In this document: piece after piece, positions 1 to 64,000 of the stretch
How positions within the stretch are numbered: the stretch's first letter is position 1
Layout of the letters: every line of letters starts with the position of its first letter
DNA from: Iamia majanohamensis
GTDB taxonomy: Bacteria; Actinomycetota; Acidimicrobiia; Acidimicrobiales; Iamiaceae
Reading direction: 5' to 3'
Length of the DNA stretch: 64,000 nt
Assembly (NCBI RefSeq): GCF_028532485.1
Contig: NZ_CP116942.1
Span: forward strand, 2,046,001 to 2,110,000
Translations under genes and position numbers: made by a program
The notes under the pieces: model-generated
Told to the model about the DNA's origin: nothing
Databases searched by the model: none
The model's input: the letters and a program-made list of their open reading frames with translations, nothing else

Positions 1-2
1 CG

Positions 3-515
3 CTCGCCGCTGTGGTCGTCGTGGCCGTCGGGGTCGGCGCGTTCCTCGTGCTGCGCCCCGGCTCCGACGACGGGCCGGCCGATGCCGCCGCGGCCACGCC
101 CGAGGAGCCCCGCCCGGTCGAGATCCAGGCCGGCGTGGCGGTGATCCGCGACGCCCCCAGCCTCGACGGCGAGAAGGTGCGCAGCGTCGATGAGGCCGCC
201 GCCGACGGCCTCGAGGTGCTCGAGGAGCTGCCCGAGGGGGGCGGCTGGTACCGGGTGCGCATCGACGGGGACGAGGGCTACATGTTCGGCGCCTTCGTCC
301 TGCCCCCGACGGCCGGGCGCTGCGTGGGGCGGACCGAGGGCAAGCCCGATGTGGTGGACGCGGAGGGCGCCACCGTCGAGGCCCCACCGGCCGGCACGAG
401 GCTCCTCATGACCGCGCCGGAGCCCACCGACGGGCAGTGGCCGGTCCTGCTGCCCGACGGCACGGAGGGCTTCGTCGCCGTCGACGGCGTCAAGGTCGCC
501 GACTGCGGCAGCTGA
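3..515 (+). CDS. SH3-domain membrane-anchored protein (5' partial)
   Basis: The frame is open to the left edge of the window, so the true start is missing. The visible protein begins with a hydrophobic segment (about 20 residues of V/A/G/L), which reads as a single transmembrane anchor. It is followed by a short Pro/Ala linker and two SH3b-like modules. The first contains the typical GGGWYRVRIDG and GYMFGAFV strands. The second is around GQWPVLLPDGTEGFV. Bacterial SH3 modules of this kind usually bind peptidoglycan or act as extracellular adaptors. An extracytoplasmic location is inferred from the topology. It lies 72 bp upstream of alaS in the same direction. No enzyme domain is visible, and the upstream part could carry one. 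Confidence 0.6.
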   Translation, partial: LAAVVVVAVGVGAFLVLRPGSDDGPADAAAATPEEPRPVEIQAGVAVIRDAPSLDGEKVRSVDEAAADGLEVLEELPEGGGWYRVRIDGDEGYMFGAFVLPPTAGRCVGRTEGKPDVVDAEGATVEAPPAGTRLLMTAPEPTDGQWPVLLPDGTEGFVAVDGVKVADCGS

Positions 516-587
516 CCCCGGCCCGTGCCGCCGGGGCCCGAAGGTGGCCGCTCGGCCCCCTGGTGCGCCCGTAGACTGCCGAGACCT

Positions 588-3194
588 ATGCACGCCGACG
601 ACCTGCGCCGGACCTTCAACGACTTCTTCGCGGCGCGCCTGCACGCCTCGGTCCCGTCGGCCGGGCTCATCCCGCACCACCCGTCGGCCCCCATGTTCAC
701 CAACTCGGGCATGATGCCGTTCGTCCCGTACTTCCTGGGCGAGGAGGCCCCGCCCTGGGACCCGCCCCGGACGGTGTCGGTGCAGAAGTGCGTCCGGGCC
801 GGGGGCAAGCACAACGACCTGGACGCCATCGGCCGGTCGCCCCGCCACCTCTCGTTCTTCGAGATGCTCGGCAACTTCAGCTTCGGCGACTACTACAAGG
901 CCGACGCCATCCCCTGGGCCTGGGAGCTGCTCACCGAGGCCCTCGGCCTCGACGGCGACCGCATGTGGGTCACCATCCACACCAGCGACGACGAGGCCCA
1001 CGAGATCTGGGTCGACGGCGTCGGCTTCCCCGCCGAGCGCATCCAGCGCCTCGGCGACGACAACTTCTGGGAGATGGGCGAGGTCGGCCCGTGCGGGCCC
1101 AGCTCCGAGGTGTTCTGGGACTTCGGCGCCCGGCTCGGCCCCGACGGCGGGCCGGCCAACCCCGAGGCCGAGGACCGCTTCGTCGAGATCTGGAACCTGG
1201 TGTTCCAGGACTCCTACCGCGAGCCCGACGGCTCGCTCACCGACCTGCCCACCAAGAACGTCGACACCGGCGCGGGCCTGGAGCGCATCCTCGGCGTGCT
1301 GGCCGACGACCACTGGCTCTACGCGGCCGACTCCGTCAGCCGCATGGTCGACGCGGCCCAGTCCCTCACCGGCCGCCGCCTCGGCGACGCGGACGAGTCC
1401 GACGTGGCCCTCCGCCTCCTGGCCGACCACGCCCGCACCATGACCTTCCTCATCGCCGACGGCGTGGTGCCGTCCAACGAGGAGCGCGGCTACGTGCTGC
1501 GCCGCATCATCCGCCGGGCGGTGCGCTTCGCGTACCTCCTCGGGGTGGAGACGCCCATCACCGCCCCGCTGGCCGGCCACGTGGCCGAGGTCATGGGCGA
1601 CGCCTACCCGGAGGTCCGCACCGGCCTCGACCAGGTCCAGGGCGTCCTCGAGCGCGAGGAGAGCCAGTTCCGCCGCACCCTCCGCAACGGCCTGGGCATC
1701 CTCGAGTCCGAGATGGCCGACCTGGCCGACGACGCGCCCCTGTCGGGCCACGTCGCCTTCACCCTCCACGACACCTACGGGTTCCCCTACGAGGTCACCG
1801 CCGAGATCGCCGAGGACCGGGGCCACCCCGTCGACCGGGCCACCTTCGACGACGACATGGCCCACCAGAAGGCGCAGTCGAAGGCCGGGGGCCGCAAGAA
1901 CAAGGGCGCGGACGTCGACGGGTCGCTGTCGACCTACCAGTCCGTGGTGGCCGAGAACGGGCCCACCGAGTTCACCGGCCGGGAGGAGGACACCACCACC
2001 GCCCGGGTCCTCGCCCTGGTCCCCTCGGCCGACGGGTCCGAGCTCGAGGTCTTCCTCGACCGCACGCCGTTCTACGCCGAGGCCGGCGGCCAGGTCGGCG
2101 ACACCGGCACCATCACCGGCCCGTCCGGGGCGGCCGAGGTGCTCGACACCACCACCGCCGTGCCCGGCCTCGTCCGCCACCGCACCCGCCTCACCGAGGG
2201 CGGCCTGCAGGTCGGCGACGAGGTCACCGCGGCCATCGACACCGCCCGACGGGCCGCCATCCGGCGCAACCACACCGGCACCCACCTGCTCCACTGGGCC
2301 CTCCACGAGGTCCTGGGCGAGCACGTCAAGCAGCAGGGGTCGCTCGTCGCCCCCGACCGGCTGCGCTTCGACTTCAGCCACTACGAGCCGGTGACCACCG
2401 AGCAGATCACCCGCATCGAGGACCTCGTCGCCGAGGCCGTCCTGGTGAACGACCCCGTGCGCCACTACGAGACCTCCAAGGAGGACGCCCTGGCCAAGGG
2501 GGCCATCGCCTTCTTCGGCGAGAAGTACGGCGACCGGGTGCGGGTGCTCGAGGCCGGGCGCCACTCCATCGAGCTCTGCGGCGGCACCCACGTCACCGCC
2601 ACCGGCGACATCGGGCCCATGAAGATCGTCTCCGAGGGCTCCATCGGGTCCAACCTGCGCCGGATCGAGGCCGTCACCGGTACCGGGCCCATCGACCGCC
2701 TCCGCGACGAGGAGGCCCGGCTGGCCCAGGTGGCCGAGCTCGTCGGCGTGCCCACCGGCGAGGTGCTGGAGGGCCTGGAGAAGCGCCTCTCGGAGCTCAA
2801 GGGGCTCCGCGACGAGGTGAGCGCGCTCAAGGCCAAGGTGGCGGCCGGCGGGGCCGACGACCTCGCCCGCCAGGCGGTCGACGGCGTGGTCGTGGCCCGG
2901 GTCGACGGCCTCGACCGCGACGCCGTGCGCACCCTGGCCCTGGCCGTGCGCGACCAGCCCGACGTCCGGGGCGTGGTGCTCGGCGCTGCCCCCGAGGGCG
3001 GGGGCGTCGCCCTGGTGGCCGCCGTGGCCCCCGACGGCGGCCTCCACGCCGGCGACCTCATCGCCGACGCGGCCAAGGCCGTGGGCGGGGGAGGGGGCAA
3101 GGGCGCCGACCTGGCCGTCGCCGGCGGCCGCGACCCCGAGGCCCTCGACGACGCCCTCGACCAGGCCCGCCGGGCGGCGGGGCTCCCGGGGTGA
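588..3194 (+). CDS. alaS: Alanyl-tRNA synthetase
   Basis: Charges tRNA-Ala and clears mischarged Ser/Gly. The 868-residue length fits full-size bacterial AlaRS. Class II catalytic signatures are near the N-terminus (MFTNSGMMPF and LSFFEMLGNFSFGDYY). The editing/zinc residues are present as HTGTH (His562, His566) and CGGTH (Cys664, His668). A Gly-rich C-Ala tail contains GGGGGKG. The ATG at 588 was chosen over an in-frame upstream start at 525 because MHADDLRRTFNDFF matches the family N-terminus. A TAGACT hexamer (572-577) sits 10 bp before it, with no Shine-Dalgarno. It heads an alaS-ruvX-mltG-aroE run, a common bacterial order. Confidence 0.97.
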   Translation: MHADDLRRTFNDFFAARLHASVPSAGLIPHHPSAPMFTNSGMMPFVPYFLGEEAPPWDPPRTVSVQKCVRAGGKHNDLDAIGRSPRHLSFFEMLGNFSFGDYYKADAIPWAWELLTEALGLDGDRMWVTIHTSDDEAHEIWVDGVGFPAERIQRLGDDNFWEMGEVGPCGPSSEVFWDFGARLGPDGGPANPEAEDRFVEIWNLVFQDSYREPDGSLTDLPTKNVDTGAGLERILGVLADDHWLYAADSVSRMVDAAQSLTGRRLGDADESDVALRLLADHARTMTFLIADGVVPSNEERGYVLRRIIRRAVRFAYLLGVETPITAPLAGHVAEVMGDAYPEVRTGLDQVQGVLEREESQFRRTLRNGLGILESEMADLADDAPLSGHVAFTLHDTYGFPYEVTAEIAEDRGHPVDRATFDDDMAHQKAQSKAGGRKNKGADVDGSLSTYQSVVAENGPTEFTGREEDTTTARVLALVPSADGSELEVFLDRTPFYAEAGGQVGDTGTITGPSGAAEVLDTTTAVPGLVRHRTRLTEGGLQVGDEVTAAIDTARRAAIRRNHTGTHLLHWALHEVLGEHVKQQGSLVAPDRLRFDFSHYEPVTTEQITRIEDLVAEAVLVNDPVRHYETSKEDALAKGAIAFFGEKYGDRVRVLEAGRHSIELCGGTHVTATGDIGPMKIVSEGSIGSNLRRIEAVTGTGPIDRLRDEEARLAQVAELVGVPTGEVLEGLEKRLSELKGLRDEVSALKAKVAAGGADDLARQAVDGVVVARVDGLDRDAVRTLALAVRDQPDVRGVVLGAAPEGGGVALVAAVAPDGGLHAGDLIADAAKAVGGGGGKGADLAVAGGRDPEALDDALDQARRAAGLPG

Positions 3195-3219
3195 CCCCCG
3201 CCACCGCCCGGAGCGGGCG

Positions 3220-3675
3220 GTGAGGGCCCTCGGGGTCGACCTCGGCAGCACCCGCATCGGCCTGGCCACCTGCGATGCCGGGGGTCGCCTGGCCAGCCCC
3301 TACGACGTGCTCGACGCCGACCGCGACGTCGCCCGCCTCCACCGCCGCCTGGCCGCCATCGTGGCCGAGGAGGAGGTCGAGGTGGTCGTCGTGGGCCTGC
3401 CCCTGTCCCTCGACGGGAGCAGGGGCCCGGCGGCCCGCGACGCCGAGGCCCGGGCGTCGGCCCTGGCTGCGGCCCTCGACGTGCCCGTCGTCATGCACGA
3501 CGAGCGCCTCACCACCGTGACCGCCCACCGCCTCCTCGCCGCGCAGGGTCTCGACAGCCGGGCGCGCCGTAGGGTGGTGGACCGGGCTGCTGCTGCCGTG
3601 CTGCTCCAGACGTGGCTCGACGGCGGTGCCCCCATGACCCTGATCGCCGACCCCGCCGGTCCCCCCGAGGAGTGA
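3220..3675 (+). CDS. ruvX: Putative Holliday junction resolvase RuvX/YqgF
   Basis: A 151-residue RNase H-fold protein of the YqgF family, implicated in Holliday junction resolution and 16S rRNA 5'-end processing. The N-terminal LGVDLGSTRIGLA carries the first acidic residue of the RNase H-like site. VVVGLPLSLDG is the family's internal GLP motif, and HDERLTTVTAHRLL the conserved DERLTT segment. The GTG start is 25 bp after alaS and is preceded by a weak GGAG. It lies between alaS and mltG, the normal neighbourhood of this gene in actinobacteria, so co-transcription is likely. Confidence 0.93.
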   Translation: MRALGVDLGSTRIGLATCDAGGRLASPYDVLDADRDVARLHRRLAAIVAEEEVEVVVVGLPLSLDGSRGPAARDAEARASALAAALDVPVVMHDERLTTVTAHRLLAAQGLDSRARRRVVDRAAAAVLLQTWLDGGAPMTLIADPAGPPEE

Positions 3676-3683
3676 CCCCCAGC

Positions 3684-4766
3684 GTGCCCCGAGCCCCCGA
3701 GCCCATCGACGAGATCGTCGACATGCCCCGCGAGCGCCACGGCCTGCCCAAGGTGGCGGTCGTCCTGGCCCTCGTCTTCGTCCTGTTCGGGGGGCTGGTG
3801 GTCGGCGGTCGCAGCTGGTACCAGCGCCAGCTCGACCCGCCCGGCCCCCAGGGCGAGCCCGTCGACGTGGTGGTGCCCAACGGCGCCCGCCTCACCGACC
3901 TGGGGTCGATCCTCGGCGACGCCGACGTGGTGGCCAACGCCACCATCTTCCGCTTCTGGATCCGCGACAAGGACATCGACCTCCAGGCCGGCACCTACCG
4001 CTTCCGGCGCAACTCCTCGTTCGAGGAGGTGGAGGAGGTGCTGCGCGGCGACCCGCGGGTGGTGGCGACGACCGACGTCACCATCCCCGAGGGCCTCACC
4101 ATCGACCAGATCGCGGCCAAGATCCCCGAGGACGTCCCCCGATTCACCCAGGAGGACGTCCTCAACGCGCTGGCCGACCCGGCCAACCGGTCCCGGTTCC
4201 AGCCCGGCGACCAGCCCTCGCTCGAGGGGATGCTCTTCCCCAGCACCTACGAGGTCGGCCCCCAGGACACGGCCTCGACGATGATCCGCCGCATGGTCGA
4301 CGAGATGGACAGCCAGGCCGTCGAGGCCGGCATCGACGTGGGCCTCACGGGCGACCGCCTGCCCCAGCTCGACCCCTACCAGATCATCACCGTGGCCTCG
4401 CTGATCGAGCGGGAGTCGGGCAACACCGACGAGTCCCCCCGCATCGCCCGGGTCATCTACAACCGCCTCCTCGAGGGCATCCCCCTCGGCATCGACGCCA
4501 CCAGCGCCTACGAGGCCGAGCAGGCCGGCACCGAGCTCGACTTCGAGAGCGACTCGCCCTACAACACCCGCATCAACACCGGCCTGCCCCCCACGCCCAT
4601 CGCGGCACCGAGCCGGGCCTCCCTGGACGCCGCCCTCAACCCGGCCACCGGCCCGGAGCTGTACTACGTGCTCGAGGCCGAGGGCCAGCACTTCTTCACC
4701 GCCGACTACGACGAGTTCCTGGCCAAGAAGGACGAGTGCGAGGCCAAGGGCCTCGGCTGCGGGTGA
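3684..4766 (+). CDS. mltG: Endolytic murein transglycosylase MltG (YceG-like)
   Basis: A 360-residue inner-membrane lytic transglycosylase that cuts nascent glycan strands and so limits their length. A charged N-terminus is followed by one membrane segment (VAVVLALVFVLFGGLVVGG, about residues 25-43) and then the periplasmic YceG domain. The catalytic motif ASLIERESG lies at about 238-246 and contains the active Glu. The C-terminal family signature NTRINTGLPPTPI is also present. GTG 3684 is used because GAGGAG in the end of ruvX is placed for it. ATG 3723 is an alternative start that also keeps the membrane segment. The gene follows ruvX by 8 bp and precedes aroE by 16 bp. Confidence 0.93.
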   Translation: MPRAPEPIDEIVDMPRERHGLPKVAVVLALVFVLFGGLVVGGRSWYQRQLDPPGPQGEPVDVVVPNGARLTDLGSILGDADVVANATIFRFWIRDKDIDLQAGTYRFRRNSSFEEVEEVLRGDPRVVATTDVTIPEGLTIDQIAAKIPEDVPRFTQEDVLNALADPANRSRFQPGDQPSLEGMLFPSTYEVGPQDTASTMIRRMVDEMDSQAVEAGIDVGLTGDRLPQLDPYQIITVASLIERESGNTDESPRIARVIYNRLLEGIPLGIDATSAYEAEQAGTELDFESDSPYNTRINTGLPPTPIAAPSRASLDAALNPATGPELYYVLEAEGQHFFTADYDEFLAKKDECEAKGLGCG

Positions 4767-4782
4767 GCGTGCGGGGTCCCCG

Positions 4783-5607
4783 GTGAGCCACCTCCGGGTG
4801 TGCTGGGTGGTCGGGGCGCCGGTCGAGCACTCGCTGTCGCCGGTGATCCACAACGCCGCCTTCGCCGCCCTCGACCTCGACTGGTCCTACTTCGCGGTCA
4901 GCGTGCCGCCCGGCCAGGCCGGGCGGGCCGTGGCCGCCATGCGGAGCCTCCGCCTCGGCGGGGTCTCGGTCACCATGCCCCACAAGCAGGATGCCGCCGC
5001 CGCGGTCGACGTCCTGACCCCGGCGGCCGAGCGCCTCGGTGCGGTCAACTGCCTCGCCTGGCGGGGCACCCGGATCGAGGGTGACAGCACCGACGGCGCC
5101 GGCTTCCTCGACTCCCTCCGGGTCGACCACGCCTGGGACCCCGAGGGGACCCGGGCCGTCGTCGTCGGGGCCGGGGGCGCGGCCCGGGCCGTCGTCGCCG
5201 CCCTCGCCGACGCCGGCGCCCGGGAGGTGGCGGTGGTGAACCGCAGCGCCGACCGGGCCCGGGCCGCGGCCGCCCTGGCCGGCGACCGGGGCCGGGTGGT
5301 GGGCACCGAGGCCGTCGACGACGCCGACCTGGTGGTGAACGCCACCCCGGTGGGCATGGGTGGCGACGGTGCGCTGCCCCTCGACGCCGACCGGCTGGGG
5401 GCGGGCCAGGTCGTGGCCGACCTCGTGTACGAGCCGCTCGAGACCCCGCTGCTGGTCGCGGCCCGGGCCCGCGGCGCGGTCCCGGTCACCGGCATCGGCA
5501 TGCTCGTGCACCAGGCCGCCCACGCCTTCCGGGCGTGGACCGGCGAGGACCCGCCGGTCGAGGTCATGTCGGCCGCAGTCGTCGCCGCCCTCAGCACGCA
5601 CGGCTAG
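4783..5607 (+). CDS. aroE: Shikimate dehydrogenase
   Basis: Reduces 3-dehydroshikimate to shikimate with NADPH, step four of chorismate synthesis. The 274-residue protein has the substrate loop GAPVEHSLSPVIHNAAF near the N-terminus and the catalytic Lys in VTMPHKQDA. NADP-binding Gly-rich VVVGAGGAARAVV is at about 127-139, followed by VVNRS, and the C-terminal GIGMLVHQAAHAF is typical of the family. It closes the alaS-ruvX-mltG-aroE run. Chorismate from this pathway supplies menF and trpE, both present further along. A GC-rich hairpin at 5704-5722 may end the transcript. Confidence 0.95.
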   Translation: MSHLRVCWVVGAPVEHSLSPVIHNAAFAALDLDWSYFAVSVPPGQAGRAVAAMRSLRLGGVSVTMPHKQDAAAAVDVLTPAAERLGAVNCLAWRGTRIEGDSTDGAGFLDSLRVDHAWDPEGTRAVVVGAGGAARAVVAALADAGAREVAVVNRSADRARAAAALAGDRGRVVGTEAVDDADLVVNATPVGMGGDGALPLDADRLGAGQVVADLVYEPLETPLLVAARARGAVPVTGIGMLVHQAAHAFRAWTGEDPPVEVMSAAVVAALSTHG

Positions 5608-5633
5608 GTCTTCGAGCTCAGAGCAAGCTCTTC

Positions 5634-5686
5634 GCTCGAGCTGGTCGACCTCGCTCCGCTCGGACCCAGGTCGCCGACCAGCGAGC
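5634..5686. repeat. Imperfect long hairpin with a GCTC-rich core
   Basis: In the 279-bp spacer between aroE and the DUF4388 gene, arms GCTGGTCG (5640-5647) and CGACCAGC (5675-5682) are exact complements. They are extended by inner ACCT/AGGT and outer GCTC/GAGC pairs with small bulges. The loop contains CCTCGCTCCGCTCGGA (5649-5664), which recurs with one change at 42705-42720 and resembles the core of the two large elements at 62136-62686. No coding sequence was recognised here. Confidence 0.55.
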
Positions 5687-5703
5687 TGGATCGGCTCCCT
5701 CCC

Positions 5704-5722
5704 CTGGGGGCTCCGCCCCCAG
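5704..5722. terminator. Strong GC hairpin after aroE
   Basis: CTGGGGGC (5704-5711), a three-base loop, then GCCCCCAG (5715-5722): a perfect 8-bp stem. There is no T tract, as is common for candidate terminators in very GC-rich actinobacteria. It lies about 100 bp after the aroE stop and is a reasonable end for the alaS-aroE transcript. Confidence 0.5.
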
Positions 5723-5886
5723 ACCCCCAGCGGCAGAGCCGGCCCTCACGTCTGCGGAGGGACCAGCGTCGGGGGGTCGGAGGACGGCGGGCTCCCTCAC
5801 CCGGGAGGCGGGTGGAGGGGGTCGGGGCCTCACAGCGGGCGACTCGGTGCCGATGGTGACGCGTCCCTCGATCATGGAGGTGGGCC

Positions 5887-7476
5887 GTGGCCCTTCAGGG
5901 CACCCTCGACACGTTCGCCCTGGCCGATCTCGTTCGGCTGCTGGCGACGACATCCAAGACCGGCGAGCTCGTCGTCGACGGCGATCGCGGCACCGGCCGC
6001 CTCTGGTTCGCCGACGGCTTCCTCGTGGGCGGCGAACCTGCGGGCGATGGCGGCACCGCCGACGCCGTGTTCGCCCTGCTGCGCTTCTCGGAGGGCCACT
6101 TCGCCTTCGAGGCCGACGTGGCCCCGCCTGAGGGCGGTGTCCCCGGCGACGCGGTGGAGGTCCTGGGCGAGGCCGAGGCCCGGATCGAGGCGTGGCGGCC
6201 CATCGAGGCCGTCGTGCCCTCGCCCGCAGTGGCCCTCGCCCTCCGCGAGGAGCTGGCCGACGAGGAGGTCCGCCTGGACCGCGACCAGTGGCGCCTGGTG
6301 ACCACCGTGGCCGGCGGGTGCACCGCGGCCGACGTGGCCGCCGCGCTGGGCCTCGACGAGGTCGGCGCCGCCACCCGCATCAAGGCCCTGGTGGACCTGG
6401 GCGCCGTCGAGGTCGGCCCCGAGGTCGAGCCCGAGCCCGAGCCCGAGGTCGCGCTCGCGGCCGAGGAGGCCGACGAGGAGGCCGACCCCGTCGACCTCGT
6501 CGACGAGGCGCCCTGGACGCCGGTCGACGACGCAGAGGCCGAGGCCTCCCTCGCTCCCGTGGCGGAGCACGGCGGCGACCAGGTCGACGAGCCCGAGGTC
6601 TTCGCCCCGGTCGAGGTCGTGGAGCCGCCGCTCGACACCACCGCGGTGCGTCCCGAGGTCGGGGCGGGTGAGCCCCGTCCCACCCTCCGGTCGCTGTCGC
6701 GGCCCGAGCCGCGGCCCCGCCCGGAGATCACCTCCGCCCCCGAGCCCCTGGCCGACCTGGCGCCGGAGCCCCTGGCCGATCTGGCGCCCGAGCCCCTGGC
6801 TGACCTGGCGCCGGAGCCCCTGGCCGGCCTGGCGCCCGAGCCCCTCCCCGAGGAGGCCGCCGGCCCGCTCGGCGGCGCCTGGGGCGAGCCCGACGCCGAG
6901 GAGGCCCCGGCCCTCCTGCCCGTCGAGGACGACCCCGTCGCCCTCGAGGACGAGCCCGTCACCGACGCCGCTCCCCAGCCCCTGGCTCTCGACGACGAGC
7001 CCGCCGGCGCCGAGCTCCTCCCCGACCTCGACGCTCCCGGCGGCAGCCTCCAGGTGGACCTGGACGCCGGCCTCGACGGCGCCAGCGAGGGCCACCGCTA
7101 CCTCGGGGTGACCGAGGGCGCAGCCCTGCCCGAGCCCCTGCCCGGGGCCGGCCCCGAGGCCCTGCCCACGGCCGAGGCCCCCGAGGCCCTGCCAGTCGAC
7201 GCCGCGCCGGAGCCCCTCCCCGAGGGCCTCGGCGACGGTCCCGTCCCCACGCCCGACGAGGTGTCGGCCGTGGAGGAGGCGCCCCTGCCGGCGGACGAGG
7301 AGCGGGCCCCCTGGCCGGCCCGGTCCGACGACGAGGTGCTGGCCCTCCAGCTCGACGCCCTCAGCCCGGCGGCCGCCCGGGCCGTGGCCGCGGCCGCCTC
7401 GGCCGAGGACGCGGGCGACGACTCCGACGCCGGGCGCCGGGTCCTGCGCCGGATCATCAGCTCCGGCCGGGGCTGA
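5887..7476 (+). CDS. DUF4388 domain protein with long acidic Pro-rich tail
   Basis: A 529-residue protein. Residues 1 to about 100 match the DUF4388 type ([30 protein letters not shown] and a [13 protein letters not shown] strand). This domain is found in bacterial signalling and gliding-related proteins, and its biochemical role is poorly known. It is followed at about 135-180 by a winged-helix-like segment ([28 protein letters not shown]). About 300 residues of low-complexity Glu/Pro/Ala/Leu sequence come next, including four tandem EPLADLAP units, and then a short helical C-terminus ending [13 protein letters not shown]. The GTG start has a good GGAGGT (5876-5881) 5 bp upstream, unusual in this window, where most lead genes lack one. 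Function is unknown. A regulatory or scaffold role is inference. Confidence 0.75.
6742..6837 (+). repeat. Four tandem 24-bp coding repeats
   Basis: Four consecutive 24-bp units encode [24 protein letters not shown] and EPLAGLAP inside the DUF4388 protein. Units differ by only one to three bases. Degenerate EPLP and EALP relatives continue before and after, so the linker appears to have grown by slippage or unequal exchange. Confidence 0.85.
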
Positions 7477-7535
7477 CCTCCCGGGCCGCGGGCCCGGACG
7501 TGCGACGGCGGGCGGCCCCGGGCCAGACTCGCCCC

Positions 7536-8432
7536 ATGGCCGACCCCGCCGACGCCGACCGCACCATCACCCCCGCCCTGGCGTGGGAGGGCGCAGCCGA
7601 CTTCACCGACATCCGGTACGAGACGGCCGCCGCCTTCCCCGACGGCGACGGCGGCGGGCGCATCGCCAAGATCACCATCGCCCGCCCCGAGGTCCGCAAC
7701 GCCTTCCGGCCCAAGACCGTGGAGGAGATGATCGAGGCCTTCACCCTGGCCCGGGAGGACCCGGAGGTCGGCGTGGTGGTCCTCGCCGGCGAGGGCCCCC
7801 TGGCCTTCTGCAGCGGCGGCGACCAGCGGGCCCGGGGCGACTCCGGCTACGTGGGCGACGACGCCGTGGGCCAGAAGGGCGTCGGCCGCTTCCTGGTCAC
7901 CGACCTCCACGTCCAGATCCGCCGCCTCCCGAAGCCCGTGGTCGCCATGGTCGCCGGCTACGCCGTGGGCGGCGGCCACGTGCTCCACGTCTGCTGCGAC
8001 CTCACCATCGCGGCCGACAACGCCACCTTCGGCCAGACCGGCCCCAAGGTCGGGTCCTTCGACGGGGGCTTCGGCGCCTCGGTCCTGGCCCGCCAGGTGG
8101 GCCAGAAGCGGGCCAAGGAGATCTGGTTCCTCTGCCGCCAGTACGACGCGGCCAAGGCCCTCGACTGGGGCCTGGTCAACGAGGTCGTGGCCCTCGAGGA
8201 GCTCGAGGAGGAGACCGTGCGGTGGTGCCAGGACATGATGCGCCTCTCGCCCTTCGCCCTGCGCCTGCTGAAGGCCGGCTTCCACGCCGAGGAGGACGGG
8301 CTGGCCGGCATCCAGCAGCTGGCCCACGACACCAACCTGCTCTTCTACGGCTCCGAGGAGGCCCAGGAGGGCCGCGACGCCTTCAAGGAGAAGCGGCGGC
8401 CGGAGTTCGAGCGCTTCCCGAAGCGCCCGTGA
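7536..8432 (+). CDS. menB: 1,4-dihydroxy-2-naphthoyl-CoA synthase
   Basis: Closes the second ring of the naphthoquinone head group (o-succinylbenzoyl-CoA to DHNA-CoA) in menaquinone synthesis. The 298-residue crotonase-fold protein has the oxyanion loop LAFCSGGDQ and the MenB-specific stretch [15 protein letters not shown], which separates it from ordinary enoyl-CoA hydratases. The ATG at 7536 is preceded by CAGACT ending 6 bp upstream and has no ribosome-binding site, so the mRNA is probably leaderless. menA starts inside its stop codon region, giving translational coupling. Confidence 0.95.
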
Positions 8433-9343
8433 CCGCCCCGCCGGCTGCGCCTCCCGAGGGGTGGCGGCTGTGGCTGGCCGGGGCCCGGCCCCGCACCCTC
8501 CCGGCTGCGGTGGTCCCCGTCGCGGTGGGCACCGCCGCGGTGGTGGGCGAGGTCGACGGGGGCCTGATCTGGTGGCGCGCCGTCGCCGCCCTGGTCGTGG
8601 CCCTCGCCCTGCAGGTGGGCACCAACTACGCCAACGACCACTCCGACGGCATCCGGGGCACCGACGACGCCGACCGCCGGGTCGGCCCGGTCCGGCTGGT
8701 GGGCCAGGGCCTGGCCCGCCCCTCGGCGGTGAAGGCGGCCGCCTTCGCCTCCTTCGGCGTGGCCGGCGTGGTGGGCGCCGCCCTGGCCCTGGCCGTCGGC
8801 CCGGAGCTGTTCCTCGTCGGGGCGGCCGCCATCGCCGCGGGCTGGTTCTACACCGGCGGCCCCCGCCCCTACGGCTACGCCGGCTTCGGCGAGGTGTTCG
8901 TCTTCGTGTTCTTCGGGGTGGTGGCCACCGCCGGGTCCGCCTACGTCCAGACGGGCGCGCTCGACGGCCTCGCCCTCGGCGCGTCGGTGCCGGTGGGCCT
9001 GCTCGCCACCGCCCTGCTCGTCACCAACAACCTGCGCGACATCCCCGGCGACACCGAGGCGGGCAAGCGGACCCTGGCCGTCCGCCTCGGCGACCGTCGG
9101 ACCCGGTTCCTGTACGTGGCCCTCGTCGTCGGGGCCATGGTCGCGGTCGTGCCCGTGTGCGGCCTCGGCGGCCGTCCGCTGGGGGCCGTGTCGCTCGTCG
9201 CCGTGCTCGTGGCCCAGAAGCCCGTCGTGGCCGTCCTCTCCGGTGCCCGGGGCCCCGCGCTCATCCCGGTCCTGGTGGCCACCGGCCGGGTCCAGCTGCT
9301 CTTCGGGGCCCTGCTGGCCCTCGGCCTCGCCCTGGGCGGCTGA
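8429..9343 (+). CDS. menA: 1,4-dihydroxy-2-naphthoate polyprenyltransferase
   Basis: A membrane prenyltransferase of the UbiA family that attaches the polyprenyl tail to DHNA. The 304-residue protein has about eight to nine hydrophobic segments. The first Asp-rich motif is [17 protein letters not shown] and the second [18 protein letters not shown]. Both bind Mg-pyrophosphate. The GTG start overlaps the menB stop in GTGA (8429-8432), so the two are translated together. A perfect 7-bp hairpin (9361-9378) follows the stop by 17 bp and may end the message. Confidence 0.93.
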
Positions 9344-9360
9344 CCCCACCACGGGCCCTC

Positions 9361-9378
9361 CCCGAACGCAGGTTCGGG
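9361..9378 (+). terminator. Hairpin after menA
   Basis: CCCGAAC (9361-9367), GCAG loop, GTTCGGG (9372-9378): a perfect 7-bp stem 17 bp after menA. CCCGAACGC is repeated exactly at 9481-9489, 120 bp on, so the first arm belongs to a direct repeat as well. Confidence 0.45.
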
Positions 9379-9394
9379 TAGACGGGTCGCCACC

Positions 9395-9480
9395 TGTGGG
9401 TGGACCTGTGGTCGACCGGTGGACAACGGGGGGTGGCCCTGGGGACAGGCGGGAAAGGTCGGGGAGAACCCTGTGGATCT
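9395..9480 (-). other. Cluster of degenerate DnaA-box-like 9-mers
   Basis: Five similarly oriented 9-mers lie within 86 bp. Read on the minus strand they are TTGTCCACC (9418-9426, one mismatch to TTGTCCACA), AGATCCACA (9472-9480), CTGTCCCCA (9440-9448), TCGACCACA (9407-9415) and CCACCCACA (9395-9403), the last four with two or three mismatches. This sits in a 574-bp spacer (9344-9917) between menA and menH. There is no dnaA or dnaN nearby, so an origin is not implied. DnaA binding or titration is only a possibility. Confidence 0.3.
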
Positions 9481-9491
9481 CCCGAACGCCC

Positions 9492-9520
9492 TTGACCGGC
9501 CCCGGACGGGGGCGCAGAGT
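9492..9520 (+). promoter_or_regulatory. Sigma70-type promoter in the menA-menH spacer
   Basis: TTGACC (9492-9497), a 17-bp spacer, then CAGAGT (9515-9520). This is among the best -35/-10 pairs in the window. Predicted transcription starts near 9527, within a hairpin CTCACCGC (9524-9531) / GCGGTGAG (9544-9551), and would run into the 85-codon frame at 9560. Confidence 0.45.
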
Positions 9521-9559
9521 GCTCTCACCGCAGAGGCAACGAAGCGGTGAGGGACGCAG

Positions 9560-9817
9560 ATGACGACCCCGGGTCCGCCCGGGGAGACGGGTCCGCAGAC
9601 CGAGCCGTGGAGGTCGCTGTGGAGGACGGTCTCCACCGTCCGCCCCGCCGGGAGGCCTTCGGGCCGAGCTGCGGGGCGGGTCCGCCGGAACCGGGTTCGC
9701 CCGGCGCCGGCGGGACGGTCAGCAGTGCGCTCCGGCGCAGTCGCTGCCCGGAAAAACGGCATCGCCCGCCGGGGCCTCGGCTCCGACGGGCGATGGAAGT
9801 GGTCAGAACGAGGGTAA
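9560..9817 (+). CDS. Possible small basic protein, unrecognised
   Basis: An 85-codon frame beginning MTTPGPPGETGPQTEPWRS and ending with a Trp/Lys-containing tail. It is rich in Arg, Pro and Gly. GAGGG (9549-9553) lies 6 bp before the ATG, and a plausible promoter lies at 9492-9520. Its second half uses many A- and T-ending codons (tca, gca, aaa, gaa, cga), unlike its neighbours. It also spans a 9-bp inverted repeat (CATCGCCCG 9760-9768 / CGGGCGATG 9787-9795). It matches no family I know. It may instead be a non-coding transcript with a chance frame. Confidence 0.3.
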   Translation: MTTPGPPGETGPQTEPWRSLWRTVSTVRPAGRPSGRAAGRVRRNRVRPAPAGRSAVRSGAVAARKNGIARRGLGSDGRWKWSERG

Positions 9818-9917
9818 CCCCACGGGACGATCGCGAGGTGGATCCCGTCCGATGGTGGCCCCGGGCCGCCGCCCGGCTCCGGCCGGTGCGGCGCCCGGGG
9901 TCCCGCCGCGCCCGGGC

Positions 9918-10688
9918 TCAGGGTCCCGACGGGCGGGCGGCCCGGCGGACGAGGGCCGCCACCGCCTCGGGGGCCTGGAGGTGGCACGCGTGGCCGGCCC
10001 CGGCGACCACCTCGACCGTCGCGGTGGGACCGATCCCCGCCACCAGGCGCCGTCCGAGGCCCAGGAACTTGGTGTCCTCGCCGCCGACCACGACGGTGAC
10101 GGCGACGCCGGCCCGTCCGAGGGCGGGGAGCTCGTCCCACCAGGGCGGGTCCATCGTCCCGGTCCCGGCCAGGCGCAGCGAGGCGGCCAGGCCCCCGGCC
10201 GTGCCGGCCCGCCGGGCCGCCAGGTCCTCGGGGCGGGGCGTGAGCCCGGCGAACAGCGGCTGGGCCAGCCAGGTGGCGAGGAAGGGCTCCACCCCCTCCC
10301 GCTCGATGCGGGCGGCCAGGTCCTCGTCGGCCTGCCGCCGGGCGCGGCGCTCGTCGGCGTCGTCGATGCCCGCCGTGGCCCCCACCAGGACCAGGTGCCG
10401 GACCACCTCCGGGCGGTCCAGGGCCAGGCGCAGGGCCACCCTCCCGCCCATCGAGTAGCCCACGTAGGTGGCGGCGCTACCCACCTCGGCCACCGCCGTC
10501 GCCGTCCCGGCCAGGTCCAGGCGCACCTCTCCCGAGCCGCCGTGGCCGGGCAGGTCGACGGTGACCACCTCGTGGTCCGGTGCCAGCAGGTCGGCCACCG
10601 GGGCCCACGAGACCGAGGTCTGGGTGAACCCGTGCAGCAGCACCAGGCGGGGTCCGGTGCCCCGGGTGGAGGCGTGGAGCGCGGGCAC
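9918..10688 (-). CDS. menH: SHCHC synthase-type alpha/beta hydrolase of menaquinone synthesis
   Basis: A 256-residue alpha/beta hydrolase. MenH removes pyruvate from SEPHCHC to give SHCHC, the step after MenD. The oxyanion motif is LLHGFTQTSVSW, the nucleophile elbow YVGYSMGGRVALRLAL (Ser), the acid region VVGGEDTKFLGLG, and the C-terminal His is in GAGHACHLQAPEAV. The start at 10688 (GTG) follows TACGGT by exactly 6 bp. It is divergent from menD with only 63 bp between start codons, which supports the MenH assignment over a generic hydrolase. Confidence 0.85.
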   Translation of the reverse strand: MPALHASTRGTGPRLVLLHGFTQTSVSWAPVADLLAPDHEVVTVDLPGHGGSGEVRLDLAGTATAVAEVGSAATYVGYSMGGRVALRLALDRPEVVRHLVLVGATAGIDDADERRARRQADEDLAARIEREGVEPFLATWLAQPLFAGLTPRPEDLAARRAGTAGGLAASLRLAGTGTMDPPWWDELPALGRAGVAVTVVVGGEDTKFLGLGRRLVAGIGPTATVEVVAGAGHACHLQAPEAVAALVRRAARPSGP

Positions 10689-10751
10689 GTCGGCACCGTA
10701 CGCGCCGCCCGGGGCGGGGCCGGACCCGGGCCAGTCCCTACGCTGCCCGAC
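10689..10751. promoter_or_regulatory. Back-to-back leaderless promoters of menH and menD
   Basis: On the minus strand TACGGT (complement of 10695-10700) ends 6 bp before the menH GTG. On the plus strand TACGCT (10739-10744) ends 7 bp before the menD GTG. Only 63 bp separate the two start codons, so the upstream halves of both promoters interleave, and opposed polymerases would compete. Confidence 0.6.
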
Positions 10752-12554
10752 GTGGCGCCCGACCCGGACCCCGTCCCCGGCCTGGCCGGGCTGTCGCCGT
10801 CGGACGTGGCCGCCACCTTCTGCGCCACCCTCGTCGACGAGTGGGTCCGGGCCGGTCTGACCGACGCCGTGGTGTGCCCCGGGAGCCGGTCGACCCCGAT
10901 GGCCCTGGCCCTCCACTCCCACCCCGAGGTGCGGATCCACGTCCACCACGACGAGCGGGCCGGGGCCTTCACCGCCCTGGGCCTCGGCCTGGCCTCCGGC
11001 CGCCCTGCGATCGTGCTCACCACCAGCGGCACCGCCGCGGCCGAGCTCCACCCGGCGGTGGTGGAGGCCCACCAGTCCTCGGTCCCGCTCCTCGCCCTGA
11101 CCGCCGACCGGCCCCCCGAGCTGGCCGACGTGGCCGCGCCCCAGACCATCGACCAGGTGCACCTGTTCGGCCGGGCGGTGCGCTGGTACCACGCCCCCGG
11201 TGTGCCCGAGGCTGCGGCGGCGGGCACCTGGCGGGCCCTCGCCGGTCGCAGCCTGGCCGAGGCGAGGGGCGAGGGGGCGGCGGCCCGGCCGGGCCCCGTG
11301 CACCTCGACCTCGCCTTCCGCGAGCCGCTGGTGGGCCGCCCGGCCCCGCTCCCGCCCGGTCGGCCCGACGGGCGACCGTGGGTCGAGGTGGTGCCCGTCG
11401 GAGCGACCGTGCAGGGGACCGACCTCGACCCGGTGGTCCGCCTGGCGCGGAGGGGCCTCCTCGTGGCCGGCACCGAGCCCGGCGAGCGCCCGGCGGCCAC
11501 CGCCGACGCCGCCCTGCGCATCGCCTCGGCCCTGGGGTGGCCGGTCCTGCTCGACGCCCGCCTGCGCGGTGCGCTCGGCGGCCGGGGCCGCCGGGGGTCG
11601 GTGGTGGTGGGGGCGGCCGACGCCCTGCTGCGCGACCCGGCCACGGCCGACGCCCTCCGGCCCGACGTCGTCCTCCACCTCGGCGCCCCGGTCGCGTCGC
11701 GGGTGGTGGGGGAGTGGGTCGCGGCGTCCGGGGCCACCGAGGTCCGCGTCGGGGCCCACGGCTGGACCGACCCCTCCGCCACCGGGGCGCACCGGGTCGC
11801 GGCCCCGGCCGCCGCCCTGGTCGCGTCGATGGCGGCGGTCGACGGCGCCGGGTCCCTGGTGGCGCCGGCCACCGAGGCCGGCTGGGCCGACCGCTGGGCC
11901 GGGGCCGAGGCCGCAGCCCAGGCCGCGTTCGACGAGGTGCTCGCCGGCCACGACGAGGTGACCGAGCCGGGCACCGCCCGGGCCGTGCTGGCCGCCCTCG
12001 ACGAGGGGACGACCCTGGTCGTGTCGAGCTCCATGCCCGTGCGCGACCTCGAGTGGTACGGGCGACCCCGGCGGGGGGTGCAGGTGCTCGCCAACCGGGG
12101 CGCCAACGGGATCGACGGCGTGGTCTCCACCGCAGTGGGCGCGGCCCTGGCCACCGGTGCCCCCACCGCCTGCCTGGTGGGCGACGTGGCCCTGCTCCAC
12201 GACGCCAACGCCCTCCTCCGAGCCGCGGGCCGGGGCATCGACCTCACCGTGGTCGTGGTCGACAACGACGGCGGCGGCATCTTCTCCTTCCTCCCCCAGG
12301 CCTCCGAGCCGGGAGGGGCGACGTTCGAGGCCCTCTACGGCACCCCCCACGGCGTCGACCTCCGGGTGCTGGCCGCAGCCCACGGCTTGGTCACGGTGGA
12401 GCCGGCCGGGGCCGCGGAGGTGGGCCCGGCGGTGCGGGCCTCGCTCGCCGCCGGCGGCGTGCGGGTGGTCCGGGTGGCCACCGACCGGGCCGCCAACGTG
12501 GCCGTCCACCGCGAGCTCCACGACGCGGTGGCCGCCGCCGTCCGTCCGACCTAG
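10752..12554 (+). CDS. menD: SEPHCHC synthase (menaquinone MenD)
   Basis: A thiamine-diphosphate enzyme that adds the succinyl semialdehyde unit from 2-oxoglutarate to isochorismate, the first committed menaquinone step. At 600 residues it is of normal length. The N-terminal ThDP module has VCPGSRSTPMALAL and the invariant Glu region HVHHDERAGAFTALGLG. The C-terminal module has NRGANGIDGVVSTAVG, GDVALLHDANALL and VVDNDGGGIFSFLPQ (Mg-ThDP motif). GTG 10752 was chosen because it follows TACGCT by 7 bp. Longer in-frame starts reach back through menH and are not real. It faces away from menH. Confidence 0.95.
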   Translation: MAPDPDPVPGLAGLSPSDVAATFCATLVDEWVRAGLTDAVVCPGSRSTPMALALHSHPEVRIHVHHDERAGAFTALGLGLASGRPAIVLTTSGTAAAELHPAVVEAHQSSVPLLALTADRPPELADVAAPQTIDQVHLFGRAVRWYHAPGVPEAAAAGTWRALAGRSLAEARGEGAAARPGPVHLDLAFREPLVGRPAPLPPGRPDGRPWVEVVPVGATVQGTDLDPVVRLARRGLLVAGTEPGERPAATADAALRIASALGWPVLLDARLRGALGGRGRRGSVVVGAADALLRDPATADALRPDVVLHLGAPVASRVVGEWVAASGATEVRVGAHGWTDPSATGAHRVAAPAAALVASMAAVDGAGSLVAPATEAGWADRWAGAEAAAQAAFDEVLAGHDEVTEPGTARAVLAALDEGTTLVVSSSMPVRDLEWYGRPRRGVQVLANRGANGIDGVVSTAVGAALATGAPTACLVGDVALLHDANALLRAAGRGIDLTVVVVDNDGGGIFSFLPQASEPGGATFEALYGTPHGVDLRVLAAAHGLVTVEPAGAAEVGPAVRASLAAGGVRVVRVATDRAANVAVHRELHDAVAAAVRPT

Positions 12555-12670
12555 GGGCCGACCCGGGTCTGGTTGGGCGGCCTGGTGGCGGTCAGTGCGC
12601 TCCCGGCCCGCACGACCGCCCCCGCCGGGGGCGGCACCGGGTCTACACCACGTGAAGGGTCGTCCACCGC

Positions 12671-12826
12671 ATGGGCTTCGTCCTCTGGCTGATCGCCGTC
12701 ATCCTCGTCATCGTGGGGGTCGTCCAGCTCCTCCAGGGCCAGATCATCCTCGGCATCGTGCTCGTCGTGCTGGGCTTCGCCGTGGGCCCGGGCGGCTGGT
12801 CGATCTTCAACCGGTCCAAGCGCTGA
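12671..12826 (+). CDS. Small membrane protein with GPGG motif
   Basis: A 51-residue protein. A hydrophobic N-terminal half (about residues 3-36, FVLWLIAVILVIVGVVQLL then IILGIVLVVLGFAVG) is followed by GPGGWSIF and a basic end NRSKR. Short proteins with this layout and GPGG turn are widespread in actinobacteria and have no assigned role. Two closely spaced membrane helices are likely. GAAGGG lies about 12 bp upstream as a weak ribosome site. Its stop is only 10 bp from the convergent menF stop. Confidence 0.7.
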   Translation: MGFVLWLIAVILVIVGVVQLLQGQIILGIVLVVLGFAVGPGGWSIFNRSKR

Positions 12827-12836
12827 CCGTCCCGCC

Positions 12837-14057
12837 TCAGGGGCGGACGAGGACGCCCAGGATGGCCTGGAGCTTGGCCCGGGTCTCCACCAGCTCGGTG
12901 GCCGGGTCGCTGTCGCCGACGATCCCGTTGCCGGCGTAGGCCCGGGCCTCCGGGCCCCGCACGGTGGCGCAGCGGATGGCCACCGCCCAGGTGCCGTTGC
13001 CGTGGCGGTCGAGCCACCCCACCGCTCCCGCGTAGGGGCCCCGGTCGAAGCCCTCCAGCTCGGCGATGGCGGCCAGGGCCGCCGCCCGGGGGCGTCCGCA
13101 CACCGCCGGGGTGGGGTGCAGGGCGGCGACCAGCTCGAGGATGCCGGCGGCGGGCGACGACAGCTGGCCCCGGACGGTGGTGGCCAGGTGGGTCACGTTC
13201 GGCAGGGTGACGACCGACGGCTCGGGCTCGAAGTCGAGGAACGAGCAGAACGGCAGCAGCCCGTCGTACACGGCGTCGATGGTGACCTGGTGCTCCTGGC
13301 GGTAGGACGGCGACGCCCGCAGGCCGGCCACCGCGTCGGCGTCGGCCACCGGGTCGCCCCGGCGGGGCGCGGTGCCCGCCATGGGCTGGGCCTGCACCTG
13401 GTCGCCGGCCCGGGCGACCAGCAGCTCGGGGCTGGCGCCCACGAAGCCGTCGACGGAGAAGGCGTAGCAACCGGGGAACCCCCGGGCCAGGCGTCGCACC
13501 ACGGCGGCCACGTCGAGGTCGGCGTCGGCCTCCACCCGCACCTCCCGGGCCAGCACCACCTTGTCCAGCTCCCCGGCCCGGATGCGCGCCGTGGCCCGGC
13601 CCACGGCGTCGGTCCACGCCGAGGGGGCCCGCACGCTCTCCACCGCGAAGCGGCCCGGCCCGGGTCCGGGGGGCGGGTCGGTCGCCCACGGCGTCAGGTC
13701 GACGGCGGCGGGGTCGGCCGGGGGCGCGTCGGTCGTCCCCACGGTGGTCACCCAGCCGGACCCGTCGGGCCCCCGGCGCACGACGAGGGCCGGCACCACC
13801 ACCTCGGCCGGCGCATCGGGGTGGAAGGGCAGGGCCCCGAGGGCGACGGGTCCGGTCCCTGGTCGGTCGACGGGGTCGTCGACCTCGGCTGCGGCCAGCA
13901 GCTCGGCTGCGTCCGAGGGCGCCAGGCGGGCCACCTCCCCCCGGCCGGCCAGGGCCTCGACGTCGGCCCGCCCGAAGAGCAGGCCGTCGCCGCCGGCCAC
14001 CCGGACCGGGTCGGGGAGGTCGGGTCGCGCCGCGGTGCGCGCGACGAGTCCGCCCAT
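12837..14057 (-). CDS. menF: Isochorismate synthase
   Basis: Converts chorismate to isochorismate, the entry to menaquinone. The 406-residue chorismate-binding protein has ELDKVVLAREVRV, carrying the general-base Lys, and ALHPTPAVCGRPRAAA. GFDRGPYAGAVGWLDRHGNG and GNGIVGDSDPATELVETRAK are also present, the last with Mg-binding Glu residues. The N-terminal third is divergent. The gene assignment over salicylate- or anthranilate-type relatives rests on context: its ATG overlaps the menG stop in TGATG (14055-14059), and menD and menH are next door. Confidence 0.9.
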   Translation of the reverse strand: MGGLVARTAARPDLPDPVRVAGGDGLLFGRADVEALAGRGEVARLAPSDAAELLAAAEVDDPVDRPGTGPVALGALPFHPDAPAEVVVPALVVRRGPDGSGWVTTVGTTDAPPADPAAVDLTPWATDPPPGPGPGRFAVESVRAPSAWTDAVGRATARIRAGELDKVVLAREVRVEADADLDVAAVVRRLARGFPGCYAFSVDGFVGASPELLVARAGDQVQAQPMAGTAPRRGDPVADADAVAGLRASPSYRQEHQVTIDAVYDGLLPFCSFLDFEPEPSVVTLPNVTHLATTVRGQLSSPAAGILELVAALHPTPAVCGRPRAAALAAIAELEGFDRGPYAGAVGWLDRHGNGTWAVAIRCATVRGPEARAYAGNGIVGDSDPATELVETRAKLQAILGVLVRP

Positions 14058-14803
14058 CAGCCCTCGTCGCCGCGGGTGGCGGTGACGAGGCGGGCGATGC
14101 CCACGCTCAGCAGGTCGTGGCGGGCGTCGACGAAGCCGGCGTCGGCCAGCATGGCGAGCATGCCCTCGGCCGACGGCAGGTACGACACCGAGCGGGGCAG
14201 GTAGCGGTAGGCGGCCGGGTCCGAGAGCAGACCCCCGATGCGGGGGACGACCTTGCCGAAGTAGACGGCGTGCCCGGCCCGCAGCAGCGGGTTGGGCGGC
14301 TCGGCCACCTCCAGCAGGGCGATGCGCCCGCCGGGGCGCACGGCCCGGGCCAGCTCGGCGAAGAACCGGGGCAGCTCCTCCAGGTTGCGCAGGGCGAAGC
14401 CGCAGGTCACGCCGTCGATCGCGCCGGCGGGCACGGGGAGGCGGAGCACGTCGGCGTGGACCAGCGGCGCCCGGGTGCGGGCCGCGGCGAGCATGCCGAA
14501 GGACAGGTCGACGCCGACGGGACGGTGCCCGGAGCGGACCAGCTCGGTGCAGAGGTCCCCGGTGCCGCATGCGAGGTCGAGCACCAGGGACCCGAGGGGG
14601 AGGTCGAGGGCGCGCACCGTGCGCCGGCGCCACCCGACGTCCATGCGGAAGGTCATGACCCGGTTCACCAGGTCGTAGCGCGGGGCGATGGTGTCGAACA
14701 TGGCCCGCACGGCCCGGACCTTCTCGGTCCCGGTGGGGAGGGCGTCGGCGTCGGGGAGGGCCCCGGTGGCGAGCGGGGGACCGGAGGACGGGGGAGCGGG
14801 CAC
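14057..14803 (-). CDS. menG: Demethylmenaquinone methyltransferase
   Basis: SAM-dependent C-methyltransferase (UbiE/MenG family) for the last menaquinone step. Residues to note in the 248-aa protein are MFDTIAPRYDLVNRVMTF, the SAM motif LVLDLACGTGDL, and DGVTCGFALRNLEELP plus GGRIALLEVAEP, all family signatures. GTG 14803 follows TATCCT by 7 bp on the minus strand. Longer readings run through yaaA and are rejected. It is translationally coupled to menF downstream. Confidence 0.93.
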   Translation of the reverse strand: MPAPPSSGPPLATGALPDADALPTGTEKVRAVRAMFDTIAPRYDLVNRVMTFRMDVGWRRRTVRALDLPLGSLVLDLACGTGDLCTELVRSGHRPVGVDLSFGMLAAARTRAPLVHADVLRLPVPAGAIDGVTCGFALRNLEELPRFFAELARAVRPGGRIALLEVAEPPNPLLRAGHAVYFGKVVPRIGGLLSDPAAYRYLPRSVSYLPSAEGMLAMLADAGFVDARHDLLSVGIARLVTATRGDEG

Positions 14804-14873
14804 GGCGGCGAGGATACGAGCAGCGCCCCCGGGCTGGCGGACCGGGAGCGGAGCCGCGCGAGGATCGTCGGCC

Positions 14874-15581
14874 GTGCCCCGCGCCTTCGCCCTCCTCCTG
14901 CCCCCCTCCGAGGGCAAGGAGCCCGGCGGCTCGGGGCCGCCGTGGCGCTCGGGCACCTGCGCCCTCCCCGGCCTCGACGGGCCCCGGGCCGAGGTCCTCG
15001 CCGCCCTCGACCCGACGGGTCGGGGGGTGGCCGCCGAGCCCACCCTCCCCGCGCTCGAGCGCTACACGGGCGTGCTCTACCGCGAGCTCGACGCAGGCTC
15101 GCTGCCGGGCCCGGCCCGGCGGCGCCTCCGGGCCACCGCGCTCATCGCCTCGGGCCTCTGGGGGGTGGTCGCACCGGGCGACCCGATCCCGGCCTACCGC
15201 CTGAAGATGTCGGCCCGCCTGGACCCGCTGGGGCGGCTGTCGACCTGGTGGCGCCCGCACCTGACCGAGGCCCTGCACGACCGCCTGGCCCGCCGGGTGG
15301 TGTGGGACCTGCTGCCCCAGGAGCACGCCGCGGCCTGGGACCCGGCGGCCGTCCCGACGGCCCGACGGATCACGGTGCGCTTCACGACCGCCGAGGGGCG
15401 CACCGTCAGCCACTGGAACAAGCTGCTCAAGGGGGCCCTGGTCCGCCACCTGGTGACCACCGGCCTCGACGACCCCGACGGGTTGCGGGCCTTCACCCAC
15501 CCCGCCGGGTACCGCTACGAGCCCTCGCTGTCCGACCTGGACGACGAGGTGGCCACGGTGGTCCTCCGCCACCCCGGCTAG
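14874..15581 (+). CDS. yaaA: Peroxide-stress protein of the YaaA/DUF328 family
   Basis: 235 residues starting FALLLPPSEGKE, the actinobacterial form of the YaaA opening. It continues with YTGVLYRELDAGSL, LIASGLWGVVAPGDPIPAYRLKM and the C-terminal GYRYEPSLSDLDDEV. In E. coli YaaA lowers free iron under peroxide stress and has a DNA-binding fold. The action here is inferred from family only. It is divergent from menG with 70 bp between starts. A weak GATCGT lies 5 bp before the GTG. Confidence 0.85.
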   Translation: MPRAFALLLPPSEGKEPGGSGPPWRSGTCALPGLDGPRAEVLAALDPTGRGVAAEPTLPALERYTGVLYRELDAGSLPGPARRRLRATALIASGLWGVVAPGDPIPAYRLKMSARLDPLGRLSTWWRPHLTEALHDRLARRVVWDLLPQEHAAAWDPAAVPTARRITVRFTTAEGRTVSHWNKLLKGALVRHLVTTGLDDPDGLRAFTHPAGYRYEPSLSDLDDEVATVVLRHPG

Positions 15582-15629
15582 CGGCTCGGTGGTCCGCGCC
15601 GCCACGTCCGTGCGGTACCGTCGCCAGCC

Positions 15630-16685
15630 ATGGAGGGGGACGGGACGGTGAAGCGCGACGGGGCTCCTCCGGGGCTCCCTCCCGAGGACGGCAGCGGCGC
15701 CACGGGGTCCGGGTCGGGTGATGACCGCCCCGGCGGGTCGGGGCCCGGGGCCACCACGACCGAGCCGCGCCCCACCGAGGCCCCTCTCGGGCCGTGGCCG
15801 GCGGGGGCCGGACCGATGCCCGGCCCGACCGCCGCCACGGAGCCCCCCCGACCTGGTCCGCCGCCGTCGTTCGGGCAGGTCGACCCCGCGCTGGGTCGGG
15901 TGCCCCGGACCAGCGCCGTCGGTGCTCCCGAGAGCCGAGGGGCGCGACCACTCGGGTCGCTCGGCCGGATCTACCGAGACGTGGGGGTGAGTGCCGTCGC
16001 CCTGGTGGCAGCCGCGGGCACGCACCTCCTCCCGGACTGGGACGAGGGTCGCTGGTGGGTGCTCACCATCGCGCTGGGGGCGATCGCCGTGCTCGCCGGT
16101 GCGGTCGGGGTCTGGAGGGCCGTGGCTGGCCTCGGCGAGATCCATCGCCACCCGGCGTCGGTCACGGGCGCGTCGCGCGCAGCGCTCGGCCTCGTCCTCG
16201 CCTCCGTGCTCGTCGTGCTGTCGGGCGTCCTCGTCGGGACCGACTGGCAGGACCTCGATGTGCCCTCGGCCTGGGACAGGGTCGAGCTGCTGGAGGGCGA
16301 GAGCGCACTCACGACCGCGGTCGACGGCGCCCGTCGGGCCACCGCCGCCAGTGGGGACGGGATCCGGACCAGGGGGCGCCTGGGTGGCTGCTACGAGGGC
16401 TCCGCCGACGAGCCCGCAGGCGAGGTGCCGTGCGCCGCACCCCACACCCTCGAGCTGGTGGGGCAGGTGACCGTCGACGTCGCCGAGGACGCTGCACCGG
16501 GTGAGCGCCGAGCTGCCGCCGTCGACGCCTGCGACCCGGTCGTGGCCGAGGCGGTCGGCGAGACGGAGGTCGACGGCGACGTCGTCGCCCTCGTACCCGA
16601 CCAGCTGGCCTGGCTGGGGGGCGATCGCGGCGCGGTGTGCGTCGTCGAGCTCGACGAGCCCCGGGAGGGCGCCCTCGGGGGTTGA
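15630..16685 (+). CDS. Membrane protein with Pro-rich N-terminus and septum-formation-like C-terminus
   Basis: 351 residues. The first 110 are Pro/Gly-rich and disordered. Then come three hydrophobic segments (about 126-140, 148-170 and 186-205) in the pattern of small DUF4190-like membrane proteins. The extracytoplasmic C-terminus includes LGGCYEGSADEP, VPCAAPHTLELVGQV and AVDACDPVV. These are the spaced Cys residues and the PC..PH.LE turn seen in the actinobacterial septum-formation family. TACCGT ends 8 bp before the ATG. Function is not established, and envelope or division association is inferred. Confidence 0.65.
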   Translation: MEGDGTVKRDGAPPGLPPEDGSGATGSGSGDDRPGGSGPGATTTEPRPTEAPLGPWPAGAGPMPGPTAATEPPRPGPPPSFGQVDPALGRVPRTSAVGAPESRGARPLGSLGRIYRDVGVSAVALVAAAGTHLLPDWDEGRWWVLTIALGAIAVLAGAVGVWRAVAGLGEIHRHPASVTGASRAALGLVLASVLVVLSGVLVGTDWQDLDVPSAWDRVELLEGESALTTAVDGARRATAASGDGIRTRGRLGGCYEGSADEPAGEVPCAAPHTLELVGQVTVDVAEDAAPGERRAAAVDACDPVVAEAVGETEVDGDVVALVPDQLAWLGGDRGAVCVVELDEPREGALGG

Positions 16686-16710
16686 GGGGCGCGTCGGCGG
16701 CTGACGGGGC

Positions 16711-18351
16711 TCAGGTGCCCTCGGCCTGGGCCTTGGCCCAGCGGTAGTCGGCCTTGCCGGCGGGTGACCGCTGGATCTGCTCCACGAACACCACGTCCTT
16801 GGGCAGCTTGTAGCGGGCCACGTGCGTGGCCGCCTCGGCCAGCAGGCCCTCGACGTCGGGCTCGGCCCCCTCGGCCAGCTGCACCACGGCCACCACCTCC
16901 TGGCCCCAGCGCTCGGACGGGCGCCCGGTGACGACCACGTCGGCCACCGACGGGTGCGGGGCGAGGGCCATCTCCACCTCCTCGGCGTAGATCTTCTCGC
17001 CGCCGGAGTTGATGGTGACCGAGTCCCGCCCCAGCAGCTCGATGATGCCGTCCTCGCGCCACCGGGCCCGGTCACCCGGGACGGCGAGGCGGACGCCTCC
17101 GACCACGGGGAAGGTGCGGGCCGTCTTGTCGGGGTCGCCCAGGTAGCCGAGGGGCACGTAGCCCCGCTGGGCCAGCCAGCCGGTGTCGTCGTCGCCGGGC
17201 TCCAGGACGCGGGTCATGGCTGCGTCGACGACCACCGTGTCGGGACCGGGGGTGAAGGTGCCGGTCGTCGCCGCACCCCGCACCGACGTCTGGCCCATCT
17301 GGGCCCCGGTCTCGGAGGCCCCGACCGCGTCGAGCAGGAAGATGTCGGGCAGCTGGTCGAGCATGCGCTCCTTCAGCGCCGGGGTGAAGGGCGCGCCGCC
17401 GTTGACCACCGCCACCAGCGACGGCAGCGAGCGCGACGAGCGCTCCAGCTCCTCGACGAGGGGGCGGGCGAAGGCGTCGCCCACCAGCTGGAGGGTGTTC
17501 ACGCCCTCGCGCTCGGCCAGGTCCCAGATGCCGACGGGGTCGAGCCTGCTGGGGTCGTCGGGGATCAGGATGGCGCCGCCGCCGGTGAAGGTGTTGAACG
17601 TCAGCCACTGGGCCGCGCCGTGCATGAGCGGCGGGGTGACCACGGCCCGGGCCCCGCCCCCAGCCCCGGCGGCGACCACGGCGTCGAGGTCGGGAAGGAC
17701 CTCGGCCTGGCCGAAGGGGCGACCGCCCATGGCCCCCACGTAGATGTCGTGCTGGCGCCAGAGCACGCCCTTGGGCATGCCCGTCGTGCCGCCGGTGTAG
17801 AGGATGTAGAGGTCGTCGGGGGAGGGCTCGACGTCGGGCGGGGCGGGGTCGGCCGCGGCCAGCGCCTCCTCGTAGTCGACGGCCCCGTCGAGGAGGGGCT
17901 CGCCGGAGTCGTCGGCCACCTGGAGCAGGAGGCGCAGGTCCGGGAGCTCGTCGCGCACCTCGGCCAGCAGGGGGGCGAAGCGGGCGTGGTACACGAGGCC
18001 GCCGGCCGCTGCGTCGCCGAGGAGGTAGCGCAGCTCCTCGGCCACGTAGCGGTAGTTGACGTTGAAGGGCGCGACCCGGGCCCGGTAGGCGCCGAGCATG
18101 CCCTCCACGTACTCGTTGCCGTTGTGGAGGTAGAGGCCCAGGTGGTCCTGGTGCGACTCGTGGCCCCCCAGCCCGTCGCGCTCGGAGCGGGCGCCGAGGC
18201 CGGCCTCGGCCAGCACCCGGGCCAGCCGGTTGCTGCGGTCGAGCACGTCGGCGTAGCTCAGCCGGCGGTCGCGGAAGACGATGGCGTCGCGGTCGGGGTA
18301 CGCGTCGGCCACGGCCGCGAAGACGGACGCGAGGGTGAACTCCTGGGGCAC
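16711..18351 (-). CDS. Acyl-CoA synthetase (AMP-binding family), copy 1
   Basis: 546-residue ANL-superfamily ligase that activates a carboxylic acid as acyl-AMP and then acyl-CoA. The P-loop is YTGGTTGMPKGVLW. Adenine contacts are in VGASETGAQ, and the hinge and C-terminal domain include GRDSVTINSGGEKIYAEEVE and GRPSERWGQEVVAVV. The catalytic Lys is near the C-terminus (SPAGKADYRW). The GTG start has CAGGAG 5 bp upstream, and TAGGGT lies further up, so this one has a short leader. It is longer than MenE and the substrate is not predictable. It forms a tandem pair with the next gene. Confidence 0.88.
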   Translation of the reverse strand: MPQEFTLASVFAAVADAYPDRDAIVFRDRRLSYADVLDRSNRLARVLAEAGLGARSERDGLGGHESHQDHLGLYLHNGNEYVEGMLGAYRARVAPFNVNYRYVAEELRYLLGDAAAGGLVYHARFAPLLAEVRDELPDLRLLLQVADDSGEPLLDGAVDYEEALAAADPAPPDVEPSPDDLYILYTGGTTGMPKGVLWRQHDIYVGAMGGRPFGQAEVLPDLDAVVAAGAGGGARAVVTPPLMHGAAQWLTFNTFTGGGAILIPDDPSRLDPVGIWDLAEREGVNTLQLVGDAFARPLVEELERSSRSLPSLVAVVNGGAPFTPALKERMLDQLPDIFLLDAVGASETGAQMGQTSVRGAATTGTFTPGPDTVVVDAAMTRVLEPGDDDTGWLAQRGYVPLGYLGDPDKTARTFPVVGGVRLAVPGDRARWREDGIIELLGRDSVTINSGGEKIYAEEVEMALAPHPSVADVVVTGRPSERWGQEVVAVVQLAEGAEPDVEGLLAEAATHVARYKLPKDVVFVEQIQRSPAGKADYRWAKAQAEGT

Positions 18352-18418
18352 CGGGGCTCCTGGGGGCGTCGGGGGCGGTCGCCCGCACCCTAGTCAGCGT
18401 TCCTGACGCCCCGTCAGG

Positions 18419-20050
18419 TCAGGGGGCCGGGGTGGCCAGGGCGTCGCGACGGGCGACGTCGCGCACCCAGGCGTGGTCGGTCTTGCCCGAGGGCAGGCGT
18501 CGGACCACCGCCACCGGGACCACCCGACGGGGCACCTTGAAGGCCGCGAGTCGCTCCCGGCAGTGGGCGTCGAGCTCCTCGAAGGTCGGCGCCGCGCCCT
18601 GGCGGGCGGCGACCACGGCCACGACCCGCTCGCCCCAGCGCTCGTCGGGGACGCCCACCACGGCGGCGTCGAACACCGCAGGGTGGGCCTTCAGGGCCGC
18701 CTCCACCTCGTCGGGGAAGACCTTCTCGCCCCCGGTGTTGATCGAGCTCGCCCCCCGGCCGAGCAGGGTCACCGTGCCGTCGTCCTCCATGCGCCCGAGG
18801 TCGCCGGGCACGGCCCAGCGCTCGCCCTCGATGACGGGGAAGGTCGCCGCGGTGCGCTCGGGGTCGTTGCGGTAGCCGAGCGGGATGTGGCCCCTGCGGG
18901 CCAGGCGCCCGATGCGACCGGTGTGGATGCCGGGCACCAGCGGGCTGCCCTCCTCGTCGAGCAGGGCGGTGTGGTCGTCGAGGGGGAACCGGGTGTGGGC
19001 CGCGGGGGACTGGCCCGGCCAGCTCACCGCGTTGCCCTGGCCACCGGTCTCGCTGGTGCCGTACCCGTCCACGACGGCGACCCAGGGGAGCTGGGCGGCC
19101 AGCTGGGTCCGCACCGCGGGCGACAGGACGGCGCCCCCGGACACGACGGCCACCAGGTCGCCCAGGTCCCAGCGCCCGGGGTGCTCGGCCAGCGCGTCGG
19201 CGAGGGGGCGGGCGAAGGCATCGCCCACGATCACCACGAGGGAGGCCCGCTCGGCCTGGGCCAGGTCCCACAGCTCGCCGGCGACGAAGGTCGACGACGG
19301 CAGGGTGAGCACGGTGCCGCCGGCCAGGAGGGTGGCCAGGGCCACCCACTGGGCGGTGCCGTGGATCAGGGGGGACGCGGGCAGGGTGCGGGTGCGTCCG
19401 TCGTCGGCCCGGGCGGCCATCTGCGCCGGAGAGGTGGCCGCGGGCCCGTCGGGGGTGAGGATCGGGGCGCCGGACCCGGCGCCGAGGGCGGCGAAGACGA
19501 TGTCCTCGTGCCGCCACTCGACCCCCTTCGGCATGCCGGTGGTGCCCCCCGTGTAGAGGAGGTACCGGTCGCCGCCGCTCCGACCGGGCACGTCGGGCCG
19601 CACCGGGGAGGAGGCCGCGAGCAGGCCCTCGTGCGACGGGCCCCGTCCCGGGAGGGCGACGAGGGTGTCGCCGGCGGCGTGGCGGGCGGCGACGGCCTGG
19701 TCGACGGCGGGGCCCACGTCGGGGCCGTGGAGCACGACGCGGGGCCGGGCGTCGGCGAAGAGGTACGCCATCTCGTCGGCGGTGTAGCGGTAGTTGACGT
19801 TGAACGGGACGGCCCGGAGCTTGTAGGCGCCCAGGAGCGCGGCCAGGTGCTCGTGGCCGTTGCGGACCGACAGGCCCACCCGGTCCCCCGGGCCGACCCC
19901 GTGGCGGGCGAGCACGTGGGCCACCCGGTTGGCCCGTCCGTCGAGCTGGTCGTAGGTCAGCCGCTGCACCCCGGAGACGACCGCCTCGCGCGGGCCCACG
20001 CGGTCCACGACGGCCTCGAAGAGGTCAGCCAGGTTCCACGTGCCGGCCAT
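18419..20050 (-). CDS. Acyl-CoA synthetase (AMP-binding family), copy 2
   Basis: 543 residues with the same architecture as the preceding paralogue: YTGGTTGMPKGVEW, DGYGTSETGGQ, GASSINTGGEKVFPDEVE, VGVPDERWGERVVAVV and catalytic Lys in LPSGKTDHAW. The two share order and many blocks across their length, so they look like a tandem duplication that has diverged. ATG 20050 follows TACCGT by 6 bp. The longer in-frame N-terminus is rejected. The upstream 173 bp is a divergent promoter region shared with the VIT-type transporter. Confidence 0.88.
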   Translation of the reverse strand: MAGTWNLADLFEAVVDRVGPREAVVSGVQRLTYDQLDGRANRVAHVLARHGVGPGDRVGLSVRNGHEHLAALLGAYKLRAVPFNVNYRYTADEMAYLFADARPRVVLHGPDVGPAVDQAVAARHAAGDTLVALPGRGPSHEGLLAASSPVRPDVPGRSGGDRYLLYTGGTTGMPKGVEWRHEDIVFAALGAGSGAPILTPDGPAATSPAQMAARADDGRTRTLPASPLIHGTAQWVALATLLAGGTVLTLPSSTFVAGELWDLAQAERASLVVIVGDAFARPLADALAEHPGRWDLGDLVAVVSGGAVLSPAVRTQLAAQLPWVAVVDGYGTSETGGQGNAVSWPGQSPAAHTRFPLDDHTALLDEEGSPLVPGIHTGRIGRLARRGHIPLGYRNDPERTAATFPVIEGERWAVPGDLGRMEDDGTVTLLGRGASSINTGGEKVFPDEVEAALKAHPAVFDAAVVGVPDERWGERVVAVVAARQGAAPTFEELDAHCRERLAAFKVPRRVVPVAVVRRLPSGKTDHAWVRDVARRDALATPAP

Positions 20051-20188
20051 GGGGCGACGGTAGTGAGGCCGCGTCCGCTGCTCCGCATCCCCGCGCCGTC
20101 CCAGACGGGCGTTCGGCACGGTTCACACCGTCCGACGTGGAGGGCTGACCGGGCCGCCCCGGGGCGTCCTGACGGGCGGTGGCGCAGG

Positions 20189-20217
20189 TTGTGAACCGGG
20201 GCGGGGGCGAGCACCGT
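20189..20217 (+). promoter_or_regulatory. Promoter of the VIT1-type gene
   Basis: TTGTGA (20189-20194), 17-bp spacer, CACCGT (20212-20217), then 6 bp to the GTG at 20224. The GGAGG at 20218-20222 is too close to that GTG to work as a ribosome site, which favours leaderless initiation here. Confidence 0.4.
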
Positions 20218-20223
20218 GGAGGT

Positions 20224-20949
20224 GTGCTGACCGCCCAGGCGCGCCGCACGCGCCCCCGCCACCACGACGAGCGACACCGCAGCCACCGGGCCGGGTGGCT
20301 GCGCGCCGGCGTGCTGGGCGCCAACGACGGCCTCCTCTCGACCGCCGCCCTCCTCGTCGGCGTCGTCGCCTCGGGGGCGTCCCAGAGCGTCGTGGCTGCG
20401 TCCGGCGTGGCCGCGCTCGCGGCGGGCGCGGCGTCGATGGCGGTGGGGGAGATGTCGTCGGTGTCCTCCCAGCGCGACGCCGAGCTGGCCGACCTGGCTC
20501 GCGAGCGGGTCGAGCTGGTCGAGACCCCCCGGGCCGAGCTGCGCGAGCTGGCCGGCATCTACGAGAGGCGGGGTCTCAACCCCGTCCTCGCCCACCAGGT
20601 GGCCGAGGAGCTGACCGCCCACGACCCCCTGGCCGCCCACGCCCGCGACGAGCTCGGCCTCGACGTCGACGACCTGGCCCGCCCCAGCCAGGCGGCGTGG
20701 ACCTCCGCCCTCAGCTTCTCCCTCGGTGCCCTCGTCCCCCTGCTGGTCGCCCTGCTCGTGGCGTCGGGCCCCCAGGAGGCCGCGATCATCGGCGTCACCC
20801 TCGTGGGCCTCGCCGTCCTGGGCGCCACCGGCGCCCGCCTCGGCGGGGCCGACCCGTGGCGCCCTGCGGCACGGGTGGTGGTCGGTGGGGCGCTGGCCAT
20901 GGCCGTCACCTTCGCCATCGGCACCCTCTTCGACGTCAACGTCGCCTAG
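20224..20949 (+). CDS. VIT1/CCC1-family membrane transporter
   Basis: 241 residues. The family is known for vacuolar iron/manganese transport in eukaryotes, and bacterial members probably export divalent metals. The first helix has RAGVLGANDGLLSTAALLVGV with the conserved Asp, and the second AAGAASMAVGEMSSVSSQRD with the metal-handling Met and Glu. A cytoplasmic helical part (RAELRELAGIYERRGL, about 100-150) follows, then three C-terminal membrane helices ending in FDVNVA. The start is placed at GTG 20224. An in-frame GTG at 20179 would add 15 residues. Confidence 0.85.
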   Translation: MLTAQARRTRPRHHDERHRSHRAGWLRAGVLGANDGLLSTAALLVGVVASGASQSVVAASGVAALAAGAASMAVGEMSSVSSQRDAELADLARERVELVETPRAELRELAGIYERRGLNPVLAHQVAEELTAHDPLAAHARDELGLDVDDLARPSQAAWTSALSFSLGALVPLLVALLVASGPQEAAIIGVTLVGLAVLGATGARLGGADPWRPAARVVVGGALAMAVTFAIGTLFDVNVA

Positions 20950-20978
20950 CCACCCGCGCCGGGCCTCGCGCCGGCCGA

Positions 20979-20996
20979 GACCCCTCTGACGGGGTC
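20979..20996. terminator. Hairpin between convergent VIT1-type and MaoC genes
   Basis: GACCCC (20979-20984), six-base loop, GGGGTC (20991-20996). It lies 30 bp after the VIT1-type stop and upstream of the convergent MaoC gene's end. Confidence 0.4.
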
Positions 20997-21010
20997 GTCA
21001 GGTGCGAACC

Positions 21011-21049
21011 TTGAGCGCTTGTCGCCGCATGTGGCGCTCAAACGCTCAA
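21011..21049. terminator. Second dyad with direct repeat, convergent spacer
   Basis: TTGAGCGC (21011-21018), 15-base loop, GCGCTCAA (21034-21041): a perfect 8-bp stem, followed at once by a further CGCTCAA (21043-21049) that could pair with the same left arm instead. The base composition is less GC-rich than the surroundings. It could act as a bidirectional terminator. Confidence 0.4.
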
Positions 21050-21085
21050 AGGTCGGAGGGTGAGGGAGGCAGTCGGAGGCTCCGC

Positions 21086-21544
21086 CTACTCGTAGTAGCG
21101 GAACACCACCTGGGCGACGCACGAGGGCTTGTCGGCACCCTCGACCTCGTAGGTGAAGGTCATGGTCACCTGGGCCCCGCCGGGGATGTCGGTGACGTCG
21201 TCGAGGGCGGCGCCGAGGCGCAGCTTGGCGCCCACCGGCACCGGCGACGGGAAGCGGACCTTCTCGCAGCCGTAGTTCACGCCCATCTTCACGCCCTTCA
21301 CGGCCATGATCTGGGGGGCGAGGGTCGGTCCGAGGGAGAGGGTGAGGTAGCCGTGGGCGATGGGGCCACCGAACGGGGACTCGGCATTGGCCCGCTCGAC
21401 GTCGACGTGGATCCACTGGTGGTCGCCGGTGGCGTCGGCGAACGTGTTCACCTGCTCCTGGGTGATCTCGACGTAGTCGGAGTACCCGAGGTGGGTGCCG
21501 ACCAGGTCCTTGAGTCCGCTGATGCCGTCGATGGTGGTGGTCAT
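21086..21544 (-). CDS. MaoC-like (R)-specific hydratase
   Basis: 152-residue hot-dog-fold protein. The hydratase 2 motif is FADATGDHQWIHVD (catalytic Asp and His), followed by FGGPIAHGYLTLSL. Single-domain MaoC proteins hydrate trans-2-enoyl-CoA or act on related thioesters. It could serve fatty acid metabolism with the nearby acyl-CoA synthetases, but is not in their operon. The ATG is preceded by CATGAT ending 6 bp upstream on the minus strand. The DHQWIH segment closely resembles the group annotated as nodulation-N-like dehydratases. Confidence 0.88.
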   Translation of the reverse strand: MTTTIDGISGLKDLVGTHLGYSDYVEITQEQVNTFADATGDHQWIHVDVERANAESPFGGPIAHGYLTLSLGPTLAPQIMAVKGVKMGVNYGCEKVRFPSPVPVGAKLRLGAALDDVTDIPGGAQVTMTFTYEVEGADKPSCVAQVVFRYYE

Positions 21545-21619
21545 CGCGCCATCATGGCCGACGTGACCGCCGTCGTCCCACCGCCGCGAGCGCCGGTCGA
21601 CGGCCGCGCGGGGCGGGGC

Positions 21620-21961
21620 TCAGGTGAACCAGACCTTCTGGTGGGTGCGGCTCTGGGGGTGGACCAGGAGGGCGAGCTGGGCCACCGCGAACATGAGCGA
21701 GAAGACGATGGCGACCGAGAACAGCAGCAGGTAGAAGGCGACGGACACGGCCGACACGACCACGCCGAGGACCCAGCCCCAGCGCTTCTCGTTGGCGATG
21801 CCGAGCCCGGCGGCGGCCGCCCCGAGGACGAGCGCGGTCCCGATGGGGAAGGCGAAGACCTCGCCGAACAGCACGCCGAACACCGCGTCGATGTAGAGCA
21901 GGAACATCCCGATCTGCAGGGTCTGGGGCAGCGACTGGTTGGTCCAGCGGGTCAGGGCCAT
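21620..21961 (-). CDS. Small four-helix membrane protein, unknown
   Basis: 113 residues. After a short polar start (MALTRWTNQSLPQTLQ) it is almost wholly hydrophobic, with about four membrane segments, and ends SRTHQKVWFT. I do not recognise the family. Codon 1 is the CAT at 21959-21961, which overlaps the ATG of the divergent nucleotidyltransferase in a CCATGG palindrome. CAGACT ends 7 bp upstream on the minus strand. Its stop lies 75 bp from the MaoC start, in the same direction, so the two might be co-transcribed. Confidence 0.65.
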   Translation of the reverse strand: MALTRWTNQSLPQTLQIGMFLLYIDAVFGVLFGEVFAFPIGTALVLGAAAAGLGIANEKRWGWVLGVVVSAVSVAFYLLLFSVAIVFSLMFAVAQLALLVHPQSRTHQKVWFT

Positions 21962-22721
21962 GGCTGAGAGTCTGGCAGGCGTGGTGCTCGCAGCCGGTGC
22001 CGGGACCCGGCTGGCCCCGCTGACCCGGCTCCGGCCCAAGGCCCTGTGCCCGGTGGGGGACCGGGCGCTGCTCGACCACGCCCTGGGGCGTCTGGCCGCG
22101 GTCACCACCGACGTGGCCGTCAACGTCCACCACGGCCGCGAGGCCATGGAGGACCACCTCTCGGACCGGGCCGTCCACCTGTCGCTGGAGGAGGGGGAGG
22201 CCCGGGGCACCGCCGGGGCGCTCGGGCTGCTGCGGCCCTGGGTCGACGGGCGGGCCGTCCTCGTCACCAACGCCGACGCCTGGCTGCCGGTCGACCTCGA
22301 GCCGTTCGTGGCCGGGTGGGACGGCGAGCGCACCCGTCTGCTCTGCGTGGAGGACCCCGCCCGCGGCGACTTCGGCGACCTGCGCTACTGCGGCGTCGCG
22401 CTGATGCCGTGGGACCGGGTGGCGTCGCTCGGGTCAGAGCCGTCGGGGCTCTACGAGCGCTCCTGGGCGCGTGACGAGGCCGACGACCGGCTCGACCTGG
22501 TGGTCCACCACGGGGGCTTCGTCGACTGCGGCAGCCCGGCCGACTACCTGGCGGCCAACCTGGCCTGGTCGGGCGGGACCTCGGTGATCGGGGTGGGCGC
22601 CGAGGTCGCGCCCGGGGCCGAGCTCGACCGCTCGGTCGTGTGGCCCGGGGCGCGGGTCGGGTCGGCGGAGCGGCTGGTCGGTGCGGTGCGGGCCGGGACG
22701 CTGACGGTGCTGGTGCGCTGA
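21960..22721 (+). CDS. NDP-sugar pyrophosphorylase-type nucleotidyltransferase
   Basis: 253 residues with the nucleotidyltransferase signature GVVLAAGAGTRLAPLTRLRPKALCPV at the N-terminus and VLVTNADAWLP (metal-binding Asp) in the middle. The C-terminus has a short hexapeptide-like region (VIGVGAEVAPGAELDRSVVWPGARVG). This family makes NDP-sugars such as GDP-mannose for cell-wall glycans. The exact sugar cannot be read. The ATG at 21960 shares bases with the start of the opposite gene. GTG 21981 is a shorter alternative that would begin directly at VVLAAGAG. Confidence 0.8.
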   Translation: MAESLAGVVLAAGAGTRLAPLTRLRPKALCPVGDRALLDHALGRLAAVTTDVAVNVHHGREAMEDHLSDRAVHLSLEEGEARGTAGALGLLRPWVDGRAVLVTNADAWLPVDLEPFVAGWDGERTRLLCVEDPARGDFGDLRYCGVALMPWDRVASLGSEPSGLYERSWARDEADDRLDLVVHHGGFVDCGSPADYLAANLAWSGGTSVIGVGAEVAPGAELDRSVVWPGARVGSAERLVGAVRAGTLTVLVR

Positions 22722-22722
22722 G

Positions 22723-24270
22723 TCAGGCGCCCGGTGGCGGGGGCAGAACGACCGGGGGCACACCCACGGGGTGGGGCGGCACGAGGGGCAGGGCGGCCTG
22801 GTAGCGGCGGCCCTCGGCCAGCACCGCGCTCACGTAGGCCTGGGACCGGTTGTAGGAGAGGTAGGCGGCCCGCAGCTGGGCCTCGTCGGTGAGGTCGGTC
22901 CGCCCGGCGCAGAGGTAGGCGGCGGCCGCGGCGGTGGCGTCGTAGAAGGTGTGGGGGTCGGCGACGCCGTCGCCGTCGCCGTCACGGCCCCACGCCCTCC
23001 ACGTGGAGGGGATGAACTGCATGGGTCCGACGGCCCGGTCGAGGGCGGCGTCGTCGTCCCACAGGCCACCGTCGGAGTCGCCGATGCGGGCGTTGCCGCC
23101 GGTCCCGTCGAGCGGGGGCCCGATGATGCGGGTCGTCGGGTAGCCGCGTGCACCCAGCTGGCCGCCGCCGAAGGTGCCGTGGCGGCCCTCGACCTTGGAG
23201 ATGCCGGCCAGCATCCACCACTCGACCCGGCACGGCGCCCCGGCCGCGGCCTTCAGCCAGGCGTCGAGGGCGACGAGGGGGAAGTCGATGCCGTCGCCGA
23301 CGACGTCGGCCCGCAGGCGGGCGGGGGCCACGTCGGCCTGGGCCTGGAGCAGACCGGCCTCCTTGGCGGCCACGTCGGCCACCGCGGCCACCTCGGCCTC
23401 CTGGGTGCGTCGGGTCTCGTCGTCGATGTCGCGGATGCGCTGCTCGGTGCCCTCGCGGGCGGCGATGGCGTCGCGCTCGGCCTGCTCGGCCCGGTCCAGG
23501 GCGGCGCGGGCCCGGTCGCGGGCTGCGGCCGCGGCGTCGCGGTCGTCCTCGGCGTCGGCCAGGTCGGCCTGGCGCTCGTCGATGTCGCGGGCCCGGGCCG
23601 CGAGCGACGACTCGCCGAGGGACAGCCGGACCAGGGCGTCGTTGATGCCGCCCTGCCCGCTGAGCACGGTGCCGATGTCGGAGATGGTGGTGCCCTGGGA
23701 CATGTAGTTGGCCACCACCAGCTGGCGGAGGGCGTCGCGGGCCCGGGCCACGGCCGCCTCGGCCTCGTCGACGACCTCCTCGGCCGCGTCGAGGGCGTCC
23801 TGGCGGTCGGCCAGGACGCCCTGGGCGGCCACCTTCTCCACGCCCCGCTGGGCCTCCTCGTCGCGCCGGCGGGCCAGGAGGTCGACGGTCTCGACCCGCT
23901 CCCGCGCCAGGTCGGCGATGTGGGCCCGGAGGTCGTCGCGCTCACCGACGGCCCCGTCGAGGCGGCCCTGGGCCGCGTCGACCACGTCGCCCACGGCGTC
24001 GAGCTCGGCGCTCTCGACCCGGATGTCGGCGACCGCGGGCGAGATCGGGTTGGTCGGCAGGGGCTCGTCGACGAAGTCGGGGTCGGTGGCCGGCACCTGG
24101 GCGGCCGGGGTCCGGTCGGGGGCGGCCGCGGCGGGGCGGAGGTCCCCGGCTCGCTCGGCCAGCACGGGGGCGGCGGGCACCAGGGCGGCGGTGACGGCCA
24201 GGACCGCCACCAACCGGGGCGCGCGACGCAGCCGGGACCTGCCGTGTCGCGTGTCGGACGCCGTGGACAT
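22723..24270 (-). CDS. Secreted coiled-coil lytic transglycosylase-like protein
   Basis: 515 residues. Signal peptide (RAPRLVAVLAVTAALVPAAPVLA, cleavage after about residue 38). A long Ala/Arg/Glu/Asp coiled coil (about 80-320) carries a central NYMSQGTTISDIGTVLSG segment typical of hydrolase-regulating coiled coils. The lytic transglycosylase-like domain at about 340-480 has EWWMLAGISKVEGRHGTFG with the catalytic Glu, VGPMQFIPSTWRAWG and YLSYNRSQAYVSAVL. The tail is Pro-rich. It probably cleaves peptidoglycan outside the membrane under coiled-coil control. A GGGGGAG site precedes the ATG and TAGCCT lies 31 bp upstream. Confidence 0.85.
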   Translation of the reverse strand: MSTASDTRHGRSRLRRAPRLVAVLAVTAALVPAAPVLAERAGDLRPAAAAPDRTPAAQVPATDPDFVDEPLPTNPISPAVADIRVESAELDAVGDVVDAAQGRLDGAVGERDDLRAHIADLARERVETVDLLARRRDEEAQRGVEKVAAQGVLADRQDALDAAEEVVDEAEAAVARARDALRQLVVANYMSQGTTISDIGTVLSGQGGINDALVRLSLGESSLAARARDIDERQADLADAEDDRDAAAAARDRARAALDRAEQAERDAIAAREGTEQRIRDIDDETRRTQEAEVAAVADVAAKEAGLLQAQADVAPARLRADVVGDGIDFPLVALDAWLKAAAGAPCRVEWWMLAGISKVEGRHGTFGGGQLGARGYPTTRIIGPPLDGTGGNARIGDSDGGLWDDDAALDRAVGPMQFIPSTWRAWGRDGDGDGVADPHTFYDATAAAAAYLCAGRTDLTDEAQLRAAYLSYNRSQAYVSAVLAEGRRYQAALPLVPPHPVGVPPVVLPPPPGA

Positions 24271-24328
24271 GCTCCCCCATCGGCCGGTGCGGTCGGGAGC
24301 GGAGGCTACATGGGTCCGAAGCGGGCCT

Positions 24329-25378
24329 TCAGGCGCGGCGCCGACCGGGGGCCGCGACGGGGGCGGCGCCGGCCGCCAGCTGCCCGCAGGCGGCGTCGAT
24401 CGAGGTGCCGCGGGTGTCGCGCACGGTCACGTTCGCCCCGTGGTCCTCCAGGCGGCGGCGGAAGTCCTCGACGCCGGCCGGTGAGGTGCCCCGCGTGGGG
24501 TAGCCGGGGGTGGGGTTGAGGGGGATGAGGTTCACGTGGGCCCGGAGGGGGCGGGCGTAGTCGGCCAGGCGGGCGGCGTCGACCGGTCGGTCGTTGACGT
24601 CCGCGATGAGGGCCCACTCGAGGCTGAGGCGACGCCCGGTGACCTCCACGTGGTGGGCGCACGCCTCGGCCAGCGTGGCCAGGGGGTAGCGGCGGTTGAG
24701 CGGCACCAGGCGGTCGCGCAGCTCGTCGTCGGCGGCGTGGAGCGACACGGCCAGGTTGACCGGCAGGTCCTCGGCGGCGAGGCGACGGATGCCGGGCACC
24801 ACCCCCACCGTGGACACGGTGAGGTGCCGGGCGCCGAGGCCGAGGTCGTCGTGGATGCGGCGGATGGCGGTCCAGGTGGCGTCGTAGTTGGCCAGGGGCT
24901 CACCCATGCCCATGAACACGACGTTGCCCAGGCGGCGTCCGTCGGCGCGGGCCCGACGGGACGCCCGGACCACCTGCTCGACGATCTCCCCGGCGCTCAG
25001 GTGGCGGGTGAAGCCGGCCTGCCCCGTGGCGCAGAAGCCGCAGGCCATGGCGCAGCCGGCCTGGCTCGACACGCACACCGTCGAGCGCTGGGGGTAGTGC
25101 ATGAGGACGGTCTCGACCCGGGCTCCGTCGCCGAGGGTCCACAGCCACTTGACGGTGTCGCCGCCGTCGCTGGTGGCCTCGGTGGTGAGGGCCAGGCCCT
25201 CGGGCAGCTCCTCGGCCAGGCGGTCGCGCAGGGCCAGGGGCACGTTGGTCATCTCGGCCGGGTCGGCCAGCTGCTGGTGGAGGCCGTCCCACACCTGGTC
25301 GACCCGGTACCGGGGCTGTCCCTCCAGGAGCGCGCCGAGGGCGTCGCGGTCGAGGTCGTAGCGGGTCACCGGGGGCAT
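24329..25378 (-). CDS. rlmN: 23S rRNA A2503 / tRNA A37 C2-methyltransferase
   Basis: Radical-SAM enzyme that methylates A2503 of 23S rRNA (and tRNA A37 in some species). The 349-residue protein has CAMACGFC with Cys109, Cys113 and Cys116 as the 4Fe-4S ligands, preceded by VCVSSQAG. GNVVFMGMGEPLANYD, NPTPGYPTRGTSP and the C-terminal methyl-carrier Cys in SIDAACGQLA are present. ATG 25378 follows TAGCCT by exactly 6 bp. It is divergent from the DUF4870 gene, whose promoter has the same hexamer and spacing. Confidence 0.95.
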   Translation of the reverse strand: MPPVTRYDLDRDALGALLEGQPRYRVDQVWDGLHQQLADPAEMTNVPLALRDRLAEELPEGLALTTEATSDGGDTVKWLWTLGDGARVETVLMHYPQRSTVCVSSQAGCAMACGFCATGQAGFTRHLSAGEIVEQVVRASRRARADGRRLGNVVFMGMGEPLANYDATWTAIRRIHDDLGLGARHLTVSTVGVVPGIRRLAAEDLPVNLAVSLHAADDELRDRLVPLNRRYPLATLAEACAHHVEVTGRRLSLEWALIADVNDRPVDAARLADYARPLRAHVNLIPLNPTPGYPTRGTSPAGVEDFRRRLEDHGANVTVRDTRGTSIDAACGQLAAGAAPVAAPGRRRA

Positions 25379-25384
25379 CGGCCC

Positions 25385-25411
25385 AGGCTAGGGCCGGGGG
25401 GTGCGTAGCCT
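25385..25411. promoter_or_regulatory. Symmetrical divergent leaderless promoters (rlmN / DUF4870 gene)
   Basis: On the minus strand TAGCCT (complement of 25385-25390) ends 6 bp before the rlmN ATG. On the plus strand TAGCCT (25406-25411) ends 6 bp before the DUF4870 gene GTG. The start codons are only 39 bp apart. The two -10 elements are identical and point away from each other, 15 bp apart. Confidence 0.6.
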
Positions 25412-25417
25412 GCGGGC

Positions 25418-25981
25418 GTGACCGACGTCCACGCCCCGCCCCCGCACCCGGGCTGGTACGCCGACGCCGACGGCGCCTGGTGGTGGTGGGACGGGGAGGG
25501 CTGGACCCCGGCACCCGCCCCCGAGGCCGCCCCCTCGCCCGCCCCCCGCTCCGGCCGGGACCAGGAGCGGACCACGGCGATGATCATGTGGATCGTGTTC
25601 GTGGTCGGCGGCGGCTGGATCGGGGCCCTGATCTTCTACGTGGTCGCCAAGGACAAGCCCTTCGTGCGGCACCACGCGGCCGAGGCCCTCAACCTCACCA
25701 TCTGGCTCCTGCCCCTCCAGCTCGTCGGCTTCGCCCTCCTCGTCCCCGACTACGTGGGGTGGATCGGCGACGTGGTCGACGACTCCGGCGCGTCGTTCAG
25801 CCCGTCGGGCCCGTTCTGGGTGGGGATCGCCCTCGTCGTGGTCGTCGCCCTGGTCGACTACGCCCTGGCGATCACCGGCATCGTCATGGCCCACCGGGGC
25901 CGCTGGTGGCGGCTCCCGCTGCCGTTCCACCCGGTGCGGGGCGCGGTGGCCAGGGGCGAGGAGCCCTACCCCGTCGCCTGA
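25418..25981 (+). CDS. DUF4870 membrane protein with Trp-rich N-terminus
   Basis: 187 residues. It opens with HPGWYADADGAWWWWDGEGWTP, the short Trp-rich module seen at the N-termini of many actinobacterial membrane proteins. A Pro/Ala linker and three membrane helices follow, with the DUF4870 pattern KPFVRHHAAEALNLTIW between helices one and two. Function is unknown. TAGCCT ends 6 bp before the GTG. Its stop overlaps the end of the convergent mshD gene by 16 bp. Confidence 0.8.
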   Translation: MTDVHAPPPHPGWYADADGAWWWWDGEGWTPAPAPEAAPSPAPRSGRDQERTTAMIMWIVFVVGGGWIGALIFYVVAKDKPFVRHHAAEALNLTIWLLPLQLVGFALLVPDYVGWIGDVVDDSGASFSPSGPFWVGIALVVVVALVDYALAITGIVMAHRGRWWRLPLPFHPVRGAVARGEEPYPVA

Positions 25982-26811
25982 GGGTCGGTGCGGAGGACCC
26001 GGCTGCGGACCCGGCGGGTGCCGTGGAGGGCGAAGCCGAGCCCGTCGTAGAGGCGCCGGGCGGGGGTGTTGTCGGCCTCGACGTAGAGCATGCCGATCGG
26101 CGTGCCCCGCCCGGCCAGGTGCTCGAGCCCGGCGACGGTGAGGGTCCGGCCGAGGGACCGGCCCGAGGCCGACGGGTCGATCCCGATGACGTAGATCTCG
26201 CCCAGGCTCGGGTCGTCGGAGGTGGCGGGGTGGACCCGCGTCCAGCAGAAGCCGTCGAGGTCGCCGCCGTCGTCGACCGGGGGGCTGCCGTCGGCCACGA
26301 GGAGGCCGGCGGCCTCGAACCAGGGCTCGGCCATGGCCCGGCGCAGGGAGGCGGTCGTCTCCCTGCCCTGGTCGGGGTGGTCGGCGAAGGCGCGGTTGTT
26401 GCACCGCACCCAGGCCTCCTCGTCCGCGGTGCCGGGGCGGATGGGGCGCAGCGGGGCGGTGGGGGTGGCGGCCACCAGGTCGCGATCGAGGGGGAGGGGT
26501 CGGCGCAGCTGGAGGATGTCGCGCCGCTGGTCGAGACCGGCGACCGCGGCCACCGCCTCGACGGGGCCCTCCTCGTCGTCGGTCTCCCAGTGCACGGTGC
26601 CCACGCCCTCGGCCCGGGCCGCCTCGACCAGGGCCGAGAGGAGCTCGGCGCGGGCCTCGACGGCAGGGTCGTCGGCCGGGGTCGAGGGGGGCAGCGGCGG
26701 GGTGGCCAGCCAGCGCTCGCCGTTGCGGGTGCGGCCCCGGGCGCGCAGCTCGGTGCCGTCGGCGAGGGCGAGGGCGCCCCCGCCCTCCTCGTCGATCTGG
26801 GGGCCCGGCAT
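25966..26811 (-). CDS. mshD: Mycothiol synthase
   Basis: Acetylates the cysteinyl amine of Cys-GlcN-Ins in the last step of mycothiol synthesis, so it marks an actinobacterium. The 281-residue protein consists of two GNAT domains. The C-terminal active one has NNRAFADHPDQGRET, LGEIYVIGIDPSASGRSLGRTL (acetyl-CoA binding) and YVEADNTPARRLYDGLGF. The N-terminal one is degenerate. GAGGCT ends 7 bp before the ATG. An in-frame GTG 15 bp upstream is an alternative start. It is divergent from nth. Confidence 0.9.
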   Translation of the reverse strand: MPGPQIDEEGGGALALADGTELRARGRTRNGERWLATPPLPPSTPADDPAVEARAELLSALVEAARAEGVGTVHWETDDEEGPVEAVAAVAGLDQRRDILQLRRPLPLDRDLVAATPTAPLRPIRPGTADEEAWVRCNNRAFADHPDQGRETTASLRRAMAEPWFEAAGLLVADGSPPVDDGGDLDGFCWTRVHPATSDDPSLGEIYVIGIDPSASGRSLGRTLTVAGLEHLAGRGTPIGMLYVEADNTPARRLYDGLGFALHGTRRVRSRVLRTDPQATG

Positions 26812-26886
26812 GGCCTCCAGCCTCACACGTCGGGCGGCGGCGTCGCGCCGCGTCGGGAGGGTGGCCGGAGGTCGTACCCTCGGCCC

Positions 26887-27543
26887 ATGGCCCGACCTCG
26901 TTCCCCGAAGGGCCGGGCCCGGGTGGCCCACGCCCGCCTGGCCGAGGCCTACCCGGGGTCGGCCGTCGAGCTCTGCGCCCTCGACCACCGCGACCCCTAC
27001 GAGCTGCTGGTGGCGACGATCCTGTCGGCGCAGTGCACCGACGAGCGGGTCAACCAGGTCACGCCGGCGCTGTTCGCCCGGTACCCGACCCCGGGCGACC
27101 TGGCCGGGGCCGACCCGGCCGAGGTCGAGGAGCTGATCCGGCCCACCGGCTTCTTCCGGAACAAGGCCCGCAGCCTGCTGGGCATGGCCCACGCGGTCGA
27201 CACCCGCTTCGACGGGGAGGTGCCGGGGCGGATGGCCGACCTGGTCTCCCTCCCCGGGGTGGGGCGCAAGACGGCCAACGTCATCCGCAGCGTGGCCATG
27301 GGACTGCCCGGCCTGCCGGTCGACACCCACGTGGGCCGCCTCAGCCGGCGCCTCGACCTGACCCAGGAGACCGACCCGGTGCGGGTCGAGAAGGTGCTCG
27401 ACACCATGGTGCCGGCCGGCGAGCGGGGGCTGTTCAGCCTCCGCCTCATCCTCCACGGGCGGGCCGTGTGCCGGGCCCGCAGCCCCCGGTGCGGCGAGTG
27501 CGTGCTCGCCGACATCTGCCCCTCGGCGGGCCAGGTCACCTGA
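26887..27543 (+). CDS. nth: Endonuclease III (base-excision DNA glycosylase/AP lyase)
   Basis: 218 residues. Removes oxidised pyrimidines and nicks the abasic site. The helix-hairpin-helix SLPGVGRKTANV carries catalytic Lys128, and Asp146 is in PVDTHVGR. The Fe-S loop has Cys195, 202, 205 and 211 in the exact C-x6-C-x2-C-x5-C spacing. TACCCT ends 6 bp before the ATG, a clean leaderless start. A CCCGGGGTGG/CCACCCGGG-type hairpin just after the stop (about 27551-27573) may terminate it before the small-RNA locus. Confidence 0.95.
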   Translation: MARPRSPKGRARVAHARLAEAYPGSAVELCALDHRDPYELLVATILSAQCTDERVNQVTPALFARYPTPGDLAGADPAEVEELIRPTGFFRNKARSLLGMAHAVDTRFDGEVPGRMADLVSLPGVGRKTANVIRSVAMGLPGLPVDTHVGRLSRRLDLTQETDPVRVEKVLDTMVPAGERGLFSLRLILHGRAVCRARSPRCGECVLADICPSAGQVT

Positions 27544-27651
27544 GCCGCAGCCCGGGGTGGTGACCACCCGGGGGACGGGTTCCGACAGCGGCTGCCACAG
27601 AAATCACCCGTCCGGGTGGGTTGGGGGTGGCCTCGGGCCGGCAGGCGTGCG

Positions 27652-27657
27652 TACACT
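27652..27657 (+). promoter_or_regulatory. -10 element of the candidate small RNA
   Basis: TACACT, identical to the -10 used by the 50675 gene in this window. Using the 6-bp spacing seen for lead genes here, transcription would start at 27664, one base before the first hairpin. No good -35 was found 17 bp upstream. Confidence 0.55.
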
Positions 27658-27663
27658 GGCCGT

Positions 27664-27761
27664 CGACCAGGTTCCCGCCACCTGGTCCTTCGCGACGTCG
27701 GGATCCGCCGCCTGACGTCGCCCTCGACGGGGGCGCCTCCGGGCGCCCCCGTCGTCTTTTT
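27664..27761 (+). ncRNA. Candidate 98-nt small RNA of three perfect hairpins
   Basis: No start codon or frame is supported here. From the predicted start the RNA would fold as three stems. Stem 1 is GACCAGG (27665-27671)/CCTGGTC (27681-27687), loop TTCCCGCCA. Stem 2 is GCGACGTC (27692-27699)/GACGTCGC (27714-27721), 14-nt loop containing CCGCCGCC. Stem 3 is a 12-bp terminator stem ending in five T. Two hairpins with C-rich loops followed by a terminator is the layout of the actinobacterial 6C RNA class, whose loops pair with G-rich mRNA sites. The loops here interrupt the C run with G, so it may be a divergent 6C or a new RNA. Confidence 0.6.
27726..27761 (+). terminator. Canonical intrinsic terminator
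   Basis: GACGGGGGCGCC (27726-27737), TCCG loop, GGCGCCCCCGTC (27742-27753), then GTC and TTTTT (27757-27761). It is the only hairpin in the window with a real T tract, and no protein gene ends near it. This argues for a dedicated non-coding transcript upstream. Confidence 0.85.
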
Positions 27762-27798
27762 CACCCGGGCGCCGGGTGCCGAGGCGCCACGGGGCGCG

Positions 27799-28002
27799 TC
27801 ACCCCAGGGCGCGGGTGGCCCGCTCGAGGCCGCGGCGGGCGCTGCGCAGGGCCCGCTCGGCGTCGTAGAGGGCGGCGGCCACCGACTCGGTCGGCGTCCG
27901 GTCGCTGGCCTCGGCCAGCTGGCCCACCTCGCGGCCGAGGTCGGCGACCTGGTTGGAGAGGGCGCTGAGGGCGGCGGAGGAGGGGGCGTCGACGGGGGCC
28001 AT
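27799..28002 (-). CDS. Short helical protein, unknown
   Basis: 67 residues starting MAPVDAPSSAALSALSNQV. Nearly all of the rest is predicted helical, with heptad-like spacing of Leu/Val/Ala and Arg/Glu, suggesting a short coiled coil. CAGACT ends 7 bp before the ATG at 28002 on the minus strand, in keeping with other leaderless starts. A longer in-frame start at 28089 would add a low-complexity Arg/Ala segment and is less likely. It is divergent from hisD. No family recognised. Confidence 0.55.
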   Translation of the reverse strand: MAPVDAPSSAALSALSNQVADLGREVGQLAEASDRTPTESVAAALYDAERALRSARRGLERATRALG

Positions 28003-28135
28003 GGGCGCCAGTCTGGCGGCGCGGCCGGCGGCCCGGCGCGCCCGGCCCGATCGGGGCCCCGACGGCCGGGCGGCGGCGCCGACGGGCACCGGAACGCCTG
28101 GCCGGGCCGGGGTGGGGCTCCGTTAGCGTGCTCCC

Positions 28136-29440
28136 GTGCTCACCCGACTGGACCTCAGGGGCGTCCCCGCCGCCGACCTCGGCTCCCGGCTGCCCCCCAC
28201 GGTCGCCGAGGACGAGGGCCCCCGGGCCGCGGTGCGCGACGTCCTCGACGCCGTCCGGTCCGGTGGCGACGCCGCGGTGCGCGAGCTCACGGCGCGCTTC
28301 GACGGGGTCGACGTGGCCACCACCCGGGTCCCGCCCGAGGCCGCAGCCGCCGCGCTCGAGGCCGTCGACCCCGAGGTGCGCGCCGCGCTGGAGGCGGCGG
28401 CCGCAGGGATCGAGGACTTCCACCGCCACCAGGTGCGCCCGCCGTCCACCTACACCCGCGACGGCATCACCGTCACCGGCCGGGCCCAGCCCGTCGACCG
28501 GGCCGGCTGCTACGTCCCCGGGGGGCGGGCCCTCTACCCGTCGACGGTGCTCATGACCGCCATCCCCGCCCTGGTCGCCGGGGTCCCCGAGGTCGCCCTC
28601 TGCGTGCCCCCGGGGCCCGACGGCGAGGTGCCCGGGCTCACCCTCGCCGCCGCGGCCGTCGCCGGGGTCGACGAGGTCCACCGCATCGGCGGGGCCCAGG
28701 CCGTCGCCGCCCTCGCCTACGGGACCGAGTCGGTCGCGCCCGTCGACGTCATCGTGGGCCCGGGCAACGTGTACGTGGCCGAGGCCAAGCGCCAGGTGGC
28801 GGGGGAGGGGCGCGTCGGGGTCCCCTCCGCCTTCGCCGGGCCCTCGGAGGTGATCGTGGTGGCCGACGCCTCGGCCGACCCCGCCCTCGCCGCCGTCGAC
28901 GTCATCCTCCAGGCCGAGCACGGACCCGGCGGGCGGGCCTGGTTCATCACATGGGACGACGACGTGGCGGCCGCGGTCGAGGCCGAGCTCGTCACCCAGG
29001 TCGCGGCGTCACCCCGCCGCGACGACGTCGAGGCCACCTTCGCCGCCGGCGGGTACCTCGCCCTCGTCGCCGACCCGGCCCAGGCCGCGGCGGTGGCCAA
29101 CCTGGTCGCCCCCGAGCACCTGGAGGTGATCTGCACCGACGAGGCCGCCGAGGCCGTGGTGGGCGCCGTCCGCCACGCCGGGGCGGTGTTCGTGGGCCCC
29201 TGGGCGCCGGCGTCGGTCGGCGACTACCTGGCCGGGCCCAGCCACGTGCTGCCCACGGCCGGCACCGCCCGCTTCGGGTCCGCGCTCACCGTGGCCGACT
29301 TCACCAAGGACATCCACGTGGTCACCCTCGACCGCGACGCCCTGGTCGCGGTCGGCCCCCACGTCGTGGCCCTGGCCGAGGCCGAGGGCCTGGCCGCCCA
29401 CGCCGACTCCGTGCGGCGGCGCCTGGAGGCACCGTCGTGA
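28136..29440 (+). CDS. hisD: Histidinol dehydrogenase
   Basis: NAD- and Zn-dependent enzyme for the last two oxidations to L-histidine. At 434 residues it is full length. Recognisable blocks are GCYVPGGRALYPSTVLMTAIPA, HRIGGAQAVAALAYGTESV, GPGNVYVAEAKRQV, AGPSEVIVVAD, AEHGPGG and GPSHVLPT, including zinc-ligand His residues. TAGCGT ends 6 bp before the GTG, a leaderless start and the promoter of the hisDCBHA-mdh operon. hisC begins inside the stop (GTGA). Confidence 0.96.
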   Translation: MLTRLDLRGVPAADLGSRLPPTVAEDEGPRAAVRDVLDAVRSGGDAAVRELTARFDGVDVATTRVPPEAAAAALEAVDPEVRAALEAAAAGIEDFHRHQVRPPSTYTRDGITVTGRAQPVDRAGCYVPGGRALYPSTVLMTAIPALVAGVPEVALCVPPGPDGEVPGLTLAAAAVAGVDEVHRIGGAQAVAALAYGTESVAPVDVIVGPGNVYVAEAKRQVAGEGRVGVPSAFAGPSEVIVVADASADPALAAVDVILQAEHGPGGRAWFITWDDDVAAAVEAELVTQVAASPRRDDVEATFAAGGYLALVADPAQAAAVANLVAPEHLEVICTDEAAEAVVGAVRHAGAVFVGPWAPASVGDYLAGPSHVLPTAGTARFGSALTVADFTKDIHVVTLDRDALVAVGPHVVALAEAEGLAAHADSVRRRLEAPS

Positions 29441-30513
29441 CCGCCGCCGCCCGCGACCGGGTCCGCCCCCGGGCCGACGTGGCCCTCATGGCCGGCTACC
29501 ACTCGCCCCAGGTCGACGTCGACGTCCGCCTCAACACCAACGAGTCGCCGGTGCCGCCGCCCGACGGCTTCCTCGACGCGGTCGCCGCCGCCGTCGGCCA
29601 GGTCCCCTGGCACCGCTACCCGGACCGGGGGGCCACCGCCCTGCGGGCCCGGATCGCGGCGCTCCACGACGTCGACCCGGCCCAGGTGTTCGTGGCCAAC
29701 GGGTCCAACGAGGTCCTCCAGACCCTCACCCTCGCCTACGGGGGGCCGGGGCGGGCGGTCGCCGTGTTCGAGCCGACCTACGCCCTCCACTCCCACATCG
29801 CCCGCACCACCGGCACCGACGTGGCCGAGGGCGAGCGGGGCGAGGGCTTCGCCCTCGACCTGGCCGAGGTGCGGCGGGTGGTCGACGAGGCCGCCCCGGC
29901 GATCACCTACCTGTGCTCGCCCAACAACCCCACCGGGGTGGTCGAGCCGCCCGCGGTGGTCGAGGAGGTCCGCGACCTGGTGCCGGGGCTGCTGGTCGTC
30001 GATGAGGCCTACGCCCAGTTCGCCCCCTGGTCGGCGCTGTCCCTGGTCGACGACGACGCGCCCCTCGTGGTCACCCGCACCTTCTCCAAGACCTGGTCGA
30101 TGGCCGCGGCCCGCCTCGGCTACCTGGTGGGCCCCACGTGGGTCGTCGAGGAGCTGGAGAAGGTCGTGCTGCCGTACCACCTCGACGCCCTCAAGCAGGC
30201 CGCCGGCGTGGCCGCCCTCGACTTCGTGGGGGCCATGGAGGAGCGGGTCAGCCACCTGGTCGAGGAGCGGGGCCGTCTGGAGACGGCGCTGCGCGACCTG
30301 CCCTGCGAGGTGTGGCCCTCGTCGGCCAACTTCATCCTGTTCCGCCCCACCGGCAGCGACGGCGGCCGGGTGTGGCAGGACCTCCTCGACCGCTCCGTGC
30401 TCGTCCGCGACTGCTCCTCGTGGCCCCGGCTCGAGGGCTGCCTGCGGGTCACCGTCGGCACCCGCGACGAGGACGACCGCTTCCTGACCGCCCTCCGAGA
30501 GGTCCTCGCATGA
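29437..30513 (+). CDS. hisC: Histidinol-phosphate aminotransferase
   Basis: PLP enzyme converting imidazole acetol phosphate to histidinol phosphate. In the 358-residue protein, RLNTNESPVPPP is the N-terminal substrate loop, SPNNPTGV the cofactor-contact loop, VVDEAYAQF the PLP ring Asp region, and TRTFSKTWSMAAARLGY contains the Schiff-base Lys218. GTG 29437 overlaps the hisD stop, and its own stop overlaps the hisB ATG (ATGA), so hisD-C-B are translated as a coupled chain. Confidence 0.96.
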   Translation: MTAAARDRVRPRADVALMAGYHSPQVDVDVRLNTNESPVPPPDGFLDAVAAAVGQVPWHRYPDRGATALRARIAALHDVDPAQVFVANGSNEVLQTLTLAYGGPGRAVAVFEPTYALHSHIARTTGTDVAEGERGEGFALDLAEVRRVVDEAAPAITYLCSPNNPTGVVEPPAVVEEVRDLVPGLLVVDEAYAQFAPWSALSLVDDDAPLVVTRTFSKTWSMAAARLGYLVGPTWVVEELEKVVLPYHLDALKQAAGVAALDFVGAMEERVSHLVEERGRLETALRDLPCEVWPSSANFILFRPTGSDGGRVWQDLLDRSVLVRDCSSWPRLEGCLRVTVGTRDEDDRFLTALREVLA

Positions 30514-31109
30514 CCACCCCCCGCGCCGCCGACCGCCAGCGCACCACCAAGGAGACCACGATCTCCATCCACCTCGACGTGGACGGGCCCGAGGGGAAGG
30601 TGGCGGCGTCGACCGGCCTCCCCTTCTTCGACCACATGCTCGACCAGGTCGGCCGCCACGGCGGCTTCGACCTCACCGTCGAGGCCGAGGGCGACATCCA
30701 CGTCGACGGCCACCACACGGTGGAGGACGTCGGGATCCTGCTGGGCGAGACCTTCCGGGAGGCCCTGGGCGACAAGGCCGGCGTCCGTCGCTTCGCGTCC
30801 GGCCTGTACCCGCTGGACGAGGCCTTGGTGGAGGTGGCCGTCGACCTCTCGGGTCGGCCCTTCGTCGTCTACGACGTGCCCTTCGGCGAGGTCCTGCCCC
30901 TCGGCGACCCCCCGTTCAACCCCGAGATGGCCGAGCACTTCTGGCAGTCGTTCGCCACCGCCGCAGGCATCACCCTGCACGTGACCAGGAAGGCGGGCCA
31001 CAATACCCACCACGTGCTGGAGGCCACCTTCAAGGGCGTGTCCCGCTGCCTCCGCGACGCCGTGCGGGTGGAGGGCACCGGCGTCCCGTCGACCAAGGGC
31101 TCCCTGTGA
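30510..31109 (+). CDS. hisB: Imidazoleglycerol-phosphate dehydratase
   Basis: 199-residue Mn-dependent dehydratase of histidine synthesis, without the phosphatase domain fused in enteric bacteria. The metal-binding motifs are FFDHMLDQVGRHGGFD, DGHHTVEDVGI and KAGHNTHHVLEATFK. The ATG overlaps the hisC stop (30510-30513). hisH follows after 16 bp. Confidence 0.96.
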   Translation: MTTPRAADRQRTTKETTISIHLDVDGPEGKVAASTGLPFFDHMLDQVGRHGGFDLTVEAEGDIHVDGHHTVEDVGILLGETFREALGDKAGVRRFASGLYPLDEALVEVAVDLSGRPFVVYDVPFGEVLPLGDPPFNPEMAEHFWQSFATAAGITLHVTRKAGHNTHHVLEATFKGVSRCLRDAVRVEGTGVPSTKGSL

Positions 31110-31125
31110 CCGGCGAGGTGTCCCG

Positions 31126-31779
31126 GTGAGCGCACCGGAGCGTCCGTTGGTGGCCGTGCTCGACTACGGCATCGGCAACCTGCGGTCGGCCCAGAAGGGG
31201 CTGGAGAAGGTGGGCGCCGACGCCCGCCTCACCGCGGATGCCGGCCTCATCGCCGACGCCGCCGGCCTGGTGCTGCCCGGCGTGGGCGCCTTCGGCCGCT
31301 GCATGGAGGCCCTGCGCGCCGCCGGGCTGGAGGACGTCGCCGCCGGCGGTGTGGCCGACGCCGCGGACGGGGGCCGCCCCTTCCTCGGCGTGTGCGTCGG
31401 CATGCAGATGCTCTTCGAGGGCTCCGACGAGACCCCCGGCGTCCCCGGGCTGGCCGCCCTGCCGGGGCGGGCCCGGCTCCTCCCGGCCGAGGTCAAGCAC
31501 CCCCAGATGCAGTGGAACACCCTCGACTGGCGGCGCCGGCCGGGCCCGACCACCGCGCTGCCCGACCCGGCGTGGGTCTACTTCGTGCACTCCTACGGCG
31601 TCGACTGCCCCAACGACCTGGTCACCGCCACCTGCGACTACGGCGGGCCGGTCACCGCCATGGTCGACCGGGGCCGGTGCTGGGCCACCCAGTTCCACCC
31701 CGAGAAGTCCTCGGCCACCGGCCTGGCCCTCCTGGCCGGGTTCGTCGCCGAGTGCGCCGCCCCTGCGACGGTGGCCTGA
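31126..31779 (+). CDS. hisH: Imidazole glycerol phosphate synthase, glutaminase subunit
   Basis: Class I glutamine amidotransferase that feeds ammonia to HisF. In the 217-residue protein the catalytic triad is visible: Cys90 in PFLGVCVGMQML, and His191 and Glu193 in QFHPEKS. YGIGNLRS near the N-terminus is typical. The GTG start has GCGAGG upstream. Its stop overlaps the hisA ATG (TGATG, 31777-31781). Its partner hisF is not in this operon but 4.4 kb downstream with its own promoter. Confidence 0.95.
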   Translation: MSAPERPLVAVLDYGIGNLRSAQKGLEKVGADARLTADAGLIADAAGLVLPGVGAFGRCMEALRAAGLEDVAAGGVADAADGGRPFLGVCVGMQMLFEGSDETPGVPGLAALPGRARLLPAEVKHPQMQWNTLDWRRRPGPTTALPDPAWVYFVHSYGVDCPNDLVTATCDYGGPVTAMVDRGRCWATQFHPEKSSATGLALLAGFVAECAAPATVA

Positions 31780-32513
31780 TGGACCTGTTCCCGGCCATCG
31801 ACCTGCGCGGCGGGCACTGCGTGCGCCTGACCCAGGGCGACTTCGACCGCGAGACCGTCTACGGCGACGACCCGGTGGCCCAGGCCCGGGTGTTCACCGA
31901 CGCCGGGGCGCCGTGGATCCACGTCGTCGACCTCGACGGGGCCCGCACCGGCGACGGCGCGAACCGCGAGGTCATCGGTGCCCTCGCCGCCTCGGTGGGC
32001 ACGCCGATCCAGACCGGTGGCGGCATCAGGGGCGACGACGACGTGGAGGAGCTGCTGGCCGCCGGTGTGCGGCGCGTCGTGCTCGGCACCGCGGCGATGG
32101 CCGACCCGGCGTGGGCCCGCTCGGTCGCCGCGCGGCACCCGGGTCAGGTGGTGCTGGGCCTCGACGTGCGGGGCCAGGAGGTGGCGGTGCGGGGTTGGGC
32201 CGAGGGGTCCGGGCGCCGGCTGCTCGAGGTGGCCACGGAGATGGACGACGCCGGCTTCGCCGCCTACGTCGTGACCCAGATCGAGGTCGACGGCGTCGGC
32301 ACCGGGCCGGACCTGGAGACCTACGGCGCCCTGCTCGACGAGGTCGAGACCCCCGTGGTCGCATCCGGGGGGGTGGGCACGGCCGAGCACCTGCGGGAGC
32401 TGGTCGGCCTGGAGTCCGGCAACCGGGTCCTGGCCGGGGTGGTCGTGGGGCGCGCCCTGTACGACGGCAGCCTCGACATCGACACCGCCCTGGCCGCCGC
32501 CGGCACCGCCTGA
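31779..32513 (+). CDS. hisA: ProFAR isomerase
   Basis: 244-residue (beta/alpha)8 isomerase of histidine synthesis. Catalytic Asp8 is in FPAIDLRGGHCVRL, the second acid is in the QIEVDGVGTGPDLE block, and phosphate loops are GGGIRGDDD and ASGGVGTAEHL. In many actinobacteria this gene is the bifunctional PriA that also replaces TrpF. Here a separate trpF exists at 42803, so single function is the simpler reading. It is coupled to hisH by a one-base overlap. Confidence 0.94.
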   Translation: MDLFPAIDLRGGHCVRLTQGDFDRETVYGDDPVAQARVFTDAGAPWIHVVDLDGARTGDGANREVIGALAASVGTPIQTGGGIRGDDDVEELLAAGVRRVVLGTAAMADPAWARSVAARHPGQVVLGLDVRGQEVAVRGWAEGSGRRLLEVATEMDDAGFAAYVVTQIEVDGVGTGPDLETYGALLDEVETPVVASGGVGTAEHLRELVGLESGNRVLAGVVVGRALYDGSLDIDTALAAAGTA

Positions 32514-32524
32514 GGAGCACCGTC

Positions 32525-33553
32525 GTGGACGTGAGCATCGTCGGGGCGGCCGGCGCCTGCGGGCGCCAGCTGGCCGTCCAGCTGCTGGAGCGCCGGGTGC
32601 TCGGCCCCGACGCCCGCCTCCAGCTGGTGGGGCACCGGGGCCACCGCAGCGAGCAGGAGCTGTGGGGCCTCCACGCCGACCTGAGCGACGCCTACGCCGA
32701 CACCGCCCCCGCGCTCGAGCTGGTCGACGACCCCGAGGCGGTGGACGCCGACGTGGTCGTGATGCTGGCCGGCGCCACGCTCTCCACCGACCCGACGGCC
32801 CCCGCAGACCGGGCCGACCTGGCCCGCACGAACCAGGAGGTGTTCGCCACCTACGCCGACGCCCTGGCGGCGCGCCGCCGCCCCCCGCTGGTGATCGTGC
32901 AGTCCAACCCCGTCGAGCTCGGCGTGCACGTCTTCGCCGACCGCCTCGGTCCGGCGCGCTGCGTCGGCGCGGGTGCCTGGTCCGACACCCTGCGCTTCCG
33001 CCGGGAGCTGGCCCACGACCTCGGGGTCCGGCGCCCGGCCGTCAGGGCCTCGGTGCTGGGCCAGCACGGCGACCACCTGGTGCCGGTCTGGAGCACGGTG
33101 GGGGCCGTGGGGGTGGAGCCCGCGGACGTGGCCCGGGAGGTGGCCCGCCAGCGGGACGGCCGGGACCTGGCCGACCTCCCCGACGAGATCCGCACGGCCA
33201 AGGCCGCGGCGCTCGCCCGCATCGCCGAGGGGGCGCTCGCCACCGCCTTCGCGGAGGCGCGGGCCCTGCCCGCCGACCTGCGGGCTGCGGTCAAGCCCTT
33301 CGTCACCCACTACACGGCCGGCCACACCACCGAGGTGGTCACGGCCCACGCCGTGGCCGACCTGGTCGACGTGGTGGTCGGGGGCCGGGAGGTGGTCGTG
33401 CCGGCCCAGGTGCTGCTGGACGGCGAGGTGGAGGGCCTTCGGGGCGTCGTCGGGGTGCCGGTGGTGCTGACCGCGGCGGGGTGGCGCCCCGGGCCGCCGG
33501 TCGCGCTGGCCGGGGACGAGCGCGCCGCCCTGGCCGAGGCCGTCGTCGTCTGA
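32525..33553 (+). CDS. Malate/lactate dehydrogenase family protein
   Basis: 342 residues. The NAD-binding start is VSIVGAAGACGRQLAVQLL, the mid region has VIVQSNPVELGVHVF, and the catalytic His is in LGQHGDHLVPVWS. The active-site loop reads GATLSTDPTAPADRADLARTN. It keeps the DRADL-type Arg, but the usual first substrate Arg of MDH (the PRKPG position) is not evident, so the substrate may not be malate. GAGGAG (32512-32517) lies 7 bp before the GTG, and hisA ends 11 bp upstream, so it is the last gene of the his operon. Function is uncertain. Confidence 0.78.
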   Translation: MDVSIVGAAGACGRQLAVQLLERRVLGPDARLQLVGHRGHRSEQELWGLHADLSDAYADTAPALELVDDPEAVDADVVVMLAGATLSTDPTAPADRADLARTNQEVFATYADALAARRRPPLVIVQSNPVELGVHVFADRLGPARCVGAGAWSDTLRFRRELAHDLGVRRPAVRASVLGQHGDHLVPVWSTVGAVGVEPADVAREVARQRDGRDLADLPDEIRTAKAAALARIAEGALATAFAEARALPADLRAAVKPFVTHYTAGHTTEVVTAHAVADLVDVVVGGREVVVPAQVLLDGEVEGLRGVVGVPVVLTAAGWRPGPPVALAGDERAALAEAVVV

Positions 33554-33583
33554 GCGCCTGCTCGCGGTCGGCGCCCGGCGGTG

Positions 33584-34600
33584 TCAGTCGCCGTCGACGG
33601 CGACCACCACCTTGCCGGTGTTGCCGCCGGTGAAGAGCAGGTTGAGGGCTTCGGGGGCGTGCTCCAGGCCCTCGACCACGTGCTCGGCGTGGCGGACCTG
33701 GCCGTCGGCGACCCAGCCGAACATCTCGGCCTGGGCCTCGGGGAAGCGGTCGAGGTAGTCGAGGACGAGGAAGCCCTCCATGCGGGCCCGCTCGGTGATG
33801 AGCCGGAAGGTGTTCTTCAGGCCGTGGCCGCCGGAGCGGTCGTTGTAGGCGGAGATGGCCCCGCAGCACACGACCCGGGCCCGCATGGCGAGGTGCTGGA
33901 GGCAGGCGTCGAGGATGGCGCCGCCGACGTTGTCGAAGTAGAGGTCGATGCCGTCGGGGCACAGGGCCGAGAGGCGCTCGTCGACGTCCTCGCCCTTGTA
34001 GTCGATGGCCCCGTCGAAGCCCAGGTCCTCGACCAGGAACCGGCACTTGGCCGGCCCGCCGGCGATGCCCACGACGCGCCGGGCGCCGCGCAGCCGCGCG
34101 ACCTGGCCCACCACCGACCCGGTGGCCCCGGCCGCGGCGGAGACGACGACGGTGTCGCCGGGCTGCATCTCGCCCACGTCGAGGAGCCCGAAGTAGGCGG
34201 TCATCCCGGTCACCCCGAACACGCTCATGGTGGCCTTCAGGTCGACCCCCTCGGGGATCACCTGGGCGGTGTTGCCGGCCTCGTCCACGACGGCGTGGTC
34301 CTGCCAGCCGAGCATGCCGAAGACCGTGTCGCCCACGGCGTAGAGGTCGCTGGCCGAGGCCACCACCTCGCCGATGCCGCCGCTGCGGACCACGGCGCCC
34401 AGCTCGATGGGGGGCATGTAGCCGGGGGCGTCGTCCATCCAGGTGCGGATGGTGGGGTCGATCGAGAGGTACCGCACGCGCACCACGGCCTCGCCGGGCT
34501 CGGGGCGGGGGACGGGCACGGTCTCCAGCCGGGTGGTGGAGGCGTCCACCATCCCGGTGGGGCGGGCGGCGAGGACGATGCGGCGGCTCTCTGCGGTCAT
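33584..34600 (-). CDS. NADP-dependent oxidoreductase, MDR superfamily
   Basis: 338-residue zinc-free medium-chain reductase of the leukotriene-B4-dehydrogenase/CurA type. It has RYLSIDPTIRTWMDD, the GMTAYFGLLDVGEMQPGDTV hinge and the nucleotide-binding VSAAAGATGSVVGQVARLRG. FDNVGGAILDACL is followed by CCGAISAYN. Such enzymes reduce the C=C of enones with NADPH, and the substrate is unknown. CAGGAT ends 6 bp before the ATG. It is convergent with the MDH-like gene. Confidence 0.88.
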   Translation of the reverse strand: MTAESRRIVLAARPTGMVDASTTRLETVPVPRPEPGEAVVRVRYLSIDPTIRTWMDDAPGYMPPIELGAVVRSGGIGEVVASASDLYAVGDTVFGMLGWQDHAVVDEAGNTAQVIPEGVDLKATMSVFGVTGMTAYFGLLDVGEMQPGDTVVVSAAAGATGSVVGQVARLRGARRVVGIAGGPAKCRFLVEDLGFDGAIDYKGEDVDERLSALCPDGIDLYFDNVGGAILDACLQHLAMRARVVCCGAISAYNDRSGGHGLKNTFRLITERARMEGFLVLDYLDRFPEAQAEMFGWVADGQVRHAEHVVEGLEHAPEALNLLFTGGNTGKVVVAVDGD

Positions 34601-34642
34601 GGGTCGATCCTGGCACCGACCGCACGTCGTCGCGGTCGGACC

Positions 34643-35248
34643 TCAGCCGGTGGGGGTGGTCGGGGCGGCGTCGTCGTCGGGCGGTGGGGGGTTCCAGCGC
34701 TCCAGGACCGGCGTCTCCCGCTCCCAGCCGAGGACCGCCCAGCCCCCCGGATCCAGGGTGAGGTGGCGGCCGACGAGGGGCGCCAGGCCGAGCCAGCGAG
34801 CGGCCAGCACGCGCAGGAGGTGGGCGTGGGCCACGATCGCGACGGCGCCGTCGACCTCGGCCGCCCGGGCCAGCACGCGGTCGACCCGCGACGCCACCTC
34901 GGCCAGGGACTCGCCCTCGTCCACGCCGTCGGCCCACACCGTCCAGCCCGGCCGCTCCTCGCGGATCTCCGCCGTGGTCCGGCCCTCGGCGGTGCCGTAG
35001 TCCCACTCCACCAGGTCGGGGTCGACGGCGGTGACCTCGAGGCCGGCCAGCTCGGCCGTGCGCCGGGCCCGCCGCAGGGGGCTCGACCACACCGCGACCA
35101 CGTCGTCGAGGGGCAGGGTGCCGGCCAGGCTCCGGGCCCGGGCCTCGCCCGAGGCGGTGAGCGGGAGGTCGGTGCGGCCGGTGTGGCGCCGCACCCGGGA
35201 CCACTCGGTCTCGCCGTGGCGCACGAGGAGCAGGCGGGTCGGGCGCAC
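34643..35248 (-). CDS. Histidine-phosphatase superfamily protein (phosphoglycerate mutase-like)
   Basis: 201 residues with the RHG catalytic motif LLLVRHGETEWSRV at the N-terminus, SSPLRRARRTAEL, the acid in VEWDYGTAEG and the second His in VAHAHLLRVLAARWL. It probably removes phosphate from a small metabolite. The substrate is not predictable. GTG 35248 follows CAGACT by 6 bp. A long in-frame N-terminal extension overlapping the next gene is rejected. Confidence 0.87.
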   Translation of the reverse strand: MRPTRLLLVRHGETEWSRVRRHTGRTDLPLTASGEARARSLAGTLPLDDVVAVWSSPLRRARRTAELAGLEVTAVDPDLVEWDYGTAEGRTTAEIREERPGWTVWADGVDEGESLAEVASRVDRVLARAAEVDGAVAIVAHAHLLRVLAARWLGLAPLVGRHLTLDPGGWAVLGWERETPVLERWNPPPPDDDAAPTTPTG

Positions 35249-35283
35249 ACCCGCAGTCTGGCCCACCTCCGCCCGCCGGTGGC

Positions 35284-36099
35284 TCAGGCGGGGTCGCCGC
35301 CGGCGGCCCAGGCCTCGGCGGCCAGGGCGGCCGGCACCCGCGGGCCGCCGGGGTCGAGGGCGCCCCGCACCTGCACCGCCCGGGCCGCCTCCACCGCCGC
35401 GCCGTGGGCGGCCTGGGCGAGGGCGCTGCCGAGCGACACCCGGCGCACGCCGGCGTCGGCCAGGTCGGCGACGGTGGGACCGGCCGGCAGCAGCAGGACG
35501 TTCACCGCGGTCGCCGTCTCCTCCACCACCCGGCGGACGGCGTCGAGGTCGACCAGGCCCGGGGCGTAGACCACCTCCGCACCCGCGTCGCGGTAGGCGA
35601 CGAGGCGGTCCACCACGTCGTCGAGGTCGTCGACACCGTGGAGGAGGTCCTCGCACCGGGCGGTGAGGACCACGCCGTGGTCGGCGGCTGCGTCCGCGGC
35701 CGCGGCGACCCGGGCCACCGCCTCGTCCCGGGCGGTGATCTCCTGGGCCGCGGGGTCCCAGTCCTCGATCGAGACGCCGGCCGCCCCCGCCTCGGCCAGG
35801 AGGCGGACGGTCTCGGCCACACCGGCGGGGTCGTCGGCGAAGCCCCGCTCGGCGTCCACGTGGAGGGGCAGGTCGGTCGCCGGGGCCAGGTCGGCGACGT
35901 GGGCGAGCAGCGTCTCCCGGTCGACGTCCATGTCGAGGTGGCCCCGCGTCGCGGCCAGCCCGGCGCTGGTGGTGGCCAGGGCGGCGAAGCCCATGGTGGC
36001 GAGGAGGCGGGCCGAGCCACGGTCGAAGGGGTTGGGGAGCACGAAGGTGCCCTCGGCGTGGAGGGCCCGGAGGCGGTCGCGGCGGGCGGTGGCGTCCAT
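35284..36099 (-). CDS. Isocitrate lyase/PEP mutase family protein
   Basis: 271-residue (beta/alpha)8 protein. [15 protein letters not shown] replaces the usual NxxDxxSA opening. Asp residues lie in [10 protein letters not shown], and [12 protein letters not shown] and [11 protein letters not shown] are family blocks for Mg and substrate binding. Many uncharacterised members act as C-C lyases or phosphonomutases. The lyase Cys motif (KKCGH) is not seen. GAGGCT ends 6 bp before the ATG. It is divergent from hisF. Confidence 0.85.
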
Positions 36100-36227
36100 G
36101 GCCGCAGCCTCGCGCCCCGCCCGGGACGCCGCGACGGGGTGGCGCGGACGGGGGAGCGACGGCGGCCCCGGGCGGCGCCGTCCTGGACCGGTTGGGGGCG
36201 GCAGAGGGGGACCGGTACCGTCGCCGG

Positions 36228-37001
36228 GTGCGCACGGCCCGGGTCATCCCCTGCCTCGACGTGACCGGGGGACGGGTCGTCAAGGGCGTCAACTTCGTGG
36301 GCCTGCGCGACGCCGGCGACCCGGTGGAGCTGGCGGCCCGCTACGACGCCGAGGGCGCCGACGAGCTGGTCTTCCTCGACATCACCGCCTCGTCCGACGA
36401 CCGCGACACCATGGTGGACGTGGTGGCCCGCACCGCCGAGGAGGTGTTCATCCCCCTCACCGTGGGCGGCGGCATCCGCACCGTGGAGGACGCCCGGCGC
36501 ATGCTGCGAGCCGGGGCCGACAAGGTCTCGCTCAACACCGCGGCCATCACCCGCCCCGAGGTCATCGCCGAGGTGGCGACCGAGTTCGGCACCCAGTGCG
36601 CGGTGGTCGCCATCGACGCCCGCCGCCGCCAGGCCGACGCCCCCGCCGCCGGGTGGGGCGTGTTCACCCACGGCGGCCGCACCCCGACCGAGCTCGACGC
36701 GGTGGCGTGGGCGGTGGAGGCCGAGCGCCTCGGGGCGGGGGAGGTGCTGCTCACCTCCATGGACCGCGACGGCACGCGCGACGGCTTCGACGTCGAGCTC
36801 ACCCGCGCCGTCAGCGACGCCGTCGGGGTGCCGGTCATCGCCAGCGGCGGCGTGGGCGTCCTCGACCACCTGGCCGAGGGGGTCCGCGACGGCGGCGCCG
36901 ACGCGGTGCTGGCCGCCTCGATCTTCCACTTCGCCGAGCACACCGTGGCCGAGGCCAAGGCCGTCATGGTCGCCTCGGGGATCACCGTCCGTCCCGTCTG
37001 A
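36228..37001 (+). CDS. hisF: Imidazole glycerol phosphate synthase, cyclase subunit
   Basis: 257-residue (beta/alpha)8 cyclase that uses HisH-derived ammonia to make IGP and AICAR. Catalytic Asp11 ([16 protein letters not shown]) and Asp130 (VVAIDARRR) are at their canonical positions, and phosphate loops [10 protein letters not shown] and [10 protein letters not shown] are present. GTG 36228 follows TACCGT by exactly 6 bp. An upstream in-frame TTG is rejected for that reason. It is transcribed apart from hisH. Confidence 0.96.
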
Positions 37002-37044
37002 GCGGGGGCGGACGGCCGGCCGGTGGACGGCGGTACCCTCCCGG

Positions 37045-37362
37045 GTGGCCGACAAGCTGCCCATCAAGATGCTGAACGACCGCGTGCTGGTGCGGGGCGA
37101 GGCCGACGGCGAGCGCAGCACCACCGGCGGGATCCTCATCCCCGCCACGGTGCAGACGTCGCGCCGGCTGGCCTGGGCCGAGGTGGTGGCGGCCGGCCCC
37201 AACGTCCGCACCATGGAGGTGGGCGACAAGGTGCTGTTCAACCCCGAGGACCGCTACGAGGTCGAGGTGCGGGGCGAGGACTACGTCATCCTCCGCGAGC
37301 GCGACGTCCACGCCCTGGCCTCCGGCCGCCTCGAGGACAGCCCCACGGGCCTCTACCTCTGA
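37045..37362 (+). CDS. GroES-like co-chaperonin, unlinked to groEL
   Basis: 105 residues with the Cpn10 fold pattern: [15 protein letters not shown], a mobile-loop region [36 protein letters not shown] and [12 protein letters not shown]. The loop keeps the hydrophobic GGILIP that docks on GroEL. The C-terminus adds about ten residues ([13 protein letters not shown]) beyond a standard GroES. There is no groEL next to it. It sits between hisF and hisI, with TACCCT ending 5 bp before the GTG. It may be a second, specialised GroES. Confidence 0.82.
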
Positions 37363-37426
37363 CCCGTCGCCCCGGCTCGGCCCGAACGGGGACGGCGCCG
37401 GTGGGGCCGCTGTCTATCCTCGGCCC

Positions 37427-37792
37427 ATGCCCCCCGCCGTCACCCCGATCCCGGTCTCCGAGGCCGACCTGAGCCAGGTCCGCTACGACGACGCCGGCCT
37501 GGTCCCGGCCATCGTGCAGGAGGAGGGCACCGGCGAGGTGCTGATGATGGCGTGGATGAACGAGACCACCCTGCGCCGCACCCTGGAGGAGGGGCGCACC
37601 GTGTTCTGGAGCCGGTCCCGCCAGGAGGAGTGGCGCAAGGGCGACACCTCGGGCGACCGCCAGTACGTGCGCCGGGCCGCCTACGACTGCGACGGCGACA
37701 CCCTCCTGTTCGTGGTCGAGCAGGAGGGCGACGGCGCCTGCCACACCGGTGCCCACAGCTGCTTCTTCCGGTCCTTCGGCGCCGACGGCTGA
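37427..37792 (+). CDS. hisI: Phosphoribosyl-AMP cyclohydrolase
   Basis: 121-residue Zn/Mg enzyme opening the purine ring of PR-AMP. Signatures: [38 protein letters not shown], the DCDGDTLLF Mg-binding Asps and [11 protein letters not shown] with zinc Cys residues. No HisE domain is fused, so hisE is elsewhere. TATCCT ends 6 bp before the ATG. trpE follows after 10 bp, so hisI and trpE likely share a transcript. Confidence 0.96.
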
Positions 37793-37802
37793 GTCCGACG
37801 CC

Positions 37803-39356
37803 GTGATCCGCCCCGACCGGGCCACCTTCCACGACCTGGCCCGCGACCACTCCGTCGTGCCCGTGTGGCGCACCCTGCTGGCCGACCAGGTGACCCCGGT
37901 GGCCGCCTTCGCCCGGCTGTGCCCGGGGGACGAGCCCGGGTTCCTGCTCGAGTCGGTGGAGCACGGCGAGCACTGGGGCCGGTGGTCGTTCGTGGGCCGC
38001 AACCCGGTCGCCAGCCTCGTGGCGCGGGGCCCCGAGGTGGTGGTCGAGGGCCCCGGGGCCGACGCCGTGGCCGGCGACCTGCCCCTCGACCGGGGCATCC
38101 TCGCCGCCGTCGAGGCCCTCCTGGCCCGCACCCGCACACCGCAGGGGCTCGACCTGCCCCCGCTCCACGGGGGGCTGCTCGGGTACCTGGGCTACGACGT
38201 CGTCCGCGAGGTCGAGCACCTGCCCGACGTGCCGCCCGACGCCTTCGGCCTGCCCGACGCCGCCCTGTCGGTCATCGGGGAGATCGCCGCCTTCGACCAC
38301 TGGCGCCAGCAGGTCACCCTCGTCGTCAACGCCACCGTGGCCGCCGGGGCGAGCGCGGACGAGGTCGACGCGGCCTACGACGACGCCTGCGCCCGGCTCG
38401 ACGCCCTGGCCGTCGACGGTGCCCGCCCCCTCGACGAGCCGCTCCTCGACCCCCCCGACCCCGACGACCCCCTGCCCGAGGTGACCTCGACCCTCGGCGG
38501 CTCGGACTACGAGCGGGCCGTCGCCGTGGCCCGGGAGCACATCCTGGCCGGCGACATCTTCCAGGTCGTGCTCTCGCAGCGCTTCGACCTCACCCTCGAC
38601 GCCGACCCCTTCGACGTCTACCGGGTGCTGCGCCAGGTGAACCCCAGCCCGGTCATGTTCTTCGTGCGCCGCCCCGAGGTGTCCCTCGTGGGCTCCTCGC
38701 CCGAGCCCCTGGTGCAGCTGCGCGACGGCCGCGTCGTGTCCCGCCCCATCGCCGGCACCCGGTACCGGGGCCGCACCGAGGAGGAGGACCGCCGCCTCGG
38801 CGCCGAGCTGGCCGAGCACCCGAAGGAGATCGCCGAGCACGTGATGCTCGTCGACCTGGCCCGCAACGACGTGGGCCGGGTGGTGGAGTTCGGCTCCTGC
38901 CAGGTCGACGAGATGATGACCCTGGAGCACTACAGCCACGTCATGCACCTCACGTCGCAGGTGTCGGGCCGCCTGGCCGAGGGGCGCACGCCCATCGACG
39001 TGCTCCGGGCCACCATCCCGGCCGGCACCCTCACCGGGGCGCCCAAGGTGCGGGCCATGGAGATCATCGACGCCCTGGAGCCGGTCAAGCGGGGCCCCTA
39101 CGGCGGCGTCGTCGGCTACGTCGACTTCGACGGGGCCATCGACACCGCGATCGCCATCCGCACCATGGTGTGCCTGCCCGACGGGCGGGCCTCGGTGCAG
39201 GCCGGGGCCGGGGTGGTGGCCGACTCGGTGCCCGAGCACGAGGAGCTCGAGTGCCGCAACAAGGCCCGGGCCCTCCTGGCCGCCGTGCCGGCGGCGCGGC
39301 GCATGACCGCGGCCCGCCGGGCCCACGCCGAGGTCCACCCCCTCACCGGCGACTGA
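37803..39356 (+). CDS. trpE: Anthranilate synthase component I
   Basis: Makes anthranilate from chorismate with the TrpG glutaminase, which is not encoded here. The 517-residue protein keeps the feedback site LLESVEHGEHWGRWSFVGR (Leu-Glu-Ser of the Trp pocket). The chorismate domain has GDIFQVVLSQRF, NPSPVMFFV, ATIPAGTLTGAPKVRAMEII and GAIDTAIAIRTM. It therefore should be inhibited by tryptophan. The start is a GTG 10 bp after hisI, with no separate promoter evident. Confidence 0.95.
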   Translation: MIRPDRATFHDLARDHSVVPVWRTLLADQVTPVAAFARLCPGDEPGFLLESVEHGEHWGRWSFVGRNPVASLVARGPEVVVEGPGADAVAGDLPLDRGILAAVEALLARTRTPQGLDLPPLHGGLLGYLGYDVVREVEHLPDVPPDAFGLPDAALSVIGEIAAFDHWRQQVTLVVNATVAAGASADEVDAAYDDACARLDALAVDGARPLDEPLLDPPDPDDPLPEVTSTLGGSDYERAVAVAREHILAGDIFQVVLSQRFDLTLDADPFDVYRVLRQVNPSPVMFFVRRPEVSLVGSSPEPLVQLRDGRVVSRPIAGTRYRGRTEEEDRRLGAELAEHPKEIAEHVMLVDLARNDVGRVVEFGSCQVDEMMTLEHYSHVMHLTSQVSGRLAEGRTPIDVLRATIPAGTLTGAPKVRAMEIIDALEPVKRGPYGGVVGYVDFDGAIDTAIAIRTMVCLPDGRASVQAGAGVVADSVPEHEELECRNKARALLAAVPAARRMTAARRAHAEVHPLTGD

Positions 39357-39404
39357 TCGGGGGGCGGTGGCGGTTCCGCGGAGGAGCCGGGCCACACTGG
39401 GTCC

Positions 39405-40250
39405 ATGCCCGTCACCGTCACCCGCACCCGCCGCGACGTGGTCACCCTCACCGGACCCGAGACCCTCACCTACCTGCAGGGCCAGCTGAGCCAGGACGTG
39501 GAGGCCATGGAGGTGGGCGACACCGCCCTGTCGTTCGTGCTCCAGCCCACCGGCAAGGTCGACACCTGGGTGCGGGTCGACCGGGCCGGCACCGAGGTCG
39601 TGCGCCTCGACACCGACCCCGGCGCCGGCGCCGGCCTGCGGGCCCGCCTGGAGCGCTTCAAGCTGCGCACCAAGACCGAGGTGGAGCTGGCCGAGGGGGT
39701 CGAGGTCCTGGCCGTCCGGGGCGCCGAGGTGCTCGACGGCGTGCCCTGCGGGTGGCCCGGCACCGTCGGCTCCGACGTCTTCGACCCCGACCCCGACGCC
39801 CTGCCGTCGGACCTCCCCGTGGACGCGACCGAGCTGGACGAGGCCGGCTACACCGCCCTGCGCATCGCCGCCGGCGTGCCCGCCATGGGCGCCGAGGTCG
39901 ACGAGGGCACCATCCCGGCCGAGCTGGGCCAGTGGGTGGTCGACGCCTCGGTGAGCTTCGCCAAGGGCTGCTTCACCGGCCAGGAGCTGGTCGCCCGCAT
40001 CGACAGCCGGGGCGGCAACGTGCCCCGTCACCTGCGGGGCCTCGTCCTCGACGGGCCGCCCCCCGCCCCGGGCGCGGCGGTGGAGGTCGACGGCCAGGAG
40101 GTGGGCCGGGTCACCAGCGCGGCGGCGGGGCCCGACGGGGGCTCCTTGGCCCTGGCCTTCGTGAAGCGGGCCGTCGAGCCGCCCGCAGCCGCGGTCGTGG
40201 ACGGGGCCGCGGTCGACGTGCGGGCCCTGCCCCTCGGCGACGCCGGCTGA
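39405..40250 (+). CDS. ygfZ: YgfZ/GcvT-like folate-binding protein
   Basis: 281 residues of the COG0354 family that supports Fe-S cluster enzymes using tetrahydrofolate. The diagnostic KGCFTGQELVARIDSRG near residue 190 contains the family's conserved Cys. The start LTGPETLTYLQGQLSQDV and GYTALRIAAGVPAMGAEV also fit. CACACT ends 6 bp before the ATG. It lies alone between trpE and a hydrolase gene. A link to the Trp pathway is not implied. Confidence 0.9.
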   Translation: MPVTVTRTRRDVVTLTGPETLTYLQGQLSQDVEAMEVGDTALSFVLQPTGKVDTWVRVDRAGTEVVRLDTDPGAGAGLRARLERFKLRTKTEVELAEGVEVLAVRGAEVLDGVPCGWPGTVGSDVFDPDPDALPSDLPVDATELDEAGYTALRIAAGVPAMGAEVDEGTIPAELGQWVVDASVSFAKGCFTGQELVARIDSRGGNVPRHLRGLVLDGPPPAPGAAVEVDGQEVGRVTSAAAGPDGGSLALAFVKRAVEPPAAAVVDGAAVDVRALPLGDAG

Positions 40251-40305
40251 GGGCGTCCGGCGGGCCGTGGGTCGGCTCCCGCCGGACCGGGCCTAGCATC
40301 GACGG

Positions 40306-41190
40306 GTGCCCGCCGTCGCCCACGGTCTGCCCCTGAAGGCCCACGAGCGCGTGGGCCCGGCCGACCTCGCCGTCCTCGAGGAGGGCCAGGAGGGTGCGCC
40401 CCCGGTGCTCCTCCTGCACGGCTTCCCCACCCACGCGGTGCTGTGGCGGAAGGTCGTCGGCGCCCTCGCCGACGAGGCCCACCTGCTGGCCCCCGACCTG
40501 CTCGGCCTGGGCGACACCGTCGTGTCCCCCTACGAGGACTTCAGCGCCCCCATGCAGGCCGACCTGCTCCTCGAGTGGCTCACCGACCGGGGGATCGAGC
40601 GGGCGGTCGTCGTCGGCCACGAGCAGGGCGGGGCGGTGGCCCAGCAGATGGTGTCGACCCACCCCGAGCGGGTCGCGGGCCTGGTCCTGGTCGACTCGGT
40701 GGCCTACGACAACTGGCCCATCCCCCTCGCCGCCCAGGTGATGCGCCTGGCCCGCACCCCGGGCCTCGACGTGCTGGCCTACGCCCTGGACCTCCCGCGT
40801 CGGGTGGGGTCCAACACCCTCCTCGGGTTCGGGCGGGCCGTCCACGACGCCGCCGCCCTCGACCCCGACGTGGTGGAGGAGTACCTGCGCCCGGTGCTCA
40901 CCGCCGAGGGGCGGGAGCGGGCCCGCCGCTTCCTCCTCGCCGGCGACGACCGGGTGACCCTCGAGTGCGTCCCCGCCCTGCGGGCCTACGACGGCCCCGC
41001 CGCGGTGGTGTGGGGGGCCGACGACGTGTTCCTCTCGCCGTCGTGGGGCACGCGCCTGGTCGACGACCTCGCCGGCGCTCCCGGCCTCGCCCTGGTCCCG
41101 TTCTGTGGCCACCTGGTGCCCGAGGAGGCCCCGCACGCGGTGGTCGACGCCGTCCGCGACGTGCTGGCCCGGGGGGAGCGGGGTGGCTGA
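40306..41190 (+). CDS. Alpha/beta hydrolase with Glu at the nucleophile position
   Basis: 294 residues with a complete fold: oxyanion HGFPTHAVLWRKV, cap region, acid in WGADDVFLS (Asp239/240) and the base in FCGHLVPEEAPH (His269). The nucleophile elbow is VVVGHEQGGAVAQQM, giving Glu106 where Ser, Asp or Cys is expected. Codon gag at 40621 is unambiguous, and the closest families (haloalkane dehalogenases, epoxide hydrolases) have Asp. It could be inactive, a Glu-based esterase, or a binding protein. TAGCAT ends 6 bp before the GTG. The J-protein gene overlaps its end. Confidence 0.85.
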   Translation: MPAVAHGLPLKAHERVGPADLAVLEEGQEGAPPVLLLHGFPTHAVLWRKVVGALADEAHLLAPDLLGLGDTVVSPYEDFSAPMQADLLLEWLTDRGIERAVVVGHEQGGAVAQQMVSTHPERVAGLVLVDSVAYDNWPIPLAAQVMRLARTPGLDVLAYALDLPRRVGSNTLLGFGRAVHDAAALDPDVVEEYLRPVLTAEGRERARRFLLAGDDRVTLECVPALRAYDGPAAVVWGADDVFLSPSWGTRLVDDLAGAPGLALVPFCGHLVPEEAPHAVVDAVRDVLARGERGG

Positions 41191-41749
41191 GCCGGCGCGC
41201 ACCCACTACGAGGTGCTGGGCGTGCCCACCGGGGCCGACCCGGCCGAGATCCGGCGGGCCTACGTGAAGCTGGCCCGACGCTTCCACCCCGACGCCCACG
41301 CCGGGCGCAGCCCCGCCGAGCGGGCCCACGCCGACCGGCGCATGCGCGACGTCAACGAGGCGTGGACGGCGCTGTCGGACCCCGAGCGCCGGCGGGCCTA
41401 CGACGCCCGGATGGTGCGGGCCCGCCCGCCCCGGCCCACCCGCGAGCGCCCGCCCGGCCACGGGTGGCGTCCGCGCGGCGAGGACGACACCTGGCTCGAC
41501 GACTACGCCTCGTGGCGGGCGGAGACCGACCTCCTGCCCCCCGACCCGCCCGGGCCCCGCAAGCCCGTCCGCCTCCTGCCCGCCGCCGTGCTCGCCGCGG
41601 CCGGCGTGGCCGCCATCTTCGGCCTGGTGCTGTCCGCCCGCCCCCTGTTGGCCCTGGCCATCGCCCTGGCCGGCATCTCGCTCTCGCTCTTCGTCTGGAT
41701 CCCCTTCGCCGAGCTGGCCCGCTCCCGCGGCCACGACCCCGACGCCTGA
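41183..41749 (+). CDS. Membrane-anchored J-domain protein
   Basis: 188 residues. J-domain at 6-75 (THYEVLGVPTGADPAEIRRAYVKLARRFHPDAH with the HPD triad, then NEAWTALSDPERRRAYD). A Pro/Arg linker follows, then two C-terminal membrane helices (about 133-150 and 153-172). It lacks the Gly/Phe and zinc regions of DnaJ, so it recruits DnaK at the membrane rather than holding clients itself. The GTG is 5 bp after GGAG and overlaps the hydrolase stop by 8 bp, so the two are co-translated. Confidence 0.85.
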   Translation: MAEPARTHYEVLGVPTGADPAEIRRAYVKLARRFHPDAHAGRSPAERAHADRRMRDVNEAWTALSDPERRRAYDARMVRARPPRPTRERPPGHGWRPRGEDDTWLDDYASWRAETDLLPPDPPGPRKPVRLLPAAVLAAAGVAAIFGLVLSARPLLALAIALAGISLSLFVWIPFAELARSRGHDPDA

Positions 41750-41837
41750 CGCCCCGATCCTCGGACGAGTGGTCGCGGGATCCGCGTCCAGGCGTCCGAC
41801 GTTCGTCCGGGAGCGCCCGGTGGGCGACACTGGCGCG

Positions 41838-42650
41838 GTGCCCCCCACCACCTACCTCGACCGCATCCTGGACGCCCACCGCGCCGCGGCGGCGGCCGAC
41901 CGCCGGTCCCGGGGCCAGGTCGAGGCGGCGGCGGAGCAGGCGGTGGCCGACGGCCCCACCCGGGGGTTCCGGGCCGGGCTGGCTGCGGACCACGGCGCCG
42001 GCCACCTGGCCGTGGTGGCCGAGATCAAGCGCCGCTCGCCGTCCAAGGGCGACCTCGCCCCCGGCCTGGTGCCGGGACGGGTGGCCGAGTCCTACGCCGA
42101 GGGCGGCGCCGCCGCCCTGTCGGTGCTGACCGACGCCGACGCCTTCGGGGGCTCGCCCGCGGACCTGGCCGAGGCCCGGTCGGCCTGCGAGCTGCCGGTG
42201 CTGCGCAAGGACTTCACCGTGGTCGAGGTCGACGTCCTCGACGCCCGGGCCATGGGCGCCGACGCGGTGCTCCTGATCGCAGCCGCCCTCGACGACCACG
42301 AGCTGGCCGACTTCCGGGCCCTGGCCGTCGAGCTCGGCCTCGACGCCCTGGTCGAGTGCCACGACGAGGCCGAGGTGGAGCGGGCCCTGGAGGCGGGGGC
42401 CGACCTGGTCGGGGTCAACCAGCGGGACCTGGTGAGCTTCGAGGTCGACACCGCCCGCGCCGTGCGGGTGGCCCCGGAGATCCCTGCGGACGTCGTCCGG
42501 GTGGCCGAGTCCGGGGTGCGGGGCCCCGACGACGCCCGCCGGCTGGCCGACGCCGGCTACCACGCCGTGCTGGTCGGCGAGGCGCTCGTCACCCGGCCCG
42601 ACCGGGCCGAGGCGGTGGCCGCCCTGCGGGCGGCGCGCACCCCCGCCTGA
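41838..42650 (+). CDS. trpC: Indole-3-glycerol phosphate synthase
   Basis: 270-residue (beta/alpha)8 enzyme closing the indole ring. Catalytic motifs: VVAEIKRRSPSKGDLAPG (Lys), LRKDFTVVEVDVLDARAMGADAVLLI, LDALVECHDEAEVERALEAGA (Glu) and VGVNQRDL plus AESGVRGPDD. GACACT ends 6 bp before the GTG at 41838. An in-frame earlier start would add a basic segment and is rejected. It is followed by a 152-bp structured spacer, then trpF. Confidence 0.95.
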   Translation: MPPTTYLDRILDAHRAAAAADRRSRGQVEAAAEQAVADGPTRGFRAGLAADHGAGHLAVVAEIKRRSPSKGDLAPGLVPGRVAESYAEGGAAALSVLTDADAFGGSPADLAEARSACELPVLRKDFTVVEVDVLDARAMGADAVLLIAAALDDHELADFRALAVELGLDALVECHDEAEVERALEAGADLVGVNQRDLVSFEVDTARAVRVAPEIPADVVRVAESGVRGPDDARRLADAGYHAVLVGEALVTRPDRAEAVAALRAARTPA

Positions 42651-42802
42651 TCGGCGAAGGGTGCGAGCACCTCAGCAGCTGGGACCGTCGTCCCTGCAGG
42701 TTCTCCTCGCTTCGCTCGGATAGCGATGCCGTGCTTGTTGGGTCAGCCTCGCCTGGCGGCTCGGCTTCCAGGACGGCCGGGGTCGTCCCGTAGCATCGGG
42801 CC
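42651..42802 (+). promoter_or_regulatory. Structured trpC-trpF spacer with leaderless trpF promoter
   Basis: Small stems GTGC/GCAC (42661-42670) and GGGAC/GTCCC (42681-42694) follow trpC. Then comes CCTCGCTTCGCTCGGA (42705-42720), a near copy of 5649-5664. TAGCAT (42791-42796) ends 6 bp before the trpF GTG. No Trp-codon-rich leader peptide or T-box was found, so classical attenuation is not supported. Confidence 0.45.
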
Positions 42803-43465
42803 GTGTTCGTCAAGATCTGCGGCATCACGAGCGAGGACGACGCGCTCCTCGCGGTGGCCATGGACGCCGACGCGGTGGGCTTCATCTTCGCCCCCTCGAC
42901 CCGCCAGATCGCGCCGGTCGTGGCCCGCGACATCGTCAAGCGGCTGCCCCCCGAGATCATCACCGTGGGCGTGTTCCGCGACGAGGCGCCCGAGCGGGTG
43001 GTCTCCATCGTCAACCAGGCCGGCCTGCGGGCGGCCCAGCTGCACGGAGGCACCCCCGAGGCGACGCAGTACGTGGCCGCCCGGGTGCCCCTGGTCATCA
43101 AGGCGGTGGCGGCCGGGTCGCCGGAGGCGGCCGCGGCCGACGAGCACGGCGTCGAGGTCGTGCACGTCGACGGCACCACCCCGGGCAGCGGCCAGACCTA
43201 CGACTGGGACCTGGTCCGGGCCGTGCCCCCCGGGCTGAAGGTGGTGCTGGCCGGCGGCCTGGACCCCGGCAACGTGGCCGACGCCATCGACCGGGTCCGG
43301 CCCTGGGGGGTCGACGTGGCCTCCGGCGTGGAGCGCGACGGTGGCACCCCGGGCGAGAAGGACCCCCGGAAGGTGCGGCTGTTCGTGGCCAACGCCCGGG
43401 CCGCGGCCGCCCGGCTGCCGGCGCCGGTCGAGCCCTACGACTGGACCGACGACACCCTGTCCTGA
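42803..43465 (+). CDS. trpF: Phosphoribosylanthranilate isomerase
   Basis: 220-residue TIM-barrel isomerase of tryptophan synthesis. VKICGITSEDDALLAV contains the catalytic Cys. GFIFAPSTRQIAP, LHGGTPEATQYV and LAGGLDPGNVADAI are the later strands, with the acid in GVDVASGVERDGG. Its presence as a separate gene next to trpB contrasts with PriA-dependent actinomycetes. TAGCAT ends 6 bp before the GTG, so it starts a new transcript with trpB and trpA. Confidence 0.95.
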   Translation: MFVKICGITSEDDALLAVAMDADAVGFIFAPSTRQIAPVVARDIVKRLPPEIITVGVFRDEAPERVVSIVNQAGLRAAQLHGGTPEATQYVAARVPLVIKAVAAGSPEAAAADEHGVEVVHVDGTTPGSGQTYDWDLVRAVPPGLKVVLAGGLDPGNVADAIDRVRPWGVDVASGVERDGGTPGEKDPRKVRLFVANARAAAARLPAPVEPYDWTDDTLS

Positions 43466-43507
43466 TCCGCTGGGCCGTCCGGCCCGCCCCCACCCGATCG
43501 ATCACCC

Positions 43508-44730
<1,223 letters not shown>

Positions 44731-44734
<4 letters not shown>

Positions 44735-45519
44735 AGGCGCCCGACGGCTTCCTCGAGGCCCACCTGCGGGCCCGTCGCGACGGCGGGGCCAAGCTCCTCG
44801 TGCCCTACATCACCGGCGGCATCGACCCCCGCTGGGTCGACCTGGTCCGCTCCGCGGCCGACGCCGGCGCCGACGCCATCGAGATCGGCATCCCCTTCAG
44901 CGACCCGGTGATGGACGGCCCCACCATCCAGGCCGCGTCGGAGCGGGCCCTCGAGCACGGGGCCACGCCGGCCTCGATCCTCGACGACCTGGCCGAGGCC
45001 GACGTCGACGTGCCCCTCGCGGTGATGACCTACTTCAACATCGTGTTCCACGCCGGGGTGGAGCGCTTCGCGTCGGAGGCCCGGGCCGCGGGCATCTCGG
45101 GGGTCATCCTCCCCGACGTGCCCCTGGAGGAGATGGGGGAGTGGGACCCGGCCGCGGCCGCCGCCGGCCTCGAGACGGTGATGCTCGTCAGCCCCCTCAC
45201 CCCCGAGGACCGGGTGCCCCGCCTCACCGGACGGGCCCAGGGCTTCGTGTACGGCGTCAACCTGCTCGGGGTGACCGGCGAGCGGGCCAGCATCGGGTCC
45301 ATGGCCGCCGACCTGGCCGGTCGCCTGAAGGCCGTCACCGACGTCCCCACCGTCATGGGCTTCGGGGTCTCGACCCCGGCCCAGGCGGCCGAGGTCGCCT
45401 CCCACGCCGACGGTGTGGTGGTGGGCTCGGCCCTGATGCGCCGCGTGCTCGACGGCGAGGGCCCCCTGCGCGTGGGCCAGGCCATCAGCGAGCTCCGGGC
45501 CGCCCTCGACGGCGGCTGA
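44731..45519 (+). CDS. trpA: Tryptophan synthase alpha chain
   Basis: 262-residue aldolase-type TIM barrel releasing indole. Catalytic Glu51 is in [11 protein letters not shown] and Asp62 in VMDGPTIQ, and [14 protein letters not shown] and [11 protein letters not shown] are the phosphate loops. The GTG at 44731 overlaps the trpB stop. The oxygenase gene starts 4 bp after its stop. Confidence 0.96.
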
Positions 45520-45523
45520 GCCG

Positions 45524-46519
45524 GTGGCGCCCGACGGGCTCCCCGTCGTCGACGTCGGGCCCCTCGTCACGGGTGACGGCGACCCGGTCGCGGCGGCCGG
45601 GGCCCTCGACGCCGCCCTCTCGTCGGACGGCTTCGCCGTCCTCGTCGGCCACGGCGTCGACCCCGCCCTGCGGGACCGGGTCGACGCCGCGGCGCGCGCC
45701 TTCTTCGCCCTCCCCGAGGAGGAGAAGGCCGAGGTGGCCATGGCCCGGGGCGGCCGGGCGTGGCGGGGGTGGTTCCCCGTGGGCGGGGAGCTCACCTCCG
45801 GGGTGCCCGACCACAAGGAGGGCCTCTACCTGGGCACCGACCTCTCCGCCGACCACCCTCGGGTGCGGGCCGGCACGCCCCTCCACGGCGCCAACCTGTG
45901 GCCCGCCTCGCCCGCCGACCTGCGGCCCGCGGTCGAGGCGTGGATGGCGGCCATGGCCGCCCTGGCCGAGGCGGTCCTGGGCGGCGTGGCCGTGGGCCTC
46001 GGGCTCGACCGGGACTGGTTCGCCCGCCACCTCACGGCCGAGCCCACGGTGCTGTTCCGCATCTTCCACTACCCGCCGGTGCCCGCCTCCGAGGCCGGGT
46101 GGGGCGTCGCCGAGCACACCGACTACGGGCTGCTCACCCTCCTGGCCCAGGACCACCACGGCGGCCTCGAGGTGCGGACCCGGGGTGGGTGGGTCGACGT
46201 GCCGCCCGACCCCGACGTCCTCGTGCTGAACGTGGGCGACATGCTCGACCGGATGACCGGCGGCCGCCACCGGTCCACGCCCCACCGGGTCCGGCCGTCC
46301 CGCACCGGCGACCGGATCTCCCTGCCCTACTTCCACGACCCGGGGTGGGACGCCGAGGTGCGGCCCCTGCCACTCGCCGACGACCGTGCACCCGATGACG
46401 CCGCCTCCCGGTGGGACGGCACCAGCCTGCGGACGCTCGAGGGCACCTACGGCGAGTACCTCACGGCCAAGGTGGCCAAGGTCTTCCCCGCCCTGGCCGA
46501 CGGGGCGGGCGGGCCGTGA
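45524..46519 (+). CDS. 2-oxoglutarate/Fe(II)-dependent oxygenase (IPNS-like)
   Basis: 331 residues. N-terminal GFAVLVGHGVDPALRDRV is typical of the plant-type DIOX domain. The iron site is His198, Asp200 (AEHTDYGLLTLL) and His254 (RSTPHRVRPS), and 2-oxoglutarate is held by Arg264 and Ser266 (GDRISLPYF). The substrate is unknown. The GTG is 4 bp after trpA, so it is the last gene of trpFBA and may act on an amino-acid or indole derivative. That link is inference. Confidence 0.87.
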   Translation: MAPDGLPVVDVGPLVTGDGDPVAAAGALDAALSSDGFAVLVGHGVDPALRDRVDAAARAFFALPEEEKAEVAMARGGRAWRGWFPVGGELTSGVPDHKEGLYLGTDLSADHPRVRAGTPLHGANLWPASPADLRPAVEAWMAAMAALAEAVLGGVAVGLGLDRDWFARHLTAEPTVLFRIFHYPPVPASEAGWGVAEHTDYGLLTLLAQDHHGGLEVRTRGGWVDVPPDPDVLVLNVGDMLDRMTGGRHRSTPHRVRPSRTGDRISLPYFHDPGWDAEVRPLPLADDRAPDDAASRWDGTSLRTLEGTYGEYLTAKVAKVFPALADGAGGP

Positions 46520-46528
46520 GGGCTGCGC

Positions 46529-47014
46529 TCAGGTGACGGTGACGGTGGCGACCTGCCAGCCCTGGTCGCTGCGGGCGGAGGTCACCTTGATGAAGGCGCC
46601 GCTGCTGCGGTTGCGGTAGTTGCAGGTGCTGGTCTCGAACTCGCCGGTGTCGCAGCCGTAGACCTCGAAGCCGTCGGGGGGGACGGCGAAGAGGGCGTCG
46701 ACCACGTCGCCGGGGGCGATGGCCTGGGCGCGGGCCCGGTCGCCGGCCTCCCACGCCGCCTTCAGCTCGCTCACCGCGTCGGCTGCGGTCGCGGTGTGCG
46801 CCGTGGGCTGGCTCGGTGTCGCCGGGGGCGAGGAGCTCGGCTCGGTGGCTGCGGTGGTCGTCGTCGTGTCCTCGGCGACGGCCCCGTCGGTCGGCGGTGC
46901 GGTGGTCGTGGCGTCGGCCGACGTGTCCCCGTCGCTGCAGGCGGCGGACCCGACGAGCAGGCCGAGGACCAGCGCGGCGGGGGCGAGCCGGTGCAGGCGG
47001 GACGGGGTGGGCAC
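46529..47014 (-). CDS. Putative lipoprotein, unknown
   Basis: 161 residues. Signal sequence RLAPAALVLGLLVGSAAC with a Cys at the expected lipobox position, although the -3 residue is Ser rather than Leu. A Thr/Pro-rich extracytoplasmic linker (about 28-75) follows, then a small domain with AADAVSELKAAWEAGDRARAQAIA and two Cys (YGCDTGEF and TCNYRN) that may form a disulphide. TAGCCT ends 8 bp before the GTG. No family recognised. It is convergent with the oxygenase. Confidence 0.65.
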   Translation of the reverse strand: MPTPSRLHRLAPAALVLGLLVGSAACSDGDTSADATTTAPPTDGAVAEDTTTTTAATEPSSSPPATPSQPTAHTATAADAVSELKAAWEAGDRARAQAIAPGDVVDALFAVPPDGFEVYGCDTGEFETSTCNYRNRSSGAFIKVTSARSDQGWQVATVTVT

Positions 47015-47030
47015 GGCGGCCGAGGCTAGG

Positions 47031-47708
47031 TCAGCCCCCGCCGGCGTCGGTGCCGCCCAGGTGCGCGTGGAGGAACGTGACGGTCCGGTCCCACGCCAGG
47101 GCGGCGGCGGCGGGGGAGTGGGCCACGGTCCGGTCCTCCTCGAAGAACCAGTGGGCCGTCCCCGGGTACCGGTGGATGTCGGGCTCGAGGCCCACCAGGC
47201 GCATGTGGGCCTCCATCTCGACCACGTCGTCCTCGGAGCCGAGGTCGTCGAACTCGGCCACGTGGGCCTGGACCGCGGCCCGGACGGGGGCGAAGTCGAC
47301 GTCGGTCGTGCCGTAGAAGGCCGACACCGCGCCCACCCGGTCGGGCACGTGGGCCGCGGCCCACAGGCCCAGCGAGGCCCCCATCGAGAACCCGACGACG
47401 CCCACCGGCCCGTCCGGGGTGATGGGGAGGCCGGCGAGCACGTCGACCGAGGACCGGACCAGCTCCACCATCCCCGTGGCGTCGGTGCGGTCGAGGAGGG
47501 CCTTGGCCTCGTCGGGCGTGTCGGCCGTCTCGCCGGCGAAGAGGTCGGGGGCGAGGGCCACGAAGCCGGCGTCGGCCAGGCGGTCGGCCACCGACCGGAA
47601 GAACGGCGTCAGCCCCCACCAGGCGTGCAGCACCAGCACCCCGGGGCCCTCGCCGCCGTCGGGGGCCACCACGTAGGCGGTGCCGGCATGGGTCCGTCGC
47701 TCCTCCAC
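47031..47708 (-). CDS. Dienelactone hydrolase family protein
   Basis: 225-residue alpha/beta hydrolase. VLVLHAWWGLTPFFRSVADRLADAGFVALAPDL is the DLH opening (split here: VLVLHAWWGL and APDLFAGETAD). The nucleophile is the Ser of VVGFSMGASLGLWAA, where classical DLH has Cys. The base is His in YPGTAHWFFEEDR. The substrate is unknown. TAGGGT ends 6 bp before the GTG. Confidence 0.85.
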   Translation of the reverse strand: MEERRTHAGTAYVVAPDGGEGPGVLVLHAWWGLTPFFRSVADRLADAGFVALAPDLFAGETADTPDEAKALLDRTDATGMVELVRSSVDVLAGLPITPDGPVGVVGFSMGASLGLWAAAHVPDRVGAVSAFYGTTDVDFAPVRAAVQAHVAEFDDLGSEDDVVEMEAHMRLVGLEPDIHRYPGTAHWFFEEDRTVAHSPAAAALAWDRTVTFLHAHLGGTDAGGG

Positions 47709-47849
47709 GGCTCGACCCTAGAGGCGGCGGTCGGCCGTGCCCCGCCCCGTCCCGGCGGCCCACCACGACCCCTCCCCGGGCACCGACGGGCCGGCCCGGG
47801 CCCCGATCGACCGTCCCCGGCCACGGACCCGCGCCGCCCACGGACGTGC

Positions 47850-48296
47850 TCAGCCCACGTCCACCGCTCCCACGAGATCCTCGTCGTAGGTGACCACGAT
47901 GCGGCCCTCGGTCCCGGCGGGGAGCGGACAGCGGACGGCGGAGGCCCAGCGCGCCCCCAGCAGCTCCTTGGTGGGGGCCGAGTCCTGGAGCACGCAGGGC
48001 GCGACGGTGCCGGTCGGGGTCCGGACCGCGAGCCGGGGCCACTGCACCAGCCGTCGGTCACCGAGCAGGTTCCGGAGCTCTACGTCCACCTGTCGCACGC
48101 CCTGGACGTCGTCGGACCAGCCGAGGCGCGACTCGACCCGGCCCGGCCCGAGGTCGGCGGCGCTGATCTCCTGACCGCACGGGCCGGACAGGTCGCACCG
48201 GTACCAGTGCGCCACCTGGAGCGCGCCGTAGGCAGCCAGGGCGGCGAGCACCACCAGCGCTGCGCCGATGGCCCAGCCCCGGGGGAAGGTGCTCAT
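47850..48296 (-). CDS. Single-pass membrane protein, unknown
   Basis: 148 residues. One N-terminal membrane helix (WAIGAALVVLAALAAYGALQVAHW, about 8-31) is followed by an extracytoplasmic domain with Cys pairs (YRCDLSGPCG; APCVLQD; RCPLPAG) that probably form disulphides. TACCGT ends 7 bp before the ATG. No family recognised. It is divergent from the HIT-like gene. Confidence 0.6.
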   Translation of the reverse strand: MSTFPRGWAIGAALVVLAALAAYGALQVAHWYRCDLSGPCGQEISAADLGPGRVESRLGWSDDVQGVRQVDVELRNLLGDRRLVQWPRLAVRTPTGTVAPCVLQDSAPTKELLGARWASAVRCPLPAGTEGRIVVTYDEDLVGAVDVG

Positions 48297-48377
48297 CGCC
48301 CAGACGGTAGGCGGTGTCGCCGCTCCGGGGCGTCGGCCTGTCGTCGGTCCCGGGTGGTCGCCGTAGCCTTCCCGGCG

Positions 48378-48728
48378 ATGGCCGAGAGCGACCGCCCCCA
48401 CGACCCCGCCTGCCTGCTGTGCCAGGCCGAGCGCATCACGCCCTGGTACCGCGACGACGAGCTGTGCTGGATCGCCGAGTGCACCATCTGCGTGCTGCCC
48501 ATGGTGGTGTGGAAGAGCCACGACCCCGAGCCCGACCCCGACACCCGGGCCGAGCTCCACCGCCGCCTGGCCGGGGTGGTGGGCGAGCACTTCACCTTCG
48601 ACCACTGGGTCGACGACGAGATGCGCCGGATCCCGGACCACTACCACGCCCACGCCCGCCCGGTCGGGGGCTTCTTCGGCGCCCCGGAGCTGCGGCGGTC
48701 CCACCCGGGCGACGCGGGCGCCCCGTGA
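48378..48728 (+). CDS. Small Cys/His-rich protein with HIT-like motif
   Basis: 116 residues. Two Cys pairs (ACLLCQAE and ECTICVLP) and a His-rich stretch DHYHAHARP suggest a bound zinc. The His-x-His-x spacing recalls the histidine triad of HIT hydrolases, but the usual hydrophobic residues between them are not clear. TAGCCT ends 8 bp before the ATG. Its stop overlaps the globin GTG (GTGA), so the two are made together. Function is unknown, with a redox or nucleotide role possible. Confidence 0.6.
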   Translation: MAESDRPHDPACLLCQAERITPWYRDDELCWIAECTICVLPMVVWKSHDPEPDPDTRAELHRRLAGVVGEHFTFDHWVDDEMRRIPDHYHAHARPVGGFFGAPELRRSHPGDAGAP

Positions 48729-49132
48729 CCGACGCCGGGGCGGGCGACGGCGGTGGGCGCGAGGTGACCCTCTACGAGGCCGTGGGCGGACGCCCGTTCT
48801 TCGACCGCCTCGTCGACCGGTTCTACGACGGCGTGGCCGACGACCCCCTGCTGCGCCCGCTGTACCCCGAGGACCTCACCGACAGCCGGGCCCACCTGGC
48901 CGGGTTCCTGGCCCAGTACTGGAGCGGGGACACCGCCCACTACTCCGACGGGCGGGGCCACCCCCGCCTGCGCATGCGCCACGCCCCCTTCGCCATCGGG
49001 GTGCCGGAGGCCAAGGCCTGGTTCGGCCACATGGAGGCCGCGGTCGACGCCGAGGACCTGCCCGACGACGTCGCCGGGGCCCTGCTCCAGTACCTGGCCA
49101 GCGCGGCCGGGCACCTGGTCAACCAGCGCTGA
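48725..49132 (+). CDS. Truncated haemoglobin (group II-like)
   Basis: 135 residues. TLYEAVGGRPFFDRLVDRFYDGV is the trHb N-terminal helix pair. GFLAQYWSG and RGHPRLRMRHAPFAIG contain the conserved Trp, Tyr and proximal His of group II globins, and AWFGHMEAAV follows. These bind O2 or NO and protect against nitrosative stress in known cases. It is translationally coupled to the preceding Cys/His-rich protein, so a joint role is possible. Confidence 0.88.
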   Translation: MTDAGAGDGGGREVTLYEAVGGRPFFDRLVDRFYDGVADDPLLRPLYPEDLTDSRAHLAGFLAQYWSGDTAHYSDGRGHPRLRMRHAPFAIGVPEAKAWFGHMEAAVDAEDLPDDVAGALLQYLASAAGHLVNQR

Positions 49133-49200
49133 GGCGCCCCAGGGCCGGCGCGCGACGCAGGCCTGGAGGCCGACGGAGCGTGCCTGGCACACTTCGTCGC

Positions 49201-49668
49201 ATGAGCACCCCTGCGCCCGGCAAGGCGGCCCCGTCGATCACCCTCCTCGACCAGCACGGCGAGAAGGTCAAGCTGTCCGACCTCAAGGGCCGCCCGGTCC
49301 TCGTGTACTTCTACCCCAAGGCCGACACGCCCGGCTGCACCACCCAGGCCTGCGGGCTGCGCGACGCGGCGGACGACATCGGCGACACCGTGATCCTCGG
49401 CATCAGCCCCGACCAGCCCGAGAAGCTGGCCAAGTTCGACGAGAAGCACGGCCTCGGCTTCACGCTGCTGTCGGACCCCGACCACAAGGTGGCCGAGCGC
49501 TACGGCGTGTGGGCCGAGAAGTCCATGTACGGCCGGAAGTTCATGGGCATCGTCCGCTCCGCGTTCCTCGTCGGACCCGACGGCAAGGTGGCCGAGGCCT
49601 GGCCCAAGATCTCGCCCAAGGACACCCCCACCAAGCTGGTGAAGGCCCTCGACGCCCTGGCCGCCTGA
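49201..49668 (+). CDS. bcp: Thiol peroxidase of the Bcp/PrxQ group
   Basis: 155-residue peroxiredoxin. Peroxidatic Cys46 and resolving Cys51 are in TPGCTTQACGLRD, the five-residue spacing of atypical two-Cys PrxQ. VYFYPKADTPG and the C-terminal FLVGPDGKVAEAWPKI fit. It reduces organic and hydrogen peroxide with thioredoxin or mycothiol-linked partners. CACACT ends 7 bp before the ATG. Confidence 0.93.
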   Translation: MSTPAPGKAAPSITLLDQHGEKVKLSDLKGRPVLVYFYPKADTPGCTTQACGLRDAADDIGDTVILGISPDQPEKLAKFDEKHGLGFTLLSDPDHKVAERYGVWAEKSMYGRKFMGIVRSAFLVGPDGKVAEAWPKISPKDTPTKLVKALDALAA

Positions 49669-49690
49669 CGCGGCAGCGGGCGGCGACCCG

Positions 49691-49846
49691 TCAGCGGGGC
49701 AGGCCGAGGCGCTCGGCGTCGCGCCGCTCGGCGTCGGAGATGATCCGGTCGCGGGCCAGGACCACTGCGGCCAGCGCCGCCGCGAACAGCGCCACGCGCC
49801 GCACCCGGCGCACGACGGGCTTCGAGAGGGAGGTGGGGTCCGGCAC
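49691..49846 (-). CDS. 51-residue single-helix membrane protein
   Basis: Short protein: polar start (PDPTSLSKPVVRRVRR), one membrane helix (ALFAAALAAVVLA, about 19-31) and a charged tail RDRIISDAERRDAERLGLPR. The GTG at 49846 follows TACGCT by 7 bp on the minus strand, the same pattern as longer genes here, and base choice at third positions is G/C throughout. Function is unknown. The basic side suggests an N-in topology. Confidence 0.55.
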   Translation of the reverse strand: MPDPTSLSKPVVRRVRRVALFAAALAAVVLARDRIISDAERRDAERLGLPR

Positions 49847-49909
49847 GGGGCCGAGCGTACGGGACGGGCGCGGGCCGGTCCGACCCCTCCGCCGGGGTCG
49901 GGCCCGCCG

Positions 49910-49996
49910 TGGTGCCCGGAGCGGGATTCGAACCCGCATGTCCTCGCGGACAGTGGATTTTGAGTCCACCGCGTCTGCCGGTTGCGCCATCCGGGC
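49910..49996 (-). tRNA. tRNA-Leu (anticodon CAA)
   Basis: Class II tRNA read on the minus strand. Acceptor GCCCGGA/TCCGGGC; anticodon stem GTGGA/TCCAC around loop CTCAAAA, giving anticodon CAA (decodes TTG); long variable arm with TGTCCGCGAGGACA; T-arm GCGGG TTCGAAT CCCGC. CCA is encoded (49910-49912), and the body without it is 49913-49996. TACGCT (complement of 50007-50012) lies 10 bp upstream of the mature 5' end as a promoter. Confidence 0.96.
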
Positions 49997-50046
49997 CTGC
50001 TCGCGCAGCGTAGCCGTGGCCCCCGGGCTGGCCCGGCGGTGATCGC

Positions 50047-50574
50047 CTAGCTGTGCCCGCCCGGCCCGCCGCCCCGGTGGTCGTCGACGAAGGTGCCCAG
50101 CACGTCGACGTCGACGCCGTCGCACACCTGCTTGGACACCCACGCGGTGGCCACCACCGCGGCGCCGTCGGGCAGCGCCTCGGCGGGCGCGACGACGACC
50201 GCGTCGCCGGCCAGGCCCTCGACCTCGGCTCGCTCGGGGTCGCTCAGCCCGTGGTGCTGGAGCAGCACCCGACCCTCCTCGAGGATGCCGACCTGGATCG
50301 GGGCGGGGACGGGCTCGTCGCGCACCGCCTCGGTGACCGGGCTCGGCGTGTGGGGCCCCGACGTCGGCGGGTCGGTGCGGTACTCGGGCGCCGGGGCGCC
50401 GGGCAGGACGTGCACCACCCGCTGGTCGAGGGGCTCGCGCTGGACGGCGCCGCAGGGTCCCGCGGCGCCGCCGTCGCCGCCGCAGGCCCCGGCGCCGACC
50501 AGCAGGGCCACCACGGCGGCGAGCGCGACGGCGCGCCGCGGGGCGGGGAGCGACGGGGCGGCCACGACCGGCAT
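50047..50574 (-). CDS. DUF3105-family putative lipoprotein
   Basis: 175 residues. Signal region AVALAAVVALLVGAGAC with a lipoprotein-type Cys. Then HVLPGAPAPEYRTDPPTSGPHTPSP, the Pro-Pro-Thr-Ser-Gly-Pro-His signature of DUF3105, an extracytoplasmic domain of unknown role. The usual C-terminal LEHG segment of the family is replaced by VGILEEGRVLLQHHG. ATG start. No clear -10 hexamer was found. It is upstream of, and co-directional with, the tRNA. Confidence 0.72.
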   Translation of the reverse strand: MPVVAAPSLPAPRRAVALAAVVALLVGAGACGGDGGAAGPCGAVQREPLDQRVVHVLPGAPAPEYRTDPPTSGPHTPSPVTEAVRDEPVPAPIQVGILEEGRVLLQHHGLSDPERAEVEGLAGDAVVVAPAEALPDGAAVVATAWVSKQVCDGVDVDVLGTFVDDHRGGGPGGHS

Positions 50575-50674
50575 CCTCGCAGCCGGGACCGGGGCCGCTC
50601 ACCTCGGGACACCGACGCCGGACCCGACGGCGAGGGAGCCCGGGCGGCCGGGCGGCACCTCCTACACTGCGGCC

Positions 50675-50968
50675 ATGGCCCGGGTCCTCGTCGAGCGTCG
50701 CCTCCGCGACGTGGGGGCGCGCCTGCGGCGGCTCCGCGAGGAGCTCGAGGTGACCGACGAGCAGCTGGCCCAGCTGGAGGGCGAGGCCGACGACGCTCGC
50801 ATCCGGGCGCTGGTCTCCGAGACGCCGTCGGCCGGCCGGGAGCACTCCGAGGCCGCCGGCCACGCCGACGCCATGCGCCGGCACCGCGCGGCCGTGGCCG
50901 GGGAGATCAGCCAGCTGGAGGCCAGCCAGGACGAGCTGCTCGACCGCCTCCAGGCCTCCCGGGCGTGA
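50675..50968 (+). CDS. Short coiled-coil protein, unknown
   Basis: 97 residues, almost entirely helical: VERRLRDVGARLRRLREELEV opens, with heptads continuing to the end (ISQLEASQDELLDRLQASRA). There are no Cys or membrane segments. TACACT ends 6 bp before the ATG. It lies 79 bp before pdtaR in the same direction. It might form a dimeric scaffold. No family assigned with confidence. Confidence 0.65.
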   Translation: MARVLVERRLRDVGARLRRLREELEVTDEQLAQLEGEADDARIRALVSETPSAGREHSEAAGHADAMRRHRAAVAGEISQLEASQDELLDRLQASRA

Positions 50969-51047
50969 CGCCCGGCGCCGGCGGGGCCGGGGCCCCGTGC
51001 CGCCCTGGCATCCTGGGACCACCGACCGACGAGAAGGGGAGCCAACG

Positions 51048-51629
51048 ATGCCGACCCGCGTGGTGATCGCCGAGGACGAGGCCATCATCCGACTGGACCT
51101 GTCCGAGACCCTCCGGGAGGAGGGCTACGAGGTGGTGGCCGAGACCGGGCGCGGCGACGAGGCCGTCCGGCTGGTCCGCCAGCTGCGGCCCGACATCGCC
51201 ATCCTCGACATCAAGATGCCCGGCCTCGACGGCCTGTCGGCGGCCCGGGAGATTGCCGGGGAGCGGCTGGCCGCGGTCCTCATCCTCACCGCCTTCAGCC
51301 AGCGCGACCTGATCGAGCGGGCTCGCGACGCCGGCGCCCTCGGCTACCTGGTCAAGCCCTTCCAGAAGGCCGAGCTGCTGCCGGCCATGGAGGTCGCCCT
51401 GGGGCGGTTCAAGGAGATGAAGTCGCTCCACGACCAGGCCACCTCCCTGGAGGAGCAGCTCGAGAGCCGCAAGGCCGTCGATCGGGCCAAGGGCCGCCTG
51501 ATGGACGACCACGGCCTCACCGAGGGCGCGGCCTTCTCCTTCATCCAGAAGACGGCCATGCGCGAGCGGCGCACCATGCGCCAGGTGGCCGACGAGGTGC
51601 TCGAGGGGACCCTGGTCCCCCAGGCCTGA
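51048..51629 (+). CDS. pdtaR: ANTAR-domain response regulator (PdtaR type)
   Basis: 193 residues. Receiver domain (VVIAEDEAIIRLDLSETL with acidic pocket, phospho-Asp54 in ILDIKMPGLDG, Lys in YLVKPFQ). A linker and C-terminal ANTAR RNA-binding domain follow (SRKAVDRAKGRLMDDHGL through ERRTMRQVADEVL). Such proteins stop transcription termination by binding paired hairpins when phosphorylated by PdtaS. The ATG at 51048 has AAGGGGAG 7 bp upstream, a true ribosome site, so this mRNA has a leader. It lies near polA, as in Mycobacterium. The kinase is not in the window. Confidence 0.92.
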   Translation: MPTRVVIAEDEAIIRLDLSETLREEGYEVVAETGRGDEAVRLVRQLRPDIAILDIKMPGLDGLSAAREIAGERLAAVLILTAFSQRDLIERARDAGALGYLVKPFQKAELLPAMEVALGRFKEMKSLHDQATSLEEQLESRKAVDRAKGRLMDDHGLTEGAAFSFIQKTAMRERRTMRQVADEVLEGTLVPQA

Positions 51630-51635
51630 GGCCCC

Positions 51636-52472
51636 CTACCCGCCGGGCGCGGTCGGGGCCCCGCCCTCGACGGGGCGGGTGCGCAGCCCGGTGTAGGACG
51701 TCTGGTCGTCCGGCACGAGGTGGCCGACGTACCAGCCCGGCAGCCCGGGCGCGTCCCAGCCCGGGGGCAGGGTGGCGTGCAGGGAGCGAGCGGGGTCGGA
51801 CCAGTCGGGTCGGTCGCGGGCCTCGGGCCACACCACGAGGTCGACGCGGTCCCCGACGGCCCGGGCGCACATCCGCCACGGGAGGGTGTCGAGGCCCTCG
51901 CCGGGGACGCCGAGGTCCAGCAGCTGCCGGCCCAGCAAGAGGCCGGAGCCGTCCTCCCACAGGTGCACGTTCCACTGCCAGCGGACCCCGGCCCAGACGC
52001 TGCTGGTCAGGGTGATGGCCCGGCTGGTGCCGGTGCCGTCGCGGACGCGCAGGGCCAGGCCCGGCTGGGTCCGGCCGCGGGCGGGCCCGGACCACGTGGC
52101 GCAGGTCTCGTGGTCCCGGCTCGGTGTGGCGTCGGGGTCGGTGACGGCGACCCGGAGGTTGCCGGCGGTGTTGCCCGGCGCGGCCCGCACCGCCGCCGAC
52201 GACCCGACCCGGTCCGCCTGGTAGGCGTCGTCGCCCTGGGGGGTGAGGACGTGGACGTCGAGCGGCGTGGCCACCGGGGAGGGTCGGGAGGCCCCCGCCG
52301 TGGTCGAGGGCGCGGGGGTGGCGCCGGAGGCCGGGCCCTCCCGGTCCCGCAGGCTGGCCACCACCGCGCCCGCCAGGGCGCCCAGGACCACGGCACCCAC
52401 GACGGCCACCCGCACGGCGCGCCGGCGGGCGGGCGCGGGGCCGGGTGCGGCGCTGGGAGTGGTCGGGTCCAT
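51636..52472 (-). CDS. Membrane-anchored extracytoplasmic protein, unknown
   Basis: 278 residues. A short Pro-rich start and one helix (VRVAVVGAVVLGALAGAVVASL, about 20-41) precede an extracytoplasmic domain rich in Trp and beta-like strands (HETCATWSGPARG, TLTSSVWAGVRWQWNVHLWED, LPWRMCARAVGDRVDLVVW). The alternating pattern recalls jelly-roll or LamG folds, but I cannot assign a family. Two Cys may pair. GAGG precedes the ATG closely. It is divergent from polA, with 111 bp between starts. Confidence 0.65.
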   Translation of the reverse strand: MDPTTPSAAPGPAPARRRAVRVAVVGAVVLGALAGAVVASLRDREGPASGATPAPSTTAGASRPSPVATPLDVHVLTPQGDDAYQADRVGSSAAVRAAPGNTAGNLRVAVTDPDATPSRDHETCATWSGPARGRTQPGLALRVRDGTGTSRAITLTSSVWAGVRWQWNVHLWEDGSGLLLGRQLLDLGVPGEGLDTLPWRMCARAVGDRVDLVVWPEARDRPDWSDPARSLHATLPPGWDAPGLPGWYVGHLVPDDQTSYTGLRTRPVEGGAPTAPGG

Positions 52473-52583
52473 CACCTCGTCGTCGGGTCGCGTCGGACCA
52501 TCATGGCCCGACGGCCGGAGGGTCACCGGGCGGCCCCGCGGGCGGTCCGCGCCGTCACGGCCAGGTCCTAGGGTGACCGGCGC

Positions 52584-55340
52584 ATGGCCCTGATGCTCAT
52601 CGACGGGAACTCCCTCACCTACCGCGCCTTCTTCGCCCTCCCGACCGACCTCACCACCGGGTCGGGCCAGGTCACCAACGCCGTGTTCGGGTTCACGTCC
52701 ATGCTCGTGAACCTCCTGCGCGACCACCAGCCCGAGGGCGTCCTGGTGGCGTTCGACCGGCCCGAGCCCACGTTCCGCCACGAGGCGGTCCCCACCTACA
52801 AGGCCGGACGGGCCGAGACGCCCGACATCCTCCGCCAGCAGATGGGCCTGGTGCGTCAGGTCATCGACTCGCTGGCCATCCCCACCCTCGAGCAGGCCGG
52901 GGTCGAGGCCGACGACATCATCGCCACCCTGGCCACCCGGGCCCGCGACGCCGGCCGCGACGTGCTGGTCGTCACCGGCGACCGCGACTGCTACCAGCTG
53001 GTCGAGGACCCCCACGTCAAGGTCCTCTACAACCGCCGCGGCGTGTCGGACTACGCCCTCTACGACGAGGCCGGCATCGAGGAGCGCACCGGCGTCCGCC
53101 CCGACCACTACGTGCTCTACGCCGCCCTCCGCGGCGACCCGTCGGACAACCTGCCCGGCGTGCCCGGGGTGGGGGAGAAGACGGCGGCCAAGCTCATCAA
53201 CGGCTACGGCACCCTCGACGAGCTCTTCGCCCACCTCGACGACCAGACGCCGAAGCTGCGCCAGAACCTGGGGGAGAACGAGGCCCAGGCCCGCACCAAC
53301 GCCGAGATGATGGTCCTGCGGCGCGACGTCGACCTGCCCCTCGACCTCGACGACATCAAGGTGGGCGAGCCCGACGTCGACGAGGTCAAGCGGCTGTTCG
53401 AGTTCCTCGAGTTCCGCAGCCTGTGGGACCGCCTGGTCGAGGCCATGGGCACCGACCTCGGCGCCCTGGGCCAGGAGGCCACGGTGCTCGAGGCCGAGGT
53501 GGTGGCCCCCACCGACGCCACCGACGCGGTGGGCCGCGTCGAGGGCCTGGCCGCGACGGGCGGCGACGTGCCGCTGGCCGCATCCGCCGGCTTCGACGGG
53601 GTCCCCCGCTGGGACGCGGACCCGGCGGGCGTGGCCCTGGTGGCCGACGCCGGCTCGGGCGAGGTGCTGTGGCTGGGCGCCGACCTGCTGGCCGACCCCT
53701 CGGTGCGCGGGGCGCTGGCCGGGCTCCTCGGCGACGAGGGGCGCCCGCTGCTCGTCCACGACGCCAAGCCGCTGCTGCGCTGGCTGGCCCGCACCGACCC
53801 CGAGGGCCGTCCCGTGTCCCGGGTGGCCCGCCTCCGGCTCGACACGGCCCTCGCCGCCTACCTGCTCGACCCGGCCGAGGGCCGCTACGACCTGGCCCCG
53901 CTGCTGGCCCGCCTGGCCCACGCCGAGCTGGCCACCGACGACGACGCCCCGCCCGAGGGCCAGCTCGACCTCGACGCCGGCAGCACCGAGGACCCCGAGG
54001 CGCGGGCGGCGCGCGCCGCCTGTCGCACCGCCCTCGGCGTGGCCCACGTGGCCGAGCCCCTCACGGCCTCGCTCGACGCCCAGGGCCTGCGCGCCCTCCA
54101 CGACGACATCGAGGCCCCCACCGTCGCCGTGCTGGCGGCCATGGAGCTCGTCGGCGTGGGCGTCGACCGCGAGCGGCTCACCGAGATCAACGAGCGCATG
54201 CGGTCCGAGGTCCTCCGCCTCCAGCAGGCCATCGTCGAGGACGCGGGGAAGGCCGCGCCCGACGACTTCAACGTCAACTCCACGCCGCAGCTGCGCCAGG
54301 TGCTGTTCGGCGCTCCGGACGACGAGGAGGCCCCGGGGCTCGGGCTCACCCCGCAGAAGAAGACCAAGACGGGCTTCTCCACCGATGCCCAGACCCTCGA
54401 GAAGCTCCTCGGCGAGCACCCCATCATCGAGCACCTGCTGGCCTACCGCGAGGTGGAGAAGCTGCGCTCGACCTACGGCGTCGGCCTGCTGGCCGAGGTC
54501 GGCCCCGACGACCGCATCCACGCCACCTTCAACCAGACCGTGGCCCGCACCGGCCGGCTCTCGTCCGACGCCCCGAACCTGCACAACATCCCGGTGCGGT
54601 CCGACCAGGGACGGGCCTTCCGCACCGCCTTCATCCCGTCGCCCGGCTGCGACCTCCTCGTGGCCGACTACAACCAGATCGAGCTGCGGTGCATCGCCCA
54701 CCTGGCCGACGACCCGGGGCTGGTCGCCGCCTTCACCGAGGGCACCGACATCCACACCACCACCGCAGCACGCGTGTTCTCGGTGGCCGAGGACGAGGTC
54801 ACCCCGGCCCAGCGGGCCAAGGCCAAGATGGTCAGCTACGGGCTGGCCTACGGCATGGAGGCCTACGGCCTGTCCCAGCGCCTCGCCATCTCGGTGGAGG
54901 AGGCCCGCCTCATCCTCACCGCCTACTTCGAGGCCTTCCCGGCGGTGAAGGACTACATGGACCGCACCGTGGCCGAGGCCCGGGAGCGGGGCTACACCGA
55001 GACCCTGTTCGGCCGCCGTCGGCCCATCCCCGAGCTCCAGTCGGGCAACCGGGGCATCCGGATGGCGGGCGAGCGCCAGGCCATGAACGCCGGCATCCAG
55101 GGCCTCGCCGCCGACATCTTCAAGGTCGCCCTGGTCCGCCTGGACCGGGCCCTGGCCGCGCAGGGGGCCCGGAGCCGGCTCATCCTGCAGGTCCACGACG
55201 AGGTCATCCTCGACGTGGTGCCCGACGAGCACGACGACATCGCCCCGCTGACCATCGAGGTCATGCGGGGCGCGGCCGAGCTGCGCGTCCCCCTGGAGGT
55301 CAACCTGGCCTTCGGCGCCACCTGGGCCGACGCCAAGTAG
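52584..55340 (+). CDS. polA: DNA polymerase I
   Basis: 918 residues. The 5'-nuclease domain (1-300) opens LIDGNSLTYRAFFALP and has AGVEADDIIAT, VVTGDRDCYQLV and GVPGVGEKTAAKLI. The middle domain lacks the DxE and other acidic exonuclease residues, so proofreading is probably lost, as in mycobacterial and Taq enzymes. Polymerase: motif A VADYNQIELRCIAHL (Asp695), O-helix AKAKMVSYGLAYGM, motif C VHDEVILDV (Asp872). Family A motif A normally reads DYSQIELR, and here Asn replaces Ser. TAGGGT ends 9 bp before the ATG. Confidence 0.97.
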   Translation: MALMLIDGNSLTYRAFFALPTDLTTGSGQVTNAVFGFTSMLVNLLRDHQPEGVLVAFDRPEPTFRHEAVPTYKAGRAETPDILRQQMGLVRQVIDSLAIPTLEQAGVEADDIIATLATRARDAGRDVLVVTGDRDCYQLVEDPHVKVLYNRRGVSDYALYDEAGIEERTGVRPDHYVLYAALRGDPSDNLPGVPGVGEKTAAKLINGYGTLDELFAHLDDQTPKLRQNLGENEAQARTNAEMMVLRRDVDLPLDLDDIKVGEPDVDEVKRLFEFLEFRSLWDRLVEAMGTDLGALGQEATVLEAEVVAPTDATDAVGRVEGLAATGGDVPLAASAGFDGVPRWDADPAGVALVADAGSGEVLWLGADLLADPSVRGALAGLLGDEGRPLLVHDAKPLLRWLARTDPEGRPVSRVARLRLDTALAAYLLDPAEGRYDLAPLLARLAHAELATDDDAPPEGQLDLDAGSTEDPEARAARAACRTALGVAHVAEPLTASLDAQGLRALHDDIEAPTVAVLAAMELVGVGVDRERLTEINERMRSEVLRLQQAIVEDAGKAAPDDFNVNSTPQLRQVLFGAPDDEEAPGLGLTPQKKTKTGFSTDAQTLEKLLGEHPIIEHLLAYREVEKLRSTYGVGLLAEVGPDDRIHATFNQTVARTGRLSSDAPNLHNIPVRSDQGRAFRTAFIPSPGCDLLVADYNQIELRCIAHLADDPGLVAAFTEGTDIHTTTAARVFSVAEDEVTPAQRAKAKMVSYGLAYGMEAYGLSQRLAISVEEARLILTAYFEAFPAVKDYMDRTVAEARERGYTETLFGRRRPIPELQSGNRGIRMAGERQAMNAGIQGLAADIFKVALVRLDRALAAQGARSRLILQVHDEVILDVVPDEHDDIAPLTIEVMRGAAELRVPLEVNLAFGATWADAK

Positions 55341-55353
55341 ACGAGGAGGTCCC

Positions 55354-55824
55354 GTGCCCGCCCGACGCCGCCGCCGCCCCGGAGGGGCCCTGCCGCCCCC
55401 CGACGCCCCGCCCGCCGCCTCCGGTCCCGGCACGGGGGCCCGCCAGGCCGAGCTGGAGGCCGCCGAGCAGTTCGCGGCCCGCCGCCGGGCCCAGCAGGAG
55501 GAGGAGCGGGAGCGGGCCCGGGCCCACCAGGAGGCCGCCCGGCGGGAGGACCGCCGTCGCCAGCTAGGCAAGGACAAGGACCGTGCCGCCGACCGGCTCA
55601 AGGAGGCCCGGCGCCGGGGGTCGGCCGAGGAGCGGGCCGCGGCCGAGGCCGACTACCGCACCGCCCTCGAGGCCGTCCTCCGCGACGAGCAGGGCCTGCC
55701 GCCCCTCGCCCCCGGCGAGGAGGTCCCGGGCCCGGCCGACCCGGAGGAGCAGGCCGAGGCCGTGGCCGACGGATCCGCCGACGACCCCATCGAGGCCGAC
55801 GAGGGGACCGGGACCGAGGCCTGA
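55354..55824 (+). CDS. Charged helical protein downstream of polA, unknown
   Basis: 156 residues: a basic Arg/Pro N-terminus, a long Glu/Arg/Ala helix (about 30-105, LEAAEQFAARRRAQQEEERE onward) and an acidic C-terminus. GGAGG lies 4 bp before the GTG, and polA ends 13 bp upstream, so it is the second gene of a polA operon. Low complexity makes homology hard to judge. It is not recognised. Confidence 0.6.
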   Translation: MPARRRRRPGGALPPPDAPPAASGPGTGARQAELEAAEQFAARRRAQQEEERERARAHQEAARREDRRRQLGKDKDRAADRLKEARRRGSAEERAAAEADYRTALEAVLRDEQGLPPLAPGEEVPGPADPEEQAEAVADGSADDPIEADEGTGTEA

Positions 55825-55867
55825 GGCGCCACCGGGGGGCGGTCGGCCCACCCGGTACCGTGCCCCG

Positions 55868-56509
55868 GTGCTGCCCCGGCCCGACCGCGCCCACCTGGCG
55901 CGGGCCCTGCCCCGGCTGGCCCTGGGCCTGGTCCTCTGCGGCACGGGCATCGCCGCCATGGTCCTGGCCGACCTCGGCCTCGGGCCCTGGGACGTCCTCC
56001 ACCAGGGCCTCTCGGACCGGACCGGCATCCCCATCGGGACCGTCACCATCGGCGTCGGCTTCCTCGTGCTGCTGGCCTGGGTCCCGCTGCGGGAGCGGGT
56101 CGGGATCGGCACCCTGGCCAACGTGGTGGTCATCGGCCTGGTCGTCGACGGCTGGCTGGCAGTGGTGGATGCCCCCTCGTCGGTCGCCGTGCGGGTGCCC
56201 CTCGTCGCCCTCGGCCCGGTGCTCTTCGGCGTGGGCAGCGGGCTCTACATCGGGGCCGCGCTCGGCCCCGGGCCCCGCGACGGGCTGATGACCGGCCTGG
56301 CCCGTCGAGGAGCGCCGACCTGGTCGGTGCGGGCCGGCCTCGAGCTGACCGCCCTGGCCGTCGGCGCCGCCCTGGGGGGCACCGTGGGGGTGGGCACCGT
56401 CTGGTTCGCCCTCGGCATCGGCCCGCTCGTCCACCTCGCCCTCCGCCACCTGTCGCTGGACCCACCGCCCGGGGCCGGGGCACCTGGGGGCCGGGTCAGC
56501 GCGAGGTGA
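55868..56509 (+). CDS. YczE/YyaS/YitT-like membrane protein
   Basis: 213 residues with about five membrane helices. LVLCGTGIAAMVLADLGLGPWDVLHQGLSD is the family opening (GxGPWDVL), and LYIGAALGPGPRDGLMTGLA repeats the Gly-Pro-Asp-Gly turn in the second half, giving an internal duplication. Function is unknown, with transport of a small molecule suspected for the family. TACCGT ends 6 bp before the GTG at 55868. Confidence 0.85.
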   Translation: MLPRPDRAHLARALPRLALGLVLCGTGIAAMVLADLGLGPWDVLHQGLSDRTGIPIGTVTIGVGFLVLLAWVPLRERVGIGTLANVVVIGLVVDGWLAVVDAPSSVAVRVPLVALGPVLFGVGSGLYIGAALGPGPRDGLMTGLARRGAPTWSVRAGLELTALAVGAALGGTVGVGTVWFALGIGPLVHLALRHLSLDPPPGAGAPGGRVSAR

Positions 56510-56527
56510 GCGGCTCGCACCTCGTGC

Positions 56528-57358
56528 TCAGTGGACGGTGACCGGGTCGCCGGGGCGCACGTCGCCCTCGGCCACGATCCAGGCGTAGAGCCGGCTCCAG
56601 CCGGGGTGGCGGCGGTGGTCGATGCGGTCGAACCGGCCGCCGGTGAACGACCCCGCGATGGTCCGGCACGGGTCGGCGGGGCCGGCCACCTCGGCCACCG
56701 CGTCGGCCCCCAGGCGGAGCTGCACGCCGGGCCGCACCTCCGCCCAGTCGATGCCGGTCACCAGCACGTTCTCGCCGCAGGTGCCCGGCCCGACGGGGTG
56801 ACCCTCGGCGGCCAGGGCGGCGACGACCTCGGCGGACCACACGCTCAGCGCCTGCCAGGGGCGCCCGTGGTCCCGTCGGTCGGCCTGCGCGTCGCCGACC
56901 ACGCCCGCACCGGTCAGGCGGGCCACGGCCACGGCCTGCTTGGGCACGCCGCCGGGGGAGAGGTGCACCGCGGCCACCCGCCCGGGGCCCGAACGGGGCG
57001 GGTGGGCGGCCACCGCGGCGCGGCCAGCCTCGTGGGTGGCGGCGACCACCGAGTCGAGCGCCCGGGCGACGGCGTCGTGGACCGGCGGTGCGGGGGCGGC
57101 CGCGCCCCGGCCGCCGAGGGCGGCGAGGAGGGCTGCGGCCCGCGCCGCCACCGCGGCCGTCGGCTCGGGCGGGGGGTCGCCGGGCTCGAGCCCCAGTGCG
57201 ACGAGCCCCTCGGCCAGGGCGGCGGCCGCGGTGCGGGCGGGCTCGTCGACGGCCTCGATGGCCGCCGGGCGGTCCTCGACCACCAGGTCCCACCAGCGGG
57301 TCTGCATGCGGATCGTCCCGACCACGTCGGGCCACGGCCAGGTGGCGGCGGAGGTCAC
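56528..57358 (-). CDS. MOSC-domain protein with N-terminal helical region
   Basis: 276 residues. The C-terminal MOSC domain (about 125-276) has GDAQADRRDHGRPWQALSVW, GTCGENVLVTGIDW and the conserved Cys in ADPCRTIAGSF. MOSC domains handle sulphur on the molybdenum cofactor or bind Moco for N-oxide reduction. The N-terminal 120 residues are mostly helical (MQTRWWDLVVEDRPAAIEAV) and not typical of stand-alone MOSC proteins. They could be a DinB-like or dimerisation part. TACGGT ends 6 bp before the GTG. Confidence 0.82.
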   Translation of the reverse strand: MTSAATWPWPDVVGTIRMQTRWWDLVVEDRPAAIEAVDEPARTAAAALAEGLVALGLEPGDPPPEPTAAVAARAAALLAALGGRGAAAPAPPVHDAVARALDSVVAATHEAGRAAVAAHPPRSGPGRVAAVHLSPGGVPKQAVAVARLTGAGVVGDAQADRRDHGRPWQALSVWSAEVVAALAAEGHPVGPGTCGENVLVTGIDWAEVRPGVQLRLGADAVAEVAGPADPCRTIAGSFTGGRFDRIDHRRHPGWSRLYAWIVAEGDVRPGDPVTVH

Positions 57359-57434
57359 CCCCCGACCGTAGGCGCCGGGCCCAGTCGAGTCCCCGCACTT
57401 CGAGGGGGACGAGAGGGTGGGCCACGATGGGGCC

Positions 57435-58196
57435 GTGACCCGCGACCACTGGTTCGAGGACCTGGCCGACCACCTGGGCGGCGCCTACCTCCGCTACTCC
57501 TTCACCCGGGGCACCGAGCAGGAGGTCGGCTTCCTGGTCGAGGTCCTGGGCCTGGAGCCCGGCATGCGGGTGCTCGACGTGGGCTGCGGGCCCGGGCGCC
57601 ACGCCCACGCCCTCGGCCGCCGGGGCATCGAGGTCCACGGCGTCGACATCAGCGCCCGGTTCGTGGAGCTGGCCCGACAGGACGCCCCGGCCGGGGTCAC
57701 CTTCGCCCGGGCCGACGCCCGGGCCCTCGACGTCGACGCCGGCTTCGACGCCGCCATCTCCCTCTGCCAGGGGGCCTTCGGGCTGCAGGGCGGACCGGCG
57801 GGCGACCCCGACGGCGACCACCGCGCCGACCGGGAGCCCACCGGCGACGCCCCGGTGCTGGCCGGCATCGCCCGCGCCCTCCGCGCCGGCGGCCGGGTCG
57901 CGCTGTCGGCCTTCTCCTCCTACTTCCAGGTCCGCCACCTGCCCGAGGGCACCGCCTTCGACGCCGACGCAGGCGTCGCCCACGAGCGGACGACCATCAA
58001 GGACGAGTCCGGGGCCGACGCCACGACCGACCTGTGGACCACCTGCTTCACCCCCCGCGAGCTGCGCCTCCTCGCCCGGTCGGTGGGCCTGGAGCCCGAG
58101 CACGTGTGGTCGGTGGAGCCGGGTCGCTACCGCCGCCAGGCCCCCGACCTCGACCACCCCGAGCACCTCCTCGTGGCCCGGCGGCCACCCGGCTGA
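57435..58196 (+). CDS. SAM-dependent class I methyltransferase
   Basis: 253 residues. SAM-binding motif I is MRVLDVGCGPGRHAHALGRRG, then HGVDISARFVELAR (acid for ribose) and DAAISLCQGAFGL. A loop of Asp/Gly-rich sequence (about 115-140) is inserted before GGRVALSAFSSYFQV. The substrate is unknown. Start GTG 57435 follows CACGAT by 6 bp. An in-frame GTG at 57417 is an alternative. It is divergent from the MOSC gene. Confidence 0.85.
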   Translation: MTRDHWFEDLADHLGGAYLRYSFTRGTEQEVGFLVEVLGLEPGMRVLDVGCGPGRHAHALGRRGIEVHGVDISARFVELARQDAPAGVTFARADARALDVDAGFDAAISLCQGAFGLQGGPAGDPDGDHRADREPTGDAPVLAGIARALRAGGRVALSAFSSYFQVRHLPEGTAFDADAGVAHERTTIKDESGADATTDLWTTCFTPRELRLLARSVGLEPEHVWSVEPGRYRRQAPDLDHPEHLLVARRPPG

Positions 58197-58230
58197 GCGG
58201 CCCGTTGTGGCCCCGGACCCTGCTCAGCGG

Positions 58231-58366
58231 TAGCCTGGCCGACCCTGTGCGCCGTTCGGCGCGCCAGGGCGAGCCTCGGCCCGCCCGCCGACCCACCCAC
58301 CGACGTCCCCGTCCACCGACCCCCAGTCCCCCCGAGAAGAGCCTCCCTTGTCCGACCAGACCCTGA
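58231..58366 (+). promoter_or_regulatory. rpsA promoter and possible leader ORF
   Basis: TAGCCT (58231-58236) is followed 10 bp later by GTG 58247, which opens a 39-codon Arg/Pro-rich frame ending TGA at 58366, past the rpsA start (58348), in another frame. If transcription starts near 58243, this frame would be translated leaderless, and ribosomes would overlap the rpsA start by 19 bp. This could couple or limit rpsA translation. The frame may also be chance in GC-rich DNA. Confidence 0.4.
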
Positions 58367-59730
58367 CCCCGCCCACCGAGGACGAGTACGTGCCCCGCAC
58401 GATCGCCCTCGACGACCTCGACGTCGACTTCGACGCCGCCATCGACGCCTCGATGGTCACCGTCGAGGACGGCCTCATCGTGGAGGGGAAGGTGGTCAAG
58501 GTCGACAAGGACGAGGTCCTGCTCGACATCGGCTACAAGACCGAGGGCGTCATCCCCAGCCGTGAGCTGTCGATCCGCAACGACGTCGACCCGGCCGAGA
58601 TCGTCGGCCTGGGCGACGAGATCGAGGCCCTGGTCCTCACCAAGGAGGACAAGGACGGCCACCTGGTCCTGTCCAAGAAGCGGGCCCAGTACGAGCGGGC
58701 CTGGGGCGACATCGAGGCCACCAAGGAGGCCGAGGGCGTCGTGACCGGCCCGGTCATCGAGGTCGTCAAGGGCGGCCTGATCGTCGACATCGGCCTCCGC
58801 GGCTTCCTGCCCGCCTCGCTCGTCGAGCTGCGCCGGGTGCGCGACCTCCAGCCCTACGTGGGCAAGGACCTCACCGCCAAGATCATCGAGCTCGACAAGA
58901 ACCGCAACAACGTCGTCCTCTCCCGCCGGGCCTGGCTGGAGGAGACCCAGAAGGAGCAGCGCGAGGAGTTCCTCGACAACCTGAAGCCGGGCGAGGTCCG
59001 CAAGGGCGTCGTCTCGAGCGTCGTGAACTTCGGTGCCTTCGTCGACCTGGGCGGCATGGACGGGCTCATCCACGTCTCGGAGCTGTCGTGGAAGCACGTC
59101 GACCACCCCGGCTCGGTCGTCGCCGTCGGCGACGAGGTGTCGGTGCAGGTCCTCGACGTCGACCGCGACCGCGAGCGCATCAGCCTCTCGCTCAAGGCCA
59201 CCCAGCAGGACCCCTGGCAGGAGTTCGCCAGCTCCCACCGCGTGGGCGAGCTGGTCTACGGCCGGGTCACCAAGCTGGTGCCCTTCGGCTCCTTCGTCCA
59301 GGTGGGCGACGGCATCGAGGGCCTGGTGCACATCTCGGAGATGTCGGCCCACCACGTCGACCTCCCCGAGCAGGTCGTCACCCCCGGCGAGGAGCTGTGG
59401 GTGAAGATCATCGACCTCGACCTCCAGCGCCGCCGGATCAGCCTGTCGATCAAGCAGGCCGCCGAGGGCGGTGTGGTGTCGGCCGAGTACCAGGAGCACT
59501 TCGGCGAGCACGCCTACGACAACGAGGGCAACTTCATCGGCACCGAGTGGGCCGAGGACCCCGCCGTCGAGGAGGCCTGGGCCAGCTACGAGGCCGAGCA
59601 GGGCTTCGCCACCGAGCCCGCGCCCGTGGCCGACGGCGCCCCGCCCGCCCCCGAGGCACCGGCGGCCGAGGCCCCCGCCCCGGAGGCGCCGGCCGAGGAG
59701 GCCGCGGCCGAGGACAGCCCCACGGAGTGA
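58348..59730 (+). CDS. rpsA: 30S ribosomal protein S1
   Basis: 460 residues with four S1 RNA-binding domains. They begin near 34 (VEDGLIVEGKVVKVDKDEVLLDIG), 120 (VTGPVIEVVKGGLIVDIG), 205 (LKPGEVRKGVVSSVVNFGAFVDLG) and 292 (VGELVYGRVTKLVPFGSFVQVG). The C-terminus is Ala/Pro/Glu-rich. A four-domain S1 is typical of actinobacteria and is shorter than the six-domain E. coli protein. The TTG start with GAGAAG upstream is unusual here, and the leader is about 105 nt. A leaderless-rich genome would make S1 less needed for many mRNAs. Confidence 0.93.
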   Translation: MSDQTLTPPTEDEYVPRTIALDDLDVDFDAAIDASMVTVEDGLIVEGKVVKVDKDEVLLDIGYKTEGVIPSRELSIRNDVDPAEIVGLGDEIEALVLTKEDKDGHLVLSKKRAQYERAWGDIEATKEAEGVVTGPVIEVVKGGLIVDIGLRGFLPASLVELRRVRDLQPYVGKDLTAKIIELDKNRNNVVLSRRAWLEETQKEQREEFLDNLKPGEVRKGVVSSVVNFGAFVDLGGMDGLIHVSELSWKHVDHPGSVVAVGDEVSVQVLDVDRDRERISLSLKATQQDPWQEFASSHRVGELVYGRVTKLVPFGSFVQVGDGIEGLVHISEMSAHHVDLPEQVVTPGEELWVKIIDLDLQRRRISLSIKQAAEGGVVSAEYQEHFGEHAYDNEGNFIGTEWAEDPAVEEAWASYEAEQGFATEPAPVADGAPPAPEAPAAEAPAPEAPAEEAAAEDSPTE

Positions 59731-59768
59731 CCCCGGGCCGGTCCTCCGGCCCCCGGGAGATCTCGACG

Positions 59769-59792
59769 CCGCCGGGCCCTCGGGCCCGGCGG
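59769..59792 (+). terminator. Hairpin after rpsA
   Basis: CCGCCGGGCCC (59769-59779), two-base loop, GGGCCCGGCGG (59782-59792): an 11-bp perfect stem 38 bp after rpsA, without a T run. It separates rpsA from the Tad locus. Confidence 0.55.
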
Positions 59793-59927
59793 TGTCGCGC
59801 CCGGGCCCGGGAACTTCTCGCCCGAAACCCTTGTGTCGGCCCACCACCGCGCCGACAGGTGGGTGTGGACGTGGCGGCCTGGTCGCCGTCCGCCTCCTGA
59901 ACCCTCTCTCACGACAAGGGGAAGCCC

Positions 59928-60845
59928 GTGGGCTCTCGCCGGACCCTCATCACCATCGCCGCCATCGCCGTCGGCGCCATCGCGGTGGTCCTCATCTACG
60001 GCTACGTCGGCTCCGTCAAGGACGAGGCCTTCGGCGAGGCCGAGCGGGTCAAGGTGTACGTGGTCAAGACCACCGTGCCCCAGGGGACCTACGGCGAGGA
60101 GGCGGAGCAGCAGAAGCTGATCGTCGAGGACGAGATCCCCAAGAAGTTCTTCCCGCCCAACGCCATCCGCAGCATGGACGACATCGGGGGCAAGGTGGCG
60201 GTGGCCGAGCTGGCGGTGAACCAGATCGTCACCACCGACATGTTCGCCGACCCCAGCGTCGTGCAGAGCACCTTCTCGGACCGGCTCGAGAAGATCAACG
60301 ACGAGGACCAGGTGGCGGTGACCATCTCGGTCGACCAGATCCGCGGCGTGGCCGGCCTGCTCCAGCCCGGTGACTTCGTCAACGTCATGACCACGGACCT
60401 CTGCGAGAACGGCGGCGTCGCCGGCGGTGGCGGTGGCGCCGAGGGCGAGGCCCCGGCCGAGGGCGACCCGGCCGCCGACCCCTGCGAGGGCCAGGAGAAC
60501 ATCCTGTTCGGCAAGCAGGCCCGGTACGTGTACCAGAAGGTCCAGGTGCTGGCGATCGGCCAGACCCCCGTCGCCGTCCCCGGCGACGTGGAGACCGCGG
60601 CCGAGGGCGAGGCGGGCGCCGAGCCGGCCGCCCCCGAGGGCAACACCGGGCTCATCACCCTGATCGTGCCGGCCAAGGGCGCCCAGTACGTGGCGTCGCT
60701 CCCGCCGGAGAACATCTACCTCTCCCTGGTGTCCCGGGACTACGAGCCCGTGCCCCAGACCCCGATCGACCCCTCCGAGCCGCTCCCGGCCGAGGACCCG
60801 TCCGAGCTCACCCCCTACGGCCCCAACGGGCCGGGAGGGGAGTGA
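59928..60845 (+). CDS. cpaB: Flp pilus assembly protein CpaB/RcpC
   Basis: 305 residues. One N-terminal membrane helix (TLITIAAIAVGAIAVVLIYGYVG), an SAF-type domain (VKVYVVKTTVPQGTYGEEAEQ through AVNQIVTTDMFAD) and the RcpC domain (AVTISVDQIRGVAGLLQPGDFVNVM and GLITLIVPAKGAQYVASL). A Gly/Glu-rich loop with two Cys lies at about 158-190. In Tad systems RcpC/CpaB links the secretin or outer layer to the machine, and in a monoderm host it probably works at the wall. The GTG has AAGGGGAAG upstream. cpaE follows after 4 bp. Confidence 0.88.
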   Translation: MGSRRTLITIAAIAVGAIAVVLIYGYVGSVKDEAFGEAERVKVYVVKTTVPQGTYGEEAEQQKLIVEDEIPKKFFPPNAIRSMDDIGGKVAVAELAVNQIVTTDMFADPSVVQSTFSDRLEKINDEDQVAVTISVDQIRGVAGLLQPGDFVNVMTTDLCENGGVAGGGGGAEGEAPAEGDPAADPCEGQENILFGKQARYVYQKVQVLAIGQTPVAVPGDVETAAEGEAGAEPAAPEGNTGLITLIVPAKGAQYVASLPPENIYLSLVSRDYEPVPQTPIDPSEPLPAEDPSELTPYGPNGPGGE

Positions 60846-60849
60846 CCCG

Positions 60850-62094
60850 GTGACCAGTTACCTTGTCGACGACCACTCGAGCTTCGACGGGTCGCTGCCC
60901 GTCCCGGAGGCCTCTCCCCAGGTGAGCCAGTCCACCGCCGTGCCCCCCATCCACGTCGCCGTCGTCGAGAGCGACGCTGCGGCCCGGGCCCGGCTGGCCA
61001 TGCAGCTGGGCTCCGGGGTCTTCGACTACGAGCACTTCGGCGACTTCGCCGCCCGCCTGGGCGGGACCCCGACCATCGTGGTCCTGGGCCCGTCGTGCGC
61101 CGACCCCCAACACCTCTCCAGCCTGGCCGCCGTCCTCCAGCCCCGGCCCGAGGTCGGTGCCGTCCTGGTGGCCGAGGAGCTCTCCACCGAGCTGTTCCAG
61201 CAGGCCATCCGCTCCGGGGTCAAGGACGTGCTGGCCGCACCGGTCGACACGGCCCAGCTCCAGGAGGCCTGCCGCCGGGTCGCCGAGTCGGTCGGCGCCA
61301 TGGGCCGCCCGTCCGACGGCGCCCTCACCGACGACGAGGAGGGTGACCGGGGCCGGGTCATCACCGTGTTCTCGACCAAGGGCGGCGCCGGCAAGTCGGT
61401 GGTGGCCACCAACCTGGCCGTGGCCCTGGCCCAGCGCACCGACGAGGTGGTGGCCCTGGTCGACTGCGACCTGCAGTTCGGCGACGTGGCCGTCATGCTC
61501 AAGCTGGCCCCCCAGCACACCATCGTCGACGCGGTGGGGGCCATCGACCGCCTCGACCCCGGGTTCCTCCAGAACCTGCTGGTGACCCACCCGCCCTCCG
61601 GGCTGCGGGTGCTGCCCGCCCCCCTGGAGCCGGCCTACGCCGACCAGATCTCGGCCGAGCACGTGCGCACGATCATCGCCACCCTCCGCCGGGTGGCCAA
61701 GTACGTCATCGTCGACACCCCGTCGTACTTCGACGACAAGGTGCTCACCCTGATCGAGGACTGCGACGACGTCCTGCTGGTGGCGGGGATGGACATCCCC
61801 AACATCAAGAACGTCAAGATCGGCCTCCAGACCATGCGGATGCTGGACACCCCGAACTCCAAGATCCACCTGGTGCTCAACCGGGCCAACACCAAGGTCC
61901 GCCTCGACGTGAGCGAGGTCGAGCGCACCCTGCAGATCAAGGCCGAGACCCAGCTGCCGAGCGACATCGTCGTGCCCCAGTCGATCAACAAGAGCGCCCC
62001 GGTCGTCCTCGACGCCCCCAAGAGCTCGATCGCCAAGGCCTTCGAGACCCTCGCCGACCGCTACATCCCGGCCAAGACGAAGAAGAAGCGCTGA
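60850..62094 (+). CDS. cpaE: CpaE/TadZ-type pilus assembly ATPase
   Basis: 414 residues. N-terminal receiver-like domain (HVAVVESDAAARARLAMQL), lacking a convincing phospho-Asp, then the ParA/MinD-type ATPase. The deviant Walker A is VFSTKGGAGKSVVATNLA with Lys177 and Lys182. DCDLQFGDVAVML and VIVDTPSYFDD are the later nucleotide motifs. CpaE/TadZ positions the Tad machine at a pole or site. It ends in a basic tail KTKKKR. Coupled to cpaB (4 bp). A 721-bp non-coding gap follows before cpaF, which is unusual for this operon. Confidence 0.88.
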   Translation: MTSYLVDDHSSFDGSLPVPEASPQVSQSTAVPPIHVAVVESDAAARARLAMQLGSGVFDYEHFGDFAARLGGTPTIVVLGPSCADPQHLSSLAAVLQPRPEVGAVLVAEELSTELFQQAIRSGVKDVLAAPVDTAQLQEACRRVAESVGAMGRPSDGALTDDEEGDRGRVITVFSTKGGAGKSVVATNLAVALAQRTDEVVALVDCDLQFGDVAVMLKLAPQHTIVDAVGAIDRLDPGFLQNLLVTHPPSGLRVLPAPLEPAYADQISAEHVRTIIATLRRVAKYVIVDTPSYFDDKVLTLIEDCDDVLLVAGMDIPNIKNVKIGLQTMRMLDTPNSKIHLVLNRANTKVRLDVSEVERTLQIKAETQLPSDIVVPQSINKSAPVVLDAPKSSIAKAFETLADRYIPAKTKKKR

Positions 62095-62135
62095 CGCCTC
62101 TCTCGCTGCGGGGGGTCGTGTGGGTCGCACCTGTG

Positions 62136-62232
62136 GGCACGGGAGGGCCCTCCGTTCGGTGCTCGCCCTGGCCTGCGCTCGCTGGCGCTCGCTCCGGCTG
62201 CTCCGCTCCGCTGCGGAGGCCCCTCCCGTGCC
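62136..62232 (+). repeat. Long hairpin element, copy A
   Basis: Perfect 12-bp arms GGCACGGGAGGG (62136-62147) and CCCTCCCGTGCC (62221-62232) enclose inner CCTCCG/CGGAGG pairs and a 65-bp core (62152-62216) starting CCGTTCGGTGCTCG and ending TCCGCTGCGG. The core is repeated at 62606-62670 in reverse orientation with 64 of 65 bases equal. It lies 41 bp after cpaE. Confidence 0.8.
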
Positions 62233-62589
62233 TTCCTCCGCTCGCACCCTCCGCGGGCCGGGCGTCGCTGGGAGGGGAGAGGGGCCCTCGGCCACGTGCG
62301 CCCCGTGTGACCGCACCGCGTCTGTGGGTCGTCCGACGGCGGTGTGGCAGGCATCGTGTCCTTGTCGCGCCGTCGCGCTCGTCCCTCCGGGTCCGGCTCG
62401 GGTCGCCCGGGGGGTGAGACCAGCCGACGACCCGCACCCACCTCACGCGACGGAGGGGCTCGAGCCGGGGGGCGCACACACAGGGTCGGCAGGGGCGCGC
62501 GCCGTGAGGGGCACCGTCCCGGCGTGACCGAGGGCCGAGCGCGCTGAGCCCACCCCGGCGGGTGGCCGGCGGGGATGAGAGCGGAGGGA

Positions 62590-62686
62590 GGACGGGTGGC
62601 GTCCCCCGCAGCGGAGCGGAGCAGCCGGAGCGAGCGCCAGCGAGCGCAGGCCAGAGCGAGCACCGAACGGGGGGCGCCACCCGTCC
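62590..62686 (-). repeat. Long hairpin element, copy B (inverted)
   Basis: The same 65-bp core on the minus strand (62606-62670), one difference from copy A. Its own arms GGACGGGTGGCG (62590-62601) and CGCCACCCGTCC (62675-62686) are a perfect 12-bp pair but differ from copy A's arms at several positions, so the pairing is kept while the sequence is not. Inner TCCCCCG pairs with CGGGGGG-type bases. Both copies are exactly 97 bp. Confidence 0.8.
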
Positions 62687-62815
62687 CCACCCGTGAGCCG
62701 CTCCGAGCCACCCATCGAAGACTGCTCAGCGTGCGAGAGATCGCGGGAGCGCCACCCACGGTGAACCTCACGGCGCGTGCTCACAAACCGGGACCTGCGG
62801 ACCGATGGAGGCTCG

Positions 62816-64000
62816 ATGTCCCTCTACAAGCGCCTCCACGAAGCCAACCCGCAGGCCGCCGGCTTCAACGCGGCTACGGCCGTCAAGCGCCGTGACCCGG
62901 TCATCGACGAGCTGCGGCAGAAGATCCACCACCACCTCATCGACGAGCTGGGCCCGATCCTCTACGACAAGCGCCTGAGCGAGGACGACCTCCGTCGCCG
63001 GGTGCACGAGCAGCTCCACGCCGCCCTGGCCCAGGAGCGGGCGCCCCTGTCGGCGGCCGACAAGGCGCAGCTCATCCAGGACGTCTCCGACGACATCCTC
63101 GGCTACGGCCCCATCGACCGGCTGCTCCGCACCGACGACATCACCGAGGTCATGGTCAACGGGCCCGACATGGTCTTCGTGGAGAAGGCGGGCAAGGTCG
63201 AGAAGACCAACGCCACCTTCGTCGACGACCAGCACCTGCGGCGCATCATCGACAAGATCGTGGCCCAGGTCGGCCGGCGCATCGACGAGGCCTCGCCCCT
63301 GTGCGACGCCCGCCTGCCCGACGGCTCTCGCGTCAACGCGGTGATCCACCCCCTCGCCATCGGCGGTCCCTTCCTCACCATCCGGAAGTTCTCCAAGGAC
63401 CCGTTCCAGATCGACGACCTGATCCGCTTCGGGACGCTGAACGCGGCGTCGGCCCGGTTCCTCCAGGCCATGGTCCTGGGCAAGCTCAACGTCATCGTCT
63501 CCGGCGGCACCGGCACCGGCAAGACGACGATGCTCAACGTCCTGTCGTCGTTCATCCCCGGCGACGAGCGCATCGTGACCGTCGAGGACGCCAAGGAGCT
63601 CCAGCTCCACCAGGAGCACGTGCTCTCGCTGGAGGCCCGCCCGCCCAACATCGAGGGCAAGGGCGCCATCGCCATCCGCGACCTGGTGAAGAACACCCTC
63701 CGCATGCGCCCCGACCGCATCGTCGTCGGCGAGTGCCGTGGCGGCGAGGCCCTGGACATGCTCCAGGCCATGAACACGGGCCACGACGGCTCGCTCACCA
63801 CGATCCACGCCAACACGGCCCGGGACTGCATGGCCCGCCTCGAGACCCTGGTGCTGATGGCCGGCTACGACCTGCCCATCCCGGCCATCCGCCACCAGGT
63901 CTCCTCCGCCGTCGACTGCGTCGTGCAGATCGGCCGCCTCCGGGACGGCTCCCGCCGGGTGGTCTCCATCACCGAGGTCCAGGGCATGGAGGGCGACACC
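62816..64000 (+). CDS. cpaF: CpaF/TadA secretion ATPase (3' truncated by window end)
   Basis: 395 codons visible and open to the edge, so the stop lies outside. Hexameric ATPase that drives Tad pilus assembly. N-terminal helical part, then GPIDRLLRTDDITEVMVNGPD, IDEASPLCDARLPDGSRVNAV, Walker A SGGTGTGKTT (Lys236), Asp box DERIVTVEDAKELQL and Walker B with RPDRIVVGECRGGEALDML (Glu306). The His box is GHDGSLTTIHANT. ATG 62816 has GGAGG 4 bp upstream. Downstream tadB/tadC and pilin genes are expected beyond the window. Confidence 0.93.
   Translation, partial: MSLYKRLHEANPQAAGFNAATAVKRRDPVIDELRQKIHHHLIDELGPILYDKRLSEDDLRRRVHEQLHAALAQERAPLSAADKAQLIQDVSDDILGYGPIDRLLRTDDITEVMVNGPDMVFVEKAGKVEKTNATFVDDQHLRRIIDKIVAQVGRRIDEASPLCDARLPDGSRVNAVIHPLAIGGPFLTIRKFSKDPFQIDDLIRFGTLNAASARFLQAMVLGKLNVIVSGGTGTGKTTMLNVLSSFIPGDERIVTVEDAKELQLHQEHVLSLEARPPNIEGKGAIAIRDLVKNTLRMRPDRIVVGECRGGEALDMLQAMNTGHDGSLTTIHANTARDCMARLETLVLMAGYDLPIPAIRHQVSSAVDCVVQIGRLRDGSRRVVSITEVQGMEGDT

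Follow-up and report, generated by a model that had tools for sequence, protein, structure and literature searches.

A genus-restricted family of intergenic hairpins with a conserved core and covarying stems, two copies of which face each other between cpaE and cpaF

Described repeats and the cpaE-cpaF locus

The best-described REP-like repeats are those of Proteobacteria. A REP is defined as an extragenic, palindromic sequence that forms a short (14-40 nt) stem-loop, shares a common consensus and is present in multiple copies per genome (PMC12306157), and the GTAG- and CGTC-tagged kinds carry the unpaired tag at one end (PMC3733652). REPs are located mostly downstream of coding regions, their subfamilies show complementary changes in the stem, inverted pairs of them can fold separately or together, heterodimers with different stems included, and those of the CGTC type have no dedicated transposase (PMC3733652, PMC12306157). 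They measure 20-40 bp, and have a short loop and a stem of mostly 6-9 bp (up to 13).

Two other described systems bear comparison with the repeats presented below. Intrinsic (Rho-independent) terminators are GC-rich hairpins, located in sense orientation soon after a stop codon and followed by a U-tract. Integron attC sites follow open reading frames, and their structure is kept while the sequence of the arms varies; their core sites carry the motifs RYYYAAC/GTTRRRY.

The DNA analyzed here is a 64-kb stretch (the window) of a 4.58 Mb genome present as a single contig (G000). It contains genes of a Flp/Tad pilus operon in which cpaB (RcpC domain) is located upstream of cpaE; the nearest named relatives according to CpaE are Acidimicrobiales MAGs and Aquihabitans. 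A preliminary description of this region reported two inverted 97-bp elements within the pilus operon. Both are present, at positions 62136-62232 (+ strand) and 62590-62686 (- strand), and their 65-nt cores are alike at exactly 64 of the 65 positions, as reported. Each copy had also been assigned a perfect 12-bp arm pair; the coordinates of these arms are right and their pairing is exact, but the true stem is longer and consists in each copy of 19 bp with one mismatch (18/19). The features of the locus are the following.

62136-62154, + strand: 5′ stem arm of copy 1 (19 nt), pairing with 62214-62232 at 18 of 19 positions
62155-62213, + strand: conserved core of copy 1 (59 nt, free of A), 58/59 identical to the core of copy 2 and 89-91% identical to those of the other G000 copies
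62214-62232, + strand: 3′ stem arm of copy 1 (19 nt)
62233-62252, + strand: 3′ tail of copy 1, TTCCTCCGCTCGCACCCTCC, 75% identical to the tail of copy 2; its first base is a T in every copy
62668-62686, - strand: 5′ stem arm of copy 2 (reversed copy, read on the - strand), pairing with 62590-62608 at 18 of 19 positions
62609-62667, - strand: conserved core of copy 2
62590-62608, - strand: 3′ stem arm of copy 2 (read on the - strand)
62233-62589, no strand: spacer of 357 nt separating the two copies
60850-62094, + strand: cpaE-like gene of the Flp/Tad pilus operon, encoding a P-loop NTPase; the stop codon is located 41 nt 5′ of copy 1
62816-64000, + strand: beginning of a cpaF-like gene (T2SSE ATPase; Pfam T2SSE, E 1e-62), which exits the window; its MSLYKRLHEANPQ start is conserved in relatives

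At a GC content of 76%, 12-bp arms are near chance level, so that a single hairpin alone proves little: perfect 12-bp arms with loops of at most 90 nt occur nine times in the real window and one to eight times in each dinucleotide-shuffled window. Perfect 12-bp arms were accordingly rejected as proof of an element. The window contains three more arm pairs, 12-13 bp long and enclosing loops of 65-85 nt (5178-5268, 13756-13855 and 33778-33888); shuffled windows yield similar numbers and these pairs are perhaps due to chance. The 64/65 match between the cores and the presence of genome copies at E values of 6e-18 to 2e-14 are far beyond chance, however, and it is this repetition of the core elsewhere in the genome that establishes the element as real, even though a lone 12-bp arm pair is near chance.

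The unit shared by the two window copies comprises the 97 bp and the tail of about 20 nt on the inner side, where identity is 75% over 20 nt and falls to 20-45% beyond. The outer flanks are 30% identical, which is the random level. This indicates that the element itself was copied and not the surrounding segment, and copy 2 would then represent the element alone, copied in inverse orientation. A segmental inverted duplication is ruled out, the flanks of the two copies being unrelated. The 357-nt spacer was also considered as a repeat or insertion sequence, and this was ruled out as well: the genome contains no second copy of it, only short, GC-rich chance matches.

Copies, position and covariation of the family

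The preliminary description had proposed to search the genome for the core and to compare the arms of all copies, and had taken an absence of further copies to point to a single chance duplication. Further copies do exist. A search of G000 with the 97-mer gave five complete copies, two of them in the window, and one truncated copy. The three further complete copies are located after ftsX, after a thiolase gene and after a DivIC/FtsB-like gene; the truncated one, at G000 position 351874 (L061, around 4883), preserves the 5′ arm and one half of the core, beyond which the DNA is unrelated. An exact-pattern scan of the genome_contigs collection, run to look for a wider distribution, gave no matches. 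A covariance model was built from six copies and run over 61 relatives. It detected one copy in G001, between nuoD and nuoE, and two in G002, after the thiolase gene and after purM. The remaining 58 relatives had none, the matches being confined to the genus; weak matches outside the genus (E ≥ 0.08) were left out of the counts. No covariance model of Rfam 15 matched the window copies or the other copies tested, and no description of the repeats was found in the literature, of which few subscription journals were covered.

All eight complete copies are intergenic. Seven start 26-41 nt past a stop codon, in sense orientation, and the genes upstream of them are cpaE, ftsX, thiolase (twice), DivIC-like, nuoD and purM. 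For these seven copies, which have recognisable genes, the distance between stop codon and core is 48-63 nt on the sense strand. Only copy 2 of the window breaks the rule, being reversed and located upstream of cpaF. The thiolase site is orthologous in G000 and G002, and the arms present there are largely different and still paired. The other copies of G000, G001 and G002 occupy non-orthologous sites. This predominance of different places indicates frequent gain or loss of copies.

The stem has a length of 19 bp in every complete copy, with 15-19 of the 19 pairs formed. It starts with GG and ends with CC followed by a T (8/8), so that the ends of all copies read GG...CC-T(T/C/G)C, and the T is followed by a pyrimidine-rich tail. 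The arm-to-arm length ranges from 95 to 118 nt and the region between the arms is about 57-61 nt (57-59 nt in G000 and G001, longer in G002). In G000 and G001 the core opens with TTCGGTGCTCGCYCTGGC and closes with CTGCTSCGCTCCGCT and one further nucleotide; the G002 copies retain the base of the core and have, in place of this tip, a longer one containing GCTCGCTGCGCTCGC.

Double-sided changes that preserve pairing were found at 12 of the 19 stem pairs in an alignment of six copies made without a structural model, and at 15 of the 19 in a model-fitted alignment of the eight copies; since only eight complete copies exist and several of these are related, such counts do not represent independent events. 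None of 500 shuffles reached the observed level of covariation, and no slid register came near it. Relatedness is evident from the G000 copy on the ftsB side and the nuoD copy of G001, whose stems agree at 17 of 19 positions and have a T.T mismatch in common, one that is present also in the thiolase copy of G002. The G001 nuoD copy and the G000 ftsX copy have cores identical at 57 of 57 positions and stems that differ at six pairs. The stem keeps its pairing and is free in sequence; the core keeps its sequence. The earlier proposal of a conserved core within covarying stems therefore holds over eight complete copies from three species, and the family is real, multi-copy, covarying and restricted to these three species of one Acidimicrobiales genus.

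Folding does not explain the conservation of the core: with RNA as well as DNA parameters, neither strand shows more internal structure than shuffles do (z about -0.8 to 0.1). We also considered a core paired through G.A, in which symmetric GA/GA steps would lie between GC pairs on the A-containing strand; neither strand gave an energy excess over shuffles, and this reading was rejected. Absence of A from the core was rejected as a special property, A-free or T-free runs of at least 57 nt being common in the window (25).

As judged from its sequences, the family looks like a new, untagged relative of REP repeats. Like REPs, its copies are extragenic (8/8) and palindromic, have a shared consensus with multiple copies in G000, are located mostly downstream of coding regions and show complementary stem changes; the inverted pair of the window recalls the REP pairs that can fold separately or together, and the lack of a dedicated transposase recalls the CGTC REPs. 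Unlike REPs, the elements are long (97 bp in the window, 95-118 nt over the family), have a 19-bp stem and a long conserved apical region, with the stem variable and the tip conserved, carry no GTAG/CGTC tag and are present in few copies. A link with a REP-associated tyrosine transposase (RAYT), as suggested in the preliminary description, finds no support in G000: the Y1 transposase domain (Y1_Tnp, PF01797) gave no match in this single contig or in G001, and two matches each in G002 and G003. The design is thus reversed with respect to known REPs, with a frozen tip, a free stem, no tag, no known transposase and a place after stop codons, and it occurs in Acidimicrobiales. With intrinsic terminators the family shares the GC-rich sense hairpin soon after the stop codon; it differs in having no U-tract, in its conserved apical region of about 60 nt, and in being present in nuoD-nuoE and cpaE-cpaF, gene pairs that are normally co-expressed. 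The resemblance to attC sites lies in the kept structure, the variable arms and the location after open reading frames. In contrast to attC, it is the tip and not the base of the stem that is conserved, the hosts are housekeeping genes and not cassettes, and the RYYYAAC/GTTRRRY motifs are absent from the element sequence as read.

Proposed role and origin of the hairpins

Relatives carry other hairpins at some of the same sites. After cpaE, G002 has a plain 16-bp hairpin without core and G003 a plain hairpin (12 bp by script); after the thiolase gene, G001 has a plain 12-bp hairpin without core. Elsewhere in Acidimicrobiales, cpaE-cpaF gaps frequently contain a strong hairpin whose sequence is very different (8 bp in Aquihabitans, 9-11 bp in others), and at L134 a hairpin of a second repeat family (family B, see below) lies immediately past the cpaE stop codon. 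No obvious hairpin is present in the cpaE-cpaF gap of G001 (about 90 nt), indicating that a hairpin is not essential there, and in more distant relatives the gaps are short. Since different hairpins occupy the site after cpaE in relatives, it is the hairpin that recurs and not its sequence. We read this as the recurrent use of interchangeable hairpins at the cpaE gene boundary, for which there would be selection.

We consider it probable that this small, dispersed family of intergenic hairpins acts as RNA in the 3′-UTR or between cistrons, where it would end or protect the mRNA of the preceding gene and uncouple the next one. The sense orientation, the fixed place past stop codons and the paired changes point to a role at the RNA level. 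Neither window copy is followed by a U-tract or terminator-like site (the tails are TTCCTCCG and TCCCTCCG), which makes classical intrinsic termination unlikely, and the placements in nuoD-nuoE and cpaE-cpaF argue against full termination; we therefore favour an intercistronic or 3′-UTR hairpin that would stabilise the mRNA upstream or end it, and loosen its coupling to the next gene. In the proposed mechanism the strong hairpin would end or protect the upstream mRNA, here that of cpaE, and expression of the next gene, here cpaF, would be lowered or uncoupled, by analogy with what has been proposed for REP hairpins in operons. A binding or recognition site would be provided by the conserved tip. 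At the cpaE-cpaF locus the core of copy 2 is predicted to pair with that of copy 1 over about 60 bp, and the resulting long double-stranded RNA between cpaE and cpaF would be a likely RNase III substrate.

Complementary arms may also be kept by mutation instead of selection. Template switching is known to cause mutations at imperfect inverted repeats (PMC7202029, PMC3820800), and correction of quasi-palindromes in this way would mirror changes from one arm to the other, including the two mirrored single-pair indels by which, on inspection, the stems of copies 1 and 2 can be aligned in both arms at once. The element would then be passive and its cores alike through recent spread or gene conversion, for which the near-identical, facing cores of the window are suitably arranged. 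We regard this as unlikely: it leaves unexplained why the stem is always 19 bp long, why the copies follow stop codons and why cores at different loci are identical at 57 of 57 positions between species that share only about 90% identity in their proteins, and the T.T mismatch persists uncorrected in three copies. Quite improbable, in our view, is a mobile element with a core that enters the loop of a palindrome or terminator already present, the differing arms representing differing target sites. The mostly non-orthologous sites and the core-less hairpins at orthologous positions (after cpaE in G002 and G003, after the thiolase gene in G001) are what such an element would produce. However, the hairpins lacking a core are 12 and 16 bp long, whereas all eight stems of the family are exactly 19 bp between the same GG and CC and precede the invariant T; the stems are related across loci and species, as in the ftsB and nuoD copies; those of the window align with mirrored indels; Y1_Tnp is absent from G000 and G001; and target duplications were not observed. 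The proposal of the preliminary description that an element inserts into palindromes or generates them thus finds no support: the stems are of one length, related between loci and followed by the same T.

The two window copies might, alternatively, form a single unit in which the inverted repeats pair as a giant stem that switches cpaF on or off. That they can fold together, as had been supposed, is thermodynamically possible: in the minimum free energy fold of the whole 682-nt gap the copies pair with each other (-501 kcal/mol, z -8.2, versus -372 kcal/mol when pairing is limited to 130 nt). Such a fold follows from the inverted orientation by itself, and its energy is therefore not evidence of function; moreover, no other locus has the paired layout, every further copy being single, and during transcription the local 19-bp hairpins would form first. 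As a model for the family's role, a switch of this kind seems very improbable. If the role as a 3′-UTR or intercistronic hairpin is correct, the family would provide a test case for the marking of mRNA ends and unequal operon expression in bacteria of very high GC content, whose terminators have no U-tracts.

A second repeat family and additional observations

Short matches to the core tip led to a second family, family B, of about 155 nt, with three hairpins, conserved loops and covarying stems. It starts 0-20 nt from stop codons. G000 has at least 34 copies of it and G002 at least 35 (examples within L243-L302 are G000:C1:657489-657646 and G002:C1:2022416-2022569); none were found in G001 or G003. 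The sites mostly differ between G000 and G002, with three orthologous pairs found. Double changes were present at 5 of 13 tested pairs, and 0-1 of 500 shuffles reached the observed value for four of five measures (9 of 500 for pair types). Family B has no Rfam match. It resembles the 97-bp family in its place directly after stop codons, its conserved loops and covarying stems and the same GCTCGCTGGCGCTCGCTCCG tip; it differs in its other stems, in the shorter first stem (6 bp) and in its many more copies. Conceivably, although we think it unlikely, the conserved-tip hairpins of both families constitute one system of 3′-UTR marks, in which a trans-acting protein or nuclease would read the tip, the free stem would present it, and dozens of genes in the genus would be under common 3′-end control.

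In a few family B copies the stop codon of the gene lies inside the first stem. In one orthologous pair (L263 and L272; first hairpin, at about base 500 in gene orientation) the stop codon is TAG in one stem and TGA in the other, and the opposite arm is changed to match, the stems being TCGTAG/CTACGA and TCGTG/CACGA; from the C-terminal peptide we take these genes to be aldehyde-dehydrogenase-like. In G019 (L033, L044, L050, L054 and L056) many intergenic copies of TTTCGACTGCGCTCGCTGGCGCTCGCTCCGCTCAAC are present, often facing inverted relatives; their tip motif is that of the 97-bp family and their arms are different. Finally, L017:2757-2885 (- strand) matches the Rfam ALIL pseudoknot (E 7e-13), a frameshifting signal known mainly from IS3-type insertion sequences.
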